Below the pieces are notes generated by a model. It was given only the letters and a program-made list of their open reading frames with translations, did not search any database and was not told the origin of the DNA. The position numbers were made by a program, and so were the translations under genes. Positions 1 through 64,000 of a stretch of DNA of 64,000 bases are shown in pieces. The stretch is from Candidatus Solirubrobacter pratensis (GTDB taxonomy: Bacteria > Actinomycetota > Thermoleophilia > Solirubrobacterales > Solirubrobacteraceae). The stretch's first letter is position 1. Each line of letters starts with the position of its first letter. The stretch is taken from contig NZ_AUEK01000007.1 in assembly GCF_000425945.1 (NCBI RefSeq), positions 434,001-498,000 on the forward strand, given 5' to 3'.

Positions 1-2
1 GG

Positions 3-542
3 CGGCCGCGGAGCGAGGTCGTGGCCTGCTACGCCGTGCGCGCGGGCGCCGACACGGTGCTGATCGACCCGTTGCTGGGCGACGGCATCGCCGAGCAGCT
101 CGACGCGATCGTGTCCGGCAGCGTGACCGTCGCGGTCACGATCCCCTACCACGTACGCAGCGCCGCGGAGGCCTCCGAGCGCTGGAACGCCCGCATCGTC
201 GGCCATCCCGACCTCGCGCGCCGGCTGCCGGGCCTGACCGTCCACGAGCGCGCGCCCGGCGTGGAGCTGTTTGCGATCCCGAGCCACAAGGAGCGGCCGG
301 TCGAGGTCGGCGACGCGCTCGCGTTCGGCGACCGCTTCGTCGGCGTCGGCGGCGGCCTGCGCATCTGGGCCCAGCGCCCGTTCACGCCGCGCCACTACGA
401 GCGGCTGCGGCGCTACCTCGCGCCGCTGTTCGATCACCCGTTCGAGCGGGTGCTCGTCGGTCACGGGGCGCCGGTCCTGCACGATGGGAAGGCCGCGCTG
501 GCCGAGGCGCTGGAGAGCGAGCCCTGGACAGGCGGGGACTAA
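3..542 (+). CDS. Metallo-beta-lactamase-fold-like hydrolase, 5' end cut by window
   Basis: The frame is open to the first base, so the N-terminus lies outside the window. A possible internal GTG at 21 is not needed as a start. The visible 173-180 residues show a DPLLGD strand, the loop YHVRSA where MBL enzymes usually carry HxHxDH, and a C-terminal VGHGAPVLHDG motif typical of the fold. The metal-binding loop looks degenerate, so catalytic activity is doubtful. nudC follows after 5 bases, so the two are probably co-transcribed. The fold is inferred by pattern only and the substrate is unknown. Confidence 0.6.
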   Translation, partial: RPRSEVVACYAVRAGADTVLIDPLLGDGIAEQLDAIVSGSVTVAVTIPYHVRSAAEASERWNARIVGHPDLARRLPGLTVHERAPGVELFAIPSHKERPVEVGDALAFGDRFVGVGGGLRIWAQRPFTPRHYERLRRYLAPLFDHPFERVLVGHGAPVLHDGKAALAEALESEPWTGGD

Positions 543-547
543 CGTCC

Positions 548-1513
548 ATGGGGGTGACCGATCCGAACGCGTTCACGGGGGCGCTGCTCGACCGCGCCGA
601 CGACTCGCGCCGGCGCGACCCGGAGTGGCTCGCGGGCCAGCGCGCGCACCCGGCCGCGCGGGCGATCGTCGCCGGGAGCCGTGGGCTGCGCGTGCAGGGC
701 ACGTCGCTCGCGCGCGTGCCGCTCGACGGCGCGCCGGCCGACCTCCTGCTCGGGATGGACGCCGAAGGCCCGCTGTTCGCCGTCGACGAGGACCCGGCGG
801 GCGAGGGCGTCCCGCCGCTGATCGGCGCGGGCGGCAACCGTGGCGAGCCGCCGGCCGGCACCGGCGGCGAGCGGATCGGGCTGCGCCAGGCGGCGATGGT
901 CCTCTCGCAGGAGGACGGGGGGCTCGCGGCCTACACCGCGGCGCTGCTGAACTGGCACCGGCGCCACCGTTTCTGCGCCAACTGCGGGCATCCGACCGAC
1001 GTCGCCGAGGCCGGGCTCGTCCGCTCGTGCCCCACCTGCGGCGCCGAGCATCACCCGCGCACGGACCCCGTGGTGATCATGCTCGTGACCGACGGCGACG
1101 AGCGCCTGCTGCTCGGCCGCCAGGCGGCGTGGCCGACGGGCCGCTACTCGGCGCTGGCCGGCTTCGTCTCACCCGGCGAGAGCCTCGAAGAGGCGGTCGC
1201 CCGCGAGGTCCGCGAGGAGACCGGCGTGGCCGTAGGACGGCCGGTCTACGTCGCTTCGCAGCCCTGGCCGTTCCCGGCCTCGCTGATGCTCGGCTTCTCG
1301 GCGCCGTGGGCCGGCGGAGAGCCGGACGTCGCCGATGACGAGCTGCAGGACGCGCGCTGGTTCGCGCGCGAGGAGATCGCCGCCGCGGCGGCCGAGGACG
1401 ACGACGCCGGATGGGGCACTCCCGGCGACGCGGGCGGGCGGCTGAAGCTCCCGCCCCGGCTCGCGATCGCCCGCCGTCTGGTCGAACACTGGCTCTTGCC
1501 GACGACGGGGTGA
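548..1513 (+). CDS. nudC: NAD(+)/NADH diphosphatase NudC (Nudix, zinc ribbon)
   Basis: This 321-residue protein hydrolyses NAD(H), and in characterised homologues NAD-capped RNA, to NMN(H) and AMP. A zinc ribbon with CANCG near residue 142 and CPTCG near 160 precedes a Nudix box starting GFVSPGESLEEA near 204 and containing REVREETG. The NudC-specific SQPWPFP motif follows. Length and domain order match the family. It starts 5 bases after the metallo-hydrolase-like gene, so they form a likely operon. Confidence 0.93.
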   Translation: MGVTDPNAFTGALLDRADDSRRRDPEWLAGQRAHPAARAIVAGSRGLRVQGTSLARVPLDGAPADLLLGMDAEGPLFAVDEDPAGEGVPPLIGAGGNRGEPPAGTGGERIGLRQAAMVLSQEDGGLAAYTAALLNWHRRHRFCANCGHPTDVAEAGLVRSCPTCGAEHHPRTDPVVIMLVTDGDERLLLGRQAAWPTGRYSALAGFVSPGESLEEAVAREVREETGVAVGRPVYVASQPWPFPASLMLGFSAPWAGGEPDVADDELQDARWFAREEIAAAAAEDDDAGWGTPGDAGGRLKLPPRLAIARRLVEHWLLPTTG

Positions 1514-1534
1514 CTCGCCTACCCTTTCGGTGCT

Positions 1535-1858
1535 GTGTCGCTGGAGGGGTGGATCTTCATGGTTGGCCTCCGAGTCTTCGACGTCGGGGCCCTCGTCGTG
1601 TGGCTCGTCTGGTTCTTCCGCCTGCGCGACGACGACGATGACGACGGCGACGATTACCGGCGCGGCCCCGGGGACGCCCCGGATCCCGAGGAGCCGTGCG
1701 GCGGCGGCGGGCTGCGCCTGCCGCTGCCGGTGTCGCAGCCGTGGCACGCGCGCCTGCGCGATCACAGCCGCGACCGCAAGGGCGCCCCGGTGCCCTCGCG
1801 CCGCGCGCCGCACCCCGTTCCGGCTCGCGCGCCGGTGAAGCGCTCGCCCCACTCCTGA
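1535..1858 (+). CDS. Small single-pass membrane protein, unknown function
   Basis: This 107-residue protein starts with GTG and has a TACCCT -10-like element at 1520-1525. One hydrophobic segment, about residues 9-28 (GLRVFDVGALVVWLVWFF), is followed by an Asp run (DDDDDD) and a proline- and arginine-rich tail that looks disordered and cytoplasmic. The opposite strand is also open here, but the membrane segment and neighbour spacing favour this frame. I do not recognise a family. Confidence 0.6.
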   Translation: MSLEGWIFMVGLRVFDVGALVVWLVWFFRLRDDDDDDGDDYRRGPGDAPDPEEPCGGGGLRLPLPVSQPWHARLRDHSRDRKGAPVPSRRAPHPVPARAPVKRSPHS

Positions 1859-1860
1859 AA

Positions 1861-1893
1861 AAGCTGCCAATCCCTGCAGGGATTCGGTAGCTT
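1861..1893 (+). promoter_or_regulatory. Operator-like palindrome and -10 element of mtoX
   Basis: AATCCCTGCAGGGATT at 1869-1884 is a perfect 16-bp palindrome. It sits inside weaker flanking arms, AAGCTGCC and GGTAGCTT. The TANNNT element TAGCTT (1888-1893) ends 6 nt before the mtoX ATG at 1900. The palindrome occupies the -35 to -15 zone, which is repressor-like placement. A similar 15-bp site lies between the promoter boxes of the 10.3-11.7 kb operon. Confidence 0.6.
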
Positions 1894-1899
1894 GCCTCC

Positions 1900-3297
1900 A
1901 TGGCGCGACTCACCCCGGATCCGACCTTCTACACGTCCCCGGCTGAGGCGGCCGCCGCCGCACCGGAGACGCATGCGTACGTCGTCACGCTCAACACGGG
2001 CAGCAACGGCGACCGCGCGCCGGATGCGCTGACGACGATCGACCTGCGGGAGGGCTCCTCCACCTATGGGCAGGTCACGGCGCGGCTCGACATGCCGGGC
2101 ATCGGCGACGAGCTGCACCACTTCGGCTGGAACGCGTGCTCGTCGGCGCTGTGCCCGTGGGCGCCGCACCCGCACGTCGAACGCCGCTACCTGCTCGTGC
2201 CGGGCCTGCGCTCCTCGGACATCCACGTCGTCGACGTCAAAGGCGGCGCGCCGAAGCTCGTCAAGACCGTCGGCGCCGGCGAGATCGCGTCCAAGGCCGG
2301 CTACTCGCGGCCGCACACCGTCCACTGCGGGCCGGACGGCATCTACGTGTCGGCGCTCGGCAACCCCGAGGGCGATGGCCCTGGCGGCATCTTCCTGCTC
2401 GATCACGACGACTTCTCGGTGCGCGGCGCGTGGGAGACCGACCGCGGGCCGCAGGAGCTCGCCTACGACTTCTGGTGGCACCTCAACTACGGCACGGTCA
2501 TCACGTCCGAGTGGGGTACCCCGAAGATGGTCGAGGACGGGCTCGTCGGCGAGCTGCTGCTCGGCAACAAGTACGGCCACAAGCTGCACGTGTGGGACCT
2601 CAAGGAGCGCCGCCACGTGCAGGAGATCGATCTCGGGCCGGAGCACCAGATGGTGCTGGAGCTGCGCCCGGCGCACGACCCGAGCAAGGCCTACGGGTTC
2701 GTCGGCGTCGTCACCTCGACGGCCGACCTGTCGGCCTCGGTGTGGCTGTGGGAGCGCGCCGCGGACGGCACGGTCAGCGCCCGGAAGGTGATCACGATCC
2801 CGGCCCAGCCGGCCGACGCGGACCAGCTGCCTCCGCTGCTGCAGGGCTTCGGCGCCGTACCGCCGCTCGTGACCGACATCTCGCTCTCGGTCGACGACCG
2901 GTCGCTGTACGTGTCCTGCTGGGGCACCGGCGAGCTCAAGCGCTACGACGTCAGCGACCCGCGCAACCCGCGCGAGACGGCGACCGTCAAGCTCGGCGGG
3001 ATCGTCGAGCGCGCCGCGCACCCTGCCTCGGGCCCGCTCAACGGCGGCCCGCAGATGGTCGAGACCTCGCGCGACGGCAAGCGCGTCTACCTCACGAACT
3101 CGCTCTACGCCTCCTGGGACGCCCAGTTCTATCCCGAGGGGATCGAAGGCTGGTTCGTCAAGCTCGACGCGGGCGAGGACGGCTCGCTGACCGTGGACCC
3201 GGACGTGTTCATCCCCTACAGCGGCGAGCGGCCGCACCAGGTTCGCCTCTCCGGCGGGGACGCGTCGTCTGACTCGTACTGCTTCCCGGACCGGTAG
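1900..3297 (+). CDS. mtoX: Methanethiol oxidase / SBP56-family selenium-binding protein
   Basis: This 465-residue protein belongs to the SBP56 (SELENBP1) family. Characterised members oxidise methanethiol to formaldehyde, H2S and H2O2 using copper. Family stretches visible include GWNACSSALCPW near residue 77, SSDIHVVDV, FWWHLNYGTVITSEWGTP, DDRSLYVSCWGTGEL and a C-terminal GGDASSD. No signal peptide is visible. The TAG stop shares its last base with the GTG of a membrane protein gene, so that gene is probably translationally coupled. The methanethiol activity itself is inferred from the family. Confidence 0.88.
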   Translation: MARLTPDPTFYTSPAEAAAAAPETHAYVVTLNTGSNGDRAPDALTTIDLREGSSTYGQVTARLDMPGIGDELHHFGWNACSSALCPWAPHPHVERRYLLVPGLRSSDIHVVDVKGGAPKLVKTVGAGEIASKAGYSRPHTVHCGPDGIYVSALGNPEGDGPGGIFLLDHDDFSVRGAWETDRGPQELAYDFWWHLNYGTVITSEWGTPKMVEDGLVGELLLGNKYGHKLHVWDLKERRHVQEIDLGPEHQMVLELRPAHDPSKAYGFVGVVTSTADLSASVWLWERAADGTVSARKVITIPAQPADADQLPPLLQGFGAVPPLVTDISLSVDDRSLYVSCWGTGELKRYDVSDPRNPRETATVKLGGIVERAAHPASGPLNGGPQMVETSRDGKRVYLTNSLYASWDAQFYPEGIEGWFVKLDAGEDGSLTVDPDVFIPYSGERPHQVRLSGGDASSDSYCFPDR

Positions 3298-3950
3298 TGC
3301 ACGGCCTCTGGCCCTATCTCCTCCTGGGCCTGCTCGGCGCCTATCACGGCATCAATCCGGCGATGGGCTGGCTGTTCGCGGTCGCGATCGGCATGCAGGA
3401 GCGCTCGCGCCGCGCGGTGCTGCGCTCGCTGTGGCCGATCGCGATCGGCCATGAGTGCTCGATCCTGCTGATCGCCGCGCTCGTGCTCGGGCTCGGGCTG
3501 CTGGCCGACTCCTCGGCGCTCCACGTCGGAGCCGGGATCGCGCTGATCGTGTTCGGCGTGTTCCGCTTCGTCAAGCCGCACGCGCACTTCCGCTGGACCT
3601 CGATGGCCGTCAACCGGCGCGAGCTGGGCTGGTGGTCGTTCCTGATGTCCACGGCGCACGGCGCGGGCCTGATGGTGACGCCGGTCCTGATCTCCGCGAG
3701 CGCCGCCGGCGCGGCGCGGGCGTCGTCCGACCACGAGATCCAGCATGTGCACGACGCCTCGCTTTCGTTGCTGGGAAGCGGGTTCGCCCTGATGCTGCAC
3801 GTCGCCTCGATGATCCTCGTGATGGGGATCGTGGCGGTCGTCGTCTACGAGAAGGTCGGCGTCGCGATCGTGCGCCAGGCCTGGCTGAACACCGAATGGC
3901 TGTGGGCGAGCGCGTTCGTGCTCGCCGGCATCGTGACGCTCTTCACATAA
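3297..3950 (+). CDS. Multi-pass membrane protein coupled to mtoX
   Basis: This 217-residue protein starts with a GTG that overlaps the mtoX stop by one base. It has about six hydrophobic segments. Notable features are HGINPAMGW near the N-terminus, IGHE in segment 3, HAHFRW in a loop and STAHGAGLM in a later segment. The histidines in or near membrane segments resemble those of metal or small-molecule transporters, but I cannot assign a family. The coupling suggests a role with the copper enzyme MtoX, such as metal supply or export of a product. Confidence 0.75.
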   Translation: MHGLWPYLLLGLLGAYHGINPAMGWLFAVAIGMQERSRRAVLRSLWPIAIGHECSILLIAALVLGLGLLADSSALHVGAGIALIVFGVFRFVKPHAHFRWTSMAVNRRELGWWSFLMSTAHGAGLMVTPVLISASAAGAARASSDHEIQHVHDASLSLLGSGFALMLHVASMILVMGIVAVVVYEKVGVAIVRQAWLNTEWLWASAFVLAGIVTLFT

Positions 3951-4027
3951 GCGGGCAACGGTGCTGAATGCGTCGTTTCATGCTGTCCATCGTCGCGGCG
4001 GTCCTGCCATAGGAGCCGTCGAAGTCG

Positions 4028-4033
4028 TACGGT
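4028..4033 (+). promoter_or_regulatory. -10 element of the mannosidase gene
   Basis: TACGGT fits TANNNT and lies 7 nt before the GTG start at 4041. That spacing would put the transcription start at or next to the start codon. No purine-rich ribosome binding site is visible. Confidence 0.45.
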
Positions 4034-4040
4034 TTCCTGA

Positions 4041-6938
4041 GTGTTCCCCCACCGCGAGTACGCCCGTGAGCGGGTCGCCCAGGCGGCGGCCCGGCTCGCG
4101 GCGCGGGTGTGGCACGAGCGCGCGCCGCTGTCGCCGGCGCTGTCCGGACCGGTCGCGCGCGGCGAGCCGGCCGGTGAGTACCGGCCGGTCGGGCTGGGCG
4201 AGCCGCTGGGCCCGCTGTTCGCCACGCACTGGCTGCGGGCGACGGGCGCGGTCCCGCGGGAGTGGGCCGGCGCGCGCGTCGACCTCCTGCTCGAGACGGG
4301 CGGCGAGGCGACGCTGTGGGCCTGCGGCGAGCCGGTCCAGGGACTGAGCACCGGCGCGCGCCAGGCCCGGCCGGATGCGACCGTTGTCGCGTCCGCGGCG
4401 GGCGGGGAGCGGCTGACGCTCGACCTCGAGCTGGCCTCCAACGACCCATTTGGGCTCGGCGAGTCCGGCCAGGGGCTCGAGCAGGAGTTCGTCCTGCGGC
4501 GATGCGAGCTCGCGCGCTTCGATCGCGAGGCCTGGGACACGTGGTGCGACGTCGCCTTCCTCGCGGCGCTGGAGTCCTCGCCGGGGCTCGACGGGGCCTG
4601 GGCCGGCGAGCTGCTCGCCGAGCTGTACGCGTTCACGCTCGACGGCGACCGCGAGCGGCTGTGGCGGCTGCTGGCGCGCGGCTCGGGCTCCGTGCACGAG
4701 CTGTCGGCGGTCGGCCATGCGCACCTCGACACAGCCTGGCTGTGGCCGCTGGAGGAGACCTGGCGCAAGCTCGTGCGCACGACGGCGACGCAGCTGCGGC
4801 TGCTCGACGAGTACCCCGAGCACGTCTTCGCCCACTCCCAGGCCCAGCACTACGACTGGCTGCGCGAGCGTGCGCCGGCGATGTTCGCCCGCGTGCGCGA
4901 GGCGGTCGAGGCCGGGCGCTGGATCCCGGTCGGCGGCACCTGGATCGAGCCCGACTGCAACCTCCCTTCCGGCGAGTCGCTGGCGCGGCAGTTCCTCTAC
5001 GGGCAGCGCTTCTTCGAGCAGGCCTTCGGCCGCCGCTGCACGGAGTTCTGGAACCCGGACGTCTTCGGCTACACCGCCCAGCTGCCCCAGCTCATGCGCG
5101 AGGCGGGCATCACGCGCTTCCTCACGCAGAAGCTCTCGTGGAACCGCTTCACCTCCCCCGAGAGCCATACGTTCACGTGGCAGGGTCTTGACGGCTCCTC
5201 GGTCCTGACCCATTTCCCGCCCGCCGACACCTACAACGCCGAGGCGACCGTCGAGGAGCTGCGGCGCTCGGCCGCGGCCTACAAGGACCACGGCCGCTCG
5301 CACCACGGGCTGCTGGTCTTCGGCCACGGCGACGGCGGCGGAGGCCCGACGCGCGAGATGCTCGAGCGCCTGCGCCGCGCGGGCGACGTCGCGGGGCTGC
5401 CGCGCACCGTCGTCCGCTCGCCGGCGGCGTTCTTCGACGACCTCGAGGCCGACGCGCGTGACCTGCGGATCATCGTCGGGGAGCTGTATCTCGAGTTCCA
5501 TCGCGGCACCTACACGAGCCAGGCGGCGATCAAGCGCGGCAACCGGCGCGGAGAGGGCGCGCTGCACGACGCGGAGCTGCTGAGCGCGCTGCGCGCGGCG
5601 CCGTATCCGCGCGAGGAGCTCGGCCGCCTCTGGCGCGTGCTGCTGCTCAACCAGTTCCATGACATCCTCCCCGGGTCCTCGATCACCGAGGTCAACGAGC
5701 GGGCGCGCAGGGATCTGGCGGAGGTGGAGGCGGGCGCCGAGGCGCTCTGCCGCGCCGCCTTGCCGCCCGGCGAGACGCCGGTCAACACGCGCGGCTGGCC
5801 GCGCCGCGAGGTGGTGCTCGCGCCTGACGGCGAGCTCGCGCTGGTCTCGCTGCCGCCGTGCGGGGCGGGCGCGGTGCTCGCGCGCGGCTCCGCCGCGTCC
5901 CCGGCGGCAGCGCCGCTGACCGACCGCGTCGCCGCCGAGCGCCTCGCCGACGGCTCCCTCGTGCTCGCCAACGAGCACCTGCGCGCCGTCGTCGCGCCCG
6001 ACGGCACCGTCGTCTCGCTCGTCGCCGCGGGGCGCGAGGCGCTGTCCGCGCCGGCCAACCGGCTGGAGATCTACGACGACGAGCCCACGCGCTGGGATGC
6101 GTGGGAGCTCGACCCCGTCCACCTCGAGACGCGCCGCGACCTGGAGCCCGCCGCGGGCGTGGCCGAGGTGCGCGAGCACCCGCTGCGTGCCGAGGTCGCG
6201 TTCGAGCGCGGCTTCATCCGCCAGACGATCCGGCTCGATGCGGCGTCGCGCCGGCTGGAGATCCACACCGAGGTCGACTGGCTCGAGGAGCACAAGGCGC
6301 TGAAGGTCGCGTTCCCGCTCGCCGTCCACGCGACCGAGGCGACCTACGAGGTCGCGTTCGGCGCGGTGCGGCGGCCCACGCACGCATCCACCCAGGCCGA
6401 CCTCGCGCGCTTCGAGGTCCCCGGCCACCGCTGGGCGGACCTGTCCGAGCACGGGTTCGGCGTCGCCGTGCTGACGGACGCCAAGTACGGTTACTCGGCG
6501 TTCGGCGACACGCTGCGCATCACGCTCCTGCGGGCGCCGCGCCTGCCGGACCCGGAGGCCGACCGCGGCCGCCACGCCTTCGCGTACGCCCTCCTCCCCC
6601 ACGCCGGCGGCTGGCAGGACGGCGGCGTCGTGGCCGAGGCGGCGGCGTTGAACTCGCCGGTGCGCTGGAGCGACGCCGCGCCGGGCAGCTGGGCGTCGGT
6701 GGACGGCGGCCTCGTGCTCGACACCGTCAAGCGCGCGGAGGACTCCGATGCGCTCGTCCTGCGACTGTACGAGCCGCACGGCGGCCGCGGCGAGGCGCGC
6801 GTCCGCCTGGCGGCCCCGCTCACCGCCGCCGTCCGCGCGAACCTGCTCGAGGACGAGGGCGCGCCGCTCGAGCTCCGCGACGGCGAGATCGTCGTACCGT
6901 TCCGCCCGTGGGAGATCGTCACCGTCATCGCCCGCTGA
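4041..6938 (+). CDS. GH38 alpha-mannosidase
   Basis: This 965-residue protein has the length and layout of cytoplasmic class II alpha-mannosidases. The zinc-binding strand GHAHLDTAWLWP is near residue 225. The expected nucleophile region, EFWNPDVFGYTAQLPQ, is near 336-350, and VFGHGDGGGGPT near 430 is also typical. A helical linker and a long beta-rich C-terminal part follow. No secretion signal is seen, so it probably trims imported or cellular mannosides inside the cell. The GTG start is supported by the -10 element. An alcohol dehydrogenase gene follows after 4 bases. Confidence 0.9.
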   Translation: MFPHREYARERVAQAAARLAARVWHERAPLSPALSGPVARGEPAGEYRPVGLGEPLGPLFATHWLRATGAVPREWAGARVDLLLETGGEATLWACGEPVQGLSTGARQARPDATVVASAAGGERLTLDLELASNDPFGLGESGQGLEQEFVLRRCELARFDREAWDTWCDVAFLAALESSPGLDGAWAGELLAELYAFTLDGDRERLWRLLARGSGSVHELSAVGHAHLDTAWLWPLEETWRKLVRTTATQLRLLDEYPEHVFAHSQAQHYDWLRERAPAMFARVREAVEAGRWIPVGGTWIEPDCNLPSGESLARQFLYGQRFFEQAFGRRCTEFWNPDVFGYTAQLPQLMREAGITRFLTQKLSWNRFTSPESHTFTWQGLDGSSVLTHFPPADTYNAEATVEELRRSAAAYKDHGRSHHGLLVFGHGDGGGGPTREMLERLRRAGDVAGLPRTVVRSPAAFFDDLEADARDLRIIVGELYLEFHRGTYTSQAAIKRGNRRGEGALHDAELLSALRAAPYPREELGRLWRVLLLNQFHDILPGSSITEVNERARRDLAEVEAGAEALCRAALPPGETPVNTRGWPRREVVLAPDGELALVSLPPCGAGAVLARGSAASPAAAPLTDRVAAERLADGSLVLANEHLRAVVAPDGTVVSLVAAGREALSAPANRLEIYDDEPTRWDAWELDPVHLETRRDLEPAAGVAEVREHPLRAEVAFERGFIRQTIRLDAASRRLEIHTEVDWLEEHKALKVAFPLAVHATEATYEVAFGAVRRPTHASTQADLARFEVPGHRWADLSEHGFGVAVLTDAKYGYSAFGDTLRITLLRAPRLPDPEADRGRHAFAYALLPHAGGWQDGGVVAEAAALNSPVRWSDAAPGSWASVDGGLVLDTVKRAEDSDALVLRLYEPHGGRGEARVRLAAPLTAAVRANLLEDEGAPLELRDGEIVVPFRPWEIVTVIAR

Positions 6939-6942
6939 GCTG

Positions 6943-7899
6943 ATGCGCGCGGCGCTGCTCGACGCTCCGGGCCGGCCGCTGCGCCCGGCCGAGGTCGCGG
7001 AGCCGGTCGCCGGCCCCGGCCAGGTCAAGGTCCGCGTCCACGCGTGCGGCGTCTGCCGCACCGATCTGCACCTGCGCGACGGCGAGGTCCCCGCGGGCCA
7101 TCTCCCTCTGATCCCCGGCCACCAGATCGTCGGCATGACCGAGGACGGGACGCGCGTCGGGATCCCGTGGCTCGGGTGGACCGACGGCACGTGCGGCTAC
7201 TGCCGCTCCGGCCGCGAGAACCTGTGCGAGCACGCCCGCTTCACGGGCCGCGACATCGACGGCGGCTACGCCGAGTACGCGGTCGCCGACGAGCGCTTCG
7301 TCTTCCCCTTGCCCGATGGCTACCCGGACCTCCAGGTCGCGCCGCTGCTGTGCGGCGGCCTGATCGGCCACCGCGCGCTGCGGCTGGCGGGCGACGGCGT
7401 CCGGCTCGGCCTCTATGGCTTCGGGTCGGCCGCGCACATCATCTGCCAGGTAGCGGTCCACGAAGGCCGGCGGGTCTTCGCATTCACCCGCGCCGGCGAC
7501 GAGGGCGCCCGCGCGCTCGCGCTCTCGCTCGGTGCCGAGTGGGCGGGAGACTCGGCCGAGCCCGGTCCGGAGCCGCTCGACGCGGCGCTGATCTTCGCGC
7601 CCGCCGGCGAGCTCGTGCCCGCCGCCCTGCGCGCGACCGCGCCCGGCGGCGTCGTGGTCTGCGCCGGCATCCACATGAGCGACATCCCGTCGTTCCCCTA
7701 CGAGGCGCTGTGGCAGGAGCGCGTGCTGCGCTCGGTCGCCAACCTCACGCGCGACGACGCGCGCGAGTTCCTCGCGCTGGCCCCGAGGATCCCGGTCCGC
7801 ACCACGGTCACCCAGTTCACGCTCGAGGAGGCCGAGACCGCCCTCTCCCGGCTGCGCGCGGGACGGATCGAGGGCAGCGCGGTGATCACGCTTCAGTGA
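6943..7899 (+). CDS. Zinc-dependent alcohol dehydrogenase family protein
   Basis: This 318-residue medium-chain dehydrogenase has catalytic zinc ligands CGVCRTDLH near residue 36 and GHQIVG. The structural-zinc lobe is GTCGYCRSGRENLC near 85-97. The nucleotide-binding glycine motif GLYGFGSAAH is present. It is slightly shorter than the usual 340 residues because of a compact C-terminus. The ATG at 6943, 4 bases after the mannosidase stop, is chosen as start; the frame is open much further upstream, but only over the mannosidase gene. The 3' end overlaps the convergent PfkB gene by 14 bases. Confidence 0.87.
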   Translation: MRAALLDAPGRPLRPAEVAEPVAGPGQVKVRVHACGVCRTDLHLRDGEVPAGHLPLIPGHQIVGMTEDGTRVGIPWLGWTDGTCGYCRSGRENLCEHARFTGRDIDGGYAEYAVADERFVFPLPDGYPDLQVAPLLCGGLIGHRALRLAGDGVRLGLYGFGSAAHIICQVAVHEGRRVFAFTRAGDEGARALALSLGAEWAGDSAEPGPEPLDAALIFAPAGELVPAALRATAPGGVVVCAGIHMSDIPSFPYEALWQERVLRSVANLTRDDAREFLALAPRIPVRTTVTQFTLEEAETALSRLRAGRIEGSAVITLQ

Positions 7900-8710
7900 G
7901 CTGGCCCTCATATGGCCCGCGGCCGCGCAGATTCGCGGCGCCGCAGCGGGCGGCGAAGGCGAGCGCCGCGTCGGTGTCGCAGCCCGCGCCGAGCGCGTAC
8001 GTGAGCCCGCCTGCGAACGTGTCGCCGGCGCCATAGGCGTCCACCACGTCGCCGTCGATCGCCGCCGCCTTCCACGTGCCGCGGCGGTGCTCGGTGCCGT
8101 GCCACTCGCCGCCTTCGGCGCCGCGCGTGGTGACGACGAGGTGCGGCGGCGGGTCGAGCGGGTCGACCTGCTCGAGCCGGTCGTGGCCGCTGCCCACCAG
8201 CGCGTCGACCTGGACGCCGCTCAGGCCGGCGGCGGCGCGCGGCGTGGCGACGAGCACCCGCGCGCGCCGGGCCTGGCGCATCGCGGAGGCGTCGCCGCCG
8301 GAGACGAAGACGGCGTCGGCGGCGTCCAGGCGCTCCCACGGCAGCGGGTCGGCGCCGTGCGGGACCAGGCGCTCGCCGACGATCGTGATCGTGCGCTCCC
8401 CGTGGTCGTCGAGGTGGACGAAGCCCCAGCGCGTCGCGGCGTCGCGCCTGGCCGCATGCACGGTCACGCCGAGCTCGGTCAGTCGCGCCGCGGCCAGCCC
8501 TCCGCGCTCGTCGTCGCCCAGCGCGGTGAAGAAGTCGGCGCCGCCCCCGAGCTTGGCGAGCTGGACCGCCGCCACCGCGGCGCTGCCGGCCGCCTCGTGG
8601 AACGAGTCCGAGGCGTCGATGATCTCGCCCGCGACCGGCATGTGCGAGACACGGGCGAACTCGATCCACTCGACATGGCCGACGACCGCGAACCTCACGT
8701 GCGACGTCAT
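7886..8710 (-). CDS. PfkB-family carbohydrate kinase
   Basis: This 274-residue ribokinase-fold kinase has the catalytic-base motif GDVVDAYGAGDTFAGG near its C-terminus. Near the N-terminus, AGSAAVAAVQLAKLGG matches the substrate-proximal helix of the family. The substrate cannot be told from sequence. ATG was chosen because it overlaps the stop of the upstream gene (8707-8710), indicating translational coupling. It is the last gene of a three-gene operon with an ADP-ribosyltransferase-like protein and a sugar-phosphate transferase, which is unusual company for this family. Confidence 0.87.
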   Translation of the reverse strand: MTSHVRFAVVGHVEWIEFARVSHMPVAGEIIDASDSFHEAAGSAAVAAVQLAKLGGGADFFTALGDDERGGLAAARLTELGVTVHAARRDAATRWGFVHLDDHGERTITIVGERLVPHGADPLPWERLDAADAVFVSGGDASAMRQARRARVLVATPRAAAGLSGVQVDALVGSGHDRLEQVDPLDPPPHLVVTTRGAEGGEWHGTEHRRGTWKAAAIDGDVVDAYGAGDTFAGGLTYALGAGCDTDAALAFAARCGAANLRGRGPYEGQLTEA

Positions 8711-9645
8711 GCCCGCGGCGCGGCCGGAGCGAACCCGTGTCCCAGCAGGACCGCCTCGGCCTCGCGATAGCGGCGGTTCATCGCCTCGGTCTCCATGAAC
8801 GTCATGAACAGCCGCTCGGCCGGCACGACCCACGCGCGCACGGTGCCCGCCCGCCCCGCCACGTTCTCCGCGGCCACGGCGCGGGAGAACGACGCCGAGA
8901 CGAACGAGGCGGTCTCCGGCTCCCGCGAGCCGCGGTACACGGTGACGGAGCGGCCGCCGAACAGCTCCTGCACGAACGCCATCCGGGCGAGCAGGTGCGC
9001 GGCCCGGCGCTCGCGCGACCAGGCGCCGTCGAACAGCGCCGGGTCGCGCACGACCTTCCCGCGGAACGGGCACAGGCCGAGCTCCGCGAGCACGATCGCG
9101 TGCCCCTTCACCAGCTCGCCGGACCACGGGTTGCTGACGAACCGCTCCGCGAAGGCGCGCTCGAGCTCGCCGACGCCGCGGTCGTCCATGAACGCGCCGA
9201 GCGCGCGGAAGAGCGCGGGCTCGCCCATCCGCTCCTCGGCGTAGGAGCCGAGCGCCGGCAGCGGGATCACCCATTCGCGCGCCGCCTCGCGCTCCTCGAG
9301 CAGCCGCGCGAAGCTGGAGGCGGGCGAGCGGGCGTCGATCACCAGCGGCCGGTCGAGCCGCGCGACGACCGCCTCGAGCTGCGCGACGTCGTCGCGCAGC
9401 GCGCCCCCGCGCGCGAACTGGAAGCGCGCGACGTCCTCGAACGGCACCTCCCAGACTGCGCCGGCGTCTTCGAACGCGTCCACGCGGACCGAGAACACGC
9501 CGGTCTCGAGCACCGTCCCGGCGATCGTGACCGGCGTCCTGCGCGGGTCGAGGAGCCGCCCGCGGTTGCCGGGCACGAGGTCCGCGAGCCGCCCGGGGCC
9601 GAAGTCCGCGTCGGGCGCCGCCTCGGCGTCGTGCTCGTAGATCAC
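8707..9645 (-). CDS. Putative ADP-ribosyltransferase-like protein (R-S-E type)
   Basis: This 312-residue protein is not assigned to a known family by simple reading. Its last 76 residues show the ordered signature of arginine-type ADP-ribosyltransferases: YRG (Arg238), FVSASFS (Ser250/252) and REAEAVLL (Glu295-x-Glu297), with the predicted strand AWVVP between. The N-terminal 110 residues look beta-rich and a helical middle links the two. No signal peptide is seen. The GTG start overlaps the transferase stop by 4 bases and the stop overlaps the kinase start by 4. The family call is inference from motif order and needs a profile search. Confidence 0.6.
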   Translation of the reverse strand: MIYEHDAEAAPDADFGPGRLADLVPGNRGRLLDPRRTPVTIAGTVLETGVFSVRVDAFEDAGAVWEVPFEDVARFQFARGGALRDDVAQLEAVVARLDRPLVIDARSPASSFARLLEEREAAREWVIPLPALGSYAEERMGEPALFRALGAFMDDRGVGELERAFAERFVSNPWSGELVKGHAIVLAELGLCPFRGKVVRDPALFDGAWSRERRAAHLLARMAFVQELFGGRSVTVYRGSREPETASFVSASFSRAVAAENVAGRAGTVRAWVVPAERLFMTFMETEAMNRRYREAEAVLLGHGFAPAAPRA

Positions 9646-10193
9646 CGCCGCGCGGTCGCCGGGCGGCGGCGCGGGAACGTCAGCAGCCGCAGATCGCCCA
9701 GCAGCGACCACGCCTCGACGTACGCGTCGTCGAGCTTGCAGGCCGAGTCGGGGTCGGTCGCCCAGCGCTGCGCGGGACCGATCAACCCCGGCGCCATCAG
9801 CCGCCGCGGGCCGGTGTAGAGCCCGCCCGGCGGCAGCGCGCGCGGGCCGACGAAGCTCAGGCGCCCCGTCAGCACGGAGAACAACAGCGGCACCTCGCGC
9901 ACGCCGATCCGCTCCAGCGCCGGCCCCAGCGGTCCAGGCAGCGGGCGGAAGCGCCACAGGCGCAGTCGGCGGCCGTCACGGCCGAGGCGCACGCGGCGCT
10001 CGAGCCAGCCGTGCTCGTCGGTCAGCAGCAGCAGCCACGCGAGCACGAGGAACGGCAGCAGCGCCGCCAGCATCGCGAGCGCCAGCACGAGGTCGAAGAC
10101 CCGCTTGGCGCCCAAGCGGACGCGGGCAGGCGGACGGTGGAGCCGCTCTGCGGCGCTCCGGACGTCCGGCGGACGTATCTGTGCGCGTTCCAT
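9642..10193 (-). CDS. Degenerate monotopic sugar-phosphate transferase
   Basis: This 183-residue protein matches the catalytic domain of bacterial sugar transferases (PglC/WcaJ type), which pass a phosphosugar to undecaprenyl phosphate. It has the KRVFDLVLALAMLAALLPF re-entrant helix, RVRLGRDGRRLRLWRFRP, and SFVGPRALPPG near 118-128. At the usual Asp-Glu catalytic pair (as in LDELxQL) it reads VREVPLL, so the Asp is Arg. It may be inactive or altered. ATG at 10193 is preferred over a longer frame because the transferase homology begins just after it. It is the first gene of the operon. Confidence 0.75.
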   Translation of the reverse strand: MERAQIRPPDVRSAAERLHRPPARVRLGAKRVFDLVLALAMLAALLPFLVLAWLLLLTDEHGWLERRVRLGRDGRRLRLWRFRPLPGPLGPALERIGVREVPLLFSVLTGRLSFVGPRALPPGGLYTGPRRLMAPGLIGPAQRWATDPDSACKLDDAYVEAWSLLGDLRLLTFPRRRPATARR

Positions 10194-10202
10194 CGCCGAC
10201 CT

Positions 10203-10299
10203 TGGAACCCGCCGCCTCCATGCGGGTAGACCTCGCGCTGCAGGGTTCCAGATGAAGGCCGGTTGCAAAAGGCCTACATCGCAATAACCGACATATGTC
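10203..10299 (-). promoter_or_regulatory. Leader with competing hairpins and a palindrome
   Basis: Upstream of the sugar transferase, TGGAACCC (10203-10210) pairs with GGGTTCCA (10243-10250). ACCCGC (10207-10212) can instead pair with GCGGGT (10222-10227). The two stems share 10207-10210, so they exclude each other. GACATATGTC at 10290-10299 is a 10-bp palindrome further upstream. The arrangement suggests an operator plus a leader RNA switch, but no ligand is implied. Confidence 0.35.
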
Positions 10300-10323
10300 C
10301 GATACGGCCTACGTCCGACCGGA

Positions 10324-10824
10324 CTATCCGCCGAATGGGCGAAGGACCTCGTCACCCTCGAGCGGCCGCAGCTCCTCCGCGTAGGAGAGCGCGTGACGGC
10401 GCAGCTCGCCGCCGGGAAGGATCTCGTAGGAACCCATCCGCCACAGCGGCGGCGAGTAGGCGTGGATCGTCACGGCCGGCGCCGCGCCGGTGTGCCGCAC
10501 GCGGTGGATGTCCGCGGCGCTGAAGTGGAACGCCTCGCCGGCCGCGAACTCCCGCGTGACGGGCGGGGCGCCGAGCAGGAGCCGGTCCTCCGCCACGGCG
10601 CCCCCGACCACCGCCACGGCGCCGGAGGACAGGTCGTGATCATGGAAGCCGGTGTCGTGGTCGTCCATCCAGCAGATGAGCCAGATCGCCAGGTCCGCGT
10701 CGCGCCGGAGCTCCTCGTAGACGCGCTGCTGAGGGTCGTGGCGCACGAGGTGCGCCCAGCGCTCGGGCGCCGCGGCGAGGCGCTGCACGACGGCGACGAG
10801 CTCGGGTCCGCTCAGCTCGCCCAT
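10324..10824 (-). CDS. Cysteine dioxygenase-like cupin protein
   Basis: This 166-residue cupin is similar to type I cysteine dioxygenases, which oxidise cysteine or related thiols to sulfinates using Fe(II). The metal-binding FHDHD near residue 75 and IHRVRH near 125 fit the cupin motifs. CWMDDHDTGFHDHD resembles the bacterial CDO core. The start overlaps the end of the upstream amidohydrolase by 13 bases. The thiol substrate is not determined. Confidence 0.8.
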   Translation of the reverse strand: MGELSGPELVAVVQRLAAAPERWAHLVRHDPQQRVYEELRRDADLAIWLICWMDDHDTGFHDHDLSSGAVAVVGGAVAEDRLLLGAPPVTREFAAGEAFHFSAADIHRVRHTGAAPAVTIHAYSPPLWRMGSYEILPGGELRRHALSYAEELRPLEGDEVLRPFGG

Positions 10825-11708
10825 GCCGCCGCCGGGATGAACGCCTCGTGGTTGACGGTGGTGATCGCGTGCTCGGCGGCTCGGCCGAGCGAGGCGAGTG
10901 ACTGCGGGGCGACGACGGGACGGTCGGAGCCGTACAGCAGCCGGTCCACGCCGACGGCGCGCAGCATCGCGTCGACCGCGTGCGGGCCGTACGACGACGT
11001 GTCGAACGCCGTCAGCGCGTCGTGCACCGCGCCGGCCGGCCCGCCACGCGCGGCGAGGCGCTCGGCGTGCAGCGGCGCGAGGCCGGCGAGCATGGCGAAC
11101 ACGACGCGCAGCGCGGGCTGCTGCGGCCTCCCCCACGCCGCCCACGCGTGCCAGGCGGCGGCCATCTCGGCGACGTAGCCGTTGAGCGCCGGCCACCACG
11201 CCGGCACGTCCGCGGCCGCCGCCGGCCCGGGATGGATGAGCAGCGGAGCGCCGCGCGCGGCGAGGCGCTCCAGCGCGGGCCCGAGCGCGTGCAGGCCCGC
11301 CGCGGTGGACAGCGCGCCGGCCGGCAGGCAGAGACCGGCGGCGCCGTCGTCGAGCAGCGCGTCGACGCGCTCGGGCGATGGGTCGGCGAGCACGAGGCCC
11401 GCCCACAGCTCGAAGGGCGGCCCGAGCTCGCGCACGCCGGCGTGGAAGGCGTCCAGCAGGGCCTCGGCGTCCGGCAGCGACTCGAGCCCGAGCGGGCTCG
11501 ACGGCGCGATCAGGACGCGCTGCAGGCCGTCGGCCGCCGCGAGCGCGTCGCGCTCGCCCGGATCTTGGTCGCGCGGGTCCACGGGCGAGGGCGGCTCGCC
11601 CGCCAGCTCGAGCAGCCCGTGACGGATGCGGGGGAGCGCCGTGCGGCGCGCCAGGGAGGAGAGCAGCGCTTCAGGCCAGAAGTGCTGATGAATGTCGGCG
11701 CGCCGCAC
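10812..11708 (-). CDS. Amidohydrolase-family protein (amidohydro_2 type)
   Basis: This TIM-barrel metal-dependent hydrolase/decarboxylase of about 298 residues has DIHQH at the N-terminus (HxH motif), LLIHPGP in the middle and LLYGSDRP near the C-terminus, the motif order of ACMSD/TIM-barrel decarboxylase relatives. GTG at 11708 is preferred over the upstream GTG at 11729, because that codon lies at or upstream of the predicted -10 box (11719-11724). It is co-transcribed with the cysteine dioxygenase-like gene. The reaction is unknown. Confidence 0.78.
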   Translation of the reverse strand: MRRADIHQHFWPEALLSSLARRTALPRIRHGLLELAGEPPSPVDPRDQDPGERDALAAADGLQRVLIAPSSPLGLESLPDAEALLDAFHAGVRELGPPFELWAGLVLADPSPERVDALLDDGAAGLCLPAGALSTAAGLHALGPALERLAARGAPLLIHPGPAAAADVPAWWPALNGYVAEMAAAWHAWAAWGRPQQPALRVVFAMLAGLAPLHAERLAARGGPAGAVHDALTAFDTSSYGPHAVDAMLRAVGVDRLLYGSDRPVVAPQSLASLGRAAEHAITTVNHEAFIPAAAWAS

Positions 11709-11718
11709 GGTACGCCAG

Positions 11719-11748
11719 ACTATATCCACTAATCCGATAGGGATTCAA
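11719..11748 (-). promoter_or_regulatory. Promoter and operator-like site of amidohydrolase/CDO operon
   Basis: On the minus strand, TTGAAT (11743-11748) and TATAGT (11719-11724) are separated by 18 bp and look like -35 and -10 boxes. Between them, AATCCCTATCGGATT (11731-11745) is an imperfect inverted repeat close to the mtoX palindrome AATCCCTGCAGGGATT. The -35 box overlaps the stop of the HTH-TOBE gene. Confidence 0.6.
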
Positions 11749-12134
11749 GAGTTTGTCCGCTCGACCATGACGGAAGTCGCCTTGACGGCCGCCGTGGCGG
11801 GCACGCCGGGCGCCAGCCCGAGCTCCTCCACGGAGTCGCGCGTGATCGCCGCGGTGACGCGGAACGGGCCGGCCTCGATCTCGACCAGCGCCATCACGCC
11901 GTCGACCTCGACGGACGTGACGATGCCCGGGAACCGGTTGCGGGCCGACAGCGTGTCGCCCGTCGGGTGCCGGCGCGGCGTCGCGGACAGGCGCTCGATC
12001 TCGTCCTCCGGCACGAGCCGGCGGTTGCGCGAGTCGCGCACCGTGCGCAGCTTGCCGGCGCGGTCCCAGCGGCGCAGCGTGTCGGCGCTCACGCCGAGCG
12101 CGCGCGCCGCCTCTCCGAGCGTCAGCTCGGCCAT
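11745..12134 (-). CDS. HTH-TOBE (molybdate-binding) regulator
   Basis: This 129-residue protein has an N-terminal excisionase/MerR-like helix-turn-helix (LTLGEAARALGVSADTLRRW, residues about 4-23). The C-terminal part is a TOBE/Mop domain (about 68-126; SARNRFPGIV ... VMALVEIEAGPFRVTAAIT). This pairing is known from molybdate- or tungstate-sensing regulators. The gene overlaps the moaD-moaE fusion by 13 bases, and the moaC operon diverges nearby. Molybdate-responsive control of local molybdenum genes is likely, but the targets are inferred. Confidence 0.85.
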   Translation of the reverse strand: MAELTLGEAARALGVSADTLRRWDRAGKLRTVRDSRNRRLVPEDEIERLSATPRRHPTGDTLSARNRFPGIVTSVEVDGVMALVEIEAGPFRVTAAITRDSVEELGLAPGVPATAAVKATSVMVERTNS

Positions 12135-12799
12135 TCGGGGAGCGTTCCCTCGACGCGGCGCGGACCGGCCTCGGTGAGCTCGACCTTCCAGATCGGCGCC
12201 TCCGCCTTGACGCGATCGATCAATGCGCGCGCTCCGGCGAACGCCTCGCCGCGGTGCGGCGCTGACGCGGCGACGATGACCGACGGCTCGGACAGCGGCA
12301 CGCGCCCGCTGCGGTGCACGAGCGCGACGGCGCACAGCCCGTGACGCTCGGCCTCCTCCTCACCGATCGCGCGCAGCTTGGCCTCGGCCATCTCGGCGTA
12401 GGCCTCGTAGTCGAGCGCCTCGAGCTCGCGCGTGACGCCCTCGAAGGTGACGACCGCACCGGCGCGCGGATCGCGCACCGCGGCGGAGACGGCGGCGAGG
12501 TCGAGCGGAGCGCCGACCACGGCGACCAGGCGCACGACGGCGGGCGCGGCGTCGAGCGCGCCGCCGCTCACCGGCGGCACCAGCGCGACCTCGTCGCTCT
12601 CCCCCACGATCGCGTCCGCGGCGGCGTACTCGCGGTTGAGCGCGACGATGCACGAGCGCGGCGCGAGCTCGCCCACGGGCGTCGATCCCATGGCCTCGAG
12701 CAGGTCCGCCACCGACGCGCCGTCGGGGAGCTCGACCTCGACGCGGTCGGCACCCGCCCGCTCGCGCAGGCCGGCGAACAGGCGTACGGAGATCCTCAC
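12122..12799 (-). CDS. moaDE: MoaD-MoaE fusion, molybdopterin synthase
   Basis: This 225-residue protein joins both subunits of molybdopterin synthase. MoaD covers residues 1-80, with a ubiquitin-like fold ending VALVPPVSGG. MoaE covers about 85-225, with AVVTFEGVTRE, HRSGRVPLSEPSVIVAASAPHR and the catalytic-lysine region KAEAPIWKVE. MoaD normally needs a free C-terminal Gly-Gly to carry sulfur, so the fusion should be cut after GG, as reported for M. tuberculosis MoaX. GTG is the start, 7 nt after a TAGCAT -10 element. Confidence 0.93.
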   Translation of the reverse strand: MRISVRLFAGLRERAGADRVEVELPDGASVADLLEAMGSTPVGELAPRSCIVALNREYAAADAIVGESDEVALVPPVSGGALDAAPAVVRLVAVVGAPLDLAAVSAAVRDPRAGAVVTFEGVTRELEALDYEAYAEMAEAKLRAIGEEEAERHGLCAVALVHRSGRVPLSEPSVIVAASAPHRGEAFAGARALIDRVKAEAPIWKVELTEAGPRRVEGTLPEWPS

Positions 12800-12806
12800 C
12801 CAACGG

Positions 12807-12920
12807 ATGCTAGTGGCCGCCGCGCAGCCGGGGCGCGAGCTCGTTCGCGGGCTGCGGGCGGCCCAGGTGGTAGCGCTGTACGAAGTCGCACGGGAGCGGA
12901 AGTCGAGCGGCAGATAGCAT
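12807..12920. promoter_or_regulatory. Divergent moaDE / moaC promoter region
   Basis: TAGCAT occurs on the minus strand at 12807-12812, 7 nt before the moaDE GTG. It occurs again on the plus strand at 12915-12920, 7 nt before the moaC ATG at 12928. The identical boxes and spacing suggest two divergent leaderless transcripts. The stretch between them holds no gene I can support. Confidence 0.6.
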
Positions 12921-12927
12921 GCGATCG

Positions 12928-13404
12928 ATGGAAACCGCGCTGACCCATCTCGACGCCGCGGGCAACGCGCGAATGGTCGACGTCAGCGAGAAGACCGAGA
13001 CGGTCCGCTGGGCGCGCGCCCGCGCGGTCGTCCGGATGTCACCGCAGGCCGCCGCGCGCGTCGCCGCCGGGGACGCGCCGAAGGGCGACGTCGCCACCGT
13101 CGCGCGCCTTGCCGCGATCCAGGCCGCCAAGCGCACCGACGAGCTGATCCCGCTCGCGCACTCGCTCCCGCTCACCCACGTGGAGCCGGCCGTGACCGTC
13201 GACGCCGAGGCGGGGACCGTCACGCTCGTGGCCGAGGCGCGCACGAGCGCGCGCACGGGCGTGGAGATGGAGGCGATGGTGGCGTGCAGCGTCGGCGCGC
13301 TGGCCGTGTACGACATGGTCAAGGGCATCGAGCCCGGCGTCGTGATCGAGCGCGTCGAGCTCCTGGACAAGACCGGCGGGAAATCGGACTTCCACCGCGC
13401 ATGA
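12928..13404 (+). CDS. moaC: Cyclic pyranopterin monophosphate synthase MoaC
   Basis: MoaC converts the MoaA product to cyclic pyranopterin monophosphate. Visible family motifs are MVDVSEK near the start, KRTDELIPLAHSLPLTHV, EMEAMVACSVGALAVYDMVK and the terminal KTGGKSD. ATG at 12928 is chosen because the -10 box TAGCAT overlaps the earlier in-frame ATG at 12919 and sits 7 nt before this one. The stop overlaps the moaA ATG. The family's usual LIPLCH reads LIPLAH here. Confidence 0.94.
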   Translation: METALTHLDAAGNARMVDVSEKTETVRWARARAVVRMSPQAAARVAAGDAPKGDVATVARLAAIQAAKRTDELIPLAHSLPLTHVEPAVTVDAEAGTVTLVAEARTSARTGVEMEAMVACSVGALAVYDMVKGIEPGVVIERVELLDKTGGKSDFHRA

Positions 13405-14396
13405 CCCGCCCCCGGCTCTACGACGGCCATGGCCGCGAGATCGGCGACGTCCGCATCTCGGTCACCGACCGCTGCAACTTCCGCTGCCAGTACTGCATGC
13501 CCGCCGAAGGGCTGCCGTGGCTGGACCGCGACGACCTCCTGACCTACGAGGAGATCGCGCGCCTCGTCGGGCTGCTGGCGTCGATGGGCGTGCACGACGT
13601 GCGCCTGACGGGCGGCGAGCCGCTGGCCCGGCGCGAGCTGTGGCGCCTGGTGGAGCTGCTGTCGGCCGACGAGAACGTCCATGACCTCTCGCTCACGACC
13701 AACGGCTACCTGCTCGAGCGCCAGGTGGAGAAGCTCGTGCGCGCGGGGCTGCGGCGCGTGAACGTCTCGCTCGACGCGCTCGCGCCGGACCGCTTCTTCC
13801 AGCTCACGCGCCGCAATTCGCTGCGCCAGGTGCTCGAGGGGCTGGCGGCCGCCGAGCGCCACCCGGAGCTGCGGCCGATCAAGGTCAACGTCGTCGCGCT
13901 GAAGGACTTCACCGAGGACGAGGTCGTGCGCTTCGCGGAGTTCGCGCGCAAGCACCCGTACGAGGTCCGCTTCATCGAGTTCATGCCGCTCGACGCCGAC
14001 CGCACATGGTCGCGCGACCGCGTGCTGCCCAACGCGGAGGTCCGGCGGCTGATCGACGCCGCGTACCCGCTCGAGCCGCTCGGGCGCGAGCGCCACGGCA
14101 CCGCGCGGCGCTGGCGGTTCGCCGACGGGCAGGGCGAGATCGGCTTCATCTCCCCCGTCAGCGAGCCGTTCTGCGGCGACTGCAACCGCATCCGCGTGAC
14201 GGCCGAGGGCAAGCTGCGCACGTGCCTGTTCTCGATGACCGAGACCGACCTGCGCGCGCCGATGCGCTCGGGGGCGTCCGACGAGGAGCTCGAGGCGATC
14301 GTGCGCGAGGCGGTGTGGGCGAAGGAGCTCAAGCACCACGTCAACGACGAGGGCTTCGTGCAGCCGGCGCGCACGATGTCCCAGATCGGCGGATGA
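13401..14396 (+). CDS. moaA: GTP 3',8-cyclase MoaA (radical SAM)
   Basis: This 331-residue radical SAM enzyme performs the first step of molybdenum cofactor synthesis. The SAM cluster motif CNFRCQYC is near residue 29. The C-terminal second cluster is FCGDCNRIR plus LRTCLF, and the protein ends in the conserved Gly-Gly. TGGEPL is also present. The start overlaps moaC (ATGA) and the stop overlaps the moeA start (ATGA), so moaC-moaA-moeA is one operon. Confidence 0.96.
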   Translation: MTRPRLYDGHGREIGDVRISVTDRCNFRCQYCMPAEGLPWLDRDDLLTYEEIARLVGLLASMGVHDVRLTGGEPLARRELWRLVELLSADENVHDLSLTTNGYLLERQVEKLVRAGLRRVNVSLDALAPDRFFQLTRRNSLRQVLEGLAAAERHPELRPIKVNVVALKDFTEDEVVRFAEFARKHPYEVRFIEFMPLDADRTWSRDRVLPNAEVRRLIDAAYPLEPLGRERHGTARRWRFADGQGEIGFISPVSEPFCGDCNRIRVTAEGKLRTCLFSMTETDLRAPMRSGASDEELEAIVREAVWAKELKHHVNDEGFVQPARTMSQIGG

Positions 14397-15589
14397 AGGA
14401 CCTCGACGAGGCGCTCGCGGCGGTCCTGGACGAGATCCGGCCGCTGCCCGGGGAGCGCGCGACGCTGGAGGCGGCGGCCGGGCGCGTCTTGACGGACGCC
14501 GTCGGCGCCGTGGTGGACCTGCCGCCGTTCGACCGCTCGGCGATGGACGGCTTCGCCGTGCGCGCCGCCGACGTGGCGGCGGCCGGCGCATCGCTGCGCG
14601 TGCTCGGCGACGCCGCCGCCGGCGGCGAGGAAGGCGCGACCGTCGTCGCGGGCACCGCGGTGCGCATCTCCACCGGCGCCGCGATCCCGCCGGGCGCCGA
14701 CGCGATCCTGCGCGTCGAGGACGCCGACGCGAGCAACGGGACGGTCGTGGCCACCGCGGGCGTCTCCCCCGGCCTGCACGTGCGCCGGCGCGGCGAGGAC
14801 GTCCACGAGGGCGACGTGCTCGCCCGGGCCGGCGATGTGCTGACGCTGCCGCGGCTGAGCTCGCTCGCCTCCGCGGGCGTCGGCGAGGTGCCGGTCCACC
14901 GGCGCCCGCGGCTGCACCTGATCGTCACGGGCTCCGAGTTGCTGCCCACGGGCGCGCCGCCCGAGCCGGGGAAGATCCACGAGTCCAACGGGCTGATGGT
15001 GCGGCTGATGGCCGCGCGCGCGGGCGGGGAGGTCTTCGACCACGGCGTGATCGGCGATGACGCGGCGGCGACGCGGGACGCGGTCCGTGCCGGGCTCGAG
15101 GGCGATGTGCTGGTCGTCTCCGGCGGCGTCTCGGTCGGGCCGCACGATCACGTCAAGCCCGCGTTCGAGGCCGAGGGCGTCGACGAGGTGTTCTGGCGCG
15201 TGCGTATCAAGCCGGGCAAGCCGCTGTGGTTCGGGCGGCGTGGGAGCACGCTCGTGTTCGGGCTGCCGGGCAACCCGCTGTCCTCGATCGTCGGGATGGC
15301 GCTGTTCGTCGTGCCGGCGCTCAGGCGGCTGGCGGGAGAGGCGGGCGCGCGACCGCGGTTCGAGCGCGGGCGGCTCGGCGAGGCGGCCGGACCGTCGGAC
15401 GGCCGCACGACGCTGCTCACCTCGAAGCTCATCCCCGCCGCCGACGGCGTGCTCGAGGCGTTCCCGACCGAGCGCCAGGGCTCGCATATGACCGGCGCGC
15501 TGGGCGAGAGCGACGGCTTCGCGATCGCCCCGCACGGCTCGGGCCCGCTGCCGGCGGGCGCGGAGGTCGACCTCCTAAGGCTCTATTAG
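14393..15589 (+). CDS. moeA: Molybdopterin molybdenumtransferase MoeA
   Basis: This 398-residue enzyme inserts molybdate into adenylylated molybdopterin. Motifs include PPFDRSAMDGFAV near residue 43, RISTGAAIPPGADA, VTGSELLPTG, VSGGVSVGPHDHVK and GLPGNPLSS. It is the third gene of the moaC-moaA-moeA operon. The last 15 bases overlap the convergent TetR-family gene. Confidence 0.95.
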   Translation: MKDLDEALAAVLDEIRPLPGERATLEAAAGRVLTDAVGAVVDLPPFDRSAMDGFAVRAADVAAAGASLRVLGDAAAGGEEGATVVAGTAVRISTGAAIPPGADAILRVEDADASNGTVVATAGVSPGLHVRRRGEDVHEGDVLARAGDVLTLPRLSSLASAGVGEVPVHRRPRLHLIVTGSELLPTGAPPEPGKIHESNGLMVRLMAARAGGEVFDHGVIGDDAAATRDAVRAGLEGDVLVVSGGVSVGPHDHVKPAFEAEGVDEVFWRVRIKPGKPLWFGRRGSTLVFGLPGNPLSSIVGMALFVVPALRRLAGEAGARPRFERGRLGEAAGPSDGRTTLLTSKLIPAADGVLEAFPTERQGSHMTGALGESDGFAIAPHGSGPLPAGAEVDLLRLY

Positions 15590-16144
15590 CTCGCTGAGCA
15601 GCGCGCCCACGCTCCACTCCGTGAAGTGGGCGTGCGTCCAGCCGCGCTCCTCGACCAGGTGCGCGTACGCGGACGGGTGCAGGTGCGACCACACCCAGTC
15701 GGTCGCCGTCCCGGTCGTCCAGCCGGGCGAGAGCTCGACGCGGGCGAGCGCCTCGCCGAAGCGCGCGTGCAGCTCGCGCATGCGCTCCTGCCAGGCGGAG
15801 GCGCCCTCGTCGCCGGTGATCGAGGCGGCCTCGAGCGCACGGGCGACCGGCAGGATCCGCGGCAGGTGCGCGCACCACGCGCGCATCAGCTGCTCCAGCG
15901 CGAGCACCGGCTGCGGCGCTTCGGCGAGCTCGGTCAGTGCGCTCGTGCCGTCGAGGTGCGCGGCGAGCGCGGTCAGCAGACCGGCGCGGTTGCCGTAGTG
16001 GAAGTACACGAGCTGGCGGGAGACGCCGGCGTCCGTCGCGATCGCGCGGACCGAGATCGCCGCCGCCCCGTGCTCGCGCACGCGCCGGAGCGCGGCGTCG
16101 AGGATCTGAGAGCGCGTCTCGGCCGACAGTTCGGTGGTGGTCAC
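15575..16144 (-). CDS. TetR/AcrR-family transcriptional regulator
   Basis: This 189-residue protein has the TetR N-terminal DNA-binding domain: RSQILDAALRRVREHG, then ISVRAIATDAGVSRQLVYFHYG. A helical ligand-binding domain follows. It starts with GTG. A near-palindrome, TTGTCACGTGTCAA, 10 bases upstream of the start is a candidate autoregulatory operator. Its targets are unknown. No flanking gene looks like an obvious effector-linked partner. Confidence 0.88.
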   Translation of the reverse strand: MTTTELSAETRSQILDAALRRVREHGAAAISVRAIATDAGVSRQLVYFHYGNRAGLLTALAAHLDGTSALTELAEAPQPVLALEQLMRAWCAHLPRILPVARALEAASITGDEGASAWQERMRELHARFGEALARVELSPGWTTGTATDWVWSHLHPSAYAHLVEERGWTHAHFTEWSVGALLSELIEP

Positions 16145-16153
16145 GCGCGAATG

Positions 16154-16167
16154 TTGTCACGTGTCAA
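16154..16167 (-). promoter_or_regulatory. Candidate TetR operator
   Basis: TTGTCACGTGTCAA is a 14-bp inverted repeat with a CACGTG centre and one mismatched pair. It lies 10 bases upstream of the TetR gene start, a position expected for self-repression. Confidence 0.45.
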
Positions 16168-16319
16168 TGACGGAACCGCGGGTCGCGACCGGCTCAGACT
16201 CCGGAACGATGCCCGGGCGGCGTGCACTCAACCGCGCGCTGCTCGAGCGGCAGGGGCTCCTGCGGCGCTGGAGCGCGACGCCGGCCGAGGAGCGCAGTTC
16301 GCCGGTCCCTACAGAGCCG

Positions 16320-16490
16320 CCGGACGGAGTCCCGGCGGCGCGGCGGAGGTCGCGGCGGCGCGCGGAGCCGACGGCGACCGGCGGCGCGCGAAGATCGGCG
16401 CGGCGCGAGGAGGCCGGCAGCGCGCGGAGATCGCGGCGGCGCGCGGAGCCGGCGGCGCGCGGAGATCGCGGCGGCGCGCGGAGATCGGTC
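16320..16490. repeat. GC-rich ~18-19 bp imperfect tandem repeat
   Basis: The stretch between the TetR operator and the ureohydrolase gene (16168-16543) has no convincing gene. It contains about eight imperfect copies of a unit like GCGCGGAGATCGCGGCGG, starting near 16340, 16360, 16386, 16403, 16422, 16441, 16459 and 16477. Translations in every frame give low-complexity Arg/Ala/Pro strings, which argues against coding. Confidence 0.65.
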
Positions 16491-16543
16491 TCCAAGCGGG
16501 ACGCCGGAGCCGTCACGCACGAGGGCGAGCGGCTGCTCGCGTT

Positions 16544-17491
16544 TCAGGGCGCGAGCGCGCGCAGCGTCAGCATCTCGTAGGCGACGTTGGCGGCGTTGAG
16601 CGCGGTCACCTGCGCCTGCGTGTCGTACGGCGGCGCGACCTCGACGAGGTCGAAGCCGGTGAAGCGCCGCCCGCGCAGCGCGCGCAGGAAGGCGATCGCC
16701 TCGTGCGGGAGCAGGCCGCAGACCTCGGGCGTCCCGGTGGCGGGCGCGAACGCCGGGTCGAGCACGTCGATGTCGAAGCTCAGGAACGCGGGGCCGTCGC
16801 CGGCGCGCGCGCTCACCCGCTGGGCGTAGTGCGCCGGCGTCCACGTCCGCAGCTCCTCGCACGGGACGATCTCGAAGCCCCATGAGCGCGGCTCGTCGAG
16901 GTCCGACGCCGCGTACAGGCTGCCCCGCATCCCGGCCAGCAGGCTGCGGTGCGGGTCGATCAGGCCCTCCTCCAGCGCGCGCTTGAACGGCGTGCCGTGG
17001 AAGTAGCGCTCGCCGTAGTAGTGCTCCCAGGTGTCGGCATGGGCGTCGAGCAGGACGACCGCCAGCGGGCCGTGGACGGCGGCGTGCGCGCGCAGCTCGC
17101 CGAGCACGATCGAGTGGTCGCCGCCCAGCGTGAGCGTGGTGATGCCGGCCTGCACGACCGGCTCGAGCTGCTCGGCGATCTGTGTCGCGGTGCGCTCGGC
17201 GTTGCCGGGCGTCACCTCCAGGTCGCCGCGGTCGGCGACCGAGATGCTGCCGAAGACGTCGACCTCCTGGGCTGGGTTCCACGGCCGCAGCAGCAGCGAC
17301 GCGTCGCGGATGCCCGCGGGGCCGAAGCGGGCGCCGGGACGCATCGATGTGGCGGTGTCGAACGGGACGCCGACGACGGCGACGTCGACGCCGTCGAGGT
17401 CGTCCGGCACGTGCGGGGCGCGCGCGAACGTGCGGATGCCGGTGTAGCGCGGGGCCTGGCTCGCCTCCGGCGGCTGGTAGCGGGGAGTCAT
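16544..17491 (-). CDS. Ureohydrolase (agmatinase/guanidinobutyrase-type)
   Basis: This 315-residue arginase-superfamily enzyme has all manganese-binding motifs: GGDHS, DAHADTW and SFDIDVLDPAFAPATGTPE. It hydrolyses a guanidino compound to urea and an amine. Length and the GTPE ending fit agmatinase, guanidinobutyrase or guanidine hydrolase relatives, but the substrate is not readable. The start overlaps the XRE-cupin regulator stop (ATGA). It ends a four-gene operon with an NCS1 permease, an alcohol dehydrogenase and that regulator. Confidence 0.87.
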   Translation of the reverse strand: MTPRYQPPEASQAPRYTGIRTFARAPHVPDDLDGVDVAVVGVPFDTATSMRPGARFGPAGIRDASLLLRPWNPAQEVDVFGSISVADRGDLEVTPGNAERTATQIAEQLEPVVQAGITTLTLGGDHSIVLGELRAHAAVHGPLAVVLLDAHADTWEHYYGERYFHGTPFKRALEEGLIDPHRSLLAGMRGSLYAASDLDEPRSWGFEIVPCEELRTWTPAHYAQRVSARAGDGPAFLSFDIDVLDPAFAPATGTPEVCGLLPHEAIAFLRALRGRRFTGFDLVEVAPPYDTQAQVTALNAANVAYEMLTLRALAP

Positions 17492-18057
17492 GAGGCTTCC
17501 TTCCGGGGATCGGGGAGCGCCGGGGCGAGGATCCACAGGACCCGCGCGCCGGCGGGGGAGCGGAACGTGTGCGGCACGGCCGCGCCGAAGGTGAGCGCGT
17601 CGCCGGAGCCGAGCTCGAAGCGCTCGCCGTCGACGTCGAGCTGCAGCTCGCCCTCCAGCACGAAGCAGACCTCGCACTCGCTCGCGAGCGTATAGAGGGC
17701 GTCGCCGCCGGAGCCGCCGGGCGGGACGACGCTCTCGAGCACGGTCACGTGGCGCTCCGCCTCGGGCGTGATCAGCGTGTCGCGCACGCTCGCGGCCTTG
17801 GGCAGGCCGTCGAGCGACGGGCGCTCGGCCGCGCGGACGAGCGTCGTCCGCGGCACCGCGAACAGGTCGGCCATCGAGAGGCCGACGGCGTCGCAGATGC
17901 TCACGAGGCTGGCGACGGACGGGCTCGCCTCGTCGCGCTCGACGCGCGAGAGGAAGCCCTTGGTCACGCCCGAGCGCGTCGAGACGTCGGCGAGCGACAT
18001 CCGCGACCCCTCCCGCGCGTGGCGCAGGCGCGCGCCGATCCGCACGCCGTCAGGCAT
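17488..18057 (-). CDS. XRE-cupin transcriptional regulator
   Basis: This 189-residue protein has an N-terminal helix-turn-helix (residues about 8-62; LADVSTRSGVTKGFLSRVER) and a C-terminal cupin (about 110-183; LEGELQLDVDGERFELGSGD). This is the PuuR-type architecture, whose members often repress polyamine or amino-acid catabolic genes in response to the substrate. Lying inside the operon, between the alcohol dehydrogenase and the ureohydrolase with overlaps on both sides, it probably controls that operon. Confidence 0.88.
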   Translation of the reverse strand: MPDGVRIGARLRHAREGSRMSLADVSTRSGVTKGFLSRVERDEASPSVASLVSICDAVGLSMADLFAVPRTTLVRAAERPSLDGLPKAASVRDTLITPEAERHVTVLESVVPPGGSGGDALYTLASECEVCFVLEGELQLDVDGERFELGSGDALTFGAAVPHTFRSPAGARVLWILAPALPDPRKEAS

Positions 18058-19084
18058 CGGCGATCTCGAGCACGGTGCGCAGGCCGACGGCGTCGCGCAG
18101 GTCCTGCAGCCCGGCGTCGGCGCCGTCGAGGCCGCGGCGGCGGCCGACGAGGCGGTCGAGCGGGAGGCGTCCCGCGAGGTAGAGGCGCGCGAGGCGCGGG
18201 AAGTCGACGGACGGCACCGTCGAGCCGTAGTTGCAGCCGAGCAGGCGCTTGCCCTGGTCGGCGAGGTCGAACGGGTCGAGCCGGACCGTGACGCCCTCCG
18301 CCGGCATCCCGACGAGCACCGCCTGGCCGCCGCGGGCGATCAGGCCGGGGAGCTGCTCGATGGTCTCCGCGCGTCCGATCGCCTCGAACGCGTGATCGTA
18401 CTGGCCCTCCGGCGCCTCGAGCGCTTCGGTCGCGCCGAGCGCGAGCGCCTGCTCGCGCCGCTCGGGGCTCAGGTCGACGGCGACGATCGGGTGCGCGCCG
18501 GCGAGCGCGAGGCCGAGGACGATCGCCTGCCCGACGCCGCCGCAGCCGACGACGATCGCGCTCTCCCCCGGCCTGACGTCCGCGGTGTTGGTGACGGCGC
18601 CGACCCCGGTCGCGACCGCGCAGCCGATCAGGGCGGCGACGGCCGCCGGGACCGCGGGGTCGATCGGGATGGCCGCCGACTCCGGCACCAGCGCGGCCTC
18701 GGCGAACGTCCCCAGGCCGAGGTAGGCGTGCACGCCCGCGACCGCCGGGTGCTCGAGCGCGTGCGTCCCCGTGCACAGCCAGGCACGGCCGGCCGCACAC
18801 TGCGCGCAGCGCCGGCACGGCGCGTACCAGGAGAGGACGACGCGGTCGCCGGGCCGCACGTCGCGCACCTGCGGGCCGACCGCCTCCACGACGCCCGCGC
18901 CCTCGTGCCCCAGCACGAGCGGCAGCGGGACCGTCCACTCGCCGTCGGCGGCGTGCAGGTCGGAGTGGCAGACGCCGCTCGCGAGCAGTCGCACCCTGAC
19001 CTGGTCGCCCGTGGGCTCGGGGAGATGCAACTCGGCGTCGGCCAGCGGCGCGCCGGGACGCTCGAGGACGCGCGCCCGCGTCAA
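18050..19084 (-). CDS. Zinc-dependent alcohol dehydrogenase (class III-like)
   Basis: This 344-residue protein has catalytic zinc ligands ASGVCHSDLH near residue 36 and GHEGAGVVE. The structural lobe has PCRRCAQCAAGRAWLC. The NAD-binding motif is VVGCGGVGQA, followed by VDLSPE with an acidic residue that favours NAD. TTG at 19084 is taken as start because it overlaps the permease stop (TTGA). In context it may oxidise an amino- or guanidino-alcohol, which is inference. Confidence 0.87.
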   Translation of the reverse strand: MTRARVLERPGAPLADAELHLPEPTGDQVRVRLLASGVCHSDLHAADGEWTVPLPLVLGHEGAGVVEAVGPQVRDVRPGDRVVLSWYAPCRRCAQCAAGRAWLCTGTHALEHPAVAGVHAYLGLGTFAEAALVPESAAIPIDPAVPAAVAALIGCAVATGVGAVTNTADVRPGESAIVVGCGGVGQAIVLGLALAGAHPIVAVDLSPERREQALALGATEALEAPEGQYDHAFEAIGRAETIEQLPGLIARGGQAVLVGMPAEGVTVRLDPFDLADQGKRLLGCNYGSTVPSVDFPRLARLYLAGRLPLDRLVGRRRGLDGADAGLQDLRDAVGLRTVLEIADA

Positions 19085-20511
19085 GCCGGCACCTGGACCG
19101 GCTCCTGCGCCGCGCGCTCCTCGGCCTTGACGTCGAGCGAGCGGCTCAGCCACAGGTAGACGCCGCCGGAGACGATCAGGCCGACGATCCAGGAGATGTC
19201 GACGGAGTCGATCTGCTTCGCCAGCGGGCCGGTGTAGCTCCAGCCGCCGAGGTCGGGCAGGACCATGAACGGGATCTCCGCGGCGAAGCCGGCCGCGTAC
19301 GCCGTCAGCCCCCGCCACGCCCACGCGCCGTAGATGCCGTTGGGGACGAACAGGTCGCGGATCTTGTAGTGGCCGCGGCGCACGAAGAAGAAGTCGACGA
19401 GGTTGGTCGCCGTCCACGGCACGAGCAGGTAGAGCATCAGCGTCAGGCTCGTGAACACGGTGCTGACGGCGTTGGACGAGATGCTCTTGCCGATCAGGAA
19501 CCACACGACGGTCAGCGCGATGATCGTGACCACGCGGGCACGGCGGGTCGGGTTGATCGACTTGACGCTGTCGATTCCGGTCAGGACCGTGAGCATCCCG
19601 CCGTAGGCGTTCATGCCCATCGTCGCCGCGAGCGCGGCGGCGGAGAAGAACGCGGCGAGGCCGCCGAGGTGGTCGATCACGTTGTTGCCGGCCGTCTGCA
19701 GGCCGACGAGGCCGTCGGTCGCGCCGAGGCGGACGGCCAGCCAGGCGCCGAGCGCGATCAGCCAGATCGCGCTGCCCGAGGCGCCCAGGAAGACGCTCGC
19801 GATGATGCTGCGGTTGGTCGTGTTGCGCGGGAGGTAGCGCGAGTAGTCGCTGACGTACGGCGCGTAGGTGATGTTGTACGCGGCCGCCGCGGAGAACTGG
19901 GCCATGAAGGCGGCGAAGGTGAAGCCGCCGGCGTCCTTGGGCGGGTGGCCGCCCGCGGCGCCGAAGATCACGCCGAGCGTGACGATGCTCATCAGCGGCA
20001 GGCTGATCAGGAGCAGCACGCGGAAGACGCGGTGCACCCAGTCGTGGCCGTAGATCGCCAGCAGCCCGGCACCGACCGCCGACACGATCTCGATCAGGTC
20101 CTTGCTCCAGCCGAACGTCCCGTTGAGGCCCTCGGCGAGCAGCACCTGGTCGGCGACGTTGAAGGCGAGGTAGGTGAACAGCGTCGCGAACAGCGGCACG
20201 ACGACGCCGCGGTAGCCGAACTGCGCGCGCGACTGGATCATCTGCGGCAGGCCGAGCGTCGGCCCCTGCGCGGCGTGGAAGGCCATGAAGACGGTGCCGG
20301 TGAGGATGCCCAGCACGCCGCCGACGATCGACCAGCCGAGGCTCAGGCCCAGCGACGGGCCGACGAAGCCGATCGGGATCGAGAAGTACTGGAAGTTGCC
20401 CAGGAACCAGAGCGGCGCCTGATGCCAGATCTTCCCGTGGCGCTCGGTCTCGGGGACCCAGTCGATGGAACGGGTCTCGATGCCCCGCGGCTGCACGGCC
20501 TGCGTCGCCAT
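19081..20511 (-). CDS. NCS1-family nucleobase/allantoin-type permease
   Basis: This 476-residue protein has about twelve membrane segments and NCS1 family features. It has the N-terminal WVPETERHGKIWHQAPLWF, and VSDYSRYLPRNT in the middle of the protein. Family members import cytosine, purines, thiamine, allantoin or hydantoins by proton or sodium symport. It is the first gene of an operon with an alcohol dehydrogenase, an XRE-cupin regulator and a ureohydrolase, so its substrate is probably a nitrogen-rich small molecule. An AGAGGTCAC stretch before ATG can serve as ribosome binding site. Confidence 0.9.
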   Translation of the reverse strand: MATQAVQPRGIETRSIDWVPETERHGKIWHQAPLWFLGNFQYFSIPIGFVGPSLGLSLGWSIVGGVLGILTGTVFMAFHAAQGPTLGLPQMIQSRAQFGYRGVVVPLFATLFTYLAFNVADQVLLAEGLNGTFGWSKDLIEIVSAVGAGLLAIYGHDWVHRVFRVLLLISLPLMSIVTLGVIFGAAGGHPPKDAGGFTFAAFMAQFSAAAAYNITYAPYVSDYSRYLPRNTTNRSIIASVFLGASGSAIWLIALGAWLAVRLGATDGLVGLQTAGNNVIDHLGGLAAFFSAAALAATMGMNAYGGMLTVLTGIDSVKSINPTRRARVVTIIALTVVWFLIGKSISSNAVSTVFTSLTLMLYLLVPWTATNLVDFFFVRRGHYKIRDLFVPNGIYGAWAWRGLTAYAAGFAAEIPFMVLPDLGGWSYTGPLAKQIDSVDISWIVGLIVSGGVYLWLSRSLDVKAEERAAQEPVQVPA

Positions 20512-20547
20512 GTGACCTCTCTCTCCGGTGACCTCCTGCGGTGCGTA

Positions 20548-20576
20548 TTAGTAGACGACCGTTGCGCCGAAGTCAA
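20548..20576 (-). promoter_or_regulatory. Sigma-70-like promoter of the NCS1 operon
   Basis: On the minus strand, TTGACT (20571-20576) and TACTAA (20548-20553) are separated by 17 bp, close to the sigma-70 consensus. The leader is about 30 bases and carries a GAGAGAGAGGTCAC-like ribosome binding site. This is the clearest conventional promoter in the window. Confidence 0.7.
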
Positions 20577-20619
20577 ACGCCGGCGATGTCGGGGTGCGGA
20601 TCGGGCGCGATCGTCGCGC

Positions 20620-20796
20620 CTACGGCGCCAGCGCGTAGGCCTCGACGATCCGCCGCTGCACCGGCGTGAGGCCGGGCAGCGGGTCGCCGTGCGCGAGCTT
20701 GCGCGCCGCCTGGGCGAGCGTCAGGCCCGTCCCGGTCAGGACCTGCCCGATCAGCGGCGGCACGTCGCCGCCGCAGACGCCGGACTCGCAGCTCAC
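20620..20796 (-). CDS. 58-residue coupled protein in the cox operon, unknown
   Basis: A GTG at 20796 overlaps the coxG stop (GTGA), giving a 58-residue protein starting MSCESGVCGGDVPPLIGQVL. It then has two predicted short helices (TLAQAARKLAHG, TPVQRRIVEAYAL). The N-terminal CxxxxC pair next to Gly-Gly could bind metal or a cluster, or be redox-active. Every gene of this operon is joined by short overlaps, and this one continues the pattern. That supports a real gene. I do not recognise a family. Confidence 0.6.
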   Translation of the reverse strand: MSCESGVCGGDVPPLIGQVLTGTGLTLAQAARKLAHGDPLPGLTPVQRRIVEAYALAP

Positions 20797-21707
20797 CGCT
20801 TCCCTCTGCTGAAGATGCGCTTGATCCGGTCCCAAAGCGCCGCCCAGAACAGCGAGCCGGCCTTCAGCGGCTCGCTCGGCGGCGGCGGGGTGAACGTGCG
20901 CGGGGGACCGCCGGCAGCGGCGGTCGCCGGCGGCGGGCCGCCCTGGACGGGCCCGGGCGGCGCGTCGGACGGTCCGGCGGCCGGGCTCTCCCCCGCGACC
21001 GCGGGGCTGCCCGGCGGCGGCGAGGCGACGTTGCCCGTCGCGGACCCGGCGCCCTGCGGATGCTCGCCCGCGGGAACGTCGGTCGCGTCGGCGTCGCCGA
21101 CCGGTGTCGCGGCCGGCCCGCCTGCCGTCGGGCCGCCGGCGCTCGCGGCCGCCGCGCCTGCGGCCGGCGCCGTGGCGGCCTCCGGAGCCGCAGCGGCGAC
21201 CGCCTCCGGCGGCGCGTCGCCGGCGGTCACCTCCGCGCCCGTCGGCGCGGCCGGCGCGCCCTCGCCCAGCCGCGTCGCGAGGCAGGTCGCGAAGTCGCGC
21301 AGCAGGCGGTTCGAGATGTCCTGGATCATCCCGCCGCGCCCGAAGCGCGCGAGGCGGCCGGTGATGGCGAAGTCGGTCACCGCATCGACCCGCGTGCCGC
21401 CGTCGATCGCCGCCAGCGTGTTGACGATCGTCGCGTTCGCGCCGCCCTGGCCGCGCTTGTCGGAACCCTTCGCGGCCAGCGTCGCGGTGTGAGTCGACTC
21501 GTCCGCGCTCTCGATCTTGATCGTGCCCCTGTACGCCGCGGTCGTGGGGCCGAGCTTGACCTTGAACTCGCCGTGGTAGGTGCCGTCCTCGTCGTGGCCG
21601 GTGATCGCCGCGCCAGGGAGGCACGGGGCGACGCGCTCGAGGTCGTTGAGCGCGGCCCATACCACGTCGATCGGCGCCTGCACCTCAAAGGACTGCTCGA
21701 GCTTCAT
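20793..21707 (-). CDS. coxG: CoxG-like SRPBCC protein with long linker and C-terminal anchor helix
   Basis: This 304-residue protein has a CoxG/SRPBCC domain in residues 1-150: MKLEQSFEVQAPIDVVWAAL, LPGAAITG, then FKVKLGPTTAAYRG. A roughly 120-residue Ala/Pro/Gly linker follows. It ends in an amphipathic, basic helix, LFWAALWDRIKRIFSRGKR. CoxG proteins help tether CO-dehydrogenase-type enzymes to the membrane, and one has been reported to bind menaquinone. ATG at 21707 overlaps the mocA stop. Confidence 0.88.
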   Translation of the reverse strand: MKLEQSFEVQAPIDVVWAALNDLERVAPCLPGAAITGHDEDGTYHGEFKVKLGPTTAAYRGTIKIESADESTHTATLAAKGSDKRGQGGANATIVNTLAAIDGGTRVDAVTDFAITGRLARFGRGGMIQDISNRLLRDFATCLATRLGEGAPAAPTGAEVTAGDAPPEAVAAAAPEAATAPAAGAAAASAGGPTAGGPAATPVGDADATDVPAGEHPQGAGSATGNVASPPPGSPAVAGESPAAGPSDAPPGPVQGGPPPATAAAGGPPRTFTPPPPSEPLKAGSLFWAALWDRIKRIFSRGKR

Positions 21708-22282
21708 AGTTGCGCCAGCTCCTCTCGCGTGTCGATGTCGGCCGCGCTGCACAGGTGCCCGGCTTCCCATTTGCGTACCCGGAAGCGCGCCAGCAGATCG
21801 CGGGCGCCGGTATCGCCCGACAGCCCGGCCACCGCGTCCATGACCGGCCGCGACAGCACGACCGGATGGCCGGGGACGCCGTCGTAGGTCGCCCGGACGG
21901 CGTCGAATCCCTCGAGCTGCCCGAGCGCGCCTGCGATGACCGCGGGCGTGATGAACGGCTGGTCGCCGAGCGTGACGGCGACGGCGTCCGCGTCCGCCGC
22001 CGCGGCGACGCCGCGCTTGAGCGACGCCGACTGCCCGTCGTCCCAGTCGGGGGCGATCACGATCCGCGCGCCCCCGAGGTCGACCGCGGCCGAGATCTCG
22101 CCGGCCGCGTGGCCGAGGACGACGATGACGTCGCCGACGGCGGCGCTCATCGCCTCGACGGCGTACGAGAGCAGCGGGCGTCCCCGCAGGTCCGCGAGCT
22201 GCTTGACGCCGCCGGCGAACCGCCGGCTCGCACCCGCCGCGAGGACGATCCCGGCGGGGGCCGATGCCGGCGTGCGCGTCAG
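21704..22282 (-). CDS. mocA: MocA-like molybdenum cofactor nucleotidyltransferase, probable CTG start
   Basis: This enzyme of about 192 residues transfers CMP (or GMP) to molybdopterin for the xanthine dehydrogenase/CO dehydrogenase family. The N-terminal nucleotide-binding LAAGASRRFAGG, then VKQL, lies upstream of the first ATG (22150), so the gene must start earlier. No ATG, GTG or TTG is in frame before it. CTG at 22282 overlaps the preceding stop (CTGA), like the other junctions here. GDQPFITP and GHPVVLSR are family motifs. Confidence 0.85.
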   Translation of the reverse strand: MTRTPASAPAGIVLAAGASRRFAGGVKQLADLRGRPLLSYAVEAMSAAVGDVIVVLGHAAGEISAAVDLGGARIVIAPDWDDGQSASLKRGVAAAADADAVAVTLGDQPFITPAVIAGALGQLEGFDAVRATYDGVPGHPVVLSRPVMDAVAGLSGDTGARDLLARFRVRKWEAGHLCSAADIDTREELAQL

Positions 22283-23043
22283 ACGCCCACCTCGTGGATG
22301 CGCCCCTTGGCGTCCGCCAGCCGGCCGCCGGTGCGGTTGTTGCGCAGCGCCACGATCTCGCCCATGATCGAGAGCGCGGTCTCCTCGGCCGTCAGCGCGC
22401 CCAGGTCGAGCCCGATCGGCGCCGCGATGCGCGCCAGCTCGGCCTCGTCGATCCCCTTGGCGACCAGCCGCTCGCGCCGCTTCTCCTGCGCCCGGCGCGA
22501 GCCCATCGCGCCGATGTAGGCCGCGTTGGAGCGCAGCGCGAGCACCAGCGCGGCGTCATCGAGCTTCGGATCGTGCGTGAGCACGGCGATCGCCGTCGCG
22601 CGGTCGATGCCGCCGAGGCGCTGGAAGGCCTCCTCCGGCCACGCCGCGACGACGTCCTCGGCGTCGGGGAAGCGCGCCGGCTGCGCGAAGCGCGCCCGCG
22701 GGTCGACCACGAATGGCCGCCAGCCAGCGGCGGCCGCCAGGCGGCACAGCGCGGCGGCGAAGTCGACGGCTCCGAACACGATCAGCCGCGGCGGCGGGAA
22801 CGTGACGTCGACGAACAGCATCGTGTCGTCCTCCATCACGCGCTCGGAGCGCTCGCTCCACATCAGCTCGTCGGCGTGGCCCGCCGCGACGTTGTCGAGC
22901 GCGTCCGAGCCGAGCGTGCCCGTGCGCGTGCCGTCGGCGAGCACGAGCATCTTGGCGCCGGGCCTGGCGCCCTGCAGGACGGTGACCAGCGCGCCGCGCC
23001 CGCCGGAGCGGGCCAGGTCGGTGAAGGCGGCCTGCTCGCTCAC
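22279..23043 (-). CDS. xdhC: XdhC-family maturation protein, Rossmann half
   Basis: This 254-residue XdhC/CoxI-type accessory protein has a C-terminal Rossmann domain: LIVFGAVDFAAALCRLAAAAGW, in which FGAVDFAA holds the first turn. AYIGAMGSRRA is also typical. XdhC proteins bind molybdenum cofactor and deliver its sulfurated form to the target enzyme. GTG at 23043 overlaps the stop of the small CoxI-domain gene, so the usual single XdhC chain is split in two here. Confidence 0.85.
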   Translation of the reverse strand: MSEQAAFTDLARSGGRGALVTVLQGARPGAKMLVLADGTRTGTLGSDALDNVAAGHADELMWSERSERVMEDDTMLFVDVTFPPPRLIVFGAVDFAAALCRLAAAAGWRPFVVDPRARFAQPARFPDAEDVVAAWPEEAFQRLGGIDRATAIAVLTHDPKLDDAALVLALRSNAAYIGAMGSRRAQEKRRERLVAKGIDEAELARIAAPIGLDLGALTAEETALSIMGEIVALRNNRTGGRLADAKGRIHEVGV

Positions 23044-23354
23044 GGCTCGTAACGCTCGACCCAGACGTCGATCTCGCCGCCGCAGGGCAGGCCGACGTCC
23101 CACGCCTCCTCGTCGGCGATGCCGAAGTGCAGCAGCTGCGGCTCGCCGCTCTGCAGCACCTGCTCGGCGACCTCCACGACCGCGCCCTCGACACAGCCGC
23201 CCGAGACGGCGCCGGCGATCTCGCCGTTGGCGTTGATCGCCATCTTGGCGCCGGGCGGGCGCGGAGCGGAGCGCTTGACCCCGATCACCGTGGCGAGCGC
23301 GACGTTGTCGCCGCGCGCGGTCCAGGTGTCGACCTCCTCGAGTACGTCCTTCAT
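23040..23354 (-). CDS. CoxI/XdhC N-terminal-domain protein
   Basis: This 104-residue protein matches the XdhC/CoxI N-terminal domain, with VALATVIGVKRSAPRPPGAKM, a stretch whose core RSAPRPPGAKM is typical. AGAVSGGCVEGAVVE carries the conserved GGCVE. It overlaps its neighbours by 4 bases on both sides. It probably pairs with the next XdhC-like chain to form one maturation factor. Confidence 0.87.
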   Translation of the reverse strand: MKDVLEEVDTWTARGDNVALATVIGVKRSAPRPPGAKMAINANGEIAGAVSGGCVEGAVVEVAEQVLQSGEPQLLHFGIADEEAWDVGLPCGGEIDVWVERYEP

Positions 23355-24598
23355 GAGATGCCTTCCTCCATCAGCTCGGCGAGCGCCTCCAGCGAGGCGA
23401 TCGAGTTGCCCGGCAGCAGCCGGTCGACATGCGGGAGCGCGGCGCGCATCCCGCGCGTGAGTGGTTCGTAGCGCGGGTCCGCGGCGAGCGGGTTCAGCCA
23501 CACGACCCGGTGCGCCGTCCGCCCGAGCCGCGCCATCTCCTCGTGCAGCTCTTCGGGCTCCCCGCGGTCCCAGCCGTCGGAGAGCAGGATCACGACCGCG
23601 CCGCGCCCGATGCGGCGGCCGTGCGTGCGGTTGAGCTCGGCGATCGCGGCGCCGATGCGCGTGCCGCCGGACCAGTCGTCCACCGCGGCCGAGGCTCGGG
23701 CGAGCGCCAGGTCGGGATCGCGGCCCCGCAGCTCGCGTGTGACACGCGTCAAACGGGTTCCGAAGGCGAAGGCCTCGACGCGCGCGCGGGCGGCCACGCA
23801 CGCCTGCATGTACTGCAGCAGCACGCGCGAGTAGGGAGCCATCGAGCCGCTGACGTCGCAGATCAGCACCACGCGGCGCGGACGCTCGCCCTGCTCGCGG
23901 TAGCGGCGCTCGAACAGCTCGCCGCCGTGGCGCAGCGAGGCGCGCACGGTCGCGCGCAGGTCGTGCTCCTCGCGCCGGCGGCGCGTGGGGAGCGTGCGGC
24001 GCGAGCGGCGCAGCGGCGCCTTCAGTGCAAGCCGCGCGAGCAGCCGGCGCGCGACGGCGCGCTCGGCCTCCGTGTAGGCCGCGAAGTCCTTCTCGCGCAG
24101 CAGCTCCTCCTCGCTCCAGGCGGCGGGCACCGGCGTGAGGTCGGTCGCCGGCGCCTCGTCCCCGGAGGGCGGAGCGGAGACGCGCGGAAGCGCCGCCTTC
24201 TCGATCTCGCCCAACTCGTCGAGCGGATCGGCGAGCGAGGCGTCGCCGAACACCGCGACGAAGGAGGCGGCGAAGTGCGGCAGGTCGGCGCGTGAGGAGC
24301 ACAGCGCGGTGCGCAGGGCGAAGAACGCCTCGGTGCGCGAGGAGGCGTCGACGGCGGCGAGCGCGCGGTGCGCGCGCAGGACGTCGCCGAGCCCGACGCG
24401 GACGCCGCGGGCGCGCAGGTCGGCGGCGAGCATGCTGAGCCGGGCCGAGACGACGACGCCCTGCTCGGCGGGATCGGCCTCCGCCGCCGCGAACACGGCG
24501 GCCTCGTTGGCCGCGGCCTCGGACCGCCGCGTCGCCGCGGCCGCCATCGCGCGCTCGGCGATCTCGCCGTGGCGGGTCGCCTCCGGGCGGTCAGGCAC
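23351..24598 (-). CDS. coxE: CoxE-like VWA-domain protein
   Basis: This 415-residue protein has a C-terminal von Willebrand A domain with the MIDAS motif DVSGSMAPYS near residue 250. GGTRIGAAI and LLSDGWDRG follow. In the characterised cox system CoxE works with the AAA+ protein CoxD to rebuild the copper-sulfur-molybdenum centre of CO dehydrogenase. The start overlaps the coxD stop by 8 bases. Confidence 0.9.
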   Translation of the reverse strand: MPDRPEATRHGEIAERAMAAAATRRSEAAANEAAVFAAAEADPAEQGVVVSARLSMLAADLRARGVRVGLGDVLRAHRALAAVDASSRTEAFFALRTALCSSRADLPHFAASFVAVFGDASLADPLDELGEIEKAALPRVSAPPSGDEAPATDLTPVPAAWSEEELLREKDFAAYTEAERAVARRLLARLALKAPLRRSRRTLPTRRRREEHDLRATVRASLRHGGELFERRYREQGERPRRVVLICDVSGSMAPYSRVLLQYMQACVAARARVEAFAFGTRLTRVTRELRGRDPDLALARASAAVDDWSGGTRIGAAIAELNRTHGRRIGRGAVVILLSDGWDRGEPEELHEEMARLGRTAHRVVWLNPLAADPRYEPLTRGMRAALPHVDRLLPGNSIASLEALAELMEEGIS

Positions 24599-25430
24599 CC
24601 TCGAGCACCCTCTCCCGCCGCACGCGGTCGATGTCCTCGCGCACCTTCAGCGCCACCCCCAGCGTCGCCTCGAGGTCGCCGTCGCCCTCGAGCGCCAGCA
24701 GCGCCCGCGCCCAGGTGATCGTCTCCCCCACGCCGGGCAGCTTGTAGAGCTCGCGCTCGCGCAGCAGCGCCACGGCGTTGCAGACGCGCGCGGCGATCTC
24801 CTCCGGCACGCCGGGAAGCCGCGTGCGCACGATCTCCACCTCGCGCTCGGGCGTCGGGTAGTCGATCCAGTGGTAGAGGCAGCGGCGCTTGAGCGCGTCG
24901 TGGAGCTCACGCGTGCGGTTGGACGTCAGGATCACCAGCGGGCGGTGGCTCCCCGCGACGGTCCCCAGCTCCGGGATGGTGATCTGGAAGTCCGACAGGA
25001 ACTCGAGCAGGAACGCCTCGAACTCGTCGTCGGCGCGGTCGATCTCGTCGATCAGCAGGACGGCCGGCCCGTCGTGCTCGAGCGCCTCCAGCAGCGGGCG
25101 GCGCAGCAGGAACTCGGGCCCGTAGAGCTCGCGCGCCGGCGCGCCCGCCTCCGCCGCGCGGATCGCGAGCAGCTGCCGCTGGTAGTCCCAGTCGTAGACC
25201 GCGTGATGGATGTCGATCCCCTCGTGGCACTGCAGGCGGATCAACGCGGCGCCCGTGGCCTGCGCCAGCGCGCGGGCGACCTCGGTCTTGCCCACGCCGG
25301 CCTCGCCCTCGAGCAGCAACGGCTGCTCGAGCGTCGCGGCGAGGTAGGCGGAGGTCGCCAGGGCCTGGTCGGCGAGATACCCCTCGCCGGCCAGCGCCCT
25401 GGTCACATCGTCAGTCGTTGCGAAGTGCAC
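24591..25430 (-). CDS. coxD: CoxD-like MoxR-family AAA+ ATPase
   Basis: This 279-residue ATPase has Walker A GEAGVGKTEVA near residue 42, Walker B VLLIDEIDRADDEFE, and sensor and arginine-finger stretches (LTSNRTRELHDALKRRC). CoxD/MoxR chaperones act on the active centre of molybdenum hydroxylases with VWA partners, here CoxE. It starts 6 bases after coxM. Confidence 0.91.
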   Translation of the reverse strand: MHFATTDDVTRALAGEGYLADQALATSAYLAATLEQPLLLEGEAGVGKTEVARALAQATGAALIRLQCHEGIDIHHAVYDWDYQRQLLAIRAAEAGAPARELYGPEFLLRRPLLEALEHDGPAVLLIDEIDRADDEFEAFLLEFLSDFQITIPELGTVAGSHRPLVILTSNRTRELHDALKRRCLYHWIDYPTPEREVEIVRTRLPGVPEEIAARVCNAVALLRERELYKLPGVGETITWARALLALEGDGDLEATLGVALKVREDIDRVRRERVLEGA

Positions 25431-25436
25431 TACCTC

Positions 25437-26276
25437 TCATTGTGACGCGTCCGCAAGCGCGCGCCGGGTGAGCACGCGCGCGAGGTGGCGCTTGTAGTCC
25501 GCCGAGGCGTTCAGGTCCGCCGGCGGCTCGGTGCCCTCCGAGGCCAGCTCGGCGGCCGCGGCGATGTTCTCCTCGGTCAGCGGCTTGCCGCGCAGCGCGT
25601 CCTCGGACGCCGTCGCCCGCAGCGGCACCGAGCTCATGTGGGTGAGGCCGATCCGCACGTCCTCGGCGCTGCCGTCGGCGCCCTTCTTGACCGCGGCCGA
25701 GACCGCGACCATCGCCCAGTCCTCCTGGCGGCGGTTGAACTTGTGGTAGCCGAAGCCGTAGCCCTCGAGCGCGGGCAGCCGGACCTCGGTGACGATCTCG
25801 TCCTCGGCGATCGAGGTCGTCAGGTAGTCCTCGAACAGGTCGGCGGCCGCGATCTCGCGCTCGCCGTTCTGCCCGCGGACGACCACGGAGCCCTCGTGCA
25901 CGAGCAGGATCGCCGGCATGTCCGACGCCGGGTCGCCGTGCGCCAGCGTCCCGCCGATCGTGCCGGCGTTGCGGACCTGCTGGTCGGCGATCGTCGACGC
26001 CGCGAGGCTGGGCAGCCCGAGGCCGGCGGTCGCGACGGCGTGATGGCGGACCATCGCGCCGAGGCGGATGGTCCCGTTGTCGCGCGAGATGTCGCTCAGC
26101 CCCGGCACGCGCCGGAGGTCGACCAGCAGCGCGGGCGCCGCCAGCCGGAGCTTCATCAGCGGGATCAGCGAGTGGCCGCCGGCGAGGAGCTTGGCGTCCT
26201 CACCGCCCTCGCGCAGCGCCTGCAACGCCTCGTCGAGCGACTGCGGCGCGACGTAGTCGAACTCAGCGGGGATCAC
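25437..26276 (-). CDS. coxM: CO-dehydrogenase-family FAD-binding medium subunit
   Basis: This 279-residue subunit has the FAD motifs AGGHSLIPLMKLRLA near residue 32 and IGGTLAHGDPASD near 105. It passes electrons from the FeS subunit to FAD. GTG at 26276 overlaps the coxL stop (GTGA); the frame is open further upstream but only within coxL. Gene order S-L-M is slightly unusual compared with M-S-L in the first described cox operons. Confidence 0.92.
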   Translation of the reverse strand: MIPAEFDYVAPQSLDEALQALREGGEDAKLLAGGHSLIPLMKLRLAAPALLVDLRRVPGLSDISRDNGTIRLGAMVRHHAVATAGLGLPSLAASTIADQQVRNAGTIGGTLAHGDPASDMPAILLVHEGSVVVRGQNGEREIAAADLFEDYLTTSIAEDEIVTEVRLPALEGYGFGYHKFNRRQEDWAMVAVSAAVKKGADGSAEDVRIGLTHMSSVPLRATASEDALRGKPLTEENIAAAAELASEGTEPPADLNASADYKRHLARVLTRRALADASQ

Positions 26277-28642
26277 TGCTTGGCCTCCTGGATCGCTTCC
26301 CAGATCCGCTGCGGATTCAGCGGCATGTTCAGGTATGTGACGCCGAGCGGGCGCAGGGCGTCGATGACGGCGTTGGTGACGGTCGCCGAGGCCGCGATCG
26401 TGCCGGCCTCGCCGACGCCCTTGACGCCCAGCGAGTTGACCGGCGACGGGGTCTCCGTACGGTCGGTCTCGAACGACGGCACGTCGGCGGCGCTCGGCAG
26501 CGCGTAGTCGACGAACGAGCCGGTGATCAGCTGGCCGGTCTCGTCGTAGTGGATGCGCTCGAACAGCGCCTGCCCGATCCCGTGCACGACGCCGCCGTGG
26601 ATCTGGCCCTCGATCAGGTTCGGGTTGATCGCGGGGCCGCAGTCGTCGACGCCGACGTAGCGCACGACGTCGACCTTGCCGGTCTCGGCGTCCACGTCGA
26701 CGACGCACGCATGCGCGCCGAACGGGAAGACGAAGTTCGACGGGTCGTAGAACGAGAGCTCCTCGAGCCCCGGCTCCATCCCCTCCGGCAGGTTCTCCGG
26801 GATGTACGCGGCGCCCGCGACCTCGGCGAGCGTCATGCCGCGGTCGGGCGATCCCTTGACGGCGAACTTGCCGCCGGTCAGCTCGATGTCCTCAGGCGCC
26901 GCCTCGAGCTGATGGGCGACGATCCGGCGCGCCTTGTCGGCGATCTTGGCCGCCGCCTTGGCGATCGACTCGCCTCCGACCGCGAGCGAGCGCGAGCCGT
27001 AGGTGTCGAGCCCCTGCGGCCCGGTGCCGGTGTCGCCGTGGATGACCTCGACCTGAGCGGGGTCGGTCCCCAGCCGGTCGGCCGCGATCTGCGCGAACGC
27101 CGTCTCGAGTCCCTGCCCGTGCGGCGAGGTGCCGGTGTAGACGGTCACCGCGCCGGTGATGTGCACGCGCACGAGCGCGGACTCCCACAGGCCGGTCTGC
27201 AGGCCGAACCCGGACGGGCCGGTGACGCGCGACGGCGCCAGCCCGCAGATCTCCGTCCATGTGCAGAAGCCGATGCCGCGGTAGATGCCTTTCGGCCGCA
27301 GCTCCTGCGCCTCGCGCCTGACCTGCTCGACGTCGATGTGCTCGAGCAGCTTCGACAGCGTGCCCTCGTAGTTGCCGGAGTCGTAGACGACGCCGAGCGC
27401 GACCTCGTGCGGGAAGGAGTCGGCGGCGATGAAGTTGCGCCGCCGCAGCTCCAGCGGGTCCATCTCGAGCTCGTGCGCGAGCTGGTCGAGCGTGACCTCG
27501 ATCATCTGCGTCGCCTCGGGCCGGCCCGCGCCGCGGATGGCGTCCGTCGGGAACTTGTTGGTGAAGACGCCGGTGATGTCGGTCTGGACGGCCGGGATGT
27601 CGTAGCAGCCGCTCATCACGAACGCGCCCAGGGACGGGATCGTCGGCGTCAGCAGCATCAGGTAGGCGCCGAAGTCGGCGAAGATGTGCGTGTGGAAGGC
27701 GGTGATCTTGCCGTCACGCGTGGCGCCGACCTTCACATAGGCGATCTGGTCGCGCCCGTGGTGCGTGACCTGCATGTCCTCCGAGCGCGTGATGATCCAC
27801 TTGATCGGGCGCTCGAGCCTGCGCGACGCCCACGCCAGCAGGATCTCCTCGCCGTAGATCTGCAGCTTGGAGCCGAAGCCGCCGCCGACCTCCGGGGCGA
27901 TGGCGCGGACCCGGTCCTCGCTGATGCCGAGCTGGAGCGCGAGGAACAGCCGCAGGAAGTGCGGCACCTGCGTCGAGGAGTACAGCGTCAGCGCCCCGGC
28001 GCGGTAATCGGCCAAGACGCCGCGCGGCTCGATCGCCGCGCCCGCCGTGCGGTGGTTGACGACGCGCCGCTCGACGATCACGTCGGCCTTGGCGAAGCCG
28101 TCCTCGAGGTCCCCGCCGCCGAGCGACCACTCGTGGCACTTGTTCGTCCCGAGGTCCGCATGGACCAGGTCGGCGCCCTCTTTGAGGGCCTCCTCCATGT
28201 CGGTGACCGCCGGCAGCGGCTCGTACTCCACGACGACCTGCTCAGCCGCGTCCACGACGCCGTAGCGGTCGTCGCCGATGACGATCGCGACCGGGTCGCC
28301 GACGTGGTTGACCTCGTCCTTGGCGAGGGCCCAGTGCGGCGGGTTGTTGACCTCGACGCCCGGCGGGACCCAGGCCATCGGCAGCGGCGACTCGAGGTCG
28401 ACCTCCTTGCCGGTGAAGACGGCGTGGACGCCGGGATACTCCTTCGCCGCGGAGGTGTCGATCGAGACGATCCTGGCGTGCGCCTCAGGCGAGCGGACGA
28501 ACGCGGCCCACAGCTGGCCGGTGACATTGATGTCGTCGACGTAGCGGGCGCGGCCCATGATCAGCCGCGGGTCTTCCTTGCGCTTGAGCGCTTGCCCGAC
28601 CCACTTCGCGGAAGCGGCGGGCGACTCTTCGACGGCGGTCAT
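26273..28642 (-). CDS. coxL: Form II (CoxL-like) molybdenum hydroxylase large subunit
   Basis: This 789-residue subunit belongs to the xanthine oxidase/CO dehydrogenase family. The active-site loop reads [11 protein letters not shown] near residue 367. It carries the RGAGR ending of form II enzymes and lacks the AYRCSFR of true (form I) CO dehydrogenases. The catalytic glutamate is in KGVGEAGT near 743. GGGFGSKLQ and GIGQALFE bind the cofactor. The substrate is therefore probably not CO at high affinity and remains open. ATG overlaps the coxS stop. Confidence 0.93.
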
Positions 28643-29193
28643 GCGCCCAGCCCCTGGCTCGCGACGCTCTCACCGGCCTCACGGCCGGCGGCATCCGGCG
28701 CCTGCGGCGCCGCGCTGGAGCCGTTCGGGTGCTTGGCGGCGGCCTGCACCGCCTTCACGATGTTGTGGTAGCCCGTGCAGCGGCACAGGTTCCCGGCCAG
28801 CGCTTCGCGCACCTCGTGCTCGGACGGGTCCGAGTTGCGCTGCAGCAGGTCCGCCGCGGCCATGATCATGCCGGGCGTGCAATAGCCGCACTGCAGGCCG
28901 TGGTGCTCCCAGAATGCCTCCTGGAGCGGGTGCAGCCGGCTCTCCGAGCCCATCCCCTCGATGGTCGTGACCTCGGCGCCGTCGGCCTGCACCGCGAGCA
29001 GCGTGCAGGACTTCACGGCCTCGCCGTTGAGGTGCACGGTGCACGCCCCGCAGTTGGACGTGTCGCAACCGACGTGCGTTCCGGTGAGCCCGAGCGTCTC
29101 TCGAAGGAAGTGGACCAGGAGAAGGCGGGGTTCGACCTCGGCGCTCTTCTGAGCACCGTTGACGGTCACAGAGACCTGAACAGATCCGGCCAC
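28639..29193 (-). CDS. coxS: 2Fe-2S small subunit of form II molybdenum hydroxylase
   Basis: This 184-residue subunit carries two 2Fe-2S clusters. The N-terminal one is [15 protein letters not shown] plus SCTLLA. The C-terminal one is [10 protein letters not shown] plus [12 protein letters not shown] 25-residue Ala/Pro/Gly tail follows. The GTG start is supported by a strong GGAGGAGC ribosome binding site. It is the first gene of a ten-gene minus-strand operon (coxS-L-M-D-E, CoxI, XdhC, MocA, CoxG, small ORF). Confidence 0.94.
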
Positions 29194-29198
29194 AATCA

Positions 29199-29237
29199 GC
29201 TCCTCCGAGTCGCGAACGCGAACAGAGCCGGACCCTA
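29199..29237 (-). promoter_or_regulatory. coxS ribosome binding site and -10 element
   Basis: GGAGGAGC (minus strand, 29199-29206) is a near-perfect Shine-Dalgarno sequence ending 5 bases before the coxS GTG. TAGGGT at 29232-29237 is a candidate -10 box, so this leader is about 35 bases. It contrasts with the many apparently leaderless genes elsewhere in the window. Confidence 0.6.
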
Positions 29238-29268
29238 TCGCAGCGAGAGACCGGTTTTCGACGGCGCG

Positions 29269-29868
29269 TCAGGCTCCGGCCCGACGCCGATGATACGCGA
29301 ACGTGAGCTGGCCGAGAAGCAGGCGGTCCTCGGCCTCGATCTGCGAGAAGCTGAGCGAGATGTCGCTGTCCGTGATCCGCACTGGGACGGCCTTCGCGCG
29401 GATCTCGCAGTCGGCCTGGACGAGGCCGATCACGACCTCATGCACGCCGGCCTCGCGGTAGGAGGACTGACGCGCGACGCGCAGCCCTCCCGCCGAGATG
29501 TCGCGCGTGAAGCTGGTCCACGGCTTGTCGTCGTCGCCGTCGGGGCGCAGGTGCGCGGGCAGGACGAGCGGCGCGCGGGAGAAGTTGCGCCGCTGGCCTA
29601 GCCGGAACGGGTCCAGCAGCGTGGCGACGAACTCGCCGTCCGTGATGCCGGGGCGGACGTTCGCCTTCAGCGCGTGCAGCCGGCCCGCGGCCTCGATCAG
29701 CAGGAACGAGATGCCGTTGGCGGGCAGGACTTCCTCCGGCAGCGCCCGGAACGCGAGCACGATGTCGGCGCCGTCGAATCCCACGACGAGGCAGGGAACG
29801 GCCGCCTCGCCCATGTCGAGCTGGGCGGGCTGGCCTTCTGAGAGCGCGCTGCCGAATCCTGTTGCCAT
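29269..29868 (-). CDS. PilZ-domain (YcgR-like) c-di-GMP receptor
   Basis: This 199-residue protein has a YcgR-type N-terminal beta domain (about 1-90). A PilZ domain follows, with the c-di-GMP motifs RRNFSRAPL (RxxxR-like) near 97 and DISAGGLRV (D/NxSxxG) near 127. It probably binds c-di-GMP to control motility or surface behaviour. ATG at 29868 is preferred because homology starts just after it. It stands alone upstream of the cox operon. Confidence 0.87.
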
Positions 29869-29917
29869 GGTGCGTACCTGACGCGTGTATCGGCCGGAGC
29901 GGCCCAACGGTTGAGCG

Positions 29918-30823
29918 TCACCCGTTCGACAATTCGGCCAGTTCCGCCAGGCCGCGCTCCAGGTCCGTCGTGACCGGCTGGATGCACACGTGGTCGGCGC
30001 CGGCGTCGTGGTGCTCGCGGATGCGGGCCTTGACGGCGTCCGCGTCGCCCCAGGCGACGAGCGCGTCGACGAGACGGTCGCTGCCGCCGTCGGCGAAGTC
30101 GGCGTCCTCGAACCCGTCCTCGCGCCAGGCGTTCACGTAGTTGGGCAGCACGAGGTAGTACTTGAGGTGCTCGCGCGCGATCGCGCGCGCCTTCTCGGGC
30201 TCGGGCTCGATCACGAACCCCTGCTCGGGCGCGAGCAGCGGGCTCCTGCCTCGCGCTGCGCGCTCATCACCGCTTCGCTCGCCCAGGACCTCGCGGGCGC
30301 GCGCGGTGTGCTTGGGCGTCGTGAGGTAGGGATGCGCGCCGGCCGTGCGCTCGGCGGCGAGGCGCAGCATGCGCGGGCGCAGCGCGGCGAGCAGGACGGG
30401 CGGCGGGTCCGCGGGCGCGGGCGGCTGGTACTCGGCCTCGTCCATCTCGTCGAGGTAGGCGCGCATCGTGCTCACCGGCTTGCCGTAGTCGTGGCCGCGA
30501 TCCTTGACGGCGGGCGCGTGGCTGACGCCGAGTCCGAGGACGAAGCGCCCGCCGGAGGCGTCGGCGAGGAAGTACGCGCCCGACTTGGTCGCCGCCGGAT
30601 CGCGCACGTAGATGCTCGCGATGCCCGACGCGACGTTGATCCGCTCGGTCGCGTCGAGCAGGATCGCCGCGTGCGCCAGCGCGTCCTTGTTGCGCATGCT
30701 CTCGCCGTACCAGAGCGTGCTGTAGCCGAGCCGCTCGATCTCGCGCGCGGCGTCGCGCTCGGTCGCGGCGTCCTGGCTCCCGAGCAGAGCCCACCAGACG
30801 CCGAGCCTCCCGAGGTCGGTCAT
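29918..30823 (-). CDS. LLM-class F420-dependent oxidoreductase
   Basis: This 301-residue luciferase-like TIM-barrel protein has LGRLGVWWALLGSQDAA at the start, ERLGYSTLWYGE, GGRFVLGLGVSHAP near residue 93 and HVCIQPVTTD at the end, typical of F420-dependent flavin-like oxidoreductases. Residues about 182-193 (GERSGDERAARG) are an insertion in an otherwise standard loop. The DNA for this insertion is repeated exactly in murT. The start overlaps the stop of the F420-reductase-like gene. Confidence 0.87.
   Translation of the reverse strand: MTDLGRLGVWWALLGSQDAATERDAAREIERLGYSTLWYGESMRNKDALAHAAILLDATERINVASGIASIYVRDPAATKSGAYFLADASGGRFVLGLGVSHAPAVKDRGHDYGKPVSTMRAYLDEMDEAEYQPPAPADPPPVLLAALRPRMLRLAAERTAGAHPYLTTPKHTARAREVLGERSGDERAARGRSPLLAPEQGFVIEPEPEKARAIAREHLKYYLVLPNYVNAWREDGFEDADFADGGSDRLVDALVAWGDADAVKARIREHHDAGADHVCIQPVTTDLERGLAELAELSNG
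30246..30283 (-). repeat. Copy 1 of 38-bp coding repeat
   Basis: On the minus strand this stretch begins GGCGAGCGAAGCGG and ends GCGCAGCGCGAGGCAG. It is identical over 38 bp to 45789-45826 (plus strand). In both places it is read in the same frame, giving GERSGDERAARG, inside unrelated proteins. Confidence 0.9.
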
Positions 30824-31428
30824 GCCGCGGCCAGGCCGGCGCGGGCGCGCGCGGCATCGAGGTCGGTCCCGTAGACGGGCGTGCCGGGCTGCTGGCGCCA
30901 GCTCTCGTCGAGGCCGCCGGCATCGACGGCATCGAAGCCGAGCTGCTCCACGAGCCGCATCACGATCTGCTTTGCCTGGGCGTCGTCGGCCGCGACCGGG
31001 ACGGCGATCCGCGCGGGGTCGCCGGCGGGACGGCCGAGCGCGAGCAGGTGGCCGGACTCGATCGTGTTGAACGCCTTCACGACGACCGCACCCGTCTGAT
31101 CGGCGGTCCAGCGCGCCGACGTCGCCCCGTTCTCGATCGCCTCGATCCGGCCGTCGCGCGACGGGTAGTAGTTGTTCGCGTCGATCACGACCTTGCTGCT
31201 GAGGTCCGGCAGGTCCGGCACCGCCTTGACGGGAATCGCGATCGCCACCAGGTCCGCGTCCCGCACCGCGTCCTCGGCGGTCGCCGCGGTCGCGCCGGTC
31301 TCGCGCGCCAGGTCGGTCAGGCTCTCAGGCCCGCGCGAGTTGGCGACCGACACGTCATGTCCGAGGGCCGTCAGGCGGCGCGTCAGCGTCCCGCCTATGT
31401 GGCCCGAGCCGATGATCCCGATCTTCAT
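30820..31428 (-). CDS. F420-dependent NADP reductase-like protein
   Basis: This 202-residue Rossmann-fold protein has the N-terminal nucleotide motif GIIGSGHIGGTLTRRL, then NSRGPESL, whose Arg suggests NADP(H). AIPVKAVPDL and VVKAFNTIE are family stretches. Relatives move hydride between F420 and NADP. Coupling (ATGA) to the LLM oxidoreductase fits a shared F420 redox role. Confidence 0.85.
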   Translation of the reverse strand: MKIGIIGSGHIGGTLTRRLTALGHDVSVANSRGPESLTDLARETGATAATAEDAVRDADLVAIAIPVKAVPDLPDLSSKVVIDANNYYPSRDGRIEAIENGATSARWTADQTGAVVVKAFNTIESGHLLALGRPAGDPARIAVPVAADDAQAKQIVMRLVEQLGFDAVDAGGLDESWRQQPGTPVYGTDLDAARARAGLAAA

Positions 31429-31520
31429 CGGGACATCGTCTCAAGCGGGGGACCTCGCCCTCGCCGGAGGTAGAGGTGCCGGTTCGGCTGAGGATCTCGA
31501 TCGCGCGAGAAACGGGCGGC

Positions 31521-31555
31521 AGCCCCGGCCCGGTGGGGAGAACCGGGCCGGGGCT
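31521..31555 (-). terminator. Intrinsic terminator-like hairpin
   Basis: AGCCCCGGCCCGGT (31521-31534) and ACCGGGCCGGGGCT (31542-31555) form a perfect 14-bp stem with a 7-nt loop. It lies just after the stop of the minus-strand gene ending at 31571. On that strand a short pyrimidine stretch (CGTTTCTC) begins 7 bases past the stem. The stem is strong; the T-run is weak. Confidence 0.75.
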
Positions 31556-31570
31556 CTTCGAAGGGGAGGA

Positions 31571-32638
31571 TCAGAGTTGGTCGCGCCAGCGCACCGCGGC
31601 GCTCGCCACTTCGCCGAGCGCCTCGGTGAGCGCACGGCGGTCACCGGCCGAGCGGGCGCCGTGCAGGCCGCGCAGCGCGAGCGCGAGGACCGCGGGGCCG
31701 GACGGGCCGGACGCGCGCAGGTCCGCGAGCTCGTTCGCCGTCAGCTGCCGCGACTCGCCGCAGACCAGCGCAGCCAGCTCGCGCGAGCGCCGCTCGGCCG
31801 CGGCCGCGCGTGCCTCGGACTCGCGCGCCGCCTGCCAGGCCGCGCCGACCGCCGCGGACTCCGCCGCGCCGCTCGCCAGCTCGGCCCGGGTCGCCTCGGC
31901 CAGCCGCTCGGCCGACTCCGCGCGCGCCTCGGCATCGGCGGCACGGGCCTCGGCGGCCCGCGCCGCGCGACGCGCCTCGTGCGTGTCGCGGGCGGCGGCC
32001 TGCGCCTGGTCGTACGCCGCGCGGACGCGCGCGTCCGCGTCGGCGGACACGAGCTCCACGGTCTCCGTCGCCGCCAGGCTCGACTCACGCGAGGCGACCG
32101 CGACGCGCTCATGCGCGCCGCGAGCACGACGCTCGCGCTCACCGGCCCGGCGCGCGCGGCGGCGCGCGTCGTCCAGCTGGTCCTCGGTGCGCTCGGCACG
32201 GCGCTCCGCCGCCTCGACCTTGCGCTCGAGGGCAGCGGCGCGGCGCTCGGCGTCGCGCACGCGCTCGGACGCCTCCACCAGCGCCTCGTCGACGCTGCGG
32301 GGCGCCATCGGCGCGCGCTGCTCGACGTCAGGGCGTGCGGCGCCCGCCGGGCGGCGACGCGGACCGGAGCGGTGAGGCGCCAGGCCGGCCGCGCGCACGG
32401 CGGCGTCGAACGACCCGCCGAACGGGCGCTTGGCGGCGTTCGTGGACGGCCAGATCCCTTCGCGATAGCGGGCGGCGCGCCACTCCTGCGCGCGCCAGCG
32501 CGCCAGCGAAGGGTTCCAGTCGGCCGAGCACGGCGGCTCGCCGTAGGACTGGTTCCACTCGCGGATCTTCTCGATGATGGACTCGCGGGACCAGCGCGTC
32601 ACTCGACGCCCGCCCGCGGAGCTCGCGGACGGGTGCAT
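31571..32638 (-). CDS. HNH-associated-repeat plus coiled-coil protein
   Basis: This 355-residue protein starts with a single domain resembling the homing-endonuclease-associated repeat: TRWSRESIIEKIREWNQSYG, whose core is WSRESIIEKI. Then come ADWNPSLARW, WPSTNAAKRPFGGSFDAAV and AAGL (residues about 14-82). A linker leads into a long Ala/Glu/Arg-rich coiled coil (about 115-300), and a small globular end follows. The repeat is thought to contact DNA, so a DNA-bound structural or regulatory protein is plausible. GTG at 32602 is an alternative start. No catalytic residues are visible. Confidence 0.75.
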   Translation of the reverse strand: MHPSASSAGGRRVTRWSRESIIEKIREWNQSYGEPPCSADWNPSLARWRAQEWRAARYREGIWPSTNAAKRPFGGSFDAAVRAAGLAPHRSGPRRRPAGAARPDVEQRAPMAPRSVDEALVEASERVRDAERRAAALERKVEAAERRAERTEDQLDDARRRARRAGERERRARGAHERVAVASRESSLAATETVELVSADADARVRAAYDQAQAAARDTHEARRAARAAEARAADAEARAESAERLAEATRAELASGAAESAAVGAAWQAARESEARAAAAERRSRELAALVCGESRQLTANELADLRASGPSGPAVLALALRGLHGARSAGDRRALTEALGEVASAAVRWRDQL

Positions 32639-32653
32639 GTGAAGCTCCGTCCG

Positions 32654-32779
32654 CTAGTAGCCGCGCGGCTGCTGGTCGTTGGCCGTGCTCAGCACGATCC
32701 GCTCCGCGGCCACGAACGCCTGCCAACCCGTCATCGCGGGCTTGAGGTCGTGGGAGATGCGGAGGGTGAAGAGCGCCAT
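32654..32779 (-). CDS. 41-residue small protein, unknown
   Basis: ATG at 32779 opens a 41-residue frame, MALFTLRISHDLKPAMTGWQ..., ending in TAG at 32654. A TACCTT -10-like box at 32791-32796 lies 11 nt before it. The residues look like normal coding, with one predicted helix (GWQAFVAAERIVL). It ends 15 bases before the HNH-repeat gene and could be co-transcribed with it. I do not recognise it; conservation would decide. Confidence 0.45.
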   Translation of the reverse strand: MALFTLRISHDLKPAMTGWQAFVAAERIVLSTANDQQPRGY

Positions 32780-32823
32780 CTGCACCCGGCAAGGTACATG
32801 GCGGCGCGCCCTGCGTCCAATCG

Positions 32824-32851
32824 GGTTCGGAGGCGAACAGGGTTCGAACCC
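32824..32851. promoter_or_regulatory. Paired inverted repeats in divergent intergenic region
   Basis: GTTCG (32825-32829) and CGAAC (32834-32838) flank a short gap. They are followed at once by the perfect 12-bp palindrome GGGTTCGAACCC (32840-32851). The sites lie between the minus-strand small ORF and the plus-strand flippase-like gene, where a shared operator is expected. Confidence 0.45.
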
Positions 32852-32961
32852 GGTCCTTCATGCCATCCTGAAGCCCTCTGAGCACGGAGTCCACCACCTC
32901 GGAGCGACCGATCGCGCCCGCGCCCACCCGCCGGCGCCGCTCGCCCCTGTCGGTCCTCGGC

Positions 32962-33870
32962 GTGGTCGTGTCGATCGTGGCGCTCGGCGCCGTGGTCTGG
33001 TGGGCGTCCAAGCAGCAGGCGCCGCAGCTGCCCCACACGACGGGCGAGATCCTCGCGCTGATCGGGGCGATCGCGCTCTACGGCCTCGCGACCGTCGTGC
33101 GCTCCGAGCGCTGGCAGCGGCTGCTCGAGGACGAGGGCGCGACGCCGCCGCGCGCCGACACCTACGCGCTGACGGTCATCGGCTACATGGGCAACAACGT
33201 GCTTCCTGCACGCGCGGGGGACGCGATCCGCATCGTGCTCATGGGGCCGCCCGCGAAGACGTCGCGGCTGACGGTCACCGGCACGCTGGTGGCCGAGCGG
33301 ATCCTCGACGTCGCGGTCCTCGTCGTCCTGTTCGTCGTGGTCGGCTACGGCCTGCTCGGCGAGGTCGGCGGCGGCAAGGTCGAGATCATCGTCGGGGTCG
33401 TCGCGGTGGTCGCGGTCAGCGCGGCGATCGGGTGGCGCTTCGTGCGCCGCAACGAGCGCATCCACGCGTTCGTCGCGCCGCTGGCCTCGGCGACGCTCGG
33501 CCTGCGGCGGGCGCACCACGGGCTGCGGCTACTGGGCTACACGCTCGTGATCTGGGCGATCGAGGCGGGCGTCTGGATGGCGGTCGGCGCGGCCGTCGGC
33601 TTCGGCATGGACCCGATCGAGGGCCTCTACCTGGTCGCTTTGGCGAGCGTGTTCTCGATGATCCCGTCCGGTCCCGCCTACGCCGGCACGCAGGACACCG
33701 CCGTCGCGATCGGGATCAAGGCGCTCGGCGGGACGGGCGGCACCGCAGTCGGCTATCTGCTGATGTTGCGTTTCGTGATCGTCGTGCCGATAACGCTGGC
33801 AGGCTTCATCCTCCTCGTCGCCCGCTATGGCGGGCTTTCACGTCTTCGCGCGAAGCTGAGAACCACTTGA
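32962..33870 (+). CDS. UPF0104 / LPG-synthase-flippase-domain membrane protein
   Basis: This protein of 302 or more residues has about eight membrane segments and the LPG synthase TM / UPF0104 fold, with RSERWQRLL, GYMGNNVLPARAGDAIR near residue 74, and SMIPSGPAYAGTQD. The frame stays open upstream to a CTG at 32878, which would add 28 residues with an RRRR cluster just before the first membrane helix. That positive-inside pattern makes the longer form likely. The stop overlaps the next gene's TTG (TTGA). Confidence 0.83.
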   Translation: MVVSIVALGAVVWWASKQQAPQLPHTTGEILALIGAIALYGLATVVRSERWQRLLEDEGATPPRADTYALTVIGYMGNNVLPARAGDAIRIVLMGPPAKTSRLTVTGTLVAERILDVAVLVVLFVVVGYGLLGEVGGGKVEIIVGVVAVVAVSAAIGWRFVRRNERIHAFVAPLASATLGLRRAHHGLRLLGYTLVIWAIEAGVWMAVGAAVGFGMDPIEGLYLVALASVFSMIPSGPAYAGTQDTAVAIGIKALGGTGGTAVGYLLMLRFVIVVPITLAGFILLVARYGGLSRLRAKLRTT

Positions 33871-35459
33871 CCGTCGCCGCATCCGCCCCGGCCGAATCCG
33901 GCCGCGTACGCGCGTGGGTCGCGCGCCAGGACGGCCGCGAGCTCGCGGTCTGGGCCGTGCTCGTCGCCGCCGCGCTGGCGGTGCGGCTGATCGGGCTCGC
34001 CGACCGCCCGTTCCACCACGACGAGAGCCAGGACGCGTACTTCTCGTACCTCTTCCGGCAGACCGGGGACTACCAGTACAACCCGCTGCTGCATGGGCCG
34101 TTCCGCTTCTACCTGACGGCCCTGATGTACGTCCTCTTCGGCGACAGCGACTTCACGGCGCGGCTCGCGCCCGCGCTGATGGGCACGCTGATGATTCCGC
34201 TCTGCTTCGGGTTCCGGCGGCTGATCGGCCGCGGCGCGGCGTTCGCGATGGCGGCGATGCTGGCCTTCGAGCCGACCTACCTGTACTTCTCGCGCTTCGC
34301 GCGAGAGGACATCTACATCGCCTGCATCACGCTCGGCCTGATCGTCGTCGTCTTCCGCTTCCTCGACCGGCCGCGGAAGTACCACCCGGCGCTGATCGGC
34401 GCGCTGCTCGCGGTCTCGTTCGCGACCAAGGAATCGACCTTCATCACGGTCTTCGTGATGGGCACGTTCTTCCTCGCCGCGCTCGCCTGGCAGCGGTCGC
34501 GGCCGCTCGTCTGGGGACCGGTCCGCGGCGTCGGGATGGAATCCTGGGGCTGGGCGCTGGCGGCGTTCGCGGGCGTCTTCACGCTGTTGTTCACGACCTT
34601 CCTCACCCACCCCGGCGGGCTCTGGGACGGCATCTACACGGGCTTGAAGTACTGGCTCAACCAGCAGGGTGTCGGCCGCGGCGGCGAGCCGTGGTTCTTC
34701 TACGTCGACGTCCTCTTCGGCGAGGAGTGGCCGGCGCTGCTGCTCGGCGCGATCGGCGTCGCGGCGGTGATCAAGCGGCCCACGCTGCTCGGCGCGTTCC
34801 TGATCTGGGACTTCCTGCTCTCCCTCGCCGTCTATTCGTGGGCGAGCGAGAAGTTCGCGTGGCTGGTCATGCACCCGCTGCTGCCGCTGCTCGGGCTCGC
34901 GGGGATCGGGCTGCAGACGATCTGGACCTCACGGCATTCGCTCTGGCGCGTCGTCGGGATCGCGGCGGCGGCGGTCGCGCTCTTCTACGCGGCCTACAGC
35001 TCGTATCTGGTCAACGTCAAGCACGGCGCGGACCCGCGCGAGCTGCTCGTCTCGACCCAGTCCTCGACGCAGGTCAAGCAGGTCGCCGAGGAGGTCTTGG
35101 CGAAGGCGCGCAAGCGCCCGAGCCTCACCGTCACGGTGGACGCGGCCGAAGGCGCGACGTTCCCCTACGCCTGGTACTTCCGCCACCTCCAGACCGGCTA
35201 CATCGACCTCCAGCAGGCCAACGCGGCGCCCCCGACCTCCGATGTGATCGTGATGACCGAGACGGCGCGGGCGCGGCTGCTCAACGCGCTCCCGGGCTAT
35301 GACTCGCGCCAGTTCGACTTCCGGGTCTGGTGGGTGCGCGACTACCGCGGGTTCTACGGCACCGATCCGGAGCGCTGGTGGCGCTGGATCACGGCGCGCA
35401 AGGTGTGGAACCCGACCGGTGGGATGAAGGAGTGGCTCTACGTGCGCAAGGGCGCGTAG
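33867..35459 (+). CDS. Agl23/TIGR03663-type membrane glycosyltransferase
   Basis: This 530-residue multi-membrane protein has the GT39/GT83-like fold. It shows DRPFHHDESQDAYFSYLF near residue 46, LHGPFRFYLTALMY, and FSRFAREDIYIA near 143. These match the TIGR03663 family, described as flippase-associated Agl23. TTG at 33867 is chosen because it overlaps the previous stop. Members may add or handle sugars from lipid carriers outside the membrane; the sugar is unknown. Confidence 0.82.
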   Translation: MTVAASAPAESGRVRAWVARQDGRELAVWAVLVAAALAVRLIGLADRPFHHDESQDAYFSYLFRQTGDYQYNPLLHGPFRFYLTALMYVLFGDSDFTARLAPALMGTLMIPLCFGFRRLIGRGAAFAMAAMLAFEPTYLYFSRFAREDIYIACITLGLIVVVFRFLDRPRKYHPALIGALLAVSFATKESTFITVFVMGTFFLAALAWQRSRPLVWGPVRGVGMESWGWALAAFAGVFTLLFTTFLTHPGGLWDGIYTGLKYWLNQQGVGRGGEPWFFYVDVLFGEEWPALLLGAIGVAAVIKRPTLLGAFLIWDFLLSLAVYSWASEKFAWLVMHPLLPLLGLAGIGLQTIWTSRHSLWRVVGIAAAAVALFYAAYSSYLVNVKHGADPRELLVSTQSSTQVKQVAEEVLAKARKRPSLTVTVDAAEGATFPYAWYFRHLQTGYIDLQQANAAPPTSDVIVMTETARARLLNALPGYDSRQFDFRVWWVRDYRGFYGTDPERWWRWITARKVWNPTGGMKEWLYVRKGA

Positions 35460-35660
35460 ATCCGACCGCGCCCGCGTGCCGGTGGGTGGTTCGTTGTTCG
35501 CGGCGCTTCTTCACCGCGTCGGCGTTTGGGCCGCTTTTCGCGCTGACGGCTTCGGTGCCGCGGTCGCGCGGTCTGCCTGGACGGGCGCCCAGGTCGCGCG
35601 GTCGCTGCGGGCGGCCTCGATGCCCGCCGTTCGCCGCCCGGCCGGCGAATCGCGGGCGGC

Positions 35661-35785
35661 GCGGCGATCCCTAGGACGGCACGGCGATCCGCGGTGCGAC
35701 GCGGCGATCGCGACGCGGTGCGGCGATCCGGGGCCGGCCGGCGATCGCGGGGCGGTGCGGCGATCCGCGGGCCGGCCGGCGATCG
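35661..35785. repeat. Seven-copy ~19-20 bp GC-rich tandem repeat
   Basis: The 333-base gap between two convergent membrane-protein genes (35460-35792) holds no gene I can support. Its right part has seven copies of a [G/C]CGGCGATC[C/G] core, starting at 35661, 35681, 35701, 35720, 35738, 35757 and 35776, a spacing of 18-20 bp. All frames give low-complexity Arg/Ala/Pro text. Confidence 0.75.
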
Positions 35786-35792
35786 CCGCGCC

Positions 35793-38006
35793 CTAGCGGA
35801 GCTCCCAGACCGCCGTACCGGCGCGTGAGAACGCTCGCCTTCCCAGCTGGTCCCACTTCGCGTCCCCCGCGTCGCCGTATGTCGTGTGCTCGAGCGGCCC
35901 GACGACGACGTAGCGCACGCCGTACCGTGACGCCAGCTCCCTCGCGACGGCAGCATCCGTCGTCGTGTACAGGGTCTTGACGTCGTTGCCGCGGTTCCCC
36001 GGCGGGTGGTCCCACTGGAGCTCGTGGCCGGCCCATCCGATCACGGTCGCGCGCCCCGTGAACGTCGAGATGCGGCCGTGGCCGAACGCGGAGTAGTCGT
36101 CGCCGAAGGCCTCCAGCACCACGGCGTCGCCCGGCGTGTGCGACCGGATCCACGCGATCGCCGCCGGATCGCCCGGGTTGTTGGCGCGCAGCCAGCGCAG
36201 GCCGTCCAGCGACGGCGGGCTCGAGAACCCGTTGGTCCTGGCGTAGCTGCCGGCGTACGGGAAGACGAAGCCGAGCAGGAGCAGGATGGCGGCGCCGAGC
36301 GCCCACGGCTGCCAGACGCGGCGGCCGAGCCAGACGGCGGCCCAGGGGATCGCGCACGCGGCTGCCAGGCCGAGCAGCAGGTACGCCTGGTAGCCGGCCT
36401 TGAAGACCGTGTTCATGCGCAGCAGCGCGCTGTTGTCGAACGCGTCGCGCAGATAGAGCACCTCGGGGATCAGCAGCAGCGCGACGCCGCCGGAGATCAG
36501 GACCCAGAGGAACCGCTCCGGCGCGCCCAGGGCCGGCGACAGGGCCGCCGCGACGCCCACCGTGAGCCCGGCGGCCAGGAGCATCGCGCCCGTCAGGTGG
36601 CCGGCGGCCAGCAGCGAGCCGGCGACGAGCGCGATGACGAGGCTCCAGCCGAGCGCTCGCCACGGCTTCTGCACGGCCCGGATCCGGCTCACGTATGCGG
36701 CGAGCACCGGCCACAGCAGGATCCCGTAGATCAGCGCCATGTCGCCGAGCCACTTCGTGAACGGGCGCCGGTCGCGGACGATCCCGACGCCGTGGCCCTC
36801 CGGGTTGAAGTTCAGGACGAACGGCAGGACCAGGACGACGCTCGCGAGCAGCACGAGCACGAGCCAGGTCGCGCCGAAGGCGCGCCGGCCCTCGCTTCCC
36901 GGACCGCGCATCCAGATCGCGACCCCCGCCGCCAGCAGGCCCGCCGCGACCGGGTACGACCACGAGTTGATCGCGTAGAGCGACCCGACCGCCAGCGCCG
37001 CCGCGAGCGCCTCCCCCGCCGCGCGCCAGACGACGTCCCCGCGCGGCCCGGACAGCGCCACCTGCAGCGCGAAGGCGAGCGCGAGCACCGTGAACGGGAG
37101 TGCCAGAACGTGCGCGTGCAGATCGCCGAGCACGAAGGAGAAGCTCGGGAACTCGTTGATCGAGTTCGGGATCACCCGCGACGGGTCGAACCACGCGTAG
37201 TCGTGCGGCGGGTTGTCGGCGCGCAGCCACGTCCGGACGCCGGCGAGGTTCCCGAGCACGACGACGAGCAGCACCGCGAGCACGCCGGCCAGGACCGGCC
37301 CGCCGCGCGGGAGGCGCGGCAGCGTCGCCCGCGCCGCCGCCCACAGGGTCCCGGCGAACGTGTAGACCGCGGAGGCGGTCAGCGCGAACAGCAGCCCCCA
37401 CGCGAGCAGGTAGCCGGAGTCCGGCCGGATCGCGAGCAGCTTGATCGGCCAGGCGAGGACGACGTGGCCGAAGTAGTAGTAGTTGATCGTCTCGCCGCTC
37501 ATCCACGGGTCGTGCGGCGGGAAGTGCGACGACGCGTTGATCGCGTTGATGAAGCCCATGTCCATCGGCTTCTCGGTGTTCCACACGTCGGGCGCGAAGG
37601 AGGCGAGCAGCACGCCCAGCGCGTAGGTGACCGCGAACACGGCCTCGCCGCCGAGGAACAGCCGCCGGCGGACGTGGTCGCCGGGCGGCAGCGCGAGCCG
37701 CGCCAACCTCCGCATGCGCCGCCCGCGCGCCTGCGCGAGCTCGCCCGCCAGCGCCCGCAGCCGCAGCGCCGCGAGCACGCCCACGACCGCCAGCAGGACC
37801 AGGACGCCCACGATCAGCGGCACGCCGTAGGCGACGACGTGCAAGGACGCGGCCATCCAGATCACCCACGTCACGAGCAGCAGGCCGACGACCTTGGACA
37901 GCCCGAGCCCGGCTCCGGGGAGGCGTCCGAGCAGCAGGCCGGTGACCGGCGCGGCGAGGAGCCCGACGATCTCGACCAGCACGAAGAGTCCGAGCGCCGG
38001 GAGCAT
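35793..38006 (-). CDS. DUF2298-family large membrane protein
   Basis: This 737-residue polytopic protein has DUF2298 features: WNTEKPMDMGFINAINAS near residue 157, HDPWMSGETINYYYFGHV, NSINEFPSFSFVLGDLHAHV near 287, and a C-terminal extracytoplasmic region. It is probably a membrane glycosyltransferase-like protein. ATG at 38006 is chosen over 38057 because a TAGGGT -10 box (38017-38022) lies between them. Its convergent neighbour is the Agl23-type gene, with which this family often occurs. Confidence 0.82.
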   Translation of the reverse strand: MLPALGLFVLVEIVGLLAAPVTGLLLGRLPGAGLGLSKVVGLLLVTWVIWMAASLHVVAYGVPLIVGVLVLLAVVGVLAALRLRALAGELAQARGRRMRRLARLALPPGDHVRRRLFLGGEAVFAVTYALGVLLASFAPDVWNTEKPMDMGFINAINASSHFPPHDPWMSGETINYYYFGHVVLAWPIKLLAIRPDSGYLLAWGLLFALTASAVYTFAGTLWAAARATLPRLPRGGPVLAGVLAVLLVVVLGNLAGVRTWLRADNPPHDYAWFDPSRVIPNSINEFPSFSFVLGDLHAHVLALPFTVLALAFALQVALSGPRGDVVWRAAGEALAAALAVGSLYAINSWSYPVAAGLLAAGVAIWMRGPGSEGRRAFGATWLVLVLLASVVLVLPFVLNFNPEGHGVGIVRDRRPFTKWLGDMALIYGILLWPVLAAYVSRIRAVQKPWRALGWSLVIALVAGSLLAAGHLTGAMLLAAGLTVGVAAALSPALGAPERFLWVLISGGVALLLIPEVLYLRDAFDNSALLRMNTVFKAGYQAYLLLGLAAACAIPWAAVWLGRRVWQPWALGAAILLLLGFVFPYAGSYARTNGFSSPPSLDGLRWLRANNPGDPAAIAWIRSHTPGDAVVLEAFGDDYSAFGHGRISTFTGRATVIGWAGHELQWDHPPGNRGNDVKTLYTTTDAAVARELASRYGVRYVVVGPLEHTTYGDAGDAKWDQLGRRAFSRAGTAVWELR

Positions 38007-38016
38007 GCGGGGCGCC

Positions 38017-38064
38017 ACCCTAACCGGATGATCGATCCCACGGCTGAAATCGACCATCTAGGCT
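38017..38064. promoter_or_regulatory. Divergent -10 elements (DUF2298 / enolase-superfamily)
   Basis: On the minus strand TAGGGT (38017-38022) lies 10 nt before the DUF2298 ATG. On the plus strand TAGGCT (38059-38064) lies 6 nt before the ATG at 38071. Both would give mRNAs with almost no leader. Confidence 0.5.
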
Positions 38065-38070
38065 GCGGAC

Positions 38071-39132
38071 ATGCCGCTCTTCGACCTCGTCGCCGATCTC
38101 CCGCTGCGCATCGAGGGATATGCGTTGCAGCCGCTGTCGCGCACCGTCTCGTCCGGCTTCGAGCGGCTATCCACCGTGTTCCTGCTGCAGGGCGGCGGCC
38201 AGCAGGGCGCCGGCGAGGACGTGACCTACGAGCCCGAGGCGCACACGGCTCAGCAGCAGCAGGGCCCGGTGCTCGACCTTGCCGGCGACTGGACGTTCGG
38301 CAGCTTCTCCGAGCACCTCGCCTCGCTCGACACGTTCCCGGGCTACGACCCCGCGTTCCCCGTGTACCGCAGCTACCGCCGCTGGGGGCTCGAGTCCGCG
38401 GCGCTGGACCTCGCTCTGCGCCAGGCCGGCATGTCGCTGCACTCGCTGCTCGGCCGTGAGCCGCAGCCGGTCACGTTCGTCGTCTCCTCGCGAATGGGCG
38501 AGCCCCCGACGATCGATCCGGTCAAGCGCCGGCTCGCCCGCTACCCGACGCTGCGCTTCAAGCTCGACGCGACGCCGGACTGGAGCGAAGAGCTGGTCGA
38601 GCAGCTGGTCGAGACCGGCGCCGTCGACTCGATCGACTTCAAGGGCGCCTACAAGGGCACGCTCGTCGACAACCCGACCGACCCCGAGCTCTACCGCCGC
38701 ATCGCCGACGCGTTCCCCACCGCCTGGCTGGAGGATCCGGACCTCCAGACCGACGAGGCCCGCCGCGCGCTGCTCGCCCACCAGGACCGGATCACCTGGG
38801 ACGCGCCGATCCACAGCGTCGCCGACATCCTCGCCGCGCCGGTGATGCCGCGTACCGTCAACCTCAAGCCCTCGCGCTTCGGCTCGTTGAAGGCGCTCTT
38901 CGAGGCCTACGAGTTCTGCGAGCAGCGCGGGATGGGCGCCTACGGCGGCGGCCAGTACGAGCTCGGCGTCGGGCGCGACCACATCCAGCTGCTCGCCGCG
39001 ATCTTCCATCCCGACGCGCCGAACGACATCGCCCCCGGCGGGTACGACGCGCTCGACCCGGAGCCCGGCCTGCCGGCCAGCCCGCTCGATGCTCACCCCG
39101 CTCCCACCGGCTTCCGGCGGAATCTAGACTGA
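38071..39132 (+). CDS. Enolase-superfamily (mandelate racemase/OSBS-like) protein
   Basis: This 353-residue protein resembles the enolase superfamily barrel. LRFKLDATPDWS near residue 163 is a KxD-like strand. DFKGAYKGT, WLEDPDL near 218 and ITWDAPIHSV follow, and NLKPSRFGSLKALFEAYEFC near 270 ends in a Lys/Arg region. Metal ligands seem partly replaced, so the reaction is uncertain. It is not next to menaquinone genes, so OSBS activity is not supported by context. Confidence 0.65.
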   Translation: MPLFDLVADLPLRIEGYALQPLSRTVSSGFERLSTVFLLQGGGQQGAGEDVTYEPEAHTAQQQQGPVLDLAGDWTFGSFSEHLASLDTFPGYDPAFPVYRSYRRWGLESAALDLALRQAGMSLHSLLGREPQPVTFVVSSRMGEPPTIDPVKRRLARYPTLRFKLDATPDWSEELVEQLVETGAVDSIDFKGAYKGTLVDNPTDPELYRRIADAFPTAWLEDPDLQTDEARRALLAHQDRITWDAPIHSVADILAAPVMPRTVNLKPSRFGSLKALFEAYEFCEQRGMGAYGGGQYELGVGRDHIQLLAAIFHPDAPNDIAPGGYDALDPEPGLPASPLDAHPAPTGFRRNLD

Positions 39133-39140
39133 GAGGCGAG

Positions 39141-39770
39141 ATGCCGCCCAAGCCCCGCCAGGTCAAGATCGAATCGAAGTCCGCGCTCGCCGCGATGAGC
39201 AAGCTCGAGTCGCGCTCCGACGAGGAGCTCGAGGCCGAGACGCGCTTCAAGGCCGCCGCGCAGGCCATCCTCGGCGCCCGCGCCGCCGAGCGGATGGACG
39301 CCAAGAAGTCGCGCGAGCACTTCCGCGTCGCGATCGCCGCCGCGCGCCCGCAGGAGCGGCTGCAGCTGCGCCGCATGGCGGAGGCCTCGCTCGCGCTCGC
39401 CGAGCGCCGTGCGGGCGATCTGAAGGCGGCGACCGAGAAGCTCGGAGGCGCCCCGATCACCAACCGCCAGCTGTGGACGCTGCGCATCATGGGCGTCGTC
39501 ATGCCCCCGCCGAGCGCGGGCATCGCACGCCGGGTCGGCGGCGTCCTGCTGATCATCCTCGCGATCGTCGCGCTCGTGCTGCTCGGCTTCGGCATCGTGA
39601 ACCTGATCGCCCTGCCGTTCGGCGGCATCGGCGCCGTCGCCTGGTTCTGGGGCGTCCTGCTGATCGCCGTCGTCCTCGCCGTCCTCGGCATCTACGGTAG
39701 GCGCCGGCAGAAGGCGGCCAGGGCGAGAGCGTCCGAGCAACGCGCGGCCGCGCTCGGCGGCCGCCGCTAG
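39141..39770 (+). CDS. Two-pass membrane protein with charged N-terminus, unknown
   Basis: This 209-residue protein has a helical charged region (residues 1-105) rich in Lys, Glu and Ala. Two membrane helices follow, about 132-155 (VGGVLLIILAIVALVLLGFG) and 160-185, then a basic tail. A GAGAGGCGAG stretch before ATG is a good ribosome binding site. It starts 8 bases after the enolase-superfamily gene. No family is recognised. Confidence 0.7.
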   Translation: MPPKPRQVKIESKSALAAMSKLESRSDEELEAETRFKAAAQAILGARAAERMDAKKSREHFRVAIAAARPQERLQLRRMAEASLALAERRAGDLKAATEKLGGAPITNRQLWTLRIMGVVMPPPSAGIARRVGGVLLIILAIVALVLLGFGIVNLIALPFGGIGAVAWFWGVLLIAVVLAVLGIYGRRRQKAARARASEQRAAALGGRR

Positions 39771-39889
39771 GGGCCCGTTGAAGAATTCCGATACGCCTGC
39801 TGCGGTCGTCGTCGCCGGCGTCACGGTGCCGCGCGATCCGTCCGTCGCCTGGCAGCCCGCGCTCACGCTTTAGGCGTGCCGCGCGTTCC

Positions 39890-40351
39890 ATGGGCGTGCC
39901 GCTTCCCCCGTTCTGGTCGCTCGTCGAGGCCCACGGCGACGAGCTGCTCGCGCACGCCCGCCGGCTGGCGGGGGCCGACAACGCCGAGGACGTGCTCCAG
40001 GACGCGCTGCTGCGCGCGCTGCGGGCCTATCCGAAGCTGCGGCACGCCGACCACCTGCGCGCGTGGATGTACCGCGTCACGACGTCGGCGGCGATGGACT
40101 TCCACCGCTCCCGCCGGCGCGAGACGGTGACCGACGAGCCGCCCGCGGCCGCCACCTACGACACCTACGACGACGGCGCCTTCGAGGCGCTGATCGCGCC
40201 GCTGCCGGAGACGGCGCGCTCCGCCCTGCGGCTGCGCTTCGTCGACGACCTCGACTACGAGGGGATCGCCGACCGCCTCGGCTGCTCCACGGTGGCCGCC
40301 CGCCAGCGGGTGTCCACCGCCGTCCGCACCCTCCGGGAGACCTTCGCATGA
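39890..40351 (+). CDS. ECF-type RNA polymerase sigma factor
   Basis: This 153-residue protein has sigma region 2 (LLAHARRLAGADNAEDVLQD near residue 17; HLRAWMYRVTTSAAMDFHR) and region 4 (LPETARSALRLRFVDDLDY near 102, then GCSTVAARQRVSTAVRTLRE). No anti-sigma gene is adjacent. The stop overlaps the ATG of an O6-alkylguanine-DNA alkyltransferase gene, so the pair is translationally coupled and may form an alkylation-stress unit. Confidence 0.88.
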   Translation: MGVPLPPFWSLVEAHGDELLAHARRLAGADNAEDVLQDALLRALRAYPKLRHADHLRAWMYRVTTSAAMDFHRSRRRETVTDEPPAAATYDTYDDGAFEALIAPLPETARSALRLRFVDDLDYEGIADRLGCSTVAARQRVSTAVRTLRETFA

Positions 40352-40938
40352 CCCCGTTGCCCGAATCCCTGCTCGAGTCCGTCGCCGCCGCCGCGGTGCG
40401 CGAAGGGCTCGCCGATGCCGTCTTCACCCGCCTGAAGAGCCCCATCGGCAAGCTGCTCGTCGTCAACGGCCCGGACGGCATCGTCCGCGTCGGCTTCGAG
40501 GAGGAGGCGGAGGACCGCGCGCTGGCCGAGGTGGCCGCCGCGCTCGGCCCGCGCATCGTCGCCTCCGACCGCGAGCTGGCGAGCGAGCGCGACGCGCTGT
40601 CCGAGTACCTGGAGGGCGGCCGCACGACGCTCGACGACATCGCCGTCGACCTGCGCCTGATGGCGGCGCCGTTCCGCCACCGCGTGCTCGAGGAGCTGCA
40701 CCGCTCCGTCCACCGGGGCGAGACCGTCACCTACGGCGAGCTCGCGGCGCGCGCCGGCAACCCGAAGGCGTCGCGCGCCGTCGGCAGCGCCTGCGCCCGC
40801 AACCCGGTCCCGATCGTCGTCCCCTGCCACCGCGTGCTTCCCGGCAGCGGCGGCATCGGCAACTACGGCGGCGGGCCCGCCCGCAAGCGCGTCCTGCTGG
40901 AGCTCGAGGGAGCGATCCCTAGGACGCTTTCACCGTGA
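40348..40938 (+). CDS. ogt: Methylated-DNA--protein-cysteine methyltransferase
   Basis: This 196-residue suicide repair protein removes alkyl groups from O6-guanine. The acceptor motif PIVVPCHRVL is near residue 154. GETVTYGELAARAGNPKASRAVG contains the helix-turn-helix, whose core is YGELAARAGNPKASR. The first 25 residues are an extra helical extension. It overlaps the upstream sigma gene (ATGA), and its last 20 bases overlap the convergent cyclophilin gene. Confidence 0.93.
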   Translation: MTPLPESLLESVAAAAVREGLADAVFTRLKSPIGKLLVVNGPDGIVRVGFEEEAEDRALAEVAAALGPRIVASDRELASERDALSEYLEGGRTTLDDIAVDLRLMAAPFRHRVLEELHRSVHRGETVTYGELAARAGNPKASRAVGSACARNPVPIVVPCHRVLPGSGGIGNYGGGPARKRVLLELEGAIPRTLSP

Positions 40939-41611
40939 TCGACTCGATCAGGACCGTGACCGCCGGCTGGCCCGTGCTCGGATCGGCCTGGATGCCGTTG
41001 ATCTTCTCCACGACGTCCATCCCGGACGTGACCTTGCCGAGCAGCGCGTAGTCGGGCGGCAGCTGCGCGGCGCCGGCGCCGGTGACGACGAAGAACTGCG
41101 AGCCGGAGGCACCCTGCGGGTCGGTTCCCGTCTTGGCCATCGCGACGACGCCCTTCGTGTAGCGCAGGCTGCTCGGCGCCGCCTCGACGACCGTGTATCC
41201 CGGGCCGCCCTCGCCGGTGCCGGCGGGGTCGCCGCCCTGGATCACGAAGTCCTTCACGATCCGATGGAAGGTCGTGCCGTCGAAGAACTTCCGGTCGGCC
41301 AGGTACTTGAACGACCCGCCGGTCTTCGGGGCACGCTTGGCGTCGAGCGTGATCTCGAAGTCGCCGCAGTTGGTCGAGACCGTCGCGACGTAGGTCTTGC
41401 CCTTGTCGAGCTTCTCGGCCGGCTTCTTGATCTTGCCGGGAGCCTTCGGCGCGGGCTTGTCCGCCGGCCGGCAGCCGTTGGAGAGGTCGACGGTCGGCGT
41501 GGCCGAGGCGGTGGCGGCGGGCGTGGCGCTCGATTCGTCGTCGGACGAGCTGCCGCACCCGGCGGCGACCAGCGCGACGGAGGCGATCAGGACCGCGAGG
41601 TGGCGTGACAC
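40919..41611 (-). CDS. Cyclophilin-type peptidyl-prolyl isomerase lipoprotein
   Basis: This 230-residue protein has a lipoprotein signal (AVLIASVALVAAGC, Cys near residue 18) and a Ser/Thr/Pro linker. The cyclophilin domain has KFFDGTTFHRIVKDFVIQGG, whose FHRI carries the catalytic Arg. GSQFFVVT and YALLGKVTSGMDVVE are also family motifs. It should act on the outer face of the membrane. GTG at 41611 gives the intact signal sequence. Confidence 0.9.
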   Translation of the reverse strand: MSRHLAVLIASVALVAAGCGSSSDDESSATPAATASATPTVDLSNGCRPADKPAPKAPGKIKKPAEKLDKGKTYVATVSTNCGDFEITLDAKRAPKTGGSFKYLADRKFFDGTTFHRIVKDFVIQGGDPAGTGEGGPGYTVVEAAPSSLRYTKGVVAMAKTGTDPQGASGSQFFVVTGAGAAQLPPDYALLGKVTSGMDVVEKINGIQADPSTGQPAVTVLIESITVKAS

Positions 41612-41636
41612 GGCGGGCAAGCATAATGGCCGCCGC

Positions 41637-42434
41637 GTGCCCCTCTCCCCCGCCGTCCGCCCGTACGACCAGCTGCTGCTGGACCTGGACGGCACCATCT
41701 GGATCGGCGACCGCGCGCTGCCCGGCGCGACGGAGGCCGTCGCCGCGCTGCGCGAAGCGGGCAAGGCGGTCCTGTTTCTCACCAACGACGTCCGCCTCGC
41801 ACCGGAGGCGTTCGTGCGCAAGCTGTGGCGGCTCGGGTTCCAGGCCTCCCTCGGCGAAGTGCTCAGCGTGGGCGCCGCCTTGCAGTTCTGGCTCGCGCAG
41901 GGTGAGCCGAGGCGGTCGGCGTACGTCGTCGGGTCCCAGGCGCTCGTGGACCACGTGGCGGAGGCGGGACTACGGATCGTCAACGGCACCACCTTCGCCC
42001 CGCGCGCCGACGTGGTGGTTGTCGGCGGCCACGACCAGTTCGTGTTCGAGGAGCTCAAGATCGCCACGCAGGCCGTCCTGCGCGGCGCGGACCTCGTCGG
42101 CGCGACGCGCGACGCGACCTTCCCGATGCCGGATGGCCTGTGGCCGGGCTCGGGCGCGATCCTGGCGGCGGTCGAGACCGCCACCGGCCGCAGGGCCCTG
42201 CAGGTGGTCGGCAAGCCGGAGTCCTCGATGTACGAGGCGGCGCGCGACCGTCTCGGCCCCGGCCGCGTGCTGGCCGTGGGCGACCGGATCGAGTCCGACA
42301 TCGAGGGTGCGCGGCGCGCCGGGATGCACACCGCGCTCGTCCTCACCGGCGTCAGCACCCGCGCCGGCGCCGACGCGCTCGAGCCGCGCCCGACCTACGT
42401 CGCGGACTCTCTGGCCTCGCTCGTCCTCGGCTGA
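41637..42434 (+). CDS. HAD-superfamily NagD-like phosphatase
   Basis: This 265-residue protein has HAD motif I DLDGTIWIGD near residue 13, motif II LFLTNDVR and motif III VVGKPESSMYEAA. Motif IV GDRIESDIEGARRAGM completes the set. The class IIA cap is typical of NagD/p-nitrophenylphosphatase relatives acting on small phosphate esters. GTG at 41637 is chosen, with a TAATGG -10-like box 7 nt upstream. Confidence 0.88.
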   Translation: MPLSPAVRPYDQLLLDLDGTIWIGDRALPGATEAVAALREAGKAVLFLTNDVRLAPEAFVRKLWRLGFQASLGEVLSVGAALQFWLAQGEPRRSAYVVGSQALVDHVAEAGLRIVNGTTFAPRADVVVVGGHDQFVFEELKIATQAVLRGADLVGATRDATFPMPDGLWPGSGAILAAVETATGRRALQVVGKPESSMYEAARDRLGPGRVLAVGDRIESDIEGARRAGMHTALVLTGVSTRAGADALEPRPTYVADSLASLVLG

Positions 42435-42438
42435 GCGG

Positions 42439-43506
42439 TCATGCCCGCTCCAGCGCGGCGCGCAGCCGCGCGACGTCATCCTCGGTGATGTGCAGGTGCG
42501 GCGAGATCCGCAGCGAGTCGCCGCGCATGGCGGCGATGCAGCCCTCGGCGGCGAGCGCGGCCGCGGACGGCGCGGGAGCGATGCCGAGGATGTGCGGCCC
42601 GCGATCGGCGCTGACGCCGAAGCCGGCGGCGATCCGCTCCGTCACGCCCGCCAGCTCGGCCCCGATCCGCTCGACGCCCCACGCGAGGACCTGCGTCAGC
42701 GCGGCGATCGCCATCGGCGTGAGCACGAAGCTCGTGCGCTGCCCCATGTCGAACCGGCGCGCGCCCGGCTGGTACTCGTCGCGGTAGTCGACGAGCCGCG
42801 CGAAGTCCTCCGAGCCGGCCCGGTTGATCCAGTTCTGCTCGATCGGCGCGCCATCGTGATGGCGGGGGTCGGCGTAGAGGTAGCCGAGGCCGAGTGGGCC
42901 GAGCAGCCACTTGTAGCCGACCGCGATCAGGAAGTCCGGTTTCAGGGCGGCGACGTCGAGCGGCATGACGCCGGCCGACTGGCTGGCGTCGATCACCAGC
43001 GCCGCGTCGGCCGCCCGCGCGGCCGCGGCGACGCGCGGGAGATCCACGAGCGACCCGTCGGTCCAGTGCACGTTCGGCACGCTGACGACATCGACGCGCT
43101 CGTCGACCGCCGCCTCCACCGCGCCGGCCCAGGACTGGCCGGGCTCACGCGACACGGTGATCAGCTCGGCGCCGGCGGCGCGCCACGTGTAGATGCCCGA
43201 CGGGTACTCCTCCGCGAGCACGACGACGCGTCCGCACGGCAGGTTGCGCGCCGCCGTCGCGAAGCCGTAGCTGGTCGCGGGCACGAGCGCGATCTCGCCG
43301 GCATCGGCGCCGACGATGGCCGCGAACAGCTCGCGCAGCCGCTCGACGTCTGAGAACCAGTCGGCGGACCCGATCGCCCACGGCCGCGCGCGGCGGTCCA
43401 GCGCCGTTTCGGCCGCCGTCCGCACCGCCTTCAGTTGCGGCGCGAGGCTCGCGGTGTTGAAGTACGCGACGTCGTCGGGAAGCTCGAACACCTCGGGGTG
43501 GGCCAT
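42439..43506 (-). CDS. Class V aminotransferase / cysteine desulfurase-like PLP enzyme
   Basis: This 355-residue fold-type I PLP enzyme shows VPATSYGFATAARNL near residue 78 (cofactor phosphate site), VIDASQSAGVMPLD near 172 and the Schiff-base lysine in FLIAVGYKWLLGPLG near 197. The active-site cysteine loop of true desulfurases is not obvious, so an aminotransferase, lyase or kynureninase-like role is possible. ATG at 43506 is the first in-frame ATG fitting the family N-terminus. Confidence 0.83.
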   Translation of the reverse strand: MAHPEVFELPDDVAYFNTASLAPQLKAVRTAAETALDRRARPWAIGSADWFSDVERLRELFAAIVGADAGEIALVPATSYGFATAARNLPCGRVVVLAEEYPSGIYTWRAAGAELITVSREPGQSWAGAVEAAVDERVDVVSVPNVHWTDGSLVDLPRVAAAARAADAALVIDASQSAGVMPLDVAALKPDFLIAVGYKWLLGPLGLGYLYADPRHHDGAPIEQNWINRAGSEDFARLVDYRDEYQPGARRFDMGQRTSFVLTPMAIAALTQVLAWGVERIGAELAGVTERIAAGFGVSADRGPHILGIAPAPSAAALAAEGCIAAMRGDSLRISPHLHITEDDVARLRAALERA

Positions 43507-43584
43507 GGCGTCGCACCATCGCGCACCCCGGTTCCAAACACAACGCGCCCGGCGACCTGCGCGTGTTCTAGCCTCAGGCGCCGC

Positions 43585-44460
43585 ATGGACGGCCCGGTCT
43601 GCCTGATCGTGAACCCGCACGCCGGCGGCGGCCGCGCGATGCGGCTCCTGCCGGGCGTCGAGTCCGCGCTGCGCTCGATGGGGCGCTCGTTCCGGGTCGA
43701 GCCGACGGCGTCGATGGAGCACGCCCGCGAGCTGGCGCGTGGGGCGCGCGACGCGGGCGAGATCGTCGCCGCGATGGGCGGCGACGGCATCACCGGCGCC
43801 GTCGCGGGCGAGCTGCGTGACGGCGGCGGCCTGCTGGCCGTCCTGCCCGGCGGCCGCGGGAACGACTTCGCGCGCAAGCTCGGGATCCCGCACGACCCCG
43901 TCGCGGCGTGCGAGCTGCTCGAGCACGGGCGCGAGCGGCGCGTCGACCTCGCCGACGCGGGAGACGTCGCGTTCCTGGGCATCCTCTCGGCCGGCCTGGA
44001 CTCCGATGTCAACCGGATCGCCAACGAGACACGCCTGCCGCTCGGGACCAACGTGTACGTCTACGGCGCGCTGCGCGCGCTGGCGGTGTGGAAGCACGCC
44101 GGCTGGGCGGTCACGGTCGACGGCGAGGAGATCGAGTTCAGCGGGTACTCGGTCGCCGTGTCGAACTCGGGCGTGTTCGGCGGCGGCATGTACCTCGTAC
44201 CGGACGCCTCGCTCGACGACGGGCTGCTCGACGTCGTGCTGATCGCCGCCCACGGCAAAGTGAACTACCTGCGCGGTCTGCAGCGCGTGTTCAAGGGCAC
44301 GCACCTCGACGATCCCGCGCTCAAGCTCCTGCGCGGCCGCGAGATCACCTTCCGCGCCGACCGGCCGTTCACCGCCTACGCCGACGGGGACCCCGTCGCG
44401 CCGCTGCCGCTGACGGTCCGCGCGCTGCCGGGCGCGCTGCGGGTGGTGGCGCCGCGATGA
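43585..44460 (+). CDS. Diacylglycerol/lipid kinase family protein
   Basis: This 291-residue kinase has the DAGK catalytic motifs IVNPHAGGGRA at the start, AAMGGDGITGAVAGEL near residue 67 and LPGGRGNDFARKLG near 90. The C-terminal beta domain has SNSGVFGGGMYLVPDASLDDG. It probably phosphorylates a lipid such as diacylglycerol. The stop overlaps the murT start (ATGA), so it opens the wall-precursor operon. Confidence 0.9.
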   Translation: MDGPVCLIVNPHAGGGRAMRLLPGVESALRSMGRSFRVEPTASMEHARELARGARDAGEIVAAMGGDGITGAVAGELRDGGGLLAVLPGGRGNDFARKLGIPHDPVAACELLEHGRERRVDLADAGDVAFLGILSAGLDSDVNRIANETRLPLGTNVYVYGALRALAVWKHAGWAVTVDGEEIEFSGYSVAVSNSGVFGGGMYLVPDASLDDGLLDVVLIAAHGKVNYLRGLQRVFKGTHLDDPALKLLRGREITFRADRPFTAYADGDPVAPLPLTVRALPGALRVVAPR

Positions 44461-45920
44461 TGCGGCTGGCCGCCGGGGTGGCCGCCGCCAAGGCGGTCGG
44501 GACGCTGGCGCGCACGGCCGGCCGCGGCGGCGGGACGTCGCTGCCGGGGAAGGTCCTGACGCGCGTCGAGCCGCACGCGATCGGGCAGCTGGCGCGGCGG
44601 CTGGAGCGCGGCAGCGTCGTGATCTCCGCCACCAACGGCAAGACCACCACCGCGGCGATGGTCGCCTCGATCCTCGAGCGCGGCGGCGCGCGGCTGGTCC
44701 ACAACCGGGCCGGGGCGAACATGGCGGGCGGGATCGCGAGCGCGCTCGCGGCCGCCTCGCGCCGCGGCGGGCGCGCGCTGACCGGCGACTTCGGCCTCTT
44801 CGAGGTCGACGAGTTCTGGCTCGGCGCGCTCGTCGAGGAGCTCGAGCCGCGCGCGATGCTGCTCGGGAACCTGTTCCGCGACCAGCTGGACCGCTACGGC
44901 GAGCTGGAGACGATCGCCGACCGCTGGGCCGCCGTCGTGGCCGCGAGCAGCGCCGCGCTGGTGCTCAACGCCGACGACCCGCTGATCGCGGACCTCGGCC
45001 GCGCCTCCTCGCCGGCCGGGACCGCATCGCATCGACCCGGCCCGCCTTCGCCAGCCCACGGCGGTCCCCAAAGCATTCGCGCCGGCGAATGCGTCTATTT
45101 CGGCGTCGACGACGACTCGCTCGCGCTGCCCGAGCTCCAGCACGCGTCGGACTCCAAGCACTGCCGCCGCTGCGGGCACGCCTACGTCTACACGGCGGTC
45201 TACCTCGCCCACCTCGGGCACTACCGGTGCCCGAACTGCGGGCAGGAGCGCCCGGAGCCCGCGGTCGTCGCGACGGGCGTCGAGCTGCGCGGGATCCGCA
45301 GTGCGGCGTTCACCCTGCGCGGGCGGCGCGTCGAGCTCCCGCTGCCGGGCCTGTACAACGTCTACAACGCGCTCGGCGCGGCGGCGCTCACGCTCTCGCT
45401 GGGCGTGTCGCTCGACGACGTCGTCGCGGGCCTGGAGGGCGTCGCGCCGGCGTTCGGCCGCGCGGAGACGCTCGATCTCGGCCGCCCCACGTCGCTGCTG
45501 CTGGTGAAGAACCCCGCGGGCGCCAACGAGGTGCTGCGCACGCTGGCGCTCGAGGCCGGTCAGCTCGACATCCTCGGCGTGCTCAACGACCGCACCGCCG
45601 ACGGGCGCGACGTCTCGTGGGTGTGGGACGCCGACTGGGAGCTGCTCGTGCCGCACGTGCGGCGGATGACGTGCGCGGGCACGCGCGCCGCCGAGCTTGC
45701 GCTGCGGATGAAGTACGCGGGGCTGCCGGCGGAGCGGATCCGCGTCGTCGAGGCGCTCGAGCCCGCGCTGGACGCGGCACTCGCCGACGGCGAGCGAAGC
45801 GGTGATGAGCGCGCAGCGCGAGGCAGTGACCCGCTCTACGTCGTTCCGACCTACACCGCGCTGCTGGAGCTGCGCGAGCTGCTGACCCGGCGCGGCCAGG
45901 CGGAGGCGTACTGGCGGTGA
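44457..45920 (+). CDS. murT: Lipid II isoglutaminyl synthase, MurT subunit, with two insertions
   Basis: MurT, with GatD, amidates D-Glu of the lipid II stem peptide. This 487-residue Mur ligase-like protein has the ATP motif SATNGKTTTAAM near residue 58. A Cys4 zinc ribbon (CRRCGHAY, CPNCG) sits near 235-262, and the C-terminal DUF1727 domain ends in YVVPTYTALLELRELL. Two odd insertions stand out: about 30 residues near 183-212 containing a DNA palindrome, and GERSGDERAARG near 445-456, which is the repeated 38-bp element. Confidence 0.92.
   Translation: MMRLAAGVAAAKAVGTLARTAGRGGGTSLPGKVLTRVEPHAIGQLARRLERGSVVISATNGKTTTAAMVASILERGGARLVHNRAGANMAGGIASALAAASRRGGRALTGDFGLFEVDEFWLGALVEELEPRAMLLGNLFRDQLDRYGELETIADRWAAVVAASSAALVLNADDPLIADLGRASSPAGTASHRPGPPSPAHGGPQSIRAGECVYFGVDDDSLALPELQHASDSKHCRRCGHAYVYTAVYLAHLGHYRCPNCGQERPEPAVVATGVELRGIRSAAFTLRGRRVELPLPGLYNVYNALGAAALTLSLGVSLDDVVAGLEGVAPAFGRAETLDLGRPTSLLLVKNPAGANEVLRTLALEAGQLDILGVLNDRTADGRDVSWVWDADWELLVPHVRRMTCAGTRAAELALRMKYAGLPAERIRVVEALEPALDAALADGERSGDERAARGSDPLYVVPTYTALLELRELLTRRGQAEAYWR
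45073..45092 (+). repeat. Perfect 8-bp hairpin inside murT
   Basis: GCATTCGC and GCGAATGC flank a 4-base loop GCCG. The element lies in a stretch (about 45004-45092) that interrupts the normal MurT sequence between LGR and VYFGVDD. Confidence 0.8.
45789..45826 (+). repeat. Copy 2 of 38-bp coding repeat
   Basis: Identical to the minus strand of 30246-30283 over 38 bp and read in the same frame. Here it inserts GERSGDERAARG before the conserved LYVVPTYTALLELR end of MurT. Confidence 0.9.
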
Positions 45921-46627
45921 ACCCGCAGGTGATCTGGCATGACGTCGAATGCGGGCGCTACGAGGCCGACCTGCCGCTGTGGGAGGAGCTGGCACGCTCC
46001 GCGCCGGAGGGCGTGCTCGACGTCGGCGCCGGCACCGGGCGCGTGGCGCTTCCGCTGGCACGCGCGGGGCACGCCGTGACGGCGCTCGACCTCGACGCCG
46101 GCCTGCTCGCGGAGCTCTCCTCGCGCGCGGAGGCGGAGGGCCTGCGCATTCCTGCGGTCGTCGCCGATGCGGCGGACTTCCGGCTGGACACGCCGGTCTC
46201 GCTCATCATCGTGCCGATGCAGACGATCCAGCTGCTGCCCGAGCGCGGCGGGTTCTTCGCGTCCGCGCGCCGAGCGCTGGTCCCCGGCGGCCGCGTCGCG
46301 ATCGCCATCGCCACGGGGCTCGAGGCCTTCGACGGCGGCGCGGCGCTCCCGTATCCGGACCTCGGCGAGGCCGGCGGCTACCGCTTCATCTCCCAGCCGG
46401 TCGCGATCCGCCTGCTCGACGACGGCGTGCGGATCGAGCGCGTGCGCCAGCTCGTCTCCCCTGACGGCACGCGCGAGAACACCGAGGACGCCGTGCACCT
46501 GGCGACCGTCTCCCCCGGCGAGCTGGTCGAGGAGGCCGCCGGGCACGGGCTCGAGGCCGAGGAGCTGCGCCACATCCCCGAGACGCCGGAGCACGTCGGC
46601 TCCGAGGTGGTGATCCTCCGTGGCTGA
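45917..46627 (+). CDS. Class I SAM-dependent methyltransferase
   Basis: This 236-residue Rossmann methyltransferase has motif I GVLDVGAGTGRVALPLA near residue 32, an acidic ALDLDAG after strand 2, VVADAADF and IIVPMQTIQLL. GTG overlaps the murT stop and the stop region overlaps gatD by 8 bases, so it is locked into the murT-gatD operon. The substrate is unknown; a wall or lipid precursor would fit the position, but that is inference. Confidence 0.85.
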   Translation: MNPQVIWHDVECGRYEADLPLWEELARSAPEGVLDVGAGTGRVALPLARAGHAVTALDLDAGLLAELSSRAEAEGLRIPAVVADAADFRLDTPVSLIIVPMQTIQLLPERGGFFASARRALVPGGRVAIAIATGLEAFDGGAALPYPDLGEAGGYRFISQPVAIRLLDDGVRIERVRQLVSPDGTRENTEDAVHLATVSPGELVEEAAGHGLEAEELRHIPETPEHVGSEVVILRG

Positions 46628-47345
46628 GCTGCGGGTCTGCGCGCTGTACCCCGACCTCATGAACATCTACGCCGACCGCGGGAACCTGCAGTTGCTGCAG
46701 CGCCGCTGCGAGTGGCGCGGGATCGGCTTCACGCTGCGCGGATCGGGCCTCGGCGAGCCGCTCGACCCGGACGCGCACGACCTCTACTACATCGGCGGAG
46801 GTCAGGATCGCGACCAGGCGCTGTGCGCCGAGGACCTCGCGACCGTCAAGCGCGACGCGCTGCACGCGGCGGCCGTCCGCGGCGCCGTGATCTTCGCCGT
46901 CTGCGGCGGCTATCAGCTGCTCGGGCACGGCTACGAGGTCGGCGGCGAGCGGCTGCCGGGCGTCGGCCTCGTCGACCTGGAGACCGTCCGCGAGGACGGG
47001 CCGCGCCTGATCGGCAACGTCGCGATCGAGCTGGACGGGCGCGTGCTCGCAGGCTTCGAGAACCACGGCGGACGTACGCGGCTGGGCACTTCGGCGACGC
47101 CCCTTGGGAGGGTGCTCAAGGGCCATGGCAACGACGGGCGCTCGGGCTTCGAAGGCGTCAGGGGCGGCCCGCGCGGGAACGTCGTCGGGACCTACCTGCA
47201 CGGCCCGCTGCTGCCGAAGAACGCATGGTTCGCCGACTGGTTGACGGCGAGCGCGCTCGGGCAGGATCCGGGTGGCCTCACGCCGCTCGACGACGCGCTC
47301 GAGGATGCCGCGCACGCGGCGGCCCGGCGCGCTGCTGGTCTGTAG
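46620..47345 (+). CDS. gatD: Lipid II isoglutaminyl synthase, glutamine amidotransferase subunit GatD
   Basis: This 241-residue class I glutamine amidotransferase has the nucleophile loop VIFAVCGGYQLLG (Cys near residue 88), GGGQDRDQ near 60 and the histidine in VGTYLHGPLLPKN near 195. This matches GatD, which supplies ammonia to MurT. It overlaps the methyltransferase by 8 bases. In most Actinomycetota it directly follows murT, so the intervening gene is unusual. Confidence 0.93.
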   Translation: MAELRVCALYPDLMNIYADRGNLQLLQRRCEWRGIGFTLRGSGLGEPLDPDAHDLYYIGGGQDRDQALCAEDLATVKRDALHAAAVRGAVIFAVCGGYQLLGHGYEVGGERLPGVGLVDLETVREDGPRLIGNVAIELDGRVLAGFENHGGRTRLGTSATPLGRVLKGHGNDGRSGFEGVRGGPRGNVVGTYLHGPLLPKNAWFADWLTASALGQDPGGLTPLDDALEDAAHAAARRAAGL

Positions 47346-47395
47346 GCGAACCGGCGTTCGGTAGAGTCCCGGCTTCCCTCCCCGGGGCTTTCCTC

Positions 47396-48559
47396 TTGAC
47401 GTCAACCGACATCGCCCAATCCGAGGGGCCGTCCGGCTACCGCGAGGCCGTAGAGCTGGAGTTCGACGAGGCGACGAAGCGCTATCCCGGCGCCGAGAGT
47501 CCCGCCGTCGACTCGCTCTCAGTGACCGTTCCGGCGGGCGAGATCTGCGTGCTGGTCGGCCCGTCCGGCTGCGGCAAGACGACCGCGATGCGGATGGTCA
47601 ACCGGATGATCGACATCACCGGCGGCGACATCCGCGTCGGCGGGCGCAGCGTGCGCGAGCGCGACGTCGATGACCTGCGGCGCGAGATCGGCTACGTGAT
47701 CCAGCAGGTCGGCCTGTTCCCGCACCGCACGATCGGCGACAACATCGCGACCGTCCCGCGGCTGCTCGGATGGGATAAGAAGCGCGTGGCGGAGCGCGTC
47801 CAGGAGCTGCTCGACCTGATCTCGCTGCCGCAGGAGATGGGCCGCCGCTATCCCGCGCAGCTGTCCGGCGGCCAGCGCCAGCGCGTCGGGGTCGCCCGCG
47901 CCTTGGCCGCGGATCCGCCGCTGATGCTGATGGACGAGCCCTTCGGCGCGATCGACCCGATCAACCGCGAGCGGCTCCAGAACGAGTTCCTGCGCCTGCA
48001 GGCCGAGATCCGCAAGACCGTCGTCTTCGTCACGCACGACATCGACGAGGCGATCAAGATGGGCGACCGGATCGCGATCCTGCGCGAGGGCGGGCATCTT
48101 GAGCAGTACGCGCCGCCCGCGGAGCTGCTGATGAGCCCCGCGAGCCCGTTCGTGGAGGACTTCGTGGGCGCCGACCGGGCGCTCAAGCGGCTCTCGCTCC
48201 AGCGTGTGAGCGACGTCGACCTGTGGCAGGCGCCGCTGGTCCGCGCCGGGGACTCCGTGGCCGAGGTCCGCCGCGCGCTCGAGACCGCCGACGTGAAGAT
48301 CCCGCTGCTGATCGACGAGCGCGGCGCGCCGCGCGGCTGGCTGTCCGAGCGTGCGCTCGCCGGCGACACCGTCGGCGAGCAGCTGCGCTCGGGTCCCGAG
48401 CCGGTCGTCGACCGCGCGGACGTGCTGCGCGACGCGCTCTCGGACCTGCTCGCGCACGAGTCCCAGTACGGGCCCGTGGTGGACGGGAGCGGAAGGGTCG
48501 TCGGCGTGCTCTCGATCGAGCTGCTCAGCCACATGCTCAAGGCCGAGGACTCCGCGTGA
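47396..48559 (+). CDS. opuCA: OpuCA-like osmolyte ABC transporter ATPase
   Basis: This 387-residue ATPase has Walker A GPSGCGKTTAMRM near residue 54, signature LSGGQRQR and Walker B PPLMLMDEPFGA. The C-terminal CBS region ends with YGPVVDGSGRVVGVLS, as in glycine betaine/carnitine/choline transporters. TTG at 47396 is the likely start, with a TAGAGT box at 47362-47367. It is the first gene of a four-gene overlapping operon. Confidence 0.9.
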   Translation: MTSTDIAQSEGPSGYREAVELEFDEATKRYPGAESPAVDSLSVTVPAGEICVLVGPSGCGKTTAMRMVNRMIDITGGDIRVGGRSVRERDVDDLRREIGYVIQQVGLFPHRTIGDNIATVPRLLGWDKKRVAERVQELLDLISLPQEMGRRYPAQLSGGQRQRVGVARALAADPPLMLMDEPFGAIDPINRERLQNEFLRLQAEIRKTVVFVTHDIDEAIKMGDRIAILREGGHLEQYAPPAELLMSPASPFVEDFVGADRALKRLSLQRVSDVDLWQAPLVRAGDSVAEVRRALETADVKIPLLIDERGAPRGWLSERALAGDTVGEQLRSGPEPVVDRADVLRDALSDLLAHESQYGPVVDGSGRVVGVLSIELLSHMLKAEDSA

Positions 48560-49257
48560 TCCTCCTGGCCCAGCTGAAGATCCACGAGCGCGGGGGCACG
48601 CCCGACTGCGTCGAGCGCAACGGCATCTGCCCGAGCTGGATCGCCGACAACCTCGACCGCTACACCCATCCGCTGCTCAAGCAGATCGAGCTCGTGCTCG
48701 CCGCCGTCGCGATCGGGTTCGTGATCGCGTTCGCGCTCGCCCTGCTCGCGCACCGCCGGCGCGCGCTGATCGCCCCGATCACGCAGATCACCGGCATCCT
48801 CTACACGCTCCCGAGCGTCGCGGTCTTCTTCCTGCTGCTGCCGGTCACGGGGCGCGGGTTCGACACGGCCCTGATCGCGCTCGTCGCCTACACGCTGCTG
48901 ATCATCTTCCGCAACGTGATCACCGGGCTCGAGGGCGTGCCCGAGGAGGCACGCGACGCCGGCCGCGGGATGGGCTTGACGCAGCCGCAGCTGCTGTGGC
49001 GCGTCGAGCTGCCGCTGGCGCTGCCGGAGATCATGGCCGGGCTGCGGATCGCGATGACGACGACGGTCGGCCTGGCGTCGCTCGCCTTCCTGGCCGGCGC
49101 CGGCGGGCTGGGCGAGACGATCTTCGACGACCGCTTCTTCCGCTCCAACGTGCTCGTCGCCGGCGGGCTGTGCGTGCTGCTCGCCGTCGTGCTCGACCTG
49201 CTCGTACTGGGGCTGCAGAAGGTCCTGACCCCGTGGACCCGGACGGTGCCGGCGTGA
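48556..49257 (+). CDS. opuCB: OpuCB-like ABC transporter permease
   Basis: This 233-residue permease has about six membrane segments and the EAA-loop EGVPEEARDAGRGMGLTQ near residue 118. GTG overlaps the ATPase gene stop (GTGA). It forms the membrane channel with the second permease. Confidence 0.9.
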   Translation: MILLAQLKIHERGGTPDCVERNGICPSWIADNLDRYTHPLLKQIELVLAAVAIGFVIAFALALLAHRRRALIAPITQITGILYTLPSVAVFFLLLPVTGRGFDTALIALVAYTLLIIFRNVITGLEGVPEEARDAGRGMGLTQPQLLWRVELPLALPEIMAGLRIAMTTTVGLASLAFLAGAGGLGETIFDDRFFRSNVLVAGGLCVLLAVVLDLLVLGLQKVLTPWTRTVPA

Positions 49258-50006
49258 CCTTCGCGTTCCTCGGCGACTTCGGCGATGCGGTCTCGTTCAT
49301 CTTCACGTCGCGCCAGTCGCGCGGCGGCGCGGAGATCGGCGGCGCGCACAACCTCTCGCTGCTGTGGACGCACCTGGAGCTGTGCGCGGCCTCGCTCGGG
49401 CTCGCGATCCTGATCGCGCTGCCCGTGGGACTGGTGCTCGGGCACCTCGGGCGCTGGTCGTTCCTGGCGATCTCGACGTCGAACGTCGGCCGCGCGGTGC
49501 CGAGCATCGCGCTGATCGCGTTCTTCGTCGCCTTCTTCCCGCAGACCCCGGAGTTCCTGTCGGTCACGCTGGCGCTCGCGCTGCTCGCGATCCCGCCGAT
49601 CCTCACCAACGCCTACGTGGGGATCCGGCAGGTCGATCGCGAGACGGTCGACGCGGCGCGCGGCATGGGGCTGTCCGGCGGGCAGGTGCTGCGCCAGGTC
49701 GAGCTGCCGCTGGCGCTGCCACTGATCTTCGGCGGGATCAAGACGTCGACCGTCAACGTGATCGCCACGGCGACGATCGCGCCGCTCGCCGGCGTCGTGA
49801 CGCTCGGCGATCCGCTCGTCTCGTTCGCCGTCTACGGGCGCGAGGGGCAGATCGGCGTCTCGATCATCGTCGCCGCCCTGGCGATCGCCGCCGAAGTCGG
49901 CCTCTCGGCCGTGCAACGTGCCGTCACACCTAAGGGCATCCGGCTCGAGCGCACCCCCCGCGCTCGGTTCGGCTTCGCCAAGAGGAGGATCCAGACCGCC
50001 CCATGA
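49254..50006 (+). CDS. opuCD: OpuCD-like ABC transporter permease
   Basis: This 250-residue permease is a relative of the preceding one. Its EAA-loop is VDRETVDAARGMGLSGGQ near residue 126, it has about six membrane helices, and it ends in a basic tail. GTG overlaps the previous stop and its end overlaps the binding-protein gene (ATGA). Confidence 0.9.
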   Translation: MTFAFLGDFGDAVSFIFTSRQSRGGAEIGGAHNLSLLWTHLELCAASLGLAILIALPVGLVLGHLGRWSFLAISTSNVGRAVPSIALIAFFVAFFPQTPEFLSVTLALALLAIPPILTNAYVGIRQVDRETVDAARGMGLSGGQVLRQVELPLALPLIFGGIKTSTVNVIATATIAPLAGVVTLGDPLVSFAVYGREGQIGVSIIVAALAIAAEVGLSAVQRAVTPKGIRLERTPRARFGFAKRRIQTAP

Positions 50007-50980
50007 GATCGCTCACCCACGTATTCGCCGCACTCCTGGTCGCGGTCGCCGTGGTCGCCTGCGGGAGCGACTCGTCGTCGTCTTCGTCGACGCCGACCTC
50101 GACGCCCGCCCAGTCGACTCCGGCCACCGGCCAGATCAAGAAGAACGCGGCCAACGCGTCGGTCTCGCTGAAGATCGGCTCGAAGAACTTCACCGAGCAG
50201 AAGGTGCTCGGCGAGATCTACGCCCAAGGGCTCGCGGCCGCGGGCTACAAGACGACGACGGACCTGAACCTCGGCGACGAGCAGACGGCGTTGAAGGCGC
50301 TCAAGGGCGGCCAGATCGACGCCTACCCGGAGTACACCGGCACGGCGCTGCTGTCGTTCTTCAAGACGCCGGCGTCGGAGCTGCCGAAGGACCCGCAGGC
50401 CGCGTATGAGAAGGCCAAGGCGGACTTCGAGAAGGAGGGCCTGACGGCGTTCCCGCCGACGCCCTTCACCGATTCGAACGAGGTCGCGGTCACGCAGGCG
50501 ACGGCCCAGAAGCTCGGTCTGAAGAACATCTCGGACCTGTCTGCCAAGGCGAAGACCCTGACGCTCTACGGCACGCCCGAGTGCCGGCAGCGGATGGACT
50601 GCCTGCTCGGCCTCGAGAAGATCTACGGCCTGAAGTTCAAGAAGTTCGTGCCCGTCGCGCCGGATCAGCGCCACGAGGTGCTGCAGTCAGGCCGCGCCGA
50701 CGTCTCGATCGTCTTCACGACCGATCCGCAGATCAAGCGCAACAAGGAAGTCCTGCTCGAGGACGACAAGGGCATGTTCCCGCCCTACAACTCGACGCTC
50801 GTGATGAAGCAGGCGACGGCCGAGAAGGCGGGCGCGGACCTGCCGAAGGTCCTGGATCTGATCCAGAAGCCGCTGACCGACGACGCGATGCAGGAGCTCG
50901 ACGCGCGCGTCGACCTCGACAAGAAGGAGCCGGCCGAGGTCGCGAAGGAGTACCTCTCGGAGACGGGACTCGTCAAGTGA
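50003..50980 (+). CDS. opuCC: OpuCC-like glycine betaine/choline-type binding lipoprotein
   Basis: This 325-residue lipoprotein has a signal with lipobox VAVVAC (Cys near 20) and a Ser/Thr linker. The OpuAC-type solute-binding domain has KIGSKNFTEQKVLGEIYAQG, whose GSKNFTEQ core is the family hallmark. QIDAYPEYTGTAL and ADVSIVFTTDP are also typical. It should capture quaternary ammonium osmolytes for the ABC transporter. Confidence 0.92.
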   Translation: MRSLTHVFAALLVAVAVVACGSDSSSSSSTPTSTPAQSTPATGQIKKNAANASVSLKIGSKNFTEQKVLGEIYAQGLAAAGYKTTTDLNLGDEQTALKALKGGQIDAYPEYTGTALLSFFKTPASELPKDPQAAYEKAKADFEKEGLTAFPPTPFTDSNEVAVTQATAQKLGLKNISDLSAKAKTLTLYGTPECRQRMDCLLGLEKIYGLKFKKFVPVAPDQRHEVLQSGRADVSIVFTTDPQIKRNKEVLLEDDKGMFPPYNSTLVMKQATAEKAGADLPKVLDLIQKPLTDDAMQELDARVDLDKKEPAEVAKEYLSETGLVK

Positions 50981-51033
50981 TCGAGTGAGCGGCGACCAGC
51001 GCCGATCGATCTTCGGTTCGATTCGCGGTCGCA

Positions 51034-51077
51034 GGGGATCTCGGGCATATTTGGCTTCCGTGGTGCCCGAGATCCCC
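51034..51077 (+). promoter_or_regulatory. 14-bp inverted repeat around -10 and start of hemolysin III gene
   Basis: GGGGATCTCGGGCA (51034-51047) and TGCCCGAGATCCCC (51064-51077) are perfect inverted copies with a 16-base gap. The gap holds a TATTTG -10-like box and the GTG start codons. The arm centres are 30 bp apart, about three helical turns. It could be an operator for a large or multimeric regulator, or an RNA hairpin covering the start. Confidence 0.7.
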
Positions 51078-51704
51078 AGCTTGCGCGGCGTGTCGCACCT
51101 CTACGCGTTCTATTGCGCGACCGTCGCCGCGGCGTGCCTCGTGGCGGCTGCGCCCGGCGGGATGTCGCGGGCGGCGGGTGCCGTCTACGGCGCCGGCCTG
51201 TGCGCGCTGTTCGGCGGCAGCGCCCTCTATCACCGCTGGCGCTGGGACTCGCGCTGGCGGCCGGTCCTGCGCCGGATCGACCACTCGACGATCTTCGTCT
51301 TCATCGCCGCGTCCTACACGCCGGTGTGCCTGCTGGTGCTGACGGGCCCGGTCCGGTGGATCGTGCTCGCGACCGTGTGGCTCGGCGCGCTGGGCGGCGT
51401 GGCGCTGAGCGTGGCCTGGATCTCGGCGCCGCGCGCGCTGACGTGCGCGTGCTACATCGCGCTCGGGTGGGTCGCGGTGATCGCGTACCCGCAGCTCTCC
51501 AGCGCGCTCCCGCTCACGCCGCTCGTGCTGATCGGGGGCGGAGGCGTGCTCTACACCGCCGGCGCGATCGTCTTCGCCGCGCAGCGCCCGAACCCGTGGC
51601 CGCGGGTGTTCGGGTTCCATGAGATCTTCCACGCGTTCGTGATCCTGGCGGCGGTCGCGCACTTCGTCGCGCTCGCGGGCTGGGTCGTGCTGCCGGCGAG
51701 CTGA
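51060..51704 (+). CDS. Hemolysin III / TrhA (PAQR-type) membrane protein
   Basis: This protein of about 214 residues has seven membrane segments and PAQR/hemolysin III motifs: LRGVSHLYAF near residue 8, GSALYHRWRW near 48, DHSTIFVFIAASYTP and FHEIFHAFVILAAVAHF at the end. The conserved His and Asp residues bind zinc in this family. Known bacterial members influence membrane energetics or lipid composition. GTG at 51060 or 51063 is the start; the frame is open further upstream but the hairpin and -10-like box argue against it. Confidence 0.85.
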   Translation: MVPEIPSLRGVSHLYAFYCATVAAACLVAAAPGGMSRAAGAVYGAGLCALFGGSALYHRWRWDSRWRPVLRRIDHSTIFVFIAASYTPVCLLVLTGPVRWIVLATVWLGALGGVALSVAWISAPRALTCACYIALGWVAVIAYPQLSSALPLTPLVLIGGGGVLYTAGAIVFAAQRPNPWPRVFGFHEIFHAFVILAAVAHFVALAGWVVLPAS

Positions 51705-51814
51705 GGGCGCCACCCGTTGCGAAGCGGGCCGCGTTCGTACCGAAATGCGCGCGGATCTGCGTAATTTGCGTCGTGCGCCGCGATGCCCTCCGGGCGCCCC
51801 GCTACCTTCGCGCG

Positions 51815-52264
51815 ATGGCTTTCGAACTTGCGGTCGATCAGCTCGAGGTCAAGCTGCTGCACCCGGACGCGCGGCCTCCGCTGCGCGGGCGTGAAGGGGA
51901 CGCGGGGTACGACCTCAGCTGCGTGGAGTCGTTCGTACTGCGCCCGGGCGAGCGCCGGATGGTGCCCACAGGCGTCGCGATCGCGCTCCCTCCGGGCGTC
52001 GCGGGCCTCGTCACGCCGCGCTCCGGACTCGCCCACCGATACGGGATCTCGTGCGTCAACAGCCCAGGGCTCATCGATCCCAACTACCGCGGCGAGCTGC
52101 GCGTGATCCTCGTCAATCATGGCGAGGAGACCTACCGCGCGCACGCCGGGGACCGGATCGCCCAGCTCGTCCTGGTCCCGTACTGGGCCCCGGAGCTCCG
52201 CGTCGTCGACGAGCTGCCCGAGAGCGAGCGCGGCGAGCACGGGTTCGGCTCCTCGGGGAGGTAG
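51815..52264 (+). CDS. dut: dUTP diphosphatase
   Basis: This 149-residue trimeric dUTPase has motif 1 DAGYDLS, motif 2 PRSGLAHRYGI, motif 3 PGLIDPNYRGELRV, motif 4 AGDRIAQLVL and motif 5 RGEHGFGSSGR. It removes dUTP and makes dUMP. ATG at 51815 lies 6 nt after a TACCTT -10 box (51803-51808). Confidence 0.94.
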   Translation: MAFELAVDQLEVKLLHPDARPPLRGREGDAGYDLSCVESFVLRPGERRMVPTGVAIALPPGVAGLVTPRSGLAHRYGISCVNSPGLIDPNYRGELRVILVNHGEETYRAHAGDRIAQLVLVPYWAPELRVVDELPESERGEHGFGSSGR

Positions 52265-52270
52265 GGCGGC

Positions 52271-53572
52271 TCAGGCGCTGCCGTTGACCGCGTAGCGGTC
52301 GAAGCGCTCCGCCACGACGGCCGGCAGCCGTGCGCTGACGCGGACGCCCTCCGGGGTGTCCTTGCGCTCCAGAGCGCCCGCGACGTCATGGAGCTCCGAC
52401 AGCGTCCCGCCTTCGGAGAACGGGACGAGCAGTTCGACGTCGCGGAGCGTGCGCTCGAACTCGGTGGCGATCCGCTCGCCGAGCTCGTCCAGCCCCTCCT
52501 GCGTGACGGCGGAGACGAGGACCGCGTCCGGGTGGCGGAAGTCGAGCTCGCGGCGGCGCTCGTCGTCGAGCAGATCCGCCTTGTTGAGCACGAGCAGCCG
52601 CGGTGAGTCGCCCGCGTCGATCTCCTCGAGCACGTCCTCGACGGCGCGCGTCATCTCGACCAGCTCCTCCTCCGGCGCGCTGGCATCGACCACGTGCAGG
52701 ACCAGGTCGGCGAGCTTGGTCTCCTCGAGCGTCGCCGCGAACGCGTCGACCAGCTGATGCGGCAGCTTGCGGATGAAGCCGACCGTGTCGGTCACCAGGT
52801 AGGCGCGGCCGTCCAGGCGCAACGTCCGCGTCGTCGGGTCGAGCGTGTGGAAGAGCCGGTCGCGGACGCCGACGTCGGACCCTGACAGCGCGTTGAGCAG
52901 CGAGGACTTGCCGGCGTTCGTGTAGCCCGCGAGCGCGATGTTCGGCAGATGGGCGCGCTCGCGCTCCTGCCGCATCACGGCGCGCGTCGAGCTCACGTGC
53001 TGGAGGCGCCGCTTGAGCGCGGAGATGCGATCGCGCGCGAGGCGGCGGTCCGTCTCGATCTGCGACTCGCCCGGGCCGCGCGTACCGATGCCGCCGCCGA
53101 GACGCTCGAGATGCGTCCACAGGCCCCGCATGCGGGCCATGTTGTACTCGAGCTGCGCCAGCTCGACCTGCAGCTTGCCCTCCGCGGTGTGGGCGTGGCC
53201 GGCGAAGATGTCGAGGATCACGGCGGTCCGATCCAGGACCGGCATCCCCAGCTGGCCTTCGAGGCTCCGCTGCTGACGCGGTGTCAGCTCATCGTCGGTG
53301 ACGACAAGGTTCGCGTCCGCCTGCTTGAGCAGCGGCACGAGCTCGTCGACCTTGCCGGGACCGAGATACGTGTTCGGATGCGGCCGCTCGCGCTTCTGCG
53401 TCATCTCGCCGACGACCGCGACACCGGCGGTCCGCAGGAGCTCCTTCAGCTCGGCGAGATCCGGCTCATCCGGCGTCACCGCGATGGTGTACGCCCGCTG
53501 CCTGGCCCGGCCGGGCTGCGGCGGTGCGGAGTAGCGGGACTGGGATGTACGGCCGTTGCGAGAGCGCTCCAA
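52271..53572 (-). CDS. hflX: HflX ribosome-associated GTPase
   Basis: This 433-residue GTPase has the HflX N-terminal domain (TQKRERPHPNTYLGPGKVDE). The coiled linker carries GGIGTRGPGESQIETDRR, and the G motifs are GYTNAGKSSLLNAL, DTVGF and NKAD. HflX splits stalled ribosomes under stress. The TTG at 53572 lies 8 nt after a TAGAAT -10 box (53581-53586). A GTG at 53611 is upstream of that box and so less likely. Confidence 0.92.
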   Translation of the reverse strand: MERSRNGRTSQSRYSAPPQPGRARQRAYTIAVTPDEPDLAELKELLRTAGVAVVGEMTQKRERPHPNTYLGPGKVDELVPLLKQADANLVVTDDELTPRQQRSLEGQLGMPVLDRTAVILDIFAGHAHTAEGKLQVELAQLEYNMARMRGLWTHLERLGGGIGTRGPGESQIETDRRLARDRISALKRRLQHVSSTRAVMRQERERAHLPNIALAGYTNAGKSSLLNALSGSDVGVRDRLFHTLDPTTRTLRLDGRAYLVTDTVGFIRKLPHQLVDAFAATLEETKLADLVLHVVDASAPEEELVEMTRAVEDVLEEIDAGDSPRLLVLNKADLLDDERRRELDFRHPDAVLVSAVTQEGLDELGERIATEFERTLRDVELLVPFSEGGTLSELHDVAGALERKDTPEGVRVSARLPAVVAERFDRYAVNGSA

Positions 53573-53580
53573 GAATGAGG

Positions 53581-53646
53581 ATTCTACCCGGCGACCGGCC
53601 GGGAATCTCACGACGCGACACCGCGGCGCGCCGCTCTGGCTATCGT
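53581..53646. promoter_or_regulatory. Divergent -10 elements of hflX and dapE
   Basis: The minus strand has TAGAAT at 53581-53586, 8 nt before the hflX TTG. The plus strand has TATCGT at 53641-53646, 7 nt before the dapE GTG. Both imply leaderless or near-leaderless transcripts. Confidence 0.55.
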
Positions 53647-53653
53647 CCCGCTC

Positions 53654-54712
53654 GTGCCGGTCAGCCCCGCCCCCAGCGACACCGACGTCGCGGCGCGCCT
53701 CGCCGGGCGCACGCTGGAGCTCGTGGACGTCGCCTCGGAGTCGCGCTCGGAGGCCCGACTTGCGGCGCACGTCGCGCGCGTGCTGCGCGACGGCGGCGCG
53801 GAGGTGACCGAGCTCGGGGACTCCTGCATCCTCGCCAGGCCGCCCGGAACGTCGCCCGGCGTCATGCTCGCCGGCCATCTCGACACCGTCCCGGCGCAGG
53901 ACAACATCCCCGGCTCGATCGACGCGGAGCGCGTGCGCGGCCTCGGGGCGAGCGACATGAAGGGCGCCCTGGCCGTGATGATCGAGCTCGTGCTGGCCGG
54001 CGCGCCGTACTCGGCGCTGTTCTTCCCACGCGAGGAGCTGCCGTCGACCGAGAGCGCGCTGGTGCCGCTGCTGCAGCGCTCGCCGGTCGAGGCGGAGCTC
54101 GTCATCGTGATGGAGCCGACCGACGGCGAGCTCCATGCGGGCTGCGTCGGCAACATCAACGCGACGTGGACGTTCCGCGGCCGCTCGGGCCACTCCGCGC
54201 GCCCGTGGGCGGCCGAGAACGCGATCACGCGGGCCGCCCTCGGCATCGCCACGCTCGCGAGCGCCCCGGTGCTCCCCGTCCAGTTCCACGGCCTCACGTT
54301 CCACGAGGTGGCGTCCGTCACCCGCATCAACGGCGGGATCGCGGCCAACGTGATCCCGGAGACCTGCACCGCCCAGGTCAACTTCCGCTACGCCCCCGGC
54401 CGCACGCCCGATGCGGCGGAGGCGCGCCTGCGCGAGCTGTGCGGCGGCCTCGGCGAGCTCGAGATCACCGGCAACGCGGCGTCCGCGCCGGTCGCGCTCG
54501 AGCACCCGCTCGCGCAGCGACTGATCGACGCCGGGGAGCTGGCCGTCGCGCCCAAGCAGGCCTGGACGCCGGTCGCCGAGTTCGCCCAGTTCGGCTATCC
54601 GGCCGTGAACTTCGGCCCCGGAGCGCCGGCGCAGGCCCATCGCCGCGACGAGTCGGTCGAGATCGCCCGGCTCCTGCACGCCCATCGGGTGCTGGAGGCG
54701 CTCGCCACGTGA
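53654..54712 (+). CDS. dapE: Succinyl-diaminopimelate desuccinylase
   Basis: This 352-residue M20-family metallohydrolase has AGHLDTVPAQDN near residue 73 (first metal His and Asp), GLGASDMKGA near 96 and PREELPSTES near 125 (catalytic Glu). The dimerisation domain contains RGRSGHSARPW. It makes LL-diaminopimelate and succinate. The next gene (overlap GTGA) supplies the aminotransferase step, which supports DapE over another M20 activity. Confidence 0.9.
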   Translation: MPVSPAPSDTDVAARLAGRTLELVDVASESRSEARLAAHVARVLRDGGAEVTELGDSCILARPPGTSPGVMLAGHLDTVPAQDNIPGSIDAERVRGLGASDMKGALAVMIELVLAGAPYSALFFPREELPSTESALVPLLQRSPVEAELVIVMEPTDGELHAGCVGNINATWTFRGRSGHSARPWAAENAITRAALGIATLASAPVLPVQFHGLTFHEVASVTRINGGIAANVIPETCTAQVNFRYAPGRTPDAAEARLRELCGGLGELEITGNAASAPVALEHPLAQRLIDAGELAVAPKQAWTPVAEFAQFGYPAVNFGPGAPAQAHRRDESVEIARLLHAHRVLEALAT

Positions 54713-55833
54713 CCGTGCGCGTCTCCCCCGTCCTCGAGGGCCTCGCGACATATCCGTTCGTGCGGCTCGAGGAGGCGCGCCGCCGTATCGCCGCCCGCGG
54801 CGTCGAGATCCTCGACTTCGGGATGGGCGAGCCGCGCGAGGAGACGCCCGCGTTCATCCGCCGGGCGCTCACGGCGGCGGTGACCCCGCTCTCCACCTAT
54901 CCCGCCGCCGTCGGGCTGCCCGAGCTGCGCGCCGCCGTCGCGGCCTGGGTCTCGACGAGGTTCGGCGCCGCGCTGGACCCCGACACCGAGGTCATCCCCA
55001 CGCTCGGGTCCAAGGAGGCGATCTACAGCCTCGCGAGCGTCCTGGAGCGCGAGTACGTCGCCGTTCCCGTGCCGTCGTATCCCGTCTATGAGCGCGGCGG
55101 CCTGTTCGCCGGCAAGAAGATCATCGAGCTGCCGCTGACCGAGTCCAACGGCTGGCTGCCCGATCTCACGGGCGTCGATTGGGACCGCGTCGCGCTGCTC
55201 TGGCTCAATTACCCCAACAACCCGACCGGCGCGACCGCGCCGCTCGAGTTCTACGAGGCCGCGGCCGAGCTGGCTCGCCACCACGGGTTCGTGCTCGCCT
55301 CCGACGAGGCCTACTCGGAGATCTACTTCGGCGCGCCCCCGCAGTCCGCGCTCCAGCTCGCCGACCGCACGAACGTGCTCGCCTTCAACACGCTCTCCAA
55401 GCGCTCGTCCATGCCGGGCTACCGCTCCGGCTTCGTCGCCGGCGACCCGCAGCTGATCGCCGCGCTCAAGCGCTTCCGGCCGAACGTCGGGGTCGCGCCG
55501 CAGGAGTTCATCCAGCGCGCCGCCGTCGCGGCCTGGAGCGACGAGCGCCACGTGGACGACGTGCGCGAGCGCTACCGCGCCAAGCGCGAGCTGCTGCTCG
55601 AGGCCCTGCCGCTGCGCAACGCCGGCGGCGACGCGTCGTTCTTCCTCTGGCTCGAAGGCGACGACGAGCTGGCGGCGCGCTGGCTCGAGCAGGGCGTCGT
55701 CGTCGCGCCCGGCTCGTTCTTCGGCGCCCCGGGCTACGTCAGGCTCGCGCTCGTACCGACGCTCGAGAGCTGCGCCAAGGCGGCGTCACTCATTGGCGTG
55801 CAGGGCGGCGTTCAGGCCGGCCCAGCTGCCTGA
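54709..55833 (+). CDS. dapC: N-succinyldiaminopimelate aminotransferase DapC
   Basis: This 374-residue fold-type I aminotransferase has [11 protein letters not shown] near residue 42, the asparagine in [11 protein letters not shown] near 168, SDEAYSE near 200 and the PLP lysine in [17 protein letters not shown] near 230. Coupling to dapE and its closeness to dapD/dapF identify the DAP pathway step. Its last 48 bases are also coding for the end of dapD on the other strand. Confidence 0.9.
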
Positions 55834-56715
55834 GCGCGGCAGCGCCTCGACCGCCCCGGTGCGCGAGTTGCGCCGGAACAGGAGCCCGTTCGCGCCGCTC
55901 AGCGCGCGCGCCTTGACGACCTCGCCGTCGGGCAGCGTGACGAGCGTGCCGGCCGTGACGTAGAGCCCCGCCTCGACCGTGCAGTCGTCCCCGAGCGAGA
56001 TCCCGATGCCGGCGTTGGCGCCGAGCAGGCAGCGCTCGCCGATCGAGATCACCTCGGTGCCGCCGCCCGAGAGCGTGCCCATGATGCTCGCGCCGCCGCC
56101 GACGTCCGAGCCGTCGCCGACGACGACCCCCGCGCTGATCCGCCCCTCGATCATCGAGTGCCCGAGCGTGCCGGCGTTGTAGTTCACGAAGCCCTCGTGC
56201 ATCACCGTCGTGCCCTCGGCGAGGTACGCCCCGAGCCGTACCCGGTCGCCGTCGGCGACGCGCACGCCGGAGGGCGCGACGTAGTCCGTCATGCGCGGGA
56301 ACTTGTCCAGCGAGTGGACCTCCAGGTGGAGGTTCTCCGTGCGGAACGCGAGTTGGACGGCGGGGATGCTCGCGGGATCGACCGGGCCGTAGTTCGTCCA
56401 GGCGACGTTCGGCAGCACGGCGAAGATGCCCTCCATGTTGACTTCGCGCGGCTTGACGAGCCGGTGGCTGAGCAGGTGCAGGCGCAGGTAGGCGTCCGCG
56501 GTGTCGGCGGGCGGCTGGGAGAGATCGGCGATCACGGTCAACAGCGACGCCTGACGGACCCCGCGGCGCGGGTCCTCGAACTCCGGCGGGACGGCATTGG
56601 GCGCGGCGGCGCCCGGATCGCCCAGCCGCGGCTGGAAATAGAAGACCTCGAGCACGCGGTCGCCCGACAGCGTGGCCAGCCCGGCGCCCCACGCGCCGCC
56701 CTCGATGAAGCTCAT
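55786..56715 (-). CDS. dapD: Tetrahydrodipicolinate N-succinyltransferase DapD
   Basis: This 309-residue protein has the left-handed beta-helix of DapD in its C-terminal half, with repeats such as [38 protein letters not shown] and [16 protein letters not shown]. The long N-terminal domain is of the actinobacterial type. It succinylates tetrahydrodipicolinate. ATG overlaps the upstream SDR stop (ATGA). Confidence 0.92.
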
Positions 56716-57566
56716 CCTTTGAACGCCTCCACGTGATCCTTCGCGAACGTGTCCAGGTCGCGCGGCGGCCGGCCGAGCGCGTCCTGCACCCCGGAGGTGA
56801 CCATCGTCGCGCCGCCGGCGGCATAGACCTCGAACAGCTCGCACAGGCCCTCCGCGTTCCAGGGTGGCACGCCGGCGCGGACCAGCTCGCGCTTGACGGC
56901 CTCGACCGGCACTTCTGCGACCTCGACCTCGCGCCCCGCGGCCGCGAACAGCCGTTTCGCCTGATCGCGGTAGGAGATCGCCTCCGGTCCGGACAGGCCG
57001 TACGCCTTGCCCTGGTGACCCTCGTCGGTGAGCGCGAGCGCCGCGACCTCCGCGACGTCGCGCGCGTCGACGATGCTGAACGCCGCGTCGGGGACCGGCG
57101 TGTAGAACGTCCCGTCCTGGACTCGCTCGCCCCACCCGAGCGTGTTCTGCATGAATCCGGCCGCGCGCAGCAGCGTCCACGCCATGCCGGACTCCTTCAG
57201 CGCGCGCTCGACCTTGCCGTGCGAGCGCGCGAAGCGGCCGGGCGCCTCCTCGGACGCGCCGATCACCGACAGCTTGACGATGTGCTTGACGCCCGCCGTC
57301 CTGGCGGTCTCCAGGAACGCCTGCTCGAGCTCGGACTGCATCGGGCTGGCGGGCGCCACCAGGTATGCGCGCTCGACGCCCTCCAGCGCGGGCCCGAGCG
57401 TGCGCGGGTCGCCCAGATCGCCGGTCACCGGGGTGAAGCCGAGGTCGCGCAGGTGATGGGCCTTGGTCTCGTCGCGCACCAGCGCGCGGGCCTCCGCGCC
57501 GCGGGCCTTGAGTGCGCGCAGGACCTCCATCCCGGTCGTGCCCGTCGCTCCGGTCACCAGCAGCAT
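56712..57566 (-). CDS. NmrA-like atypical short-chain dehydrogenase
   Basis: This 284-residue Rossmann protein has the N-terminal [19 protein letters not shown], then ALVRDETKA and PVTGDLGD near residue 47, typical of NmrA/azoreductase-like NAD(P) proteins. The usual YxxxK pair is not clear. It lies between dapF (adjacent with no gap) and dapD (4-base overlap). A role linked to diaminopimelate is possible but unproven. Confidence 0.83.
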
Positions 57567-58400
57567 TCAGACGCCTCCGTATTCGTTCAGCTCGCTCACC
57601 AGCTCCTCGCTCAGCTCTCCGCGGTAGATCGGCACGGCCCAGCCGGTGAGATCCACGTGCAGGGATTCGTCGACCTCGACCTCCAGCTCGCCGCCGTCGA
57701 GCTTGACCGTGACCGGCGAGTCCCCGCCGCGCACGACGTGGGCGACGGCCGCGCCCGAGGCTCCCGTACCCGACGAGAGCGTCTCGCCCACGCCGCGCTC
57801 GAAGATGCGGGCGCGGATCGTGCGGGCGTCGAGCTCCGTCCAGAAGCTCACGTTCGTGCGGTTGGGGAAGATCGGCGCGCTCTCGATCTGGGGGGCGATC
57901 GCGGGCAGGTCGAGCGTCTCGAGCAGCTCGAGGTCGTCGATCCGGATCGAGCACTGCGGGTTGCCGATCGCGACGTGCTGGAAGCGCCAGGGACCGATCT
58001 CGCCCCTGCCGTCCGGCGGTCCGCCCGGGAAGTGCTCGCTCTGAAGCAGGGCGCGGCCCATGTCGACGCGGCAGGTGGTCGGACCCGTGATCGTCGGCCG
58101 GATCTCGCCCGCCAGCGTCTGGATGCTGAACGTGTCGCTGTCCGTCCAGCCCGCGCGGCGGAGGTACAGGATCGCCTCGCGGGCGCCGTTGCCCGACAGC
58201 TCCGCCTCGGAGCCGTCGGGGTTGAAGATCCGCAGCCGCGCGACGTACCCGGGCTCGTCGGGCGGGGCGAGCAGGAGCACGCCGTCGCCGCCGGGGCCGA
58301 AGTGCGGGTCGCACAGGCGGCGGACCTGGTTCGGGGTCAGCTCGGACCCCTCGAAGATGAGGTAGTCGTTGCCGAGGGCCTGCCATTTCTCGAAGCGCAC
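57567..58400 (-). CDS. dapF: Diaminopimelate epimerase homologue with both catalytic Cys replaced by Ser
   Basis: This 277-residue protein has the full DapF fold signature: [58 protein letters not shown] and [14 protein letters not shown]. The two catalytic cysteines expected before GNG and GTG are Ser69 and Ser210 (both TCG codons; 58194-58196 and 57771-57773). Substrate-binding motifs are kept. Cys-to-Ser changes greatly impair or abolish epimerase activity in studied enzymes, so this protein is either an altered epimerase or does something else. It follows miaA by 5 bases. Confidence 0.9.
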
Positions 58401-58405
58401 GAGGG

Positions 58406-59290
58406 TCAGATCATGCCGTGGATGTCGGCTGCGACGTCCTCAGGCGTGCGTCCGGTGGTGTCGATCAGGTGCGCGCCGGGCAGCTTGCGCAGCCATGTGA
58501 GCTGGCGCTTGGCGTAGCGGCGGGTGCGCGTGCGCATGGCCTGCACGTCGCCGTGCAGGATCTCCTCGAAGCCGAGCGCGGCGCGTGCGGTCCGGGAGGC
58601 TCCGCGTGCCGCGGCCTGCTCTGCCTCGCGCTGTGCTCCGGCCTCGAGCATCGCGTCGATGCGGCGCTCGATCCGCTCATAGAGGGCGTCACGGTCCATC
58701 ACGAGCGCGGCGAGCAGGGTCGGGTGACGGGTGTCGCTCGTCCACAGCTGCGAGGGGTCGCCGGGGGCGGGCGGGGGCGCATGGCCGGCGTCCTGGAGCT
58801 CGAGCGCGCGGAGGATGCGCTGGGTATCGGTCGGTGCGATGCCGGTGCCCGAGGGAAGCCGGGCGTGGAGCGCCGCCAGGCCGTGGCGCTCGAGCTCGCG
58901 CTGCCAGTGGCTGCGGATCTCCGGGTCGACGGGCGGGCGGAGGTCCAGCTCGGCGAGCGCGGCGCGCAGGTAGAGGCCGGTGCCGCCGACGACGATCGGG
59001 CGGCGGCCCTGCTCGATCAGGGCGTCGATCTCGCTGTGCGCGAGGGTGGCGTAGGCGCCGGCCGAGGACGTCTCGGTGACGGGCAGGAAGCCGATCAGGC
59101 GGTGTTCGAGGCGGGTCTGCTCCTCGGCGGTCGCTGCGCCGCTGAGGATCTCGAGGCCCCGGTAGACCTGGATCGCGTCGGCCGAGACCGCCACGGGGTC
59201 CTCGCCGCGTGCGCGCAGGCGCTCGGCGAGCGCGATCGCGACCGCCGTCTTGCCGATGCCGGTCGGCCCGAACACTGCGATGACGCGCAC
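58406..59290 (-). CDS. miaA: tRNA dimethylallyltransferase MiaA
   Basis: This 294-residue enzyme prenylates A37 of tRNAs reading UNN codons. It has the P-loop [11 protein letters not shown] near residue 7, [13 protein letters not shown] near 36, [10 protein letters not shown] near 94 and [12 protein letters not shown] near 262. GTG at 59290 starts just before the P-loop, as in relatives. It heads a miaA-dapF-SDR-dapD operon. Confidence 0.93.
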
Positions 59291-59350
59291 GCGGCCAGTA
59301 TCGCGGGGTGGGCGGGCCTGTCCGCCACCGCCCCGCCTCACGGCGCGTTC

Positions 59351-59442
59351 CCGCCGCCGCCGCGCGCGGGTCTGCGCCGCCGCCGCGCGCGGCTCTCTGC
59401 CGCCCCCACCGCGCGGGTTACGCCGCCGCCCGTGCGGGCGTC
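59351..59442. repeat. Four imperfect ~21-25 bp GC-rich repeats
   Basis: The 216-base intergenic stretch between miaA and the FIST gene holds four units of the form CGCCGCCGCCGCGCGCGG followed by a short TCTG- or TTA-like end. They begin near 59351, 59375, 59400 and 59421. No gene is supported here. Confidence 0.6.
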
Positions 59443-59506
59443 ATTCGGCGCGTGCGCGTCCGTGGTGGCGGTCCGGCTCCGGCTGCGCAGTATCGTCAAG
59501 TCCATC

Positions 59507-60667
59507 ATGCCCGTCCGGATCGGTACCGGGCTCTCGCTGGTCCCCGACCCTCGCACCGGCGCGCTCGAGGCGGCCAAGGCGGCGGCCAACCTGCTGGACG
59601 GCGCGCCTTGCGATCTCGCGATCGTCTTCGCGTCCGGCGCGCATCTGTCCACCCCCGAGGCGACGCTCGCCGCGATCCACGAGGGCCTCGCTCCCGAGGG
59701 CCTGATCGGCTGCGGCGCCGGTGGTGTCATCGGCCGCGGCCGGGAGATCGAGGCGGGCACCGCGGTCTCGATCTGGGCCGCGAGCCTCGGCGAGGGCTCG
59801 GCGACGACGTTCCACGCGCAGGTCGAGGAGCTCGAGGAGGGCACCGGCGCGCTGACCGGCATGCCGGAGCTGTCGGGCGCGGACGGCGTGCTCCTGCTCA
59901 CCGATCCCGTCTCGTTCCCGACCGACGCCGTCCTGCGGTTCCTGTCGGAGGCGGCGCCGCTGATGCCGCTGCTCGGGGGACTGGCCTCGGGGCGGACGAT
60001 CCATGACGACGCGGTGCTCTTCGCCGGCGAGGAAGTGGTCTCCGACGGCGCCGTAGGCGTGCGGCTCGACGGCGTCGAGATCCTCCCGATGGTCTCGCAG
60101 GGCGCGTCGCCGATCGGCCCGGAGCTGACGATCACCGCGGCGGAGGGGCACGTGATCGGCGAGCTGGCGGGCAAGCCGGCGCTCGAGAAGCTGCGCGAGA
60201 CGATCGAGGGGCTCACGCCCGAGGATCTCCGGCTGGTGCAGGGCGGGCTGCTGATGGGGATCGTGGTCGACACGAACAAGCCCGACTACGTGCAGGGCGA
60301 CTTCCTCGTGCGCGGGCTCGTCGGCGCCGATCCTGCCACCGGCCAGGTCGCGGTCGCCGCCGACGTGCATCCGGGCCAGGTCGTGCGCCTGCACGCGCGC
60401 GACGCCGAGAGCGCCGACCGGGACCTCCGCGAGGCGCTGTCGGTGCGGATGGCCGCGCTCGGCAACCGCCCTCCGGCGGGGGCGCTGGTGTTCGCCTGCA
60501 ACGGCCGCGGGCGCGGGATGTTCGGGCGCGCGGACCACGACGCCGAGGCGCTCGCCGACGCGCTGGGGGTACCGGCCGCGGGGTTCTTCGCGGCGGGCGA
60601 GATCGGGCCTGTCGGCGGCGGCTACTTCGTGCACTCGTTCACCGCCACGGTCGCCGTCTTCGCTTGA
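59507..60667 (+). CDS. FIST-domain sensory protein
   Basis: This 386-residue protein has FIST N (about 30-225; CDLAIVFASGAHLSTPEATL, GLIGCGAGGVIG) and FIST C (about 230-375; ACNGRGRGMFGRADHDAEAL, GFFAAGEIGPVGGGYFVHSF). FIST domains are predicted to bind small ligands such as amino acids. It stands alone, without a histidine kinase or cyclase nearby. A TATCGT box lies 10 nt before ATG. Confidence 0.9.
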   Translation: MPVRIGTGLSLVPDPRTGALEAAKAAANLLDGAPCDLAIVFASGAHLSTPEATLAAIHEGLAPEGLIGCGAGGVIGRGREIEAGTAVSIWAASLGEGSATTFHAQVEELEEGTGALTGMPELSGADGVLLLTDPVSFPTDAVLRFLSEAAPLMPLLGGLASGRTIHDDAVLFAGEEVVSDGAVGVRLDGVEILPMVSQGASPIGPELTITAAEGHVIGELAGKPALEKLRETIEGLTPEDLRLVQGGLLMGIVVDTNKPDYVQGDFLVRGLVGADPATGQVAVAADVHPGQVVRLHARDAESADRDLREALSVRMAALGNRPPAGALVFACNGRGRGMFGRADHDAEALADALGVPAAGFFAAGEIGPVGGGYFVHSFTATVAVFA

Positions 60668-60749
60668 GCGCGGCCGCGGGCGCCGGCTTTCACTGCGCCC
60701 ACCCGGGTGACCGCCGCGTCTCCGGGGCGTCCGCCGTAGGGTGCGGGGC

Positions 60750-61541
60750 ATGAATCTCGCTGGCGCAAGCGTCCTCCTCACCGGCGCGACCGGGGGCCTC
60801 GGGCAGGCGATCGCGCGCGCACTCGCGGCGCGCGGGGCGTCGCTGACGCTCACGGGGCGACGTGTCGATGTGCTCGAGCCGCTGGCCGCCGAGGTCGCGG
60901 GACGGGCGCTCGCCTCCGATCTCTCCGCCCCGGACGCGCCCGCGCGGCTGCTCGAGGAGGCGGGCGACGTGGACGTGCTGGTCGCGAATGCCGGGCTTCC
61001 CGGCTCGGGGCGTCTCGGCTCGTTCACCGACGAGGAGCTCGATCGCGCGCTCGCGGTCAACCTGCGCGCGCCGATGCTGCTCGCGAAGACCCTCGCCGAC
61101 CGGATGGTCGAGCGCGGCGGTGGGCACCTGCTCTTCATGTCGTCACTCGCGGGCAAGGCGGGCGCACCCGGGAACTCGGTCTATGCGGCGACGAAGTTCG
61201 GCCTGCGCGGATTCGCGCTCGCGCTGCGCGAGGACCTCGCGCCCAAGGGCGTCGGCGTCTCCGTGATCCTGCCGGGCTTCATCTCAGAGGCGGGGATGTT
61301 CGCCGAGTCGGGCGCCAAGCTGCCGCCGTACGTCGGGACCAAGCGCCCGGAGGACGTCGCGCGCGCGGTCGTGAAGGCGATCGAGCACGACCGCGCCGAG
61401 ATCGAGGTCGCGCCGGTCGTGCTGCGCGCCGGCGCCACGCTGGCCGCGCTCGCCCCCGGCCCGATCGGCGCGATCCAGCGCCGCCTCGGCGCCGCGGGGA
61501 CGGCGTCGCAGATCGGAGCGGGCCAGCGCCACAAGCGCTAG
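60750..61541 (+). CDS. Short-chain dehydrogenase/reductase
   Basis: This 263-residue classical SDR has the cofactor motif TGATGGLGQAIA near residue 12, VANAGLPG near 79, the catalytic Ser in FMSSLAGKAGAPGNSVYAATK and the YxxxK pair in the same stretch (YAATK near 149). The substrate is unknown. ATG at 60750 lies 7 nt after a TAGGGT -10 box (60737-60742). Confidence 0.9.
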   Translation: MNLAGASVLLTGATGGLGQAIARALAARGASLTLTGRRVDVLEPLAAEVAGRALASDLSAPDAPARLLEEAGDVDVLVANAGLPGSGRLGSFTDEELDRALAVNLRAPMLLAKTLADRMVERGGGHLLFMSSLAGKAGAPGNSVYAATKFGLRGFALALREDLAPKGVGVSVILPGFISEAGMFAESGAKLPPYVGTKRPEDVARAVVKAIEHDRAEIEVAPVVLRAGATLAALAPGPIGAIQRRLGAAGTASQIGAGQRHKR

Positions 61542-61562
61542 TGGCCGCGGCGGCGCCACGGC

Positions 61563-62462
61563 TCAGGCCGCTTGGCGCTCGGCCTCGGCCTCGTGCGTGA
61601 CCGCGGCGACGGCGGCGAGGACCTCGTCGGCGAGCTTGGGCCCGTCGGAGTCCGCCAGCGGCGTCGCCCGGATGCGCAGGACGACCTCGTCGGCCTGGAT
61701 CTCCTCGAGCGCGATCGTCGGCTCGCCGCGCACCGGTGTGGCGATCGCCTCCTCGAGCAGGGCCTGCACGTCGCTCGTCTTCACATCCGGCCGCACACGC
61801 GCGCGCAGGTCGACCGACGCCGGCTCGCGGAGCGGGACGACGGCCGCCGAGAGGACGACGTTGTTCGGCACCATGATCGAGTCCTGCCCCGCCGCGAACG
61901 TGGTGTACAGCAGGCCCAGCGACGCCACGACGCCCTCGATCTGCCCCGCGAGACCGCCGGCCTGCAGGCGCACGCGGTCGCCGACCTTGAACGGGCGCAC
62001 CGAGATCAACACCACGCCGGCGATCAGGTTCCCGAGCGTCTGCTGGGCTGCGAGGCCGATGACGACCGCCGTGATGGCACCGCCGACGGCCAGCGTGCGC
62101 GGGTCGAGCCCGGCGACGCGCAGCGCCGCGATCGCGGCCACGACCAGGAAGGCGAGACGGATCAGGAACCCCATCGTGCCCGCCGTCGCGGGGTCCATGC
62201 GGCGGAACAGCGCCGGCGCGGAGAAGCGCCCGAGATCTCGCGCCAGGGCCCAGCCGAGCGCGACCATGACGATGGCCGCGCTGATCCGGATCGGCGTGTC
62301 GACGCCGAAGATCCGCTCGCGCTCGACGTAGGCGACGATCGTCGCCAGCATCATGGGGACGATGGCGACGAGCTCCCACTTCGCCCGGCGGGCGGCCTGG
62401 GCGGTCTGCAGGGTCAAGGTGCGCGCGCTGGACGCGACATGCGGCCGGTGTATGCGTGGCAT
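61563..62462 (-). CDS. mscS: MscS-family mechanosensitive channel
   Basis: This protein of about 299 residues has three to four membrane helices. The pore-lining helix AVGGAITAVVIGLAAQQTLG, followed by GNLIAGVVLISVRPFKVGDRV, is the MscS signature. A beta domain (VPNNVVLSAAVVPLRE) and a C-terminal cytoplasmic part follow. It protects against hypo-osmotic shock. ATG at 62462 or a GTG 15 bases upstream may be the start. Confidence 0.92.
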   Translation of the reverse strand: MPRIHRPHVASSARTLTLQTAQAARRAKWELVAIVPMMLATIVAYVERERIFGVDTPIRISAAIVMVALGWALARDLGRFSAPALFRRMDPATAGTMGFLIRLAFLVVAAIAALRVAGLDPRTLAVGGAITAVVIGLAAQQTLGNLIAGVVLISVRPFKVGDRVRLQAGGLAGQIEGVVASLGLLYTTFAAGQDSIMVPNNVVLSAAVVPLREPASVDLRARVRPDVKTSDVQALLEEAIATPVRGEPTIALEEIQADEVVLRIRATPLADSDGPKLADEVLAAVAAVTHEAEAERQAA

Positions 62463-62538
62463 CTCAGTAGGCAACACGGCCGCGCTCGCTCGGTTTCCGT
62501 TGTGTGCGCGCGCTCACAGCTTCAGCCTGTATCCAGGC

Positions 62539-63573
62539 TTAGAAGAGCCGCTCCTGCTTCGGCGTCCGGGCGGGCGCCGCGGCCGGCGGCGCGGGCGGGG
62601 GCGTGCGCGAGCCGCGGTGGCGGAACCGGTCGGCCGGATAGCGCCGGCTCGCCCAGGGCGCGCCCGCGGCGGCCTCGATCCGCCGCTTCTCCGCGGGCGG
62701 GACGTACGCGCCCCTGGCGTACAGCTGCTCGTAGCGCCCGATCAGGTCGGGCCGGTGCTCGCGCAGCCATTCGAACATCTGGTCGCGCACCGAGCCGCGC
62801 AGGAACAGCGTGTTGCCGCCGATGTACGTCGCCCCCGCCTCGGTCGCAGCCTCGGTGATCTTCGCGACGTCCTCAGGCGCGTCGTTGACGCCCGGCATCA
62901 GCGGCGCGATCAGCACCCCGGTCGGGATGCCCTGGCGGTTGAGCTCCGCGACCGCCTCCAGCCGCGCCTGCGGGTGCGGCGTGTGCGGCTCGGTCGCCCG
63001 CCAGGCCTTCTCCTCGAGCGTCGGGACCGACAGGCACGCGCTCACCTCGGTGACCTCGGCGATCTCCTTCAGCAGGTCGATATCGCGCAGGACGAGCGGC
63101 GACTTGGTCAGGATCGAGCACGGGTTCGCGAAGTCGCGCAGCGCTTCCCAGATGCCGCGCATCAGCTTGTAGCGGCCTTCGACCCATTGGTACGGGTCGG
63201 TGTTCGTGCCGAGGGCGACGCTCTCCCCCTTCCACGACGGCCGCGCCAGCTCCGCACGCAGGACCTCCGGCACGTTGACCTTGACGATGATCTCGCGCTC
63301 GAAGTCCCGCCCCGCGTTCATGTCGAGGTACTCGTGCGTGGGCCGTGCGAAGCAGTAGACGCAGGCATGGGTGCAGCCCCGGTACGGGTTGACGGTCCAG
63401 GAGAACGGAAGGCGGGCGGCGCCTGGGACGCGGTTGAGCGCGGACTTGGTGCGAACCTCGTGGAAGCGGATGTCAAGCGCCTCGGGCGCATCGAAGCGGC
63501 GGATGACCGCGTCCCCCACTCCCGGGAGCCGGGCCTCGTCCTGGTGCTTGACCTCCTGTGTCGACCACCGCAT
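62539..63573 (-). CDS. Rv2578c-family radical SAM protein (SplB-like)
   Basis: This 344-residue protein has the radical SAM motif YRGCTHACVYCFARPTH near residue 63, then GTNTDPYQWVEGRYKLMRG and LTKSPLVLRD near 150, typical of the SplB-like PA0069/Rv2578c family. A Pro/Ala-rich tail ends in KQERLF. The DNA just upstream carries a LexA-box-like palindrome, so DNA damage control is likely. ATG at 63573 is preferred, giving the family N-terminus; upstream in-frame ATGs exist. Confidence 0.87.
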   Translation of the reverse strand: MRWSTQEVKHQDEARLPGVGDAVIRRFDAPEALDIRFHEVRTKSALNRVPGAARLPFSWTVNPYRGCTHACVYCFARPTHEYLDMNAGRDFEREIIVKVNVPEVLRAELARPSWKGESVALGTNTDPYQWVEGRYKLMRGIWEALRDFANPCSILTKSPLVLRDIDLLKEIAEVTEVSACLSVPTLEEKAWRATEPHTPHPQARLEAVAELNRQGIPTGVLIAPLMPGVNDAPEDVAKITEAATEAGATYIGGNTLFLRGSVRDQMFEWLREHRPDLIGRYEQLYARGAYVPPAEKRRIEAAAGAPWASRRYPADRFRHRGSRTPPPAPPAAAPARTPKQERLF

Positions 63574-63574
63574 A

Positions 63575-63588
63575 CGAACGCATGTTCG
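63575..63588. promoter_or_regulatory. LexA (SOS) box-like palindrome
   Basis: CGAACGCATGTTCG is a perfect 14-bp inverted repeat matching the actinobacterial SOS box pattern CGAAC-N4-GTTCG. It lies 2 bases upstream of the radical SAM start and 32 bases before the divergent rlmA-like gene. Confidence 0.7.
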
Positions 63589-63619
63589 CATACAGAGCGG
63601 ACGGACTAGCATCGCCGCC

Positions 63620-64000
63620 GTGCTCGCCGGTGCGCTTCCCTATCTGCGCTGCCCGCACTGCGGGGCGGCGCTGCACGCCGCGGGTTCCGCGATCCGGTGC
63701 GAGGCGGGCCACAGCTTCGACGTCGCGCGTCAGGGCTACGTCGACCTGATGCCGCCCGGGCGGCGGCCTGCGGGCGATACGGCGGAGATGGTGGCGGCCC
63801 GCGCGGCGTTCCTCGGCGCCGGACACTACGAGGCGATCGCGGAGGCCGTGGCCGCGGAGGCGGCCGGCGGCGACGGGTGCGTCGTGGAGGTCGGCGCCGG
63901 GACGGGCCACTACGTGGAGCGCGCCGCCGCGGGCCGGGTGGCGATCGCGCTGGACACCTCGCGCTACGCGCTGCGGCGAGCGGCGAGGGCCGGTCTGGCG
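63620..64000 (+). CDS. rlmA: 23S rRNA (guanine-N1)-methyltransferase RlmA-like, 3' end cut
   Basis: The visible 127 residues show the RlmA N-terminal zinc finger (LRCPHCGAALHA, then RCEAGHSFDVARQGYVDLMP). The start of the SAM-binding domain follows (VVEVGAGTGHYVE near residue 91). Relatives methylate G745/G748 of 23S rRNA. GTG at 63620 lies 7 nt after TAGCAT (63607-63612). The frame is open to the window edge. Confidence 0.88.
   Translation, partial: MLAGALPYLRCPHCGAALHAAGSAIRCEAGHSFDVARQGYVDLMPPGRRPAGDTAEMVAARAAFLGAGHYEAIAEAVAAEAAGGDGCVVEVGAGTGHYVERAAAGRVAIALDTSRYALRRAARAGLA

What the first reader, a model, noticed from the sequence alone, without database searches (positions are those of the whole stretch)
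30246..30283. 38-bp repeat inserted in frame in two unrelated proteins
Seen: 30246-30283 (minus) and 45789-45826 (plus) are identical over 38 bp and encode the same GERSGDERAARG insert in an LLM oxidoreductase and in MurT. Both inserts fall in loops just before conserved segments. Inference: a small mobile element able to enter coding genes without breaking them, comparable in concept to Rickettsia palindromic elements, but not of a type I recognise.
Basis: partly seen in the sequence, partly recalled or inferred. Interest (0 to 1): 0.8.

Follow-up and report, generated by a model that had tools for sequence, protein, structure and literature searches.

The report
Tiny mobile repeat inside bacterial genes
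Two soil bacteria of the genus Solirubrobacter carry a very small repeated DNA insert that appears to have moved into many places, including the middle of genes, where it usually adds the same 11-amino-acid spacer without breaking the reading frame.

Summary
The 38-bp match contains a 36-nt conserved unit, here called B: CGAGCGAAGCGGTGA-YGAG-N9/10-CGAGGCAG. A covariance model finds 13 strong copies in this genome, 7 in Solirubrobacter soli, and none in five other congeners. B lies in 10 unrelated reading frames, always in one orientation and frame (ERSGDE...RG), although five of six frames are open each time. Its tip hairpin keeps pairing through compensatory changes. Filled and empty sites differ by exactly 11 residues (33 bp) in MurT, the LLM oxidoreductase, a diacylglycerol kinase-like, an acetoacetate decarboxylase-like and a histidine kinase protein. 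In neighbouring genes, MurT is filled here and empty in S. soli; the kinase is the reverse. Here 8 of 13 B copies sit in the hairpin tip of a second repeat, A: a 74-bp two-hairpin unit between operon genes, with 44 copies seen lacking B. B works like intragenic REP/Rickettsia palindromic elements but lacks their GTAG/CGTC tag, and this genome shows no Y1 transposase hit. New variant of a known kind; what moves it is unknown. One site (AMP ligase) shows no net gain against its solved homologue.

The parts
30246..30281 (-). B element (36 conserved nt) inside the LLM oxidoreductase gene; first of the two identical copies
   Evidence: cmsearch R2 60.2 bits; identity of 30246-30283 with the other copy
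45791..45826 (+). B element inside murT; second of the two identical copies
   Evidence: cmsearch R2 60.2 bits
29918..30823 (-). LLM/luciferase-like oxidoreductase gene carrying B; homologues in six congeners are 11 residues shorter at the site
   Evidence: Pfam Bac_luciferase; alignment to 7 homologues
44457..45920 (+). murT gene carrying B; six congeneric orthologues lack the 11 residues
   Evidence: Pfam MurT_C over its full 110 positions; protein alignment
43585..44460 (+). diacylglycerol kinase-like gene next to murT: an empty site here (291 aa), filled by B in S. soli (302 aa)
   Evidence: alignment with 11 gap columns in total

Best explanation
B is a non-autonomous miniature mobile element of the intragenic REP/RPE kind. 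It is a 36-nt unit (net gain 33 bp) with a nearly invariant left arm that includes GCGAAGC, and a small hairpin YGAG-NNN-NNN-NNN-CGAG. It has been copied to new sites in two Solirubrobacter species. In coding genes it survives where it sits in the one orientation and frame that read it as a polar linker (ERSGDE...RG), in what alignments suggest are loops; its net length, a multiple of three, keeps the frame. In this genome it also entered, or was copied together with, the hairpin-2 tip of a second dispersed repeat (A). Shown: dispersed copies, filled and empty sites, net 33 bp, frame uniformity, hairpin covariation. Inferred: copying through a single-stranded or hairpin intermediate by an enzyme acting in trans, and selection as the cause of the frame bias.
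For: Copies: 13 strong here and 7 in S. soli (G152, which returns the same hits as the S. soli genome G154), with E at or below 2.4e-14 and a gap to the next hit at 4.2e-9. An exact-pattern scan of 84,980 species found only S. soli (3) plus one Bacteroidetes match, with this genome possibly left out. Empty sites: MurT 6 of 6 congeners, LLM 7 of 7 homologues, kinase 291 against 302 aa, ADC-like against 4zbo, histidine kinase against 3ehf, each 11 residues. A without B is 74 bp in 30 of 44 copies; A with B is 107 bp in 5 of 8, again +33. Frame: 10 of 10 coding copies share one frame; five of six frames were open in each. Tip covariation: 8 cells changed on both sides against 3.0 in shuffles, and 94.5% paired against at most 47.3% in slid controls.
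Against: No transposition was observed and no mobilising enzyme was identified. PF01797 (Y1_Tnp) has no hit in this genome, although six congeners have 1-3, and no strong A or B copy lies by the Y1 genes checked. No target duplication could be defined: 36 nt are conserved but only 33 are gained. The AMP-ligase site aligns without a gap to a solved MenE, so a clean insertion is not shown there. Two of the ten coding copies (ArgB and L205) are N-terminal and may be leader sequence. Two measures of the covariation test (pairs with a double change, further pair types) do not exceed the shuffles. The A+B copies could descend from few events.
Confidence: 0.85

Rival explanations
1. Local gene conversion or recombination between murT and the LLM gene, 15.5 kb apart, without any mobile element.
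For: The two window copies are identical to each other and differ from all others aligned.
Against: 18 further strong copies on other places and in S. soli. Flanks of the two copies are unrelated. The kinase next to murT was hit in S. soli at a different site. A recent copy from one to the other remains possible.
Confidence: 0.05
2. B is a functional nucleic-acid signal (binding site or RNA element) kept by selection wherever it arises, not a mobile element.
For: An almost invariant 15-nt left arm and a covarying hairpin. Many A copies lie between co-directional genes in one orientation (25 of 44 empty copies have both flanks on one strand and A antisense), as for regulatory RNA repeats.
Against: Five other congeners have no strong B copy. 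The host genes are unrelated. The clean 33-bp gain at orthologous sites looks like insertion. No meaningful Rfam match.
Confidence: 0.1
3. An ancestral protein motif or small domain shared by these proteins.
For: The same ERSGDE...RG peptide is found in ten proteins.
Against: Orthologues and solved homologues lack it at 5 of 6 internal sites tested (lacking; not lacking). Non-coding copies in A keep the DNA sequence and the hairpin.
Confidence: 0.02

Closest known systems
Rickettsia palindromic elements (RPE), including RPE-4 and RPE-6
   Same: Short palindromic repeats that sit in frame inside unrelated protein genes and add a peptide (passages of PMC10969869; PMC3733652 section 15).
   Different: RPEs are described there as about 150 bp, or as CGTC-tagged REPs (RPE-4, RPE-6). 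B gains 33 bp, has no CGTC end, is found in Solirubrobacter, and all ten coding copies share one frame.
REP/REPIN elements with RAYT (TnpA-REP) transposase, GTAG and CGTC super-families
   Same: 20-40 bp hairpin repeats, some intragenic. T. roseum GTAG-23 REPs are reported inserted in small GC-rich palindromes, as B is in A (PMC3733652 passages).
   Different: B has no GTAG or CGTC end tag. No PF01797 gene was found in this genome. The word 'Actinobacteria' does not occur in that paper's main text.
Mycobacterial interspersed repetitive units (MIRU)
   Same: Like repeat A: short repeats between co-directional genes at start/stop codons, with some tandem copies (A; MIRU at start codons: passage of PMC12548453).
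   Different: A was not compared with MIRU sequences by any tool. MIRU do not explain B in coding genes.

Membership tests
REP (GTAG or CGTC super-family) | Unpaired GTAG or CGTC tetranucleotide at one end of a small hairpin | tested here: not met
   B starts CGAG and ends GGCAG in all 15 aligned copies; the inner GACG/GATG is variable and not terminal. Definition from passages of PMC3733652.
REP (GTAG or CGTC super-family) | Short hairpin repeat, dispersed, with compensatory stem changes | tested here: met
REP/RAYT system | Y1 tyrosine transposase gene in the genome, flanked by the repeat | tested here: not met
   PF01797: 0 hits in this genome, 1-3 in each of six congeners (the genome is 96% complete). 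R1 and R2 found no strong copies next to the Y1 genes scanned.
Rickettsia palindromic element-like intragenic insertion | In-frame presence in unrelated genes, absent from orthologues | tested here: met
   one exception
Rickettsia palindromic element-like intragenic insertion | Membership of a named RPE family by sequence | not tested
   RPE consensus sequences were not fetched. The exact B pattern found no Rickettsia among 84,980 species.
MITE | Terminal inverted repeats and target-site duplication | tested here: inconclusive
   No obvious terminal inverted repeats in B; a duplication could not be separated from the 3-nt difference between conserved and gained length.

The most novel reading that the evidence does not exclude
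B is a protein-compatible mobile module: a 33-bp net insertion whose one favoured strand and frame encodes a polar flexible linker. It shares its apical hairpin architecture (YGAG-3-3-3-CGAG, with the same kinds of tip) with the separate operon repeat A, so one unknown machinery that recognises this hairpin tip, and grows repeats at hairpin loops, spreads both families. Second-level tips of +30 nt in two species would be a further round of the same process.
Probability: 0.3. Interest if true: 0.75.

Novelty: new variant of a known kind. Interest (0 to 1): 0.55.

Why it matters
It shows in-frame insertion of a palindromic repeat into genes in a group where the papers I read do not report it, with very clean filled and empty sites, including reciprocal ones in neighbouring genes of two species. 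The +11-residue spacer is small enough to test directly for effect on enzyme function, and the system offers a route to ask what moves short hairpin repeats that lack a REP tag and, here, a visible Y1 transposase.

Tried and rejected
Rfam covariance search of 16 loci and of the window: no meaningful match.

A second apparent insert in MurT (window 45009-45080, absent as such from congeners) was tested as another dispersed element. A DNA search of 7 genomes found no second copy better than E 0.011, so it is treated as a variable loop.

Link to Y1 transposase genes: A lies about 5 kb from a Y1 gene in congeners G148, G119 and G151, but neither A nor B flanks the Y1 genes scanned. Rejected as evidence of a link.

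Chance in GC-rich DNA: rejected by the reversed-pattern controls. With 3 mismatches on the 18-mer the control rises to 24 against 80, so matches at that level were not used.

The Sunxiuqinia indica match (L053) lies in a different repeat context and is taken as chance or convergence.

Loci L025 and L026 (core with GGCGAG) look like a different intergenic repeat and were not counted as B. Ten weaker listed matches of R1 in this genome (those not among the 52) were left out of the context counts.

In one search the script cut the AMP-ligase copy short (26 nt instead of 36) when printing and testing frames.

Literature: whether this repeat is in print was looked for with searches (open-access papers only); none of the titles and abstracts listed describes it.

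Full report
Check of the observation. Window 30246-30283 (minus) and 45789-45826 (plus) are identical over 38 bp. The first is inside a luciferase-like oxidoreductase gene, the second inside murT; Pfam confirms both. Flanks beyond the match are unrelated.

Copies in this genome. With the 18-nt core GAGCGAAGCGGTGAYGAG, up to 1 mismatch, the 6.64 Mb genome has 16 matches and the reversed control 0. In the same search of 151 genomes of the order, nine other genomes have one match each, and the three congeners drawn (G063, G119, G148) have none. Aligning the copies gave a 36-nt unit, B: CGAGCGAAGCGGTGA-YGAG-N9/10-CGAGGCAG (15 copies). Its tip keeps pairing through changes on both sides: 94.5% of cells paired, 8 cells with double changes against a shuffle mean of 3.0, and at most 47.3% paired when the partner is slid; two further measures (number of pairs with a double change, number of pair types) do not exceed the shuffles. 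The left arm contains GCGAAGC in 14 of the 15 (one copy reads GCGGAGC); from recall, d(GCGAAGC) forms an unusually stable DNA mini-hairpin. One search lists papers that hold that string with 'hairpin'; I read none of them.

Copies in relatives. A model of B (R2) was searched in 8 genome handles. This genome has 13 copies with E at or below 6.6e-15. G152 has 7 at or below 2.4e-14, and it gives the same hits as G154, the genome of Solirubrobacter soli DSM 22325 reached through L050, so I take G152 to be that species; the window's genome is then another species of the same genus. The five other congeners have no hit better than 4.2e-9; two of them (G119, G151) look near-identical. An exact pattern over 84,980 species, where this genome may be left out, found three S. 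soli loci and one Sunxiuqinia locus.

Where B sits. Here: 5 coding sites (LLM, MurT, a histidine kinase, an AMP ligase, the N-terminus of ArgB) and 8 inside repeat A. In S. soli: 5 coding sites (a diacylglycerol kinase-like gene, an acetoacetate decarboxylase-like gene, L052, the N-terminus of L205, a NUDIX protein) and 2 that look intergenic. All 10 coding copies are read in the same orientation and frame, ERSGDE...RG (R-S-G-D-E in L205), while five of the six frames through each copy are free of stops. If open frames were drawn evenly, ten agreeing has a chance of about 5e-7; for the eight that are clearly internal it is about 1e-5 (own arithmetic). Two A+B copies in sense orientation also read through in this frame, as C-terminal tails.

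Filled and empty sites. MurT: 6 of 6 congeneric orthologues lack 11 residues at the site. LLM: 7 of 7 homologues in congeners (36-48% identity) lack 11. Kinase: 291 aa here, 302 in S. soli, 11 gap columns in all. ADC-like protein against 4zbo and histidine kinase against 3ehf: 11 each. AMP ligase: no net gap at the site against MenE 5x8f, so a clean insertion is not shown. The kinase gene and murT are neighbours: S. soli has B in the first and not in the second, this genome the reverse. Shared ancestry cannot explain that simply.

Repeat A. A model of the long copies (R1) matched 62 places here at E up to 1. I examined 52 in context: 44 without B and 8 with B (one of these a short match). Of the 44, 30 are 74 bp; of the 8 filled, 5 are 107 bp, a gain of 33. 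A is two hairpins, GGGAGAATCGCC-CCCT-GGGCGATTGCTCCC and GCGACGCGAGCCC-NNN-GGGCGAGTCGTCGC; over 27 copies from this genome and congeners, 11 of 24 pairs show changes on both sides against 4.2 in shuffles. Of the 44 empty copies, 25 have both flanking genes on the same strand with A antisense, 1 the opposite, and the rest are mixed or unclear; flank strands were judged by GC content at codon positions. Read along the genes, many begin at GTGA/ATGA and end in GAGGTGA shortly before a start codon, like MIRU (comparison from a passage of PMC12548453). Some are tandem. A occurs in 6 of 7 genomes of the genus and has no match at E 0.01 in S. soli, so B does not need A. B and the tip of A share the form YGAG-3-3-3-CGAG with the same kinds of stem and loop. 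In five of the eight filled copies, removing the 36-nt B leaves 71 nt, as if B had replaced the 3-nt loop.

Mechanism. Most likely B is copied into new sites as a non-autonomous hairpin element by an enzyme acting in trans, and selection keeps only tolerated coding copies. The enzyme is unknown: PF01797 gave no hit here but 1-3 in each of six congeners, and no A or B copy of weight flanks the Y1 genes examined. The genome is 96% complete, so absence is not proven.

Comparison with known systems. In-frame palindromic inserts are known from Rickettsia (passage of PMC10969869) and as intragenic REPs in several species (PMC3733652, section 15 read in full). That paper also reports GTAG-23 REPs inside small GC-rich palindromes in T. 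roseum. B fits this kind in behaviour, but the GTAG/CGTC tag that defines those super-families was tested and not met, so I do not file it as a member. Hence: new variant of a known kind.

Noticed in passing
window 45009-45080: MurT here has a further stretch of about 24 residues absent from five congeners; S. soli has a different, shorter extra stretch at the same place. The DNA folds into two hairpins but has no second copy in seven genomes.
   Followed up: partly
L021:1500-1565 and L211:1501-1566: Two B copies (ArgB here, a NUDIX protein in S. soli) are 66 nt: the tip holds a 33-nt stretch in place of 3. The two stretches agree at 17 of 33 positions (shuffle mean 10.7, about 1.4% as high), so they may be related.
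   Followed up: partly
L025 and L026 near position 1500, and L214: The core also occurs as GAGCGAAGCGGTGGCGA in what look like intergenic places, followed by GACAGGG or similar; perhaps another repeat family, upstream of genes, in both species.
   Followed up: no
G000:C3:193043-193266 (L069, L070, L153): Three tandem A units at 75-bp steps, a possible variable-number repeat like MIRU-VNTR.
   Followed up: no
L053, minus strand, near 6600-6800: Sunxiuqinia indica (Bacteroidetes) has two hairpin-like repeats with GAGCGAAGCGG at the centre, close to B's left arm; chance or convergence on the GCGAAGC mini-hairpin.
   Followed up: no

What the first reader, a model, noticed from the sequence alone, without database searches (positions are those of the whole stretch)
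57567..58400. DapF with both catalytic cysteines replaced by serine
Seen: the protein keeps every substrate-binding motif of diaminopimelate epimerase, but the residue before GNG (Ser69) and the residue before GTG (Ser210) are both TCG serine codons. Known: DapF uses a thiolate/thiol Cys pair to invert LL- to meso-DAP, and single Cys-to-Ser mutants lose or nearly lose epimerisation. Inference: this lineage may use a Ser/Ser epimerase, another route to meso-DAP, LL-DAP in its wall, or a repurposed DapF. The paired change at both positions argues against sequencing error.
Basis: partly seen in the sequence, partly recalled or inferred. Interest (0 to 1): 0.85.

Follow-up and report, generated by a model that had tools for sequence, protein, structure and literature searches.

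The report
DapF enzymes with serines replacing cysteines
A textbook cell-wall and lysine enzyme that is thought to need two reactive cysteines has serines in both places here, and the same is true across a whole bacterial order and in about nine other phyla, so either serine can do a job believed to need sulphur or these bacteria make meso-DAP in a way nobody has described.

Summary
The minus-strand gene 57567-58400 encodes a DapF (277 aa; NCBIfam DapF equivalog over its cut-off) whose two catalytic cysteines (H. influenzae C73, C217) are Ser69 and Ser210, both TCG. It is not a sequencing error or a private oddity. All 70 DapF sequences examined from this order (Solirubrobacterales by its named members) are Ser/Ser. 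A pattern scan of GTDB genomes gave 118 hits, all DapF, of which 102 are Ser/Ser; the others are Cys/Ser or incomplete. They lie in Acidobacteriota, Nitrospirota, Chloroflexota, Gemmatimonadota, Myxococcota and others. Ser/Cys forms also occur. In 40 of 43 such genomes it is the only clear DapF. No Ddh reaches its cut-off; LysA and MurE (DNPR motif) are present; dapE, dapC and dapD are neighbours; published walls of this order contain meso-DAP. Every substrate-binding residue is kept, the predicted fold is DapF, and no relocated cysteine or new general base replaces the pair. Best explanation: a working thiol-free DAP epimerase using a Ser/Ser acid-base pair (about 0.6). Activity is unproven; laboratory Cys-to-Ser mutants of relatives keep under 0.1%. 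An unknown second epimerase is the main rival. I found no report of this class in the literature held.

The parts
57567..58400 (-). dapF coding sequence, Ser/Ser type, 277 aa, GTG start
   Evidence: translation; TIGR00652 180.2 bits (cut-off 114.65); PF01678 twice; AlphaFold model pLDDT 96.7
58194..58196 (-). Ser69 codon TCG, at the position of H. influenzae Cys73; immediately before the helix at residues 70-82
57771..57773 (-). Ser210 codon TCG, at the position of H. influenzae Cys217; immediately before the helix at residues 211-223
57954..57956 (-). Gln149 codon CAG, at the position of H. influenzae His159; Gln in 70/70 of the order, His in 90% of other Ser/Ser forms and 100% of Cys/Cys forms
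55786..56715 (-). dapD, tetrahydrodipicolinate N-succinyltransferase (same pathway)
   Evidence: TIGR03535 459.3 bits, over cut-off 441.5
54709..55833 (+). dapC-like aminotransferase (succinyl-DAP transaminase by best match, under the cut-off)
   Evidence: TIGR03537 357.7 bits, cut-off 453.6
53654..54712 (+). dapE, succinyl-DAP desuccinylase (makes LL-DAP)
   Evidence: TIGR01900 326.5 bits, over cut-off 304.2
56712..57566 (-). NmrA-like NAD(P)-binding protein between dapD and dapF; role unknown
   Evidence: PF05368 and PF13460 over cut-offs
58406..59341 (-). miaA, upstream neighbour of dapF (same neighbour in Chloroflexota locus L135)
   Evidence: TIGR00174 159.8 bits
52271..53473 (-). hflX GTPase, the other conserved neighbour (start approximate)
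   Evidence: TIGR03156 435.8 bits

Best explanation
This is the organism's DAP epimerase. [quoted passage not shown] Shown here: the substitutions, their position before the two helices in a confident model, full retention of the substrate-binding residues, purifying selection, single-copy status, pathway context, absence of a recognised alternative, and recurrence in many phyla. Inferred: that the protein epimerises DAP, and that the serine hydroxyls, activated by the helix dipoles, the conserved Asn71 and Glu201 (and His149 where present) and desolvation on domain closure, are the bases. A possible benefit, also inferred, is resistance to the disulphide inactivation known for the Cys/Cys enzyme.
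For: All eight residues whose Ala mutants abolish C. glutamicum DapF (N15, N74, N85, N159, N194, E212, R213, T223; PMC5296763) are kept as N11, N60, N71, N147, N183, E201, R202, T212; the N, E and R residues are about 100% in Ser/Ser forms and T212 is T or S. Across all alignment columns the only polar change shared by both Ser/Ser groups against Cys/Cys is at 69 and 210. Only DapF in 40/43 genomes, including eight single-contig ones. LysA over its cut-off in all 19 Thermoleophilia-type genomes tested (one split in two pieces) and 31/38 overall. No Ddh over cut-off in 38. MurE with DNPR in own genome and relatives. Neighbours dapE, dapC-like and dapD; in Chloroflexota the Ser/Ser dapF adjoins DapL, and in Acidobacteriaceae it lies near an LD-carboxypeptidase and Mpl, the meso-DAP tripeptide ligase. 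A Dehalococcoidia genome has LysA and Ser/Ser DapF but no MurE, leaving lysine as the evident use. meso-DAP wall in Conexibacter and stated for the whole order (PMC3035278) and in Solirubrobacter (PMC10722151). dN/dS 0.14-0.41 in six clean pairs. Precedent: a natural Ser/Cys 4-hydroxyproline epimerase in the same fold (PMC4113996).
Against: Cys-to-Ser mutants of close relatives are nearly dead: under 0.1% in PddB, with the same said of M. tuberculosis DapF (PMC8225329); strongly reduced in HisR (PMC11602996). In the proline racemase superfamily some Cys-replaced members lack racemase activity or are dehydratases (PMC1964878; PMC4113996; PMC8142540). No natural Ser/Ser epimerase is known to me. 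In this order His159 is also lost (Gln149). Two Nitrospirota genomes keep a Cys/Cys DapF beside the Ser/Ser one. No assay exists.
Confidence: 0.6

Rival explanations
1. An unrecognised, non-homologous epimerase (or a dehydrogenase beyond the known Ddh family) makes meso-DAP, and the Ser/Ser DapF keeps only DAP binding, for example as a regulator or partner protein like the DapF-RppH complex of E. coli.
For: Cys-to-Ser mutants of relatives have almost no activity; DapF has a partner role with RppH in E. coli (PDB 6d13, 6vck appear); His159 is also replaced in this order.
Against: Needs the same unknown enzyme in many phyla. All catalytic-pocket residues except the pair remain near 100% conserved, and within the order the pair is always Ser. 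Ddh not found. Asp/Glu racemase family members are patchy and absent from the own genome.
Confidence: 0.2
2. It is a DAP epimerase but a poor one: the serines only give slow residual catalysis, sufficient for slow-growing oligotrophs with high enzyme levels, and the change is tolerated rather than adaptive.
For: Residual activity under 0.1% is reported for Cys-to-Ser enzymes; many carriers come from soil and groundwater judging by record titles; intermediate Ser/Cys and Cys/Ser forms exist.
Against: Strict fixation of Ser over large divergence, with no reversion in 70 sequences of the order, looks like selection for Ser.
Confidence: 0.12
3. It does a different reaction on a DAP-like or other amino acid substrate (elimination, or racemisation of another amino acid).
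For: In the proline racemase superfamily Cys replacement created dehydratases; O-ureidoserine racemase ties with DapF structures by fold (Z 35.8 against 35.0).
Against: Gene neighbours are lysine/DAP or wall genes in unrelated phyla; single copy in genomes whose LysA and MurE need meso-DAP; DAP-binding residues kept.
Confidence: 0.06
4. The lineage uses LL-DAP in its wall and does not need DapF.
For: Would explain loss of catalytic residues without replacement.
Against: meso-DAP reported for the order; LysA present, which from general knowledge acts on the D-centre of meso-DAP; MurE has the meso-DAP-type DNPR motif.
Confidence: 0.02

Closest known systems
Diaminopimelate epimerase DapF, Cys/Cys (H. 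influenzae 1gqz, C. glutamicum 5m47, Anabaena 9mro)
   Same: Fold (Z 32-35, 251-266 residues aligned), all substrate-binding residues, gene context, pathway position.
   Different: Both catalytic cysteines are serine; in this order also His159 to Gln and the Glu of RTNVE to Ser.
C73S and C217S crystallographic mutants of H. influenzae DapF (2q9h, 2q9j)
   Same: Same substitutions at the same two places, same fold.
   Different: Laboratory single mutants of a Cys enzyme; here both are natural, fixed and the only form in the genome.
Ser/Cys 4-hydroxyproline 2-epimerase of the proline racemase superfamily (PMC4113996)
   Same: Natural Ser at one catalytic site of the same fold; [quoted passage not shown]
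   Different: Only one Ser; different substrate and family; relatives align at about 15% identity by structure.
Asp/Glu racemase EcL-DER, Thr/Cys (PMC8142540)
   Same: A hydroxyl residue replaces one catalytic Cys in a cofactor-independent racemase.
   Different: Different family; nearly irreversible; other side still Cys.
O-ureidoserine racemase (7vdy)
   Same: Same fold with tied Z-score (35.8).
   Different: Different substrate and pathway; neighbours here are DAP genes.

Membership tests
DapF (diaminopimelate epimerase) | Sequence above the curated DapF equivalog cut-off | tested here: met
   TIGR00652 180.2 bits against 114.65
DapF (diaminopimelate epimerase) | Two PF01678 domains in DapF fold | tested here: met
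   Two PF01678 stretches; model matches DapF structures with Z 32-35
DapF (diaminopimelate epimerase) | DAP-binding residues N15, N74, N85, N159, N194, E212, R213, T223 (C. glutamicum numbering) | tested here: met
   All kept: N11, N60, N71, N147, N183, E201, R202, T212
DapF (diaminopimelate epimerase) | Catalytic thiolate/thiol cysteine pair (Cys73/Cys217; PROSITE signature with C before GNG) | tested here: not met
   Both are Ser; no conserved Cys elsewhere replaces them
DapF (diaminopimelate epimerase) | Single copy, with pathway genes, in an organism that needs meso-DAP | tested here: met
DapF (diaminopimelate epimerase) | Interconverts LL- and meso-DAP | not testable with these tools
   Needs an enzyme assay
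Bifunctional DapF / glutamate racemase (NF038284) | Score above the curated cut-off | tested here: not met
   46.1 bits against 350
Proline racemase superfamily (Ser/Cys 4HypE, t3HypD) | Sequence match to that family | tested here: inconclusive
   No such family among Pfam or NCBIfam hits of the protein; same general fold at lower Z
meso-DAP dehydrogenase route (Ddh) as replacement | TIGR01921 match above cut-off in the genome | tested here: not met
   0 of 38 genomes above cut-off; controls ring

The most novel reading that the evidence does not exclude
A large natural class of thiol-free DAP epimerases exists, in which a Ser/Ser pair removes and returns a proton of pKa about 29 without cofactor or metal, at physiologically useful speed and without the oxidative inactivation of Cys/Cys DapF; mixed Ser/Cys and Cys/Ser enzymes are living intermediates.
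Probability: 0.4. Interest if true: 0.9.

Novelty: new variant of a known kind. Interest (0 to 1): 0.77.

Why it matters
DapF is a textbook example of thiol-based cofactor-free epimerisation and an antibacterial target; reviews explain why Cys is chemically favoured over Ser. If Ser/Ser enzymes work, the accepted chemical requirement is incomplete, and a natural series (Cys/Cys, Ser/Cys, Cys/Ser, Ser/Ser) is at hand to find out how. If they do not, abundant soil and nitrifying bacteria make meso-DAP by an undiscovered enzyme. Thiol-directed inhibitors such as aziridino-DAP would be expected to fail on these enzymes. The curated annotation model passes the window's enzyme as DapF without any notice of the missing cysteines.

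Tried and rejected
Sequencing error or pseudogene: rejected (70/70 of the order, dN/dS below 1). Second canonical DapF: rejected for the own genome and 40/43 genomes. Ddh: not found over cut-off. Relocated cysteine or gained His/Asp/Glu/Lys/Tyr base: none shared by the Ser/Ser groups; Cys30 is common to Cys/Cys forms too, Cys110 and Cys150 are not general. Loss of Met at 56, 68 and 197 in Ser/Ser groups was noted, but solved Cys/Cys enzymes of H. influenzae and Acinetobacter lack these Met as well, so it is probably phylogenetic. Number of origins: parsimony on the tree gives 7 state changes (site 1: 3, site 2: 5), but an AU test does not reject one Ser/Ser clade (p 0.14), so independent origins are not proven. 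The first regex table was faulty and replaced by alignment. Literature searches found no report of natural Ser/Ser DapF, but the library lacks most subscription journals.

Full report
OBSERVATION. The gene is on the minus strand, 58400 to 57567, with a GTG start and 277 aa. NCBIfam calls it DapF (TIGR00652, 180.2 bits, cut-off 114.65) and Pfam finds the DAP_epimerase domain twice. The residue before GNG is Ser69 and the residue before GTG is Ser210, both TCG. Alignment with the H. influenzae structures maps them to Cys73 and Cys217, and maps Gln149 to His159.

HOW FAR IT REACHES. In the window's order 110 of 111 genomes have a close DapF. Every one inspected has Ser at both sites: 49 of 49 in the first set, 70 of 70 with the named genomes added. 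Named members include Patulibacter americanus DSM 16676, Conexibacter sp. and many Solirubrobacterales. In the same class, two other family groups (f7, which by motif resembles Gaiella-like records, and f11) are also Ser/Ser; one (f9) holds both Cys/Cys and Ser/Cys forms; f5, f6, f8, f10 and f12 are Cys/Cys in the sequences inspected.

BEYOND THE CLASS. All 118 are DapF; 102 are Ser/Ser, 9 Cys/Ser, and the rest are truncated before site 1. They include Acidobacteriota, Aminicenantes, Nitrospirota, Chloroflexota, Gemmatimonadota, Myxococcota, Latescibacterota, Zixiibacteriota, Eiseniibacteriota and one record labelled Bacillota. In a sample of Acidobacteriota genomes, 32 of the 35 that matched a Ser-or-Cys pattern had Ser at site 2 (149 genomes searched, the pattern misses many). 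Ser/Cys forms are found in several other Actinomycetota families. These counts are not prevalences, because the sampling was by pattern.

NO OTHER KNOWN SOURCE OF MESO-DAP. 40 of 43 genomes with Ser-type enzymes have only that DapF, including eight single-contig genomes; two Nitrospirota genomes also carry a Cys/Cys copy and one other has a weak fragment match. None of 38 genomes has Ddh above the cut-off, while the controls ring. LysA is above its cut-off in the own genome and the other Thermoleophilia-type genomes tested, and in 31 of 38 overall. MurE is present with the DNPR motif, which from general knowledge marks meso-DAP-adding MurE, in the own genome (L266) and relatives. [quoted passage not shown]

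CONTEXT. Around the window gene lie hflX, dapE, a dapC-like gene, dapD, an NmrA-like gene and miaA. In Chloroflexota the Ser/Ser dapF adjoins LL-DAP aminotransferase (DapL) with miaA or hflX nearby; in an Acidobacteriaceae record it lies beside an LD-carboxypeptidase and Mpl; others adjoin Ddl or PBP4. Some records show unrelated neighbours (HtrA, HisF, TolQ-like). A Dehalococcoidia genome has LysA and Ser/Ser DapF next to DapL, but no MurE, so the evident use there is lysine (it is a metagenome bin, so absence is weak).

ACTIVE SITE. The eight residues whose Ala mutants abolish C. glutamicum DapF (PMC5296763) are all present here and, apart from Thr/Ser at 212, near-invariant in Ser/Ser forms. 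Over the whole alignment, the only polar or ionisable change shared by both Ser/Ser groups against Cys/Cys is at sites 69 and 210; no cysteine has moved and no new base has appeared. The AlphaFold model is confident (pLDDT 96.7, pTM 0.92) and matches DapF structures at Z 32-35, including the C73S and C217S mutants. Ser69 and Ser210 immediately precede helices 70-82 and 211-223, as the catalytic residues do in this fold (PMC11602996). dN/dS is 0.14-0.41 in six clean pairs; a seventh (0.77) included long flanking frame and is set aside.

HISTORY. A 100-sequence tree gives at least seven state changes, with Ser/Ser in three separated places, but an AU test does not reject one Ser/Ser clade (p 0.14). 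Repeated origin is therefore possible but not proven; horizontal transfer is an alternative.

MECHANISM. The best-supported reading is a working DAP epimerase with a Ser/Ser acid-base pair. A natural precedent for one Ser exists in the same fold: a Ser/Cys 4-hydroxyproline epimerase (PMC4113996). Against it stand laboratory Cys-to-Ser mutants with under 0.1% activity (PMC8225329) or greatly reduced turnover (PMC11602996), the view that Ser is less easily desolvated and has a higher pKa than Cys (PMC8142540), and natural Cys-replaced proline racemase relatives that are inactive or dehydratases. A possible advantage is escape from the disulphide switch of Cys/Cys DapF (PMC5296763). These steps are inference.

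FILING. By sequence, fold, binding residues and context it is an orthologue of DapF; by the defining cysteine pair it fails. I therefore file it as a new variant class, not as a standard DapF, and leave its activity as the open question.

Noticed in passing
own genome G000; G081, G103, G007: No Asp/Glu racemase family (PF01177, which includes glutamate racemase MurI) match in these near-complete or single-contig genomes, so their source of D-glutamate is unclear.
   Followed up: no
L082 (G307:C165): One genome of the order has a second, very divergent DapF-fold gene with Cys at both sites (33% identity), possibly another amino acid racemase.
   Followed up: partly
L221, L222 (G351, G362, Nitrospirota): Two Nitrospirota genomes carry both a Ser/Ser and a Cys/Cys DapF, a natural side-by-side comparison.
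   Followed up: partly
L229-L245 (part), L007, L009, L021, L023, L030; L104, L133, L139, L141, L145, L160, L165, L196, L218: Mixed-pair DapF enzymes recur: Ser/Cys in several Actinomycetota families, Cys/Ser in Rubrobacter, Nitriliruptorales and Acidimicrobiia records.
   Followed up: partly
G016, G028, G064, G092 (f8), G089 (f5): Genomes at least 93% complete in the same class with no DAP_epimerase match at all.
   Followed up: no
window 56712-57566 (-): An NmrA-like NAD(P)-binding gene sits between dapD and dapF; whether it belongs to the pathway is unknown.
   Followed up: no
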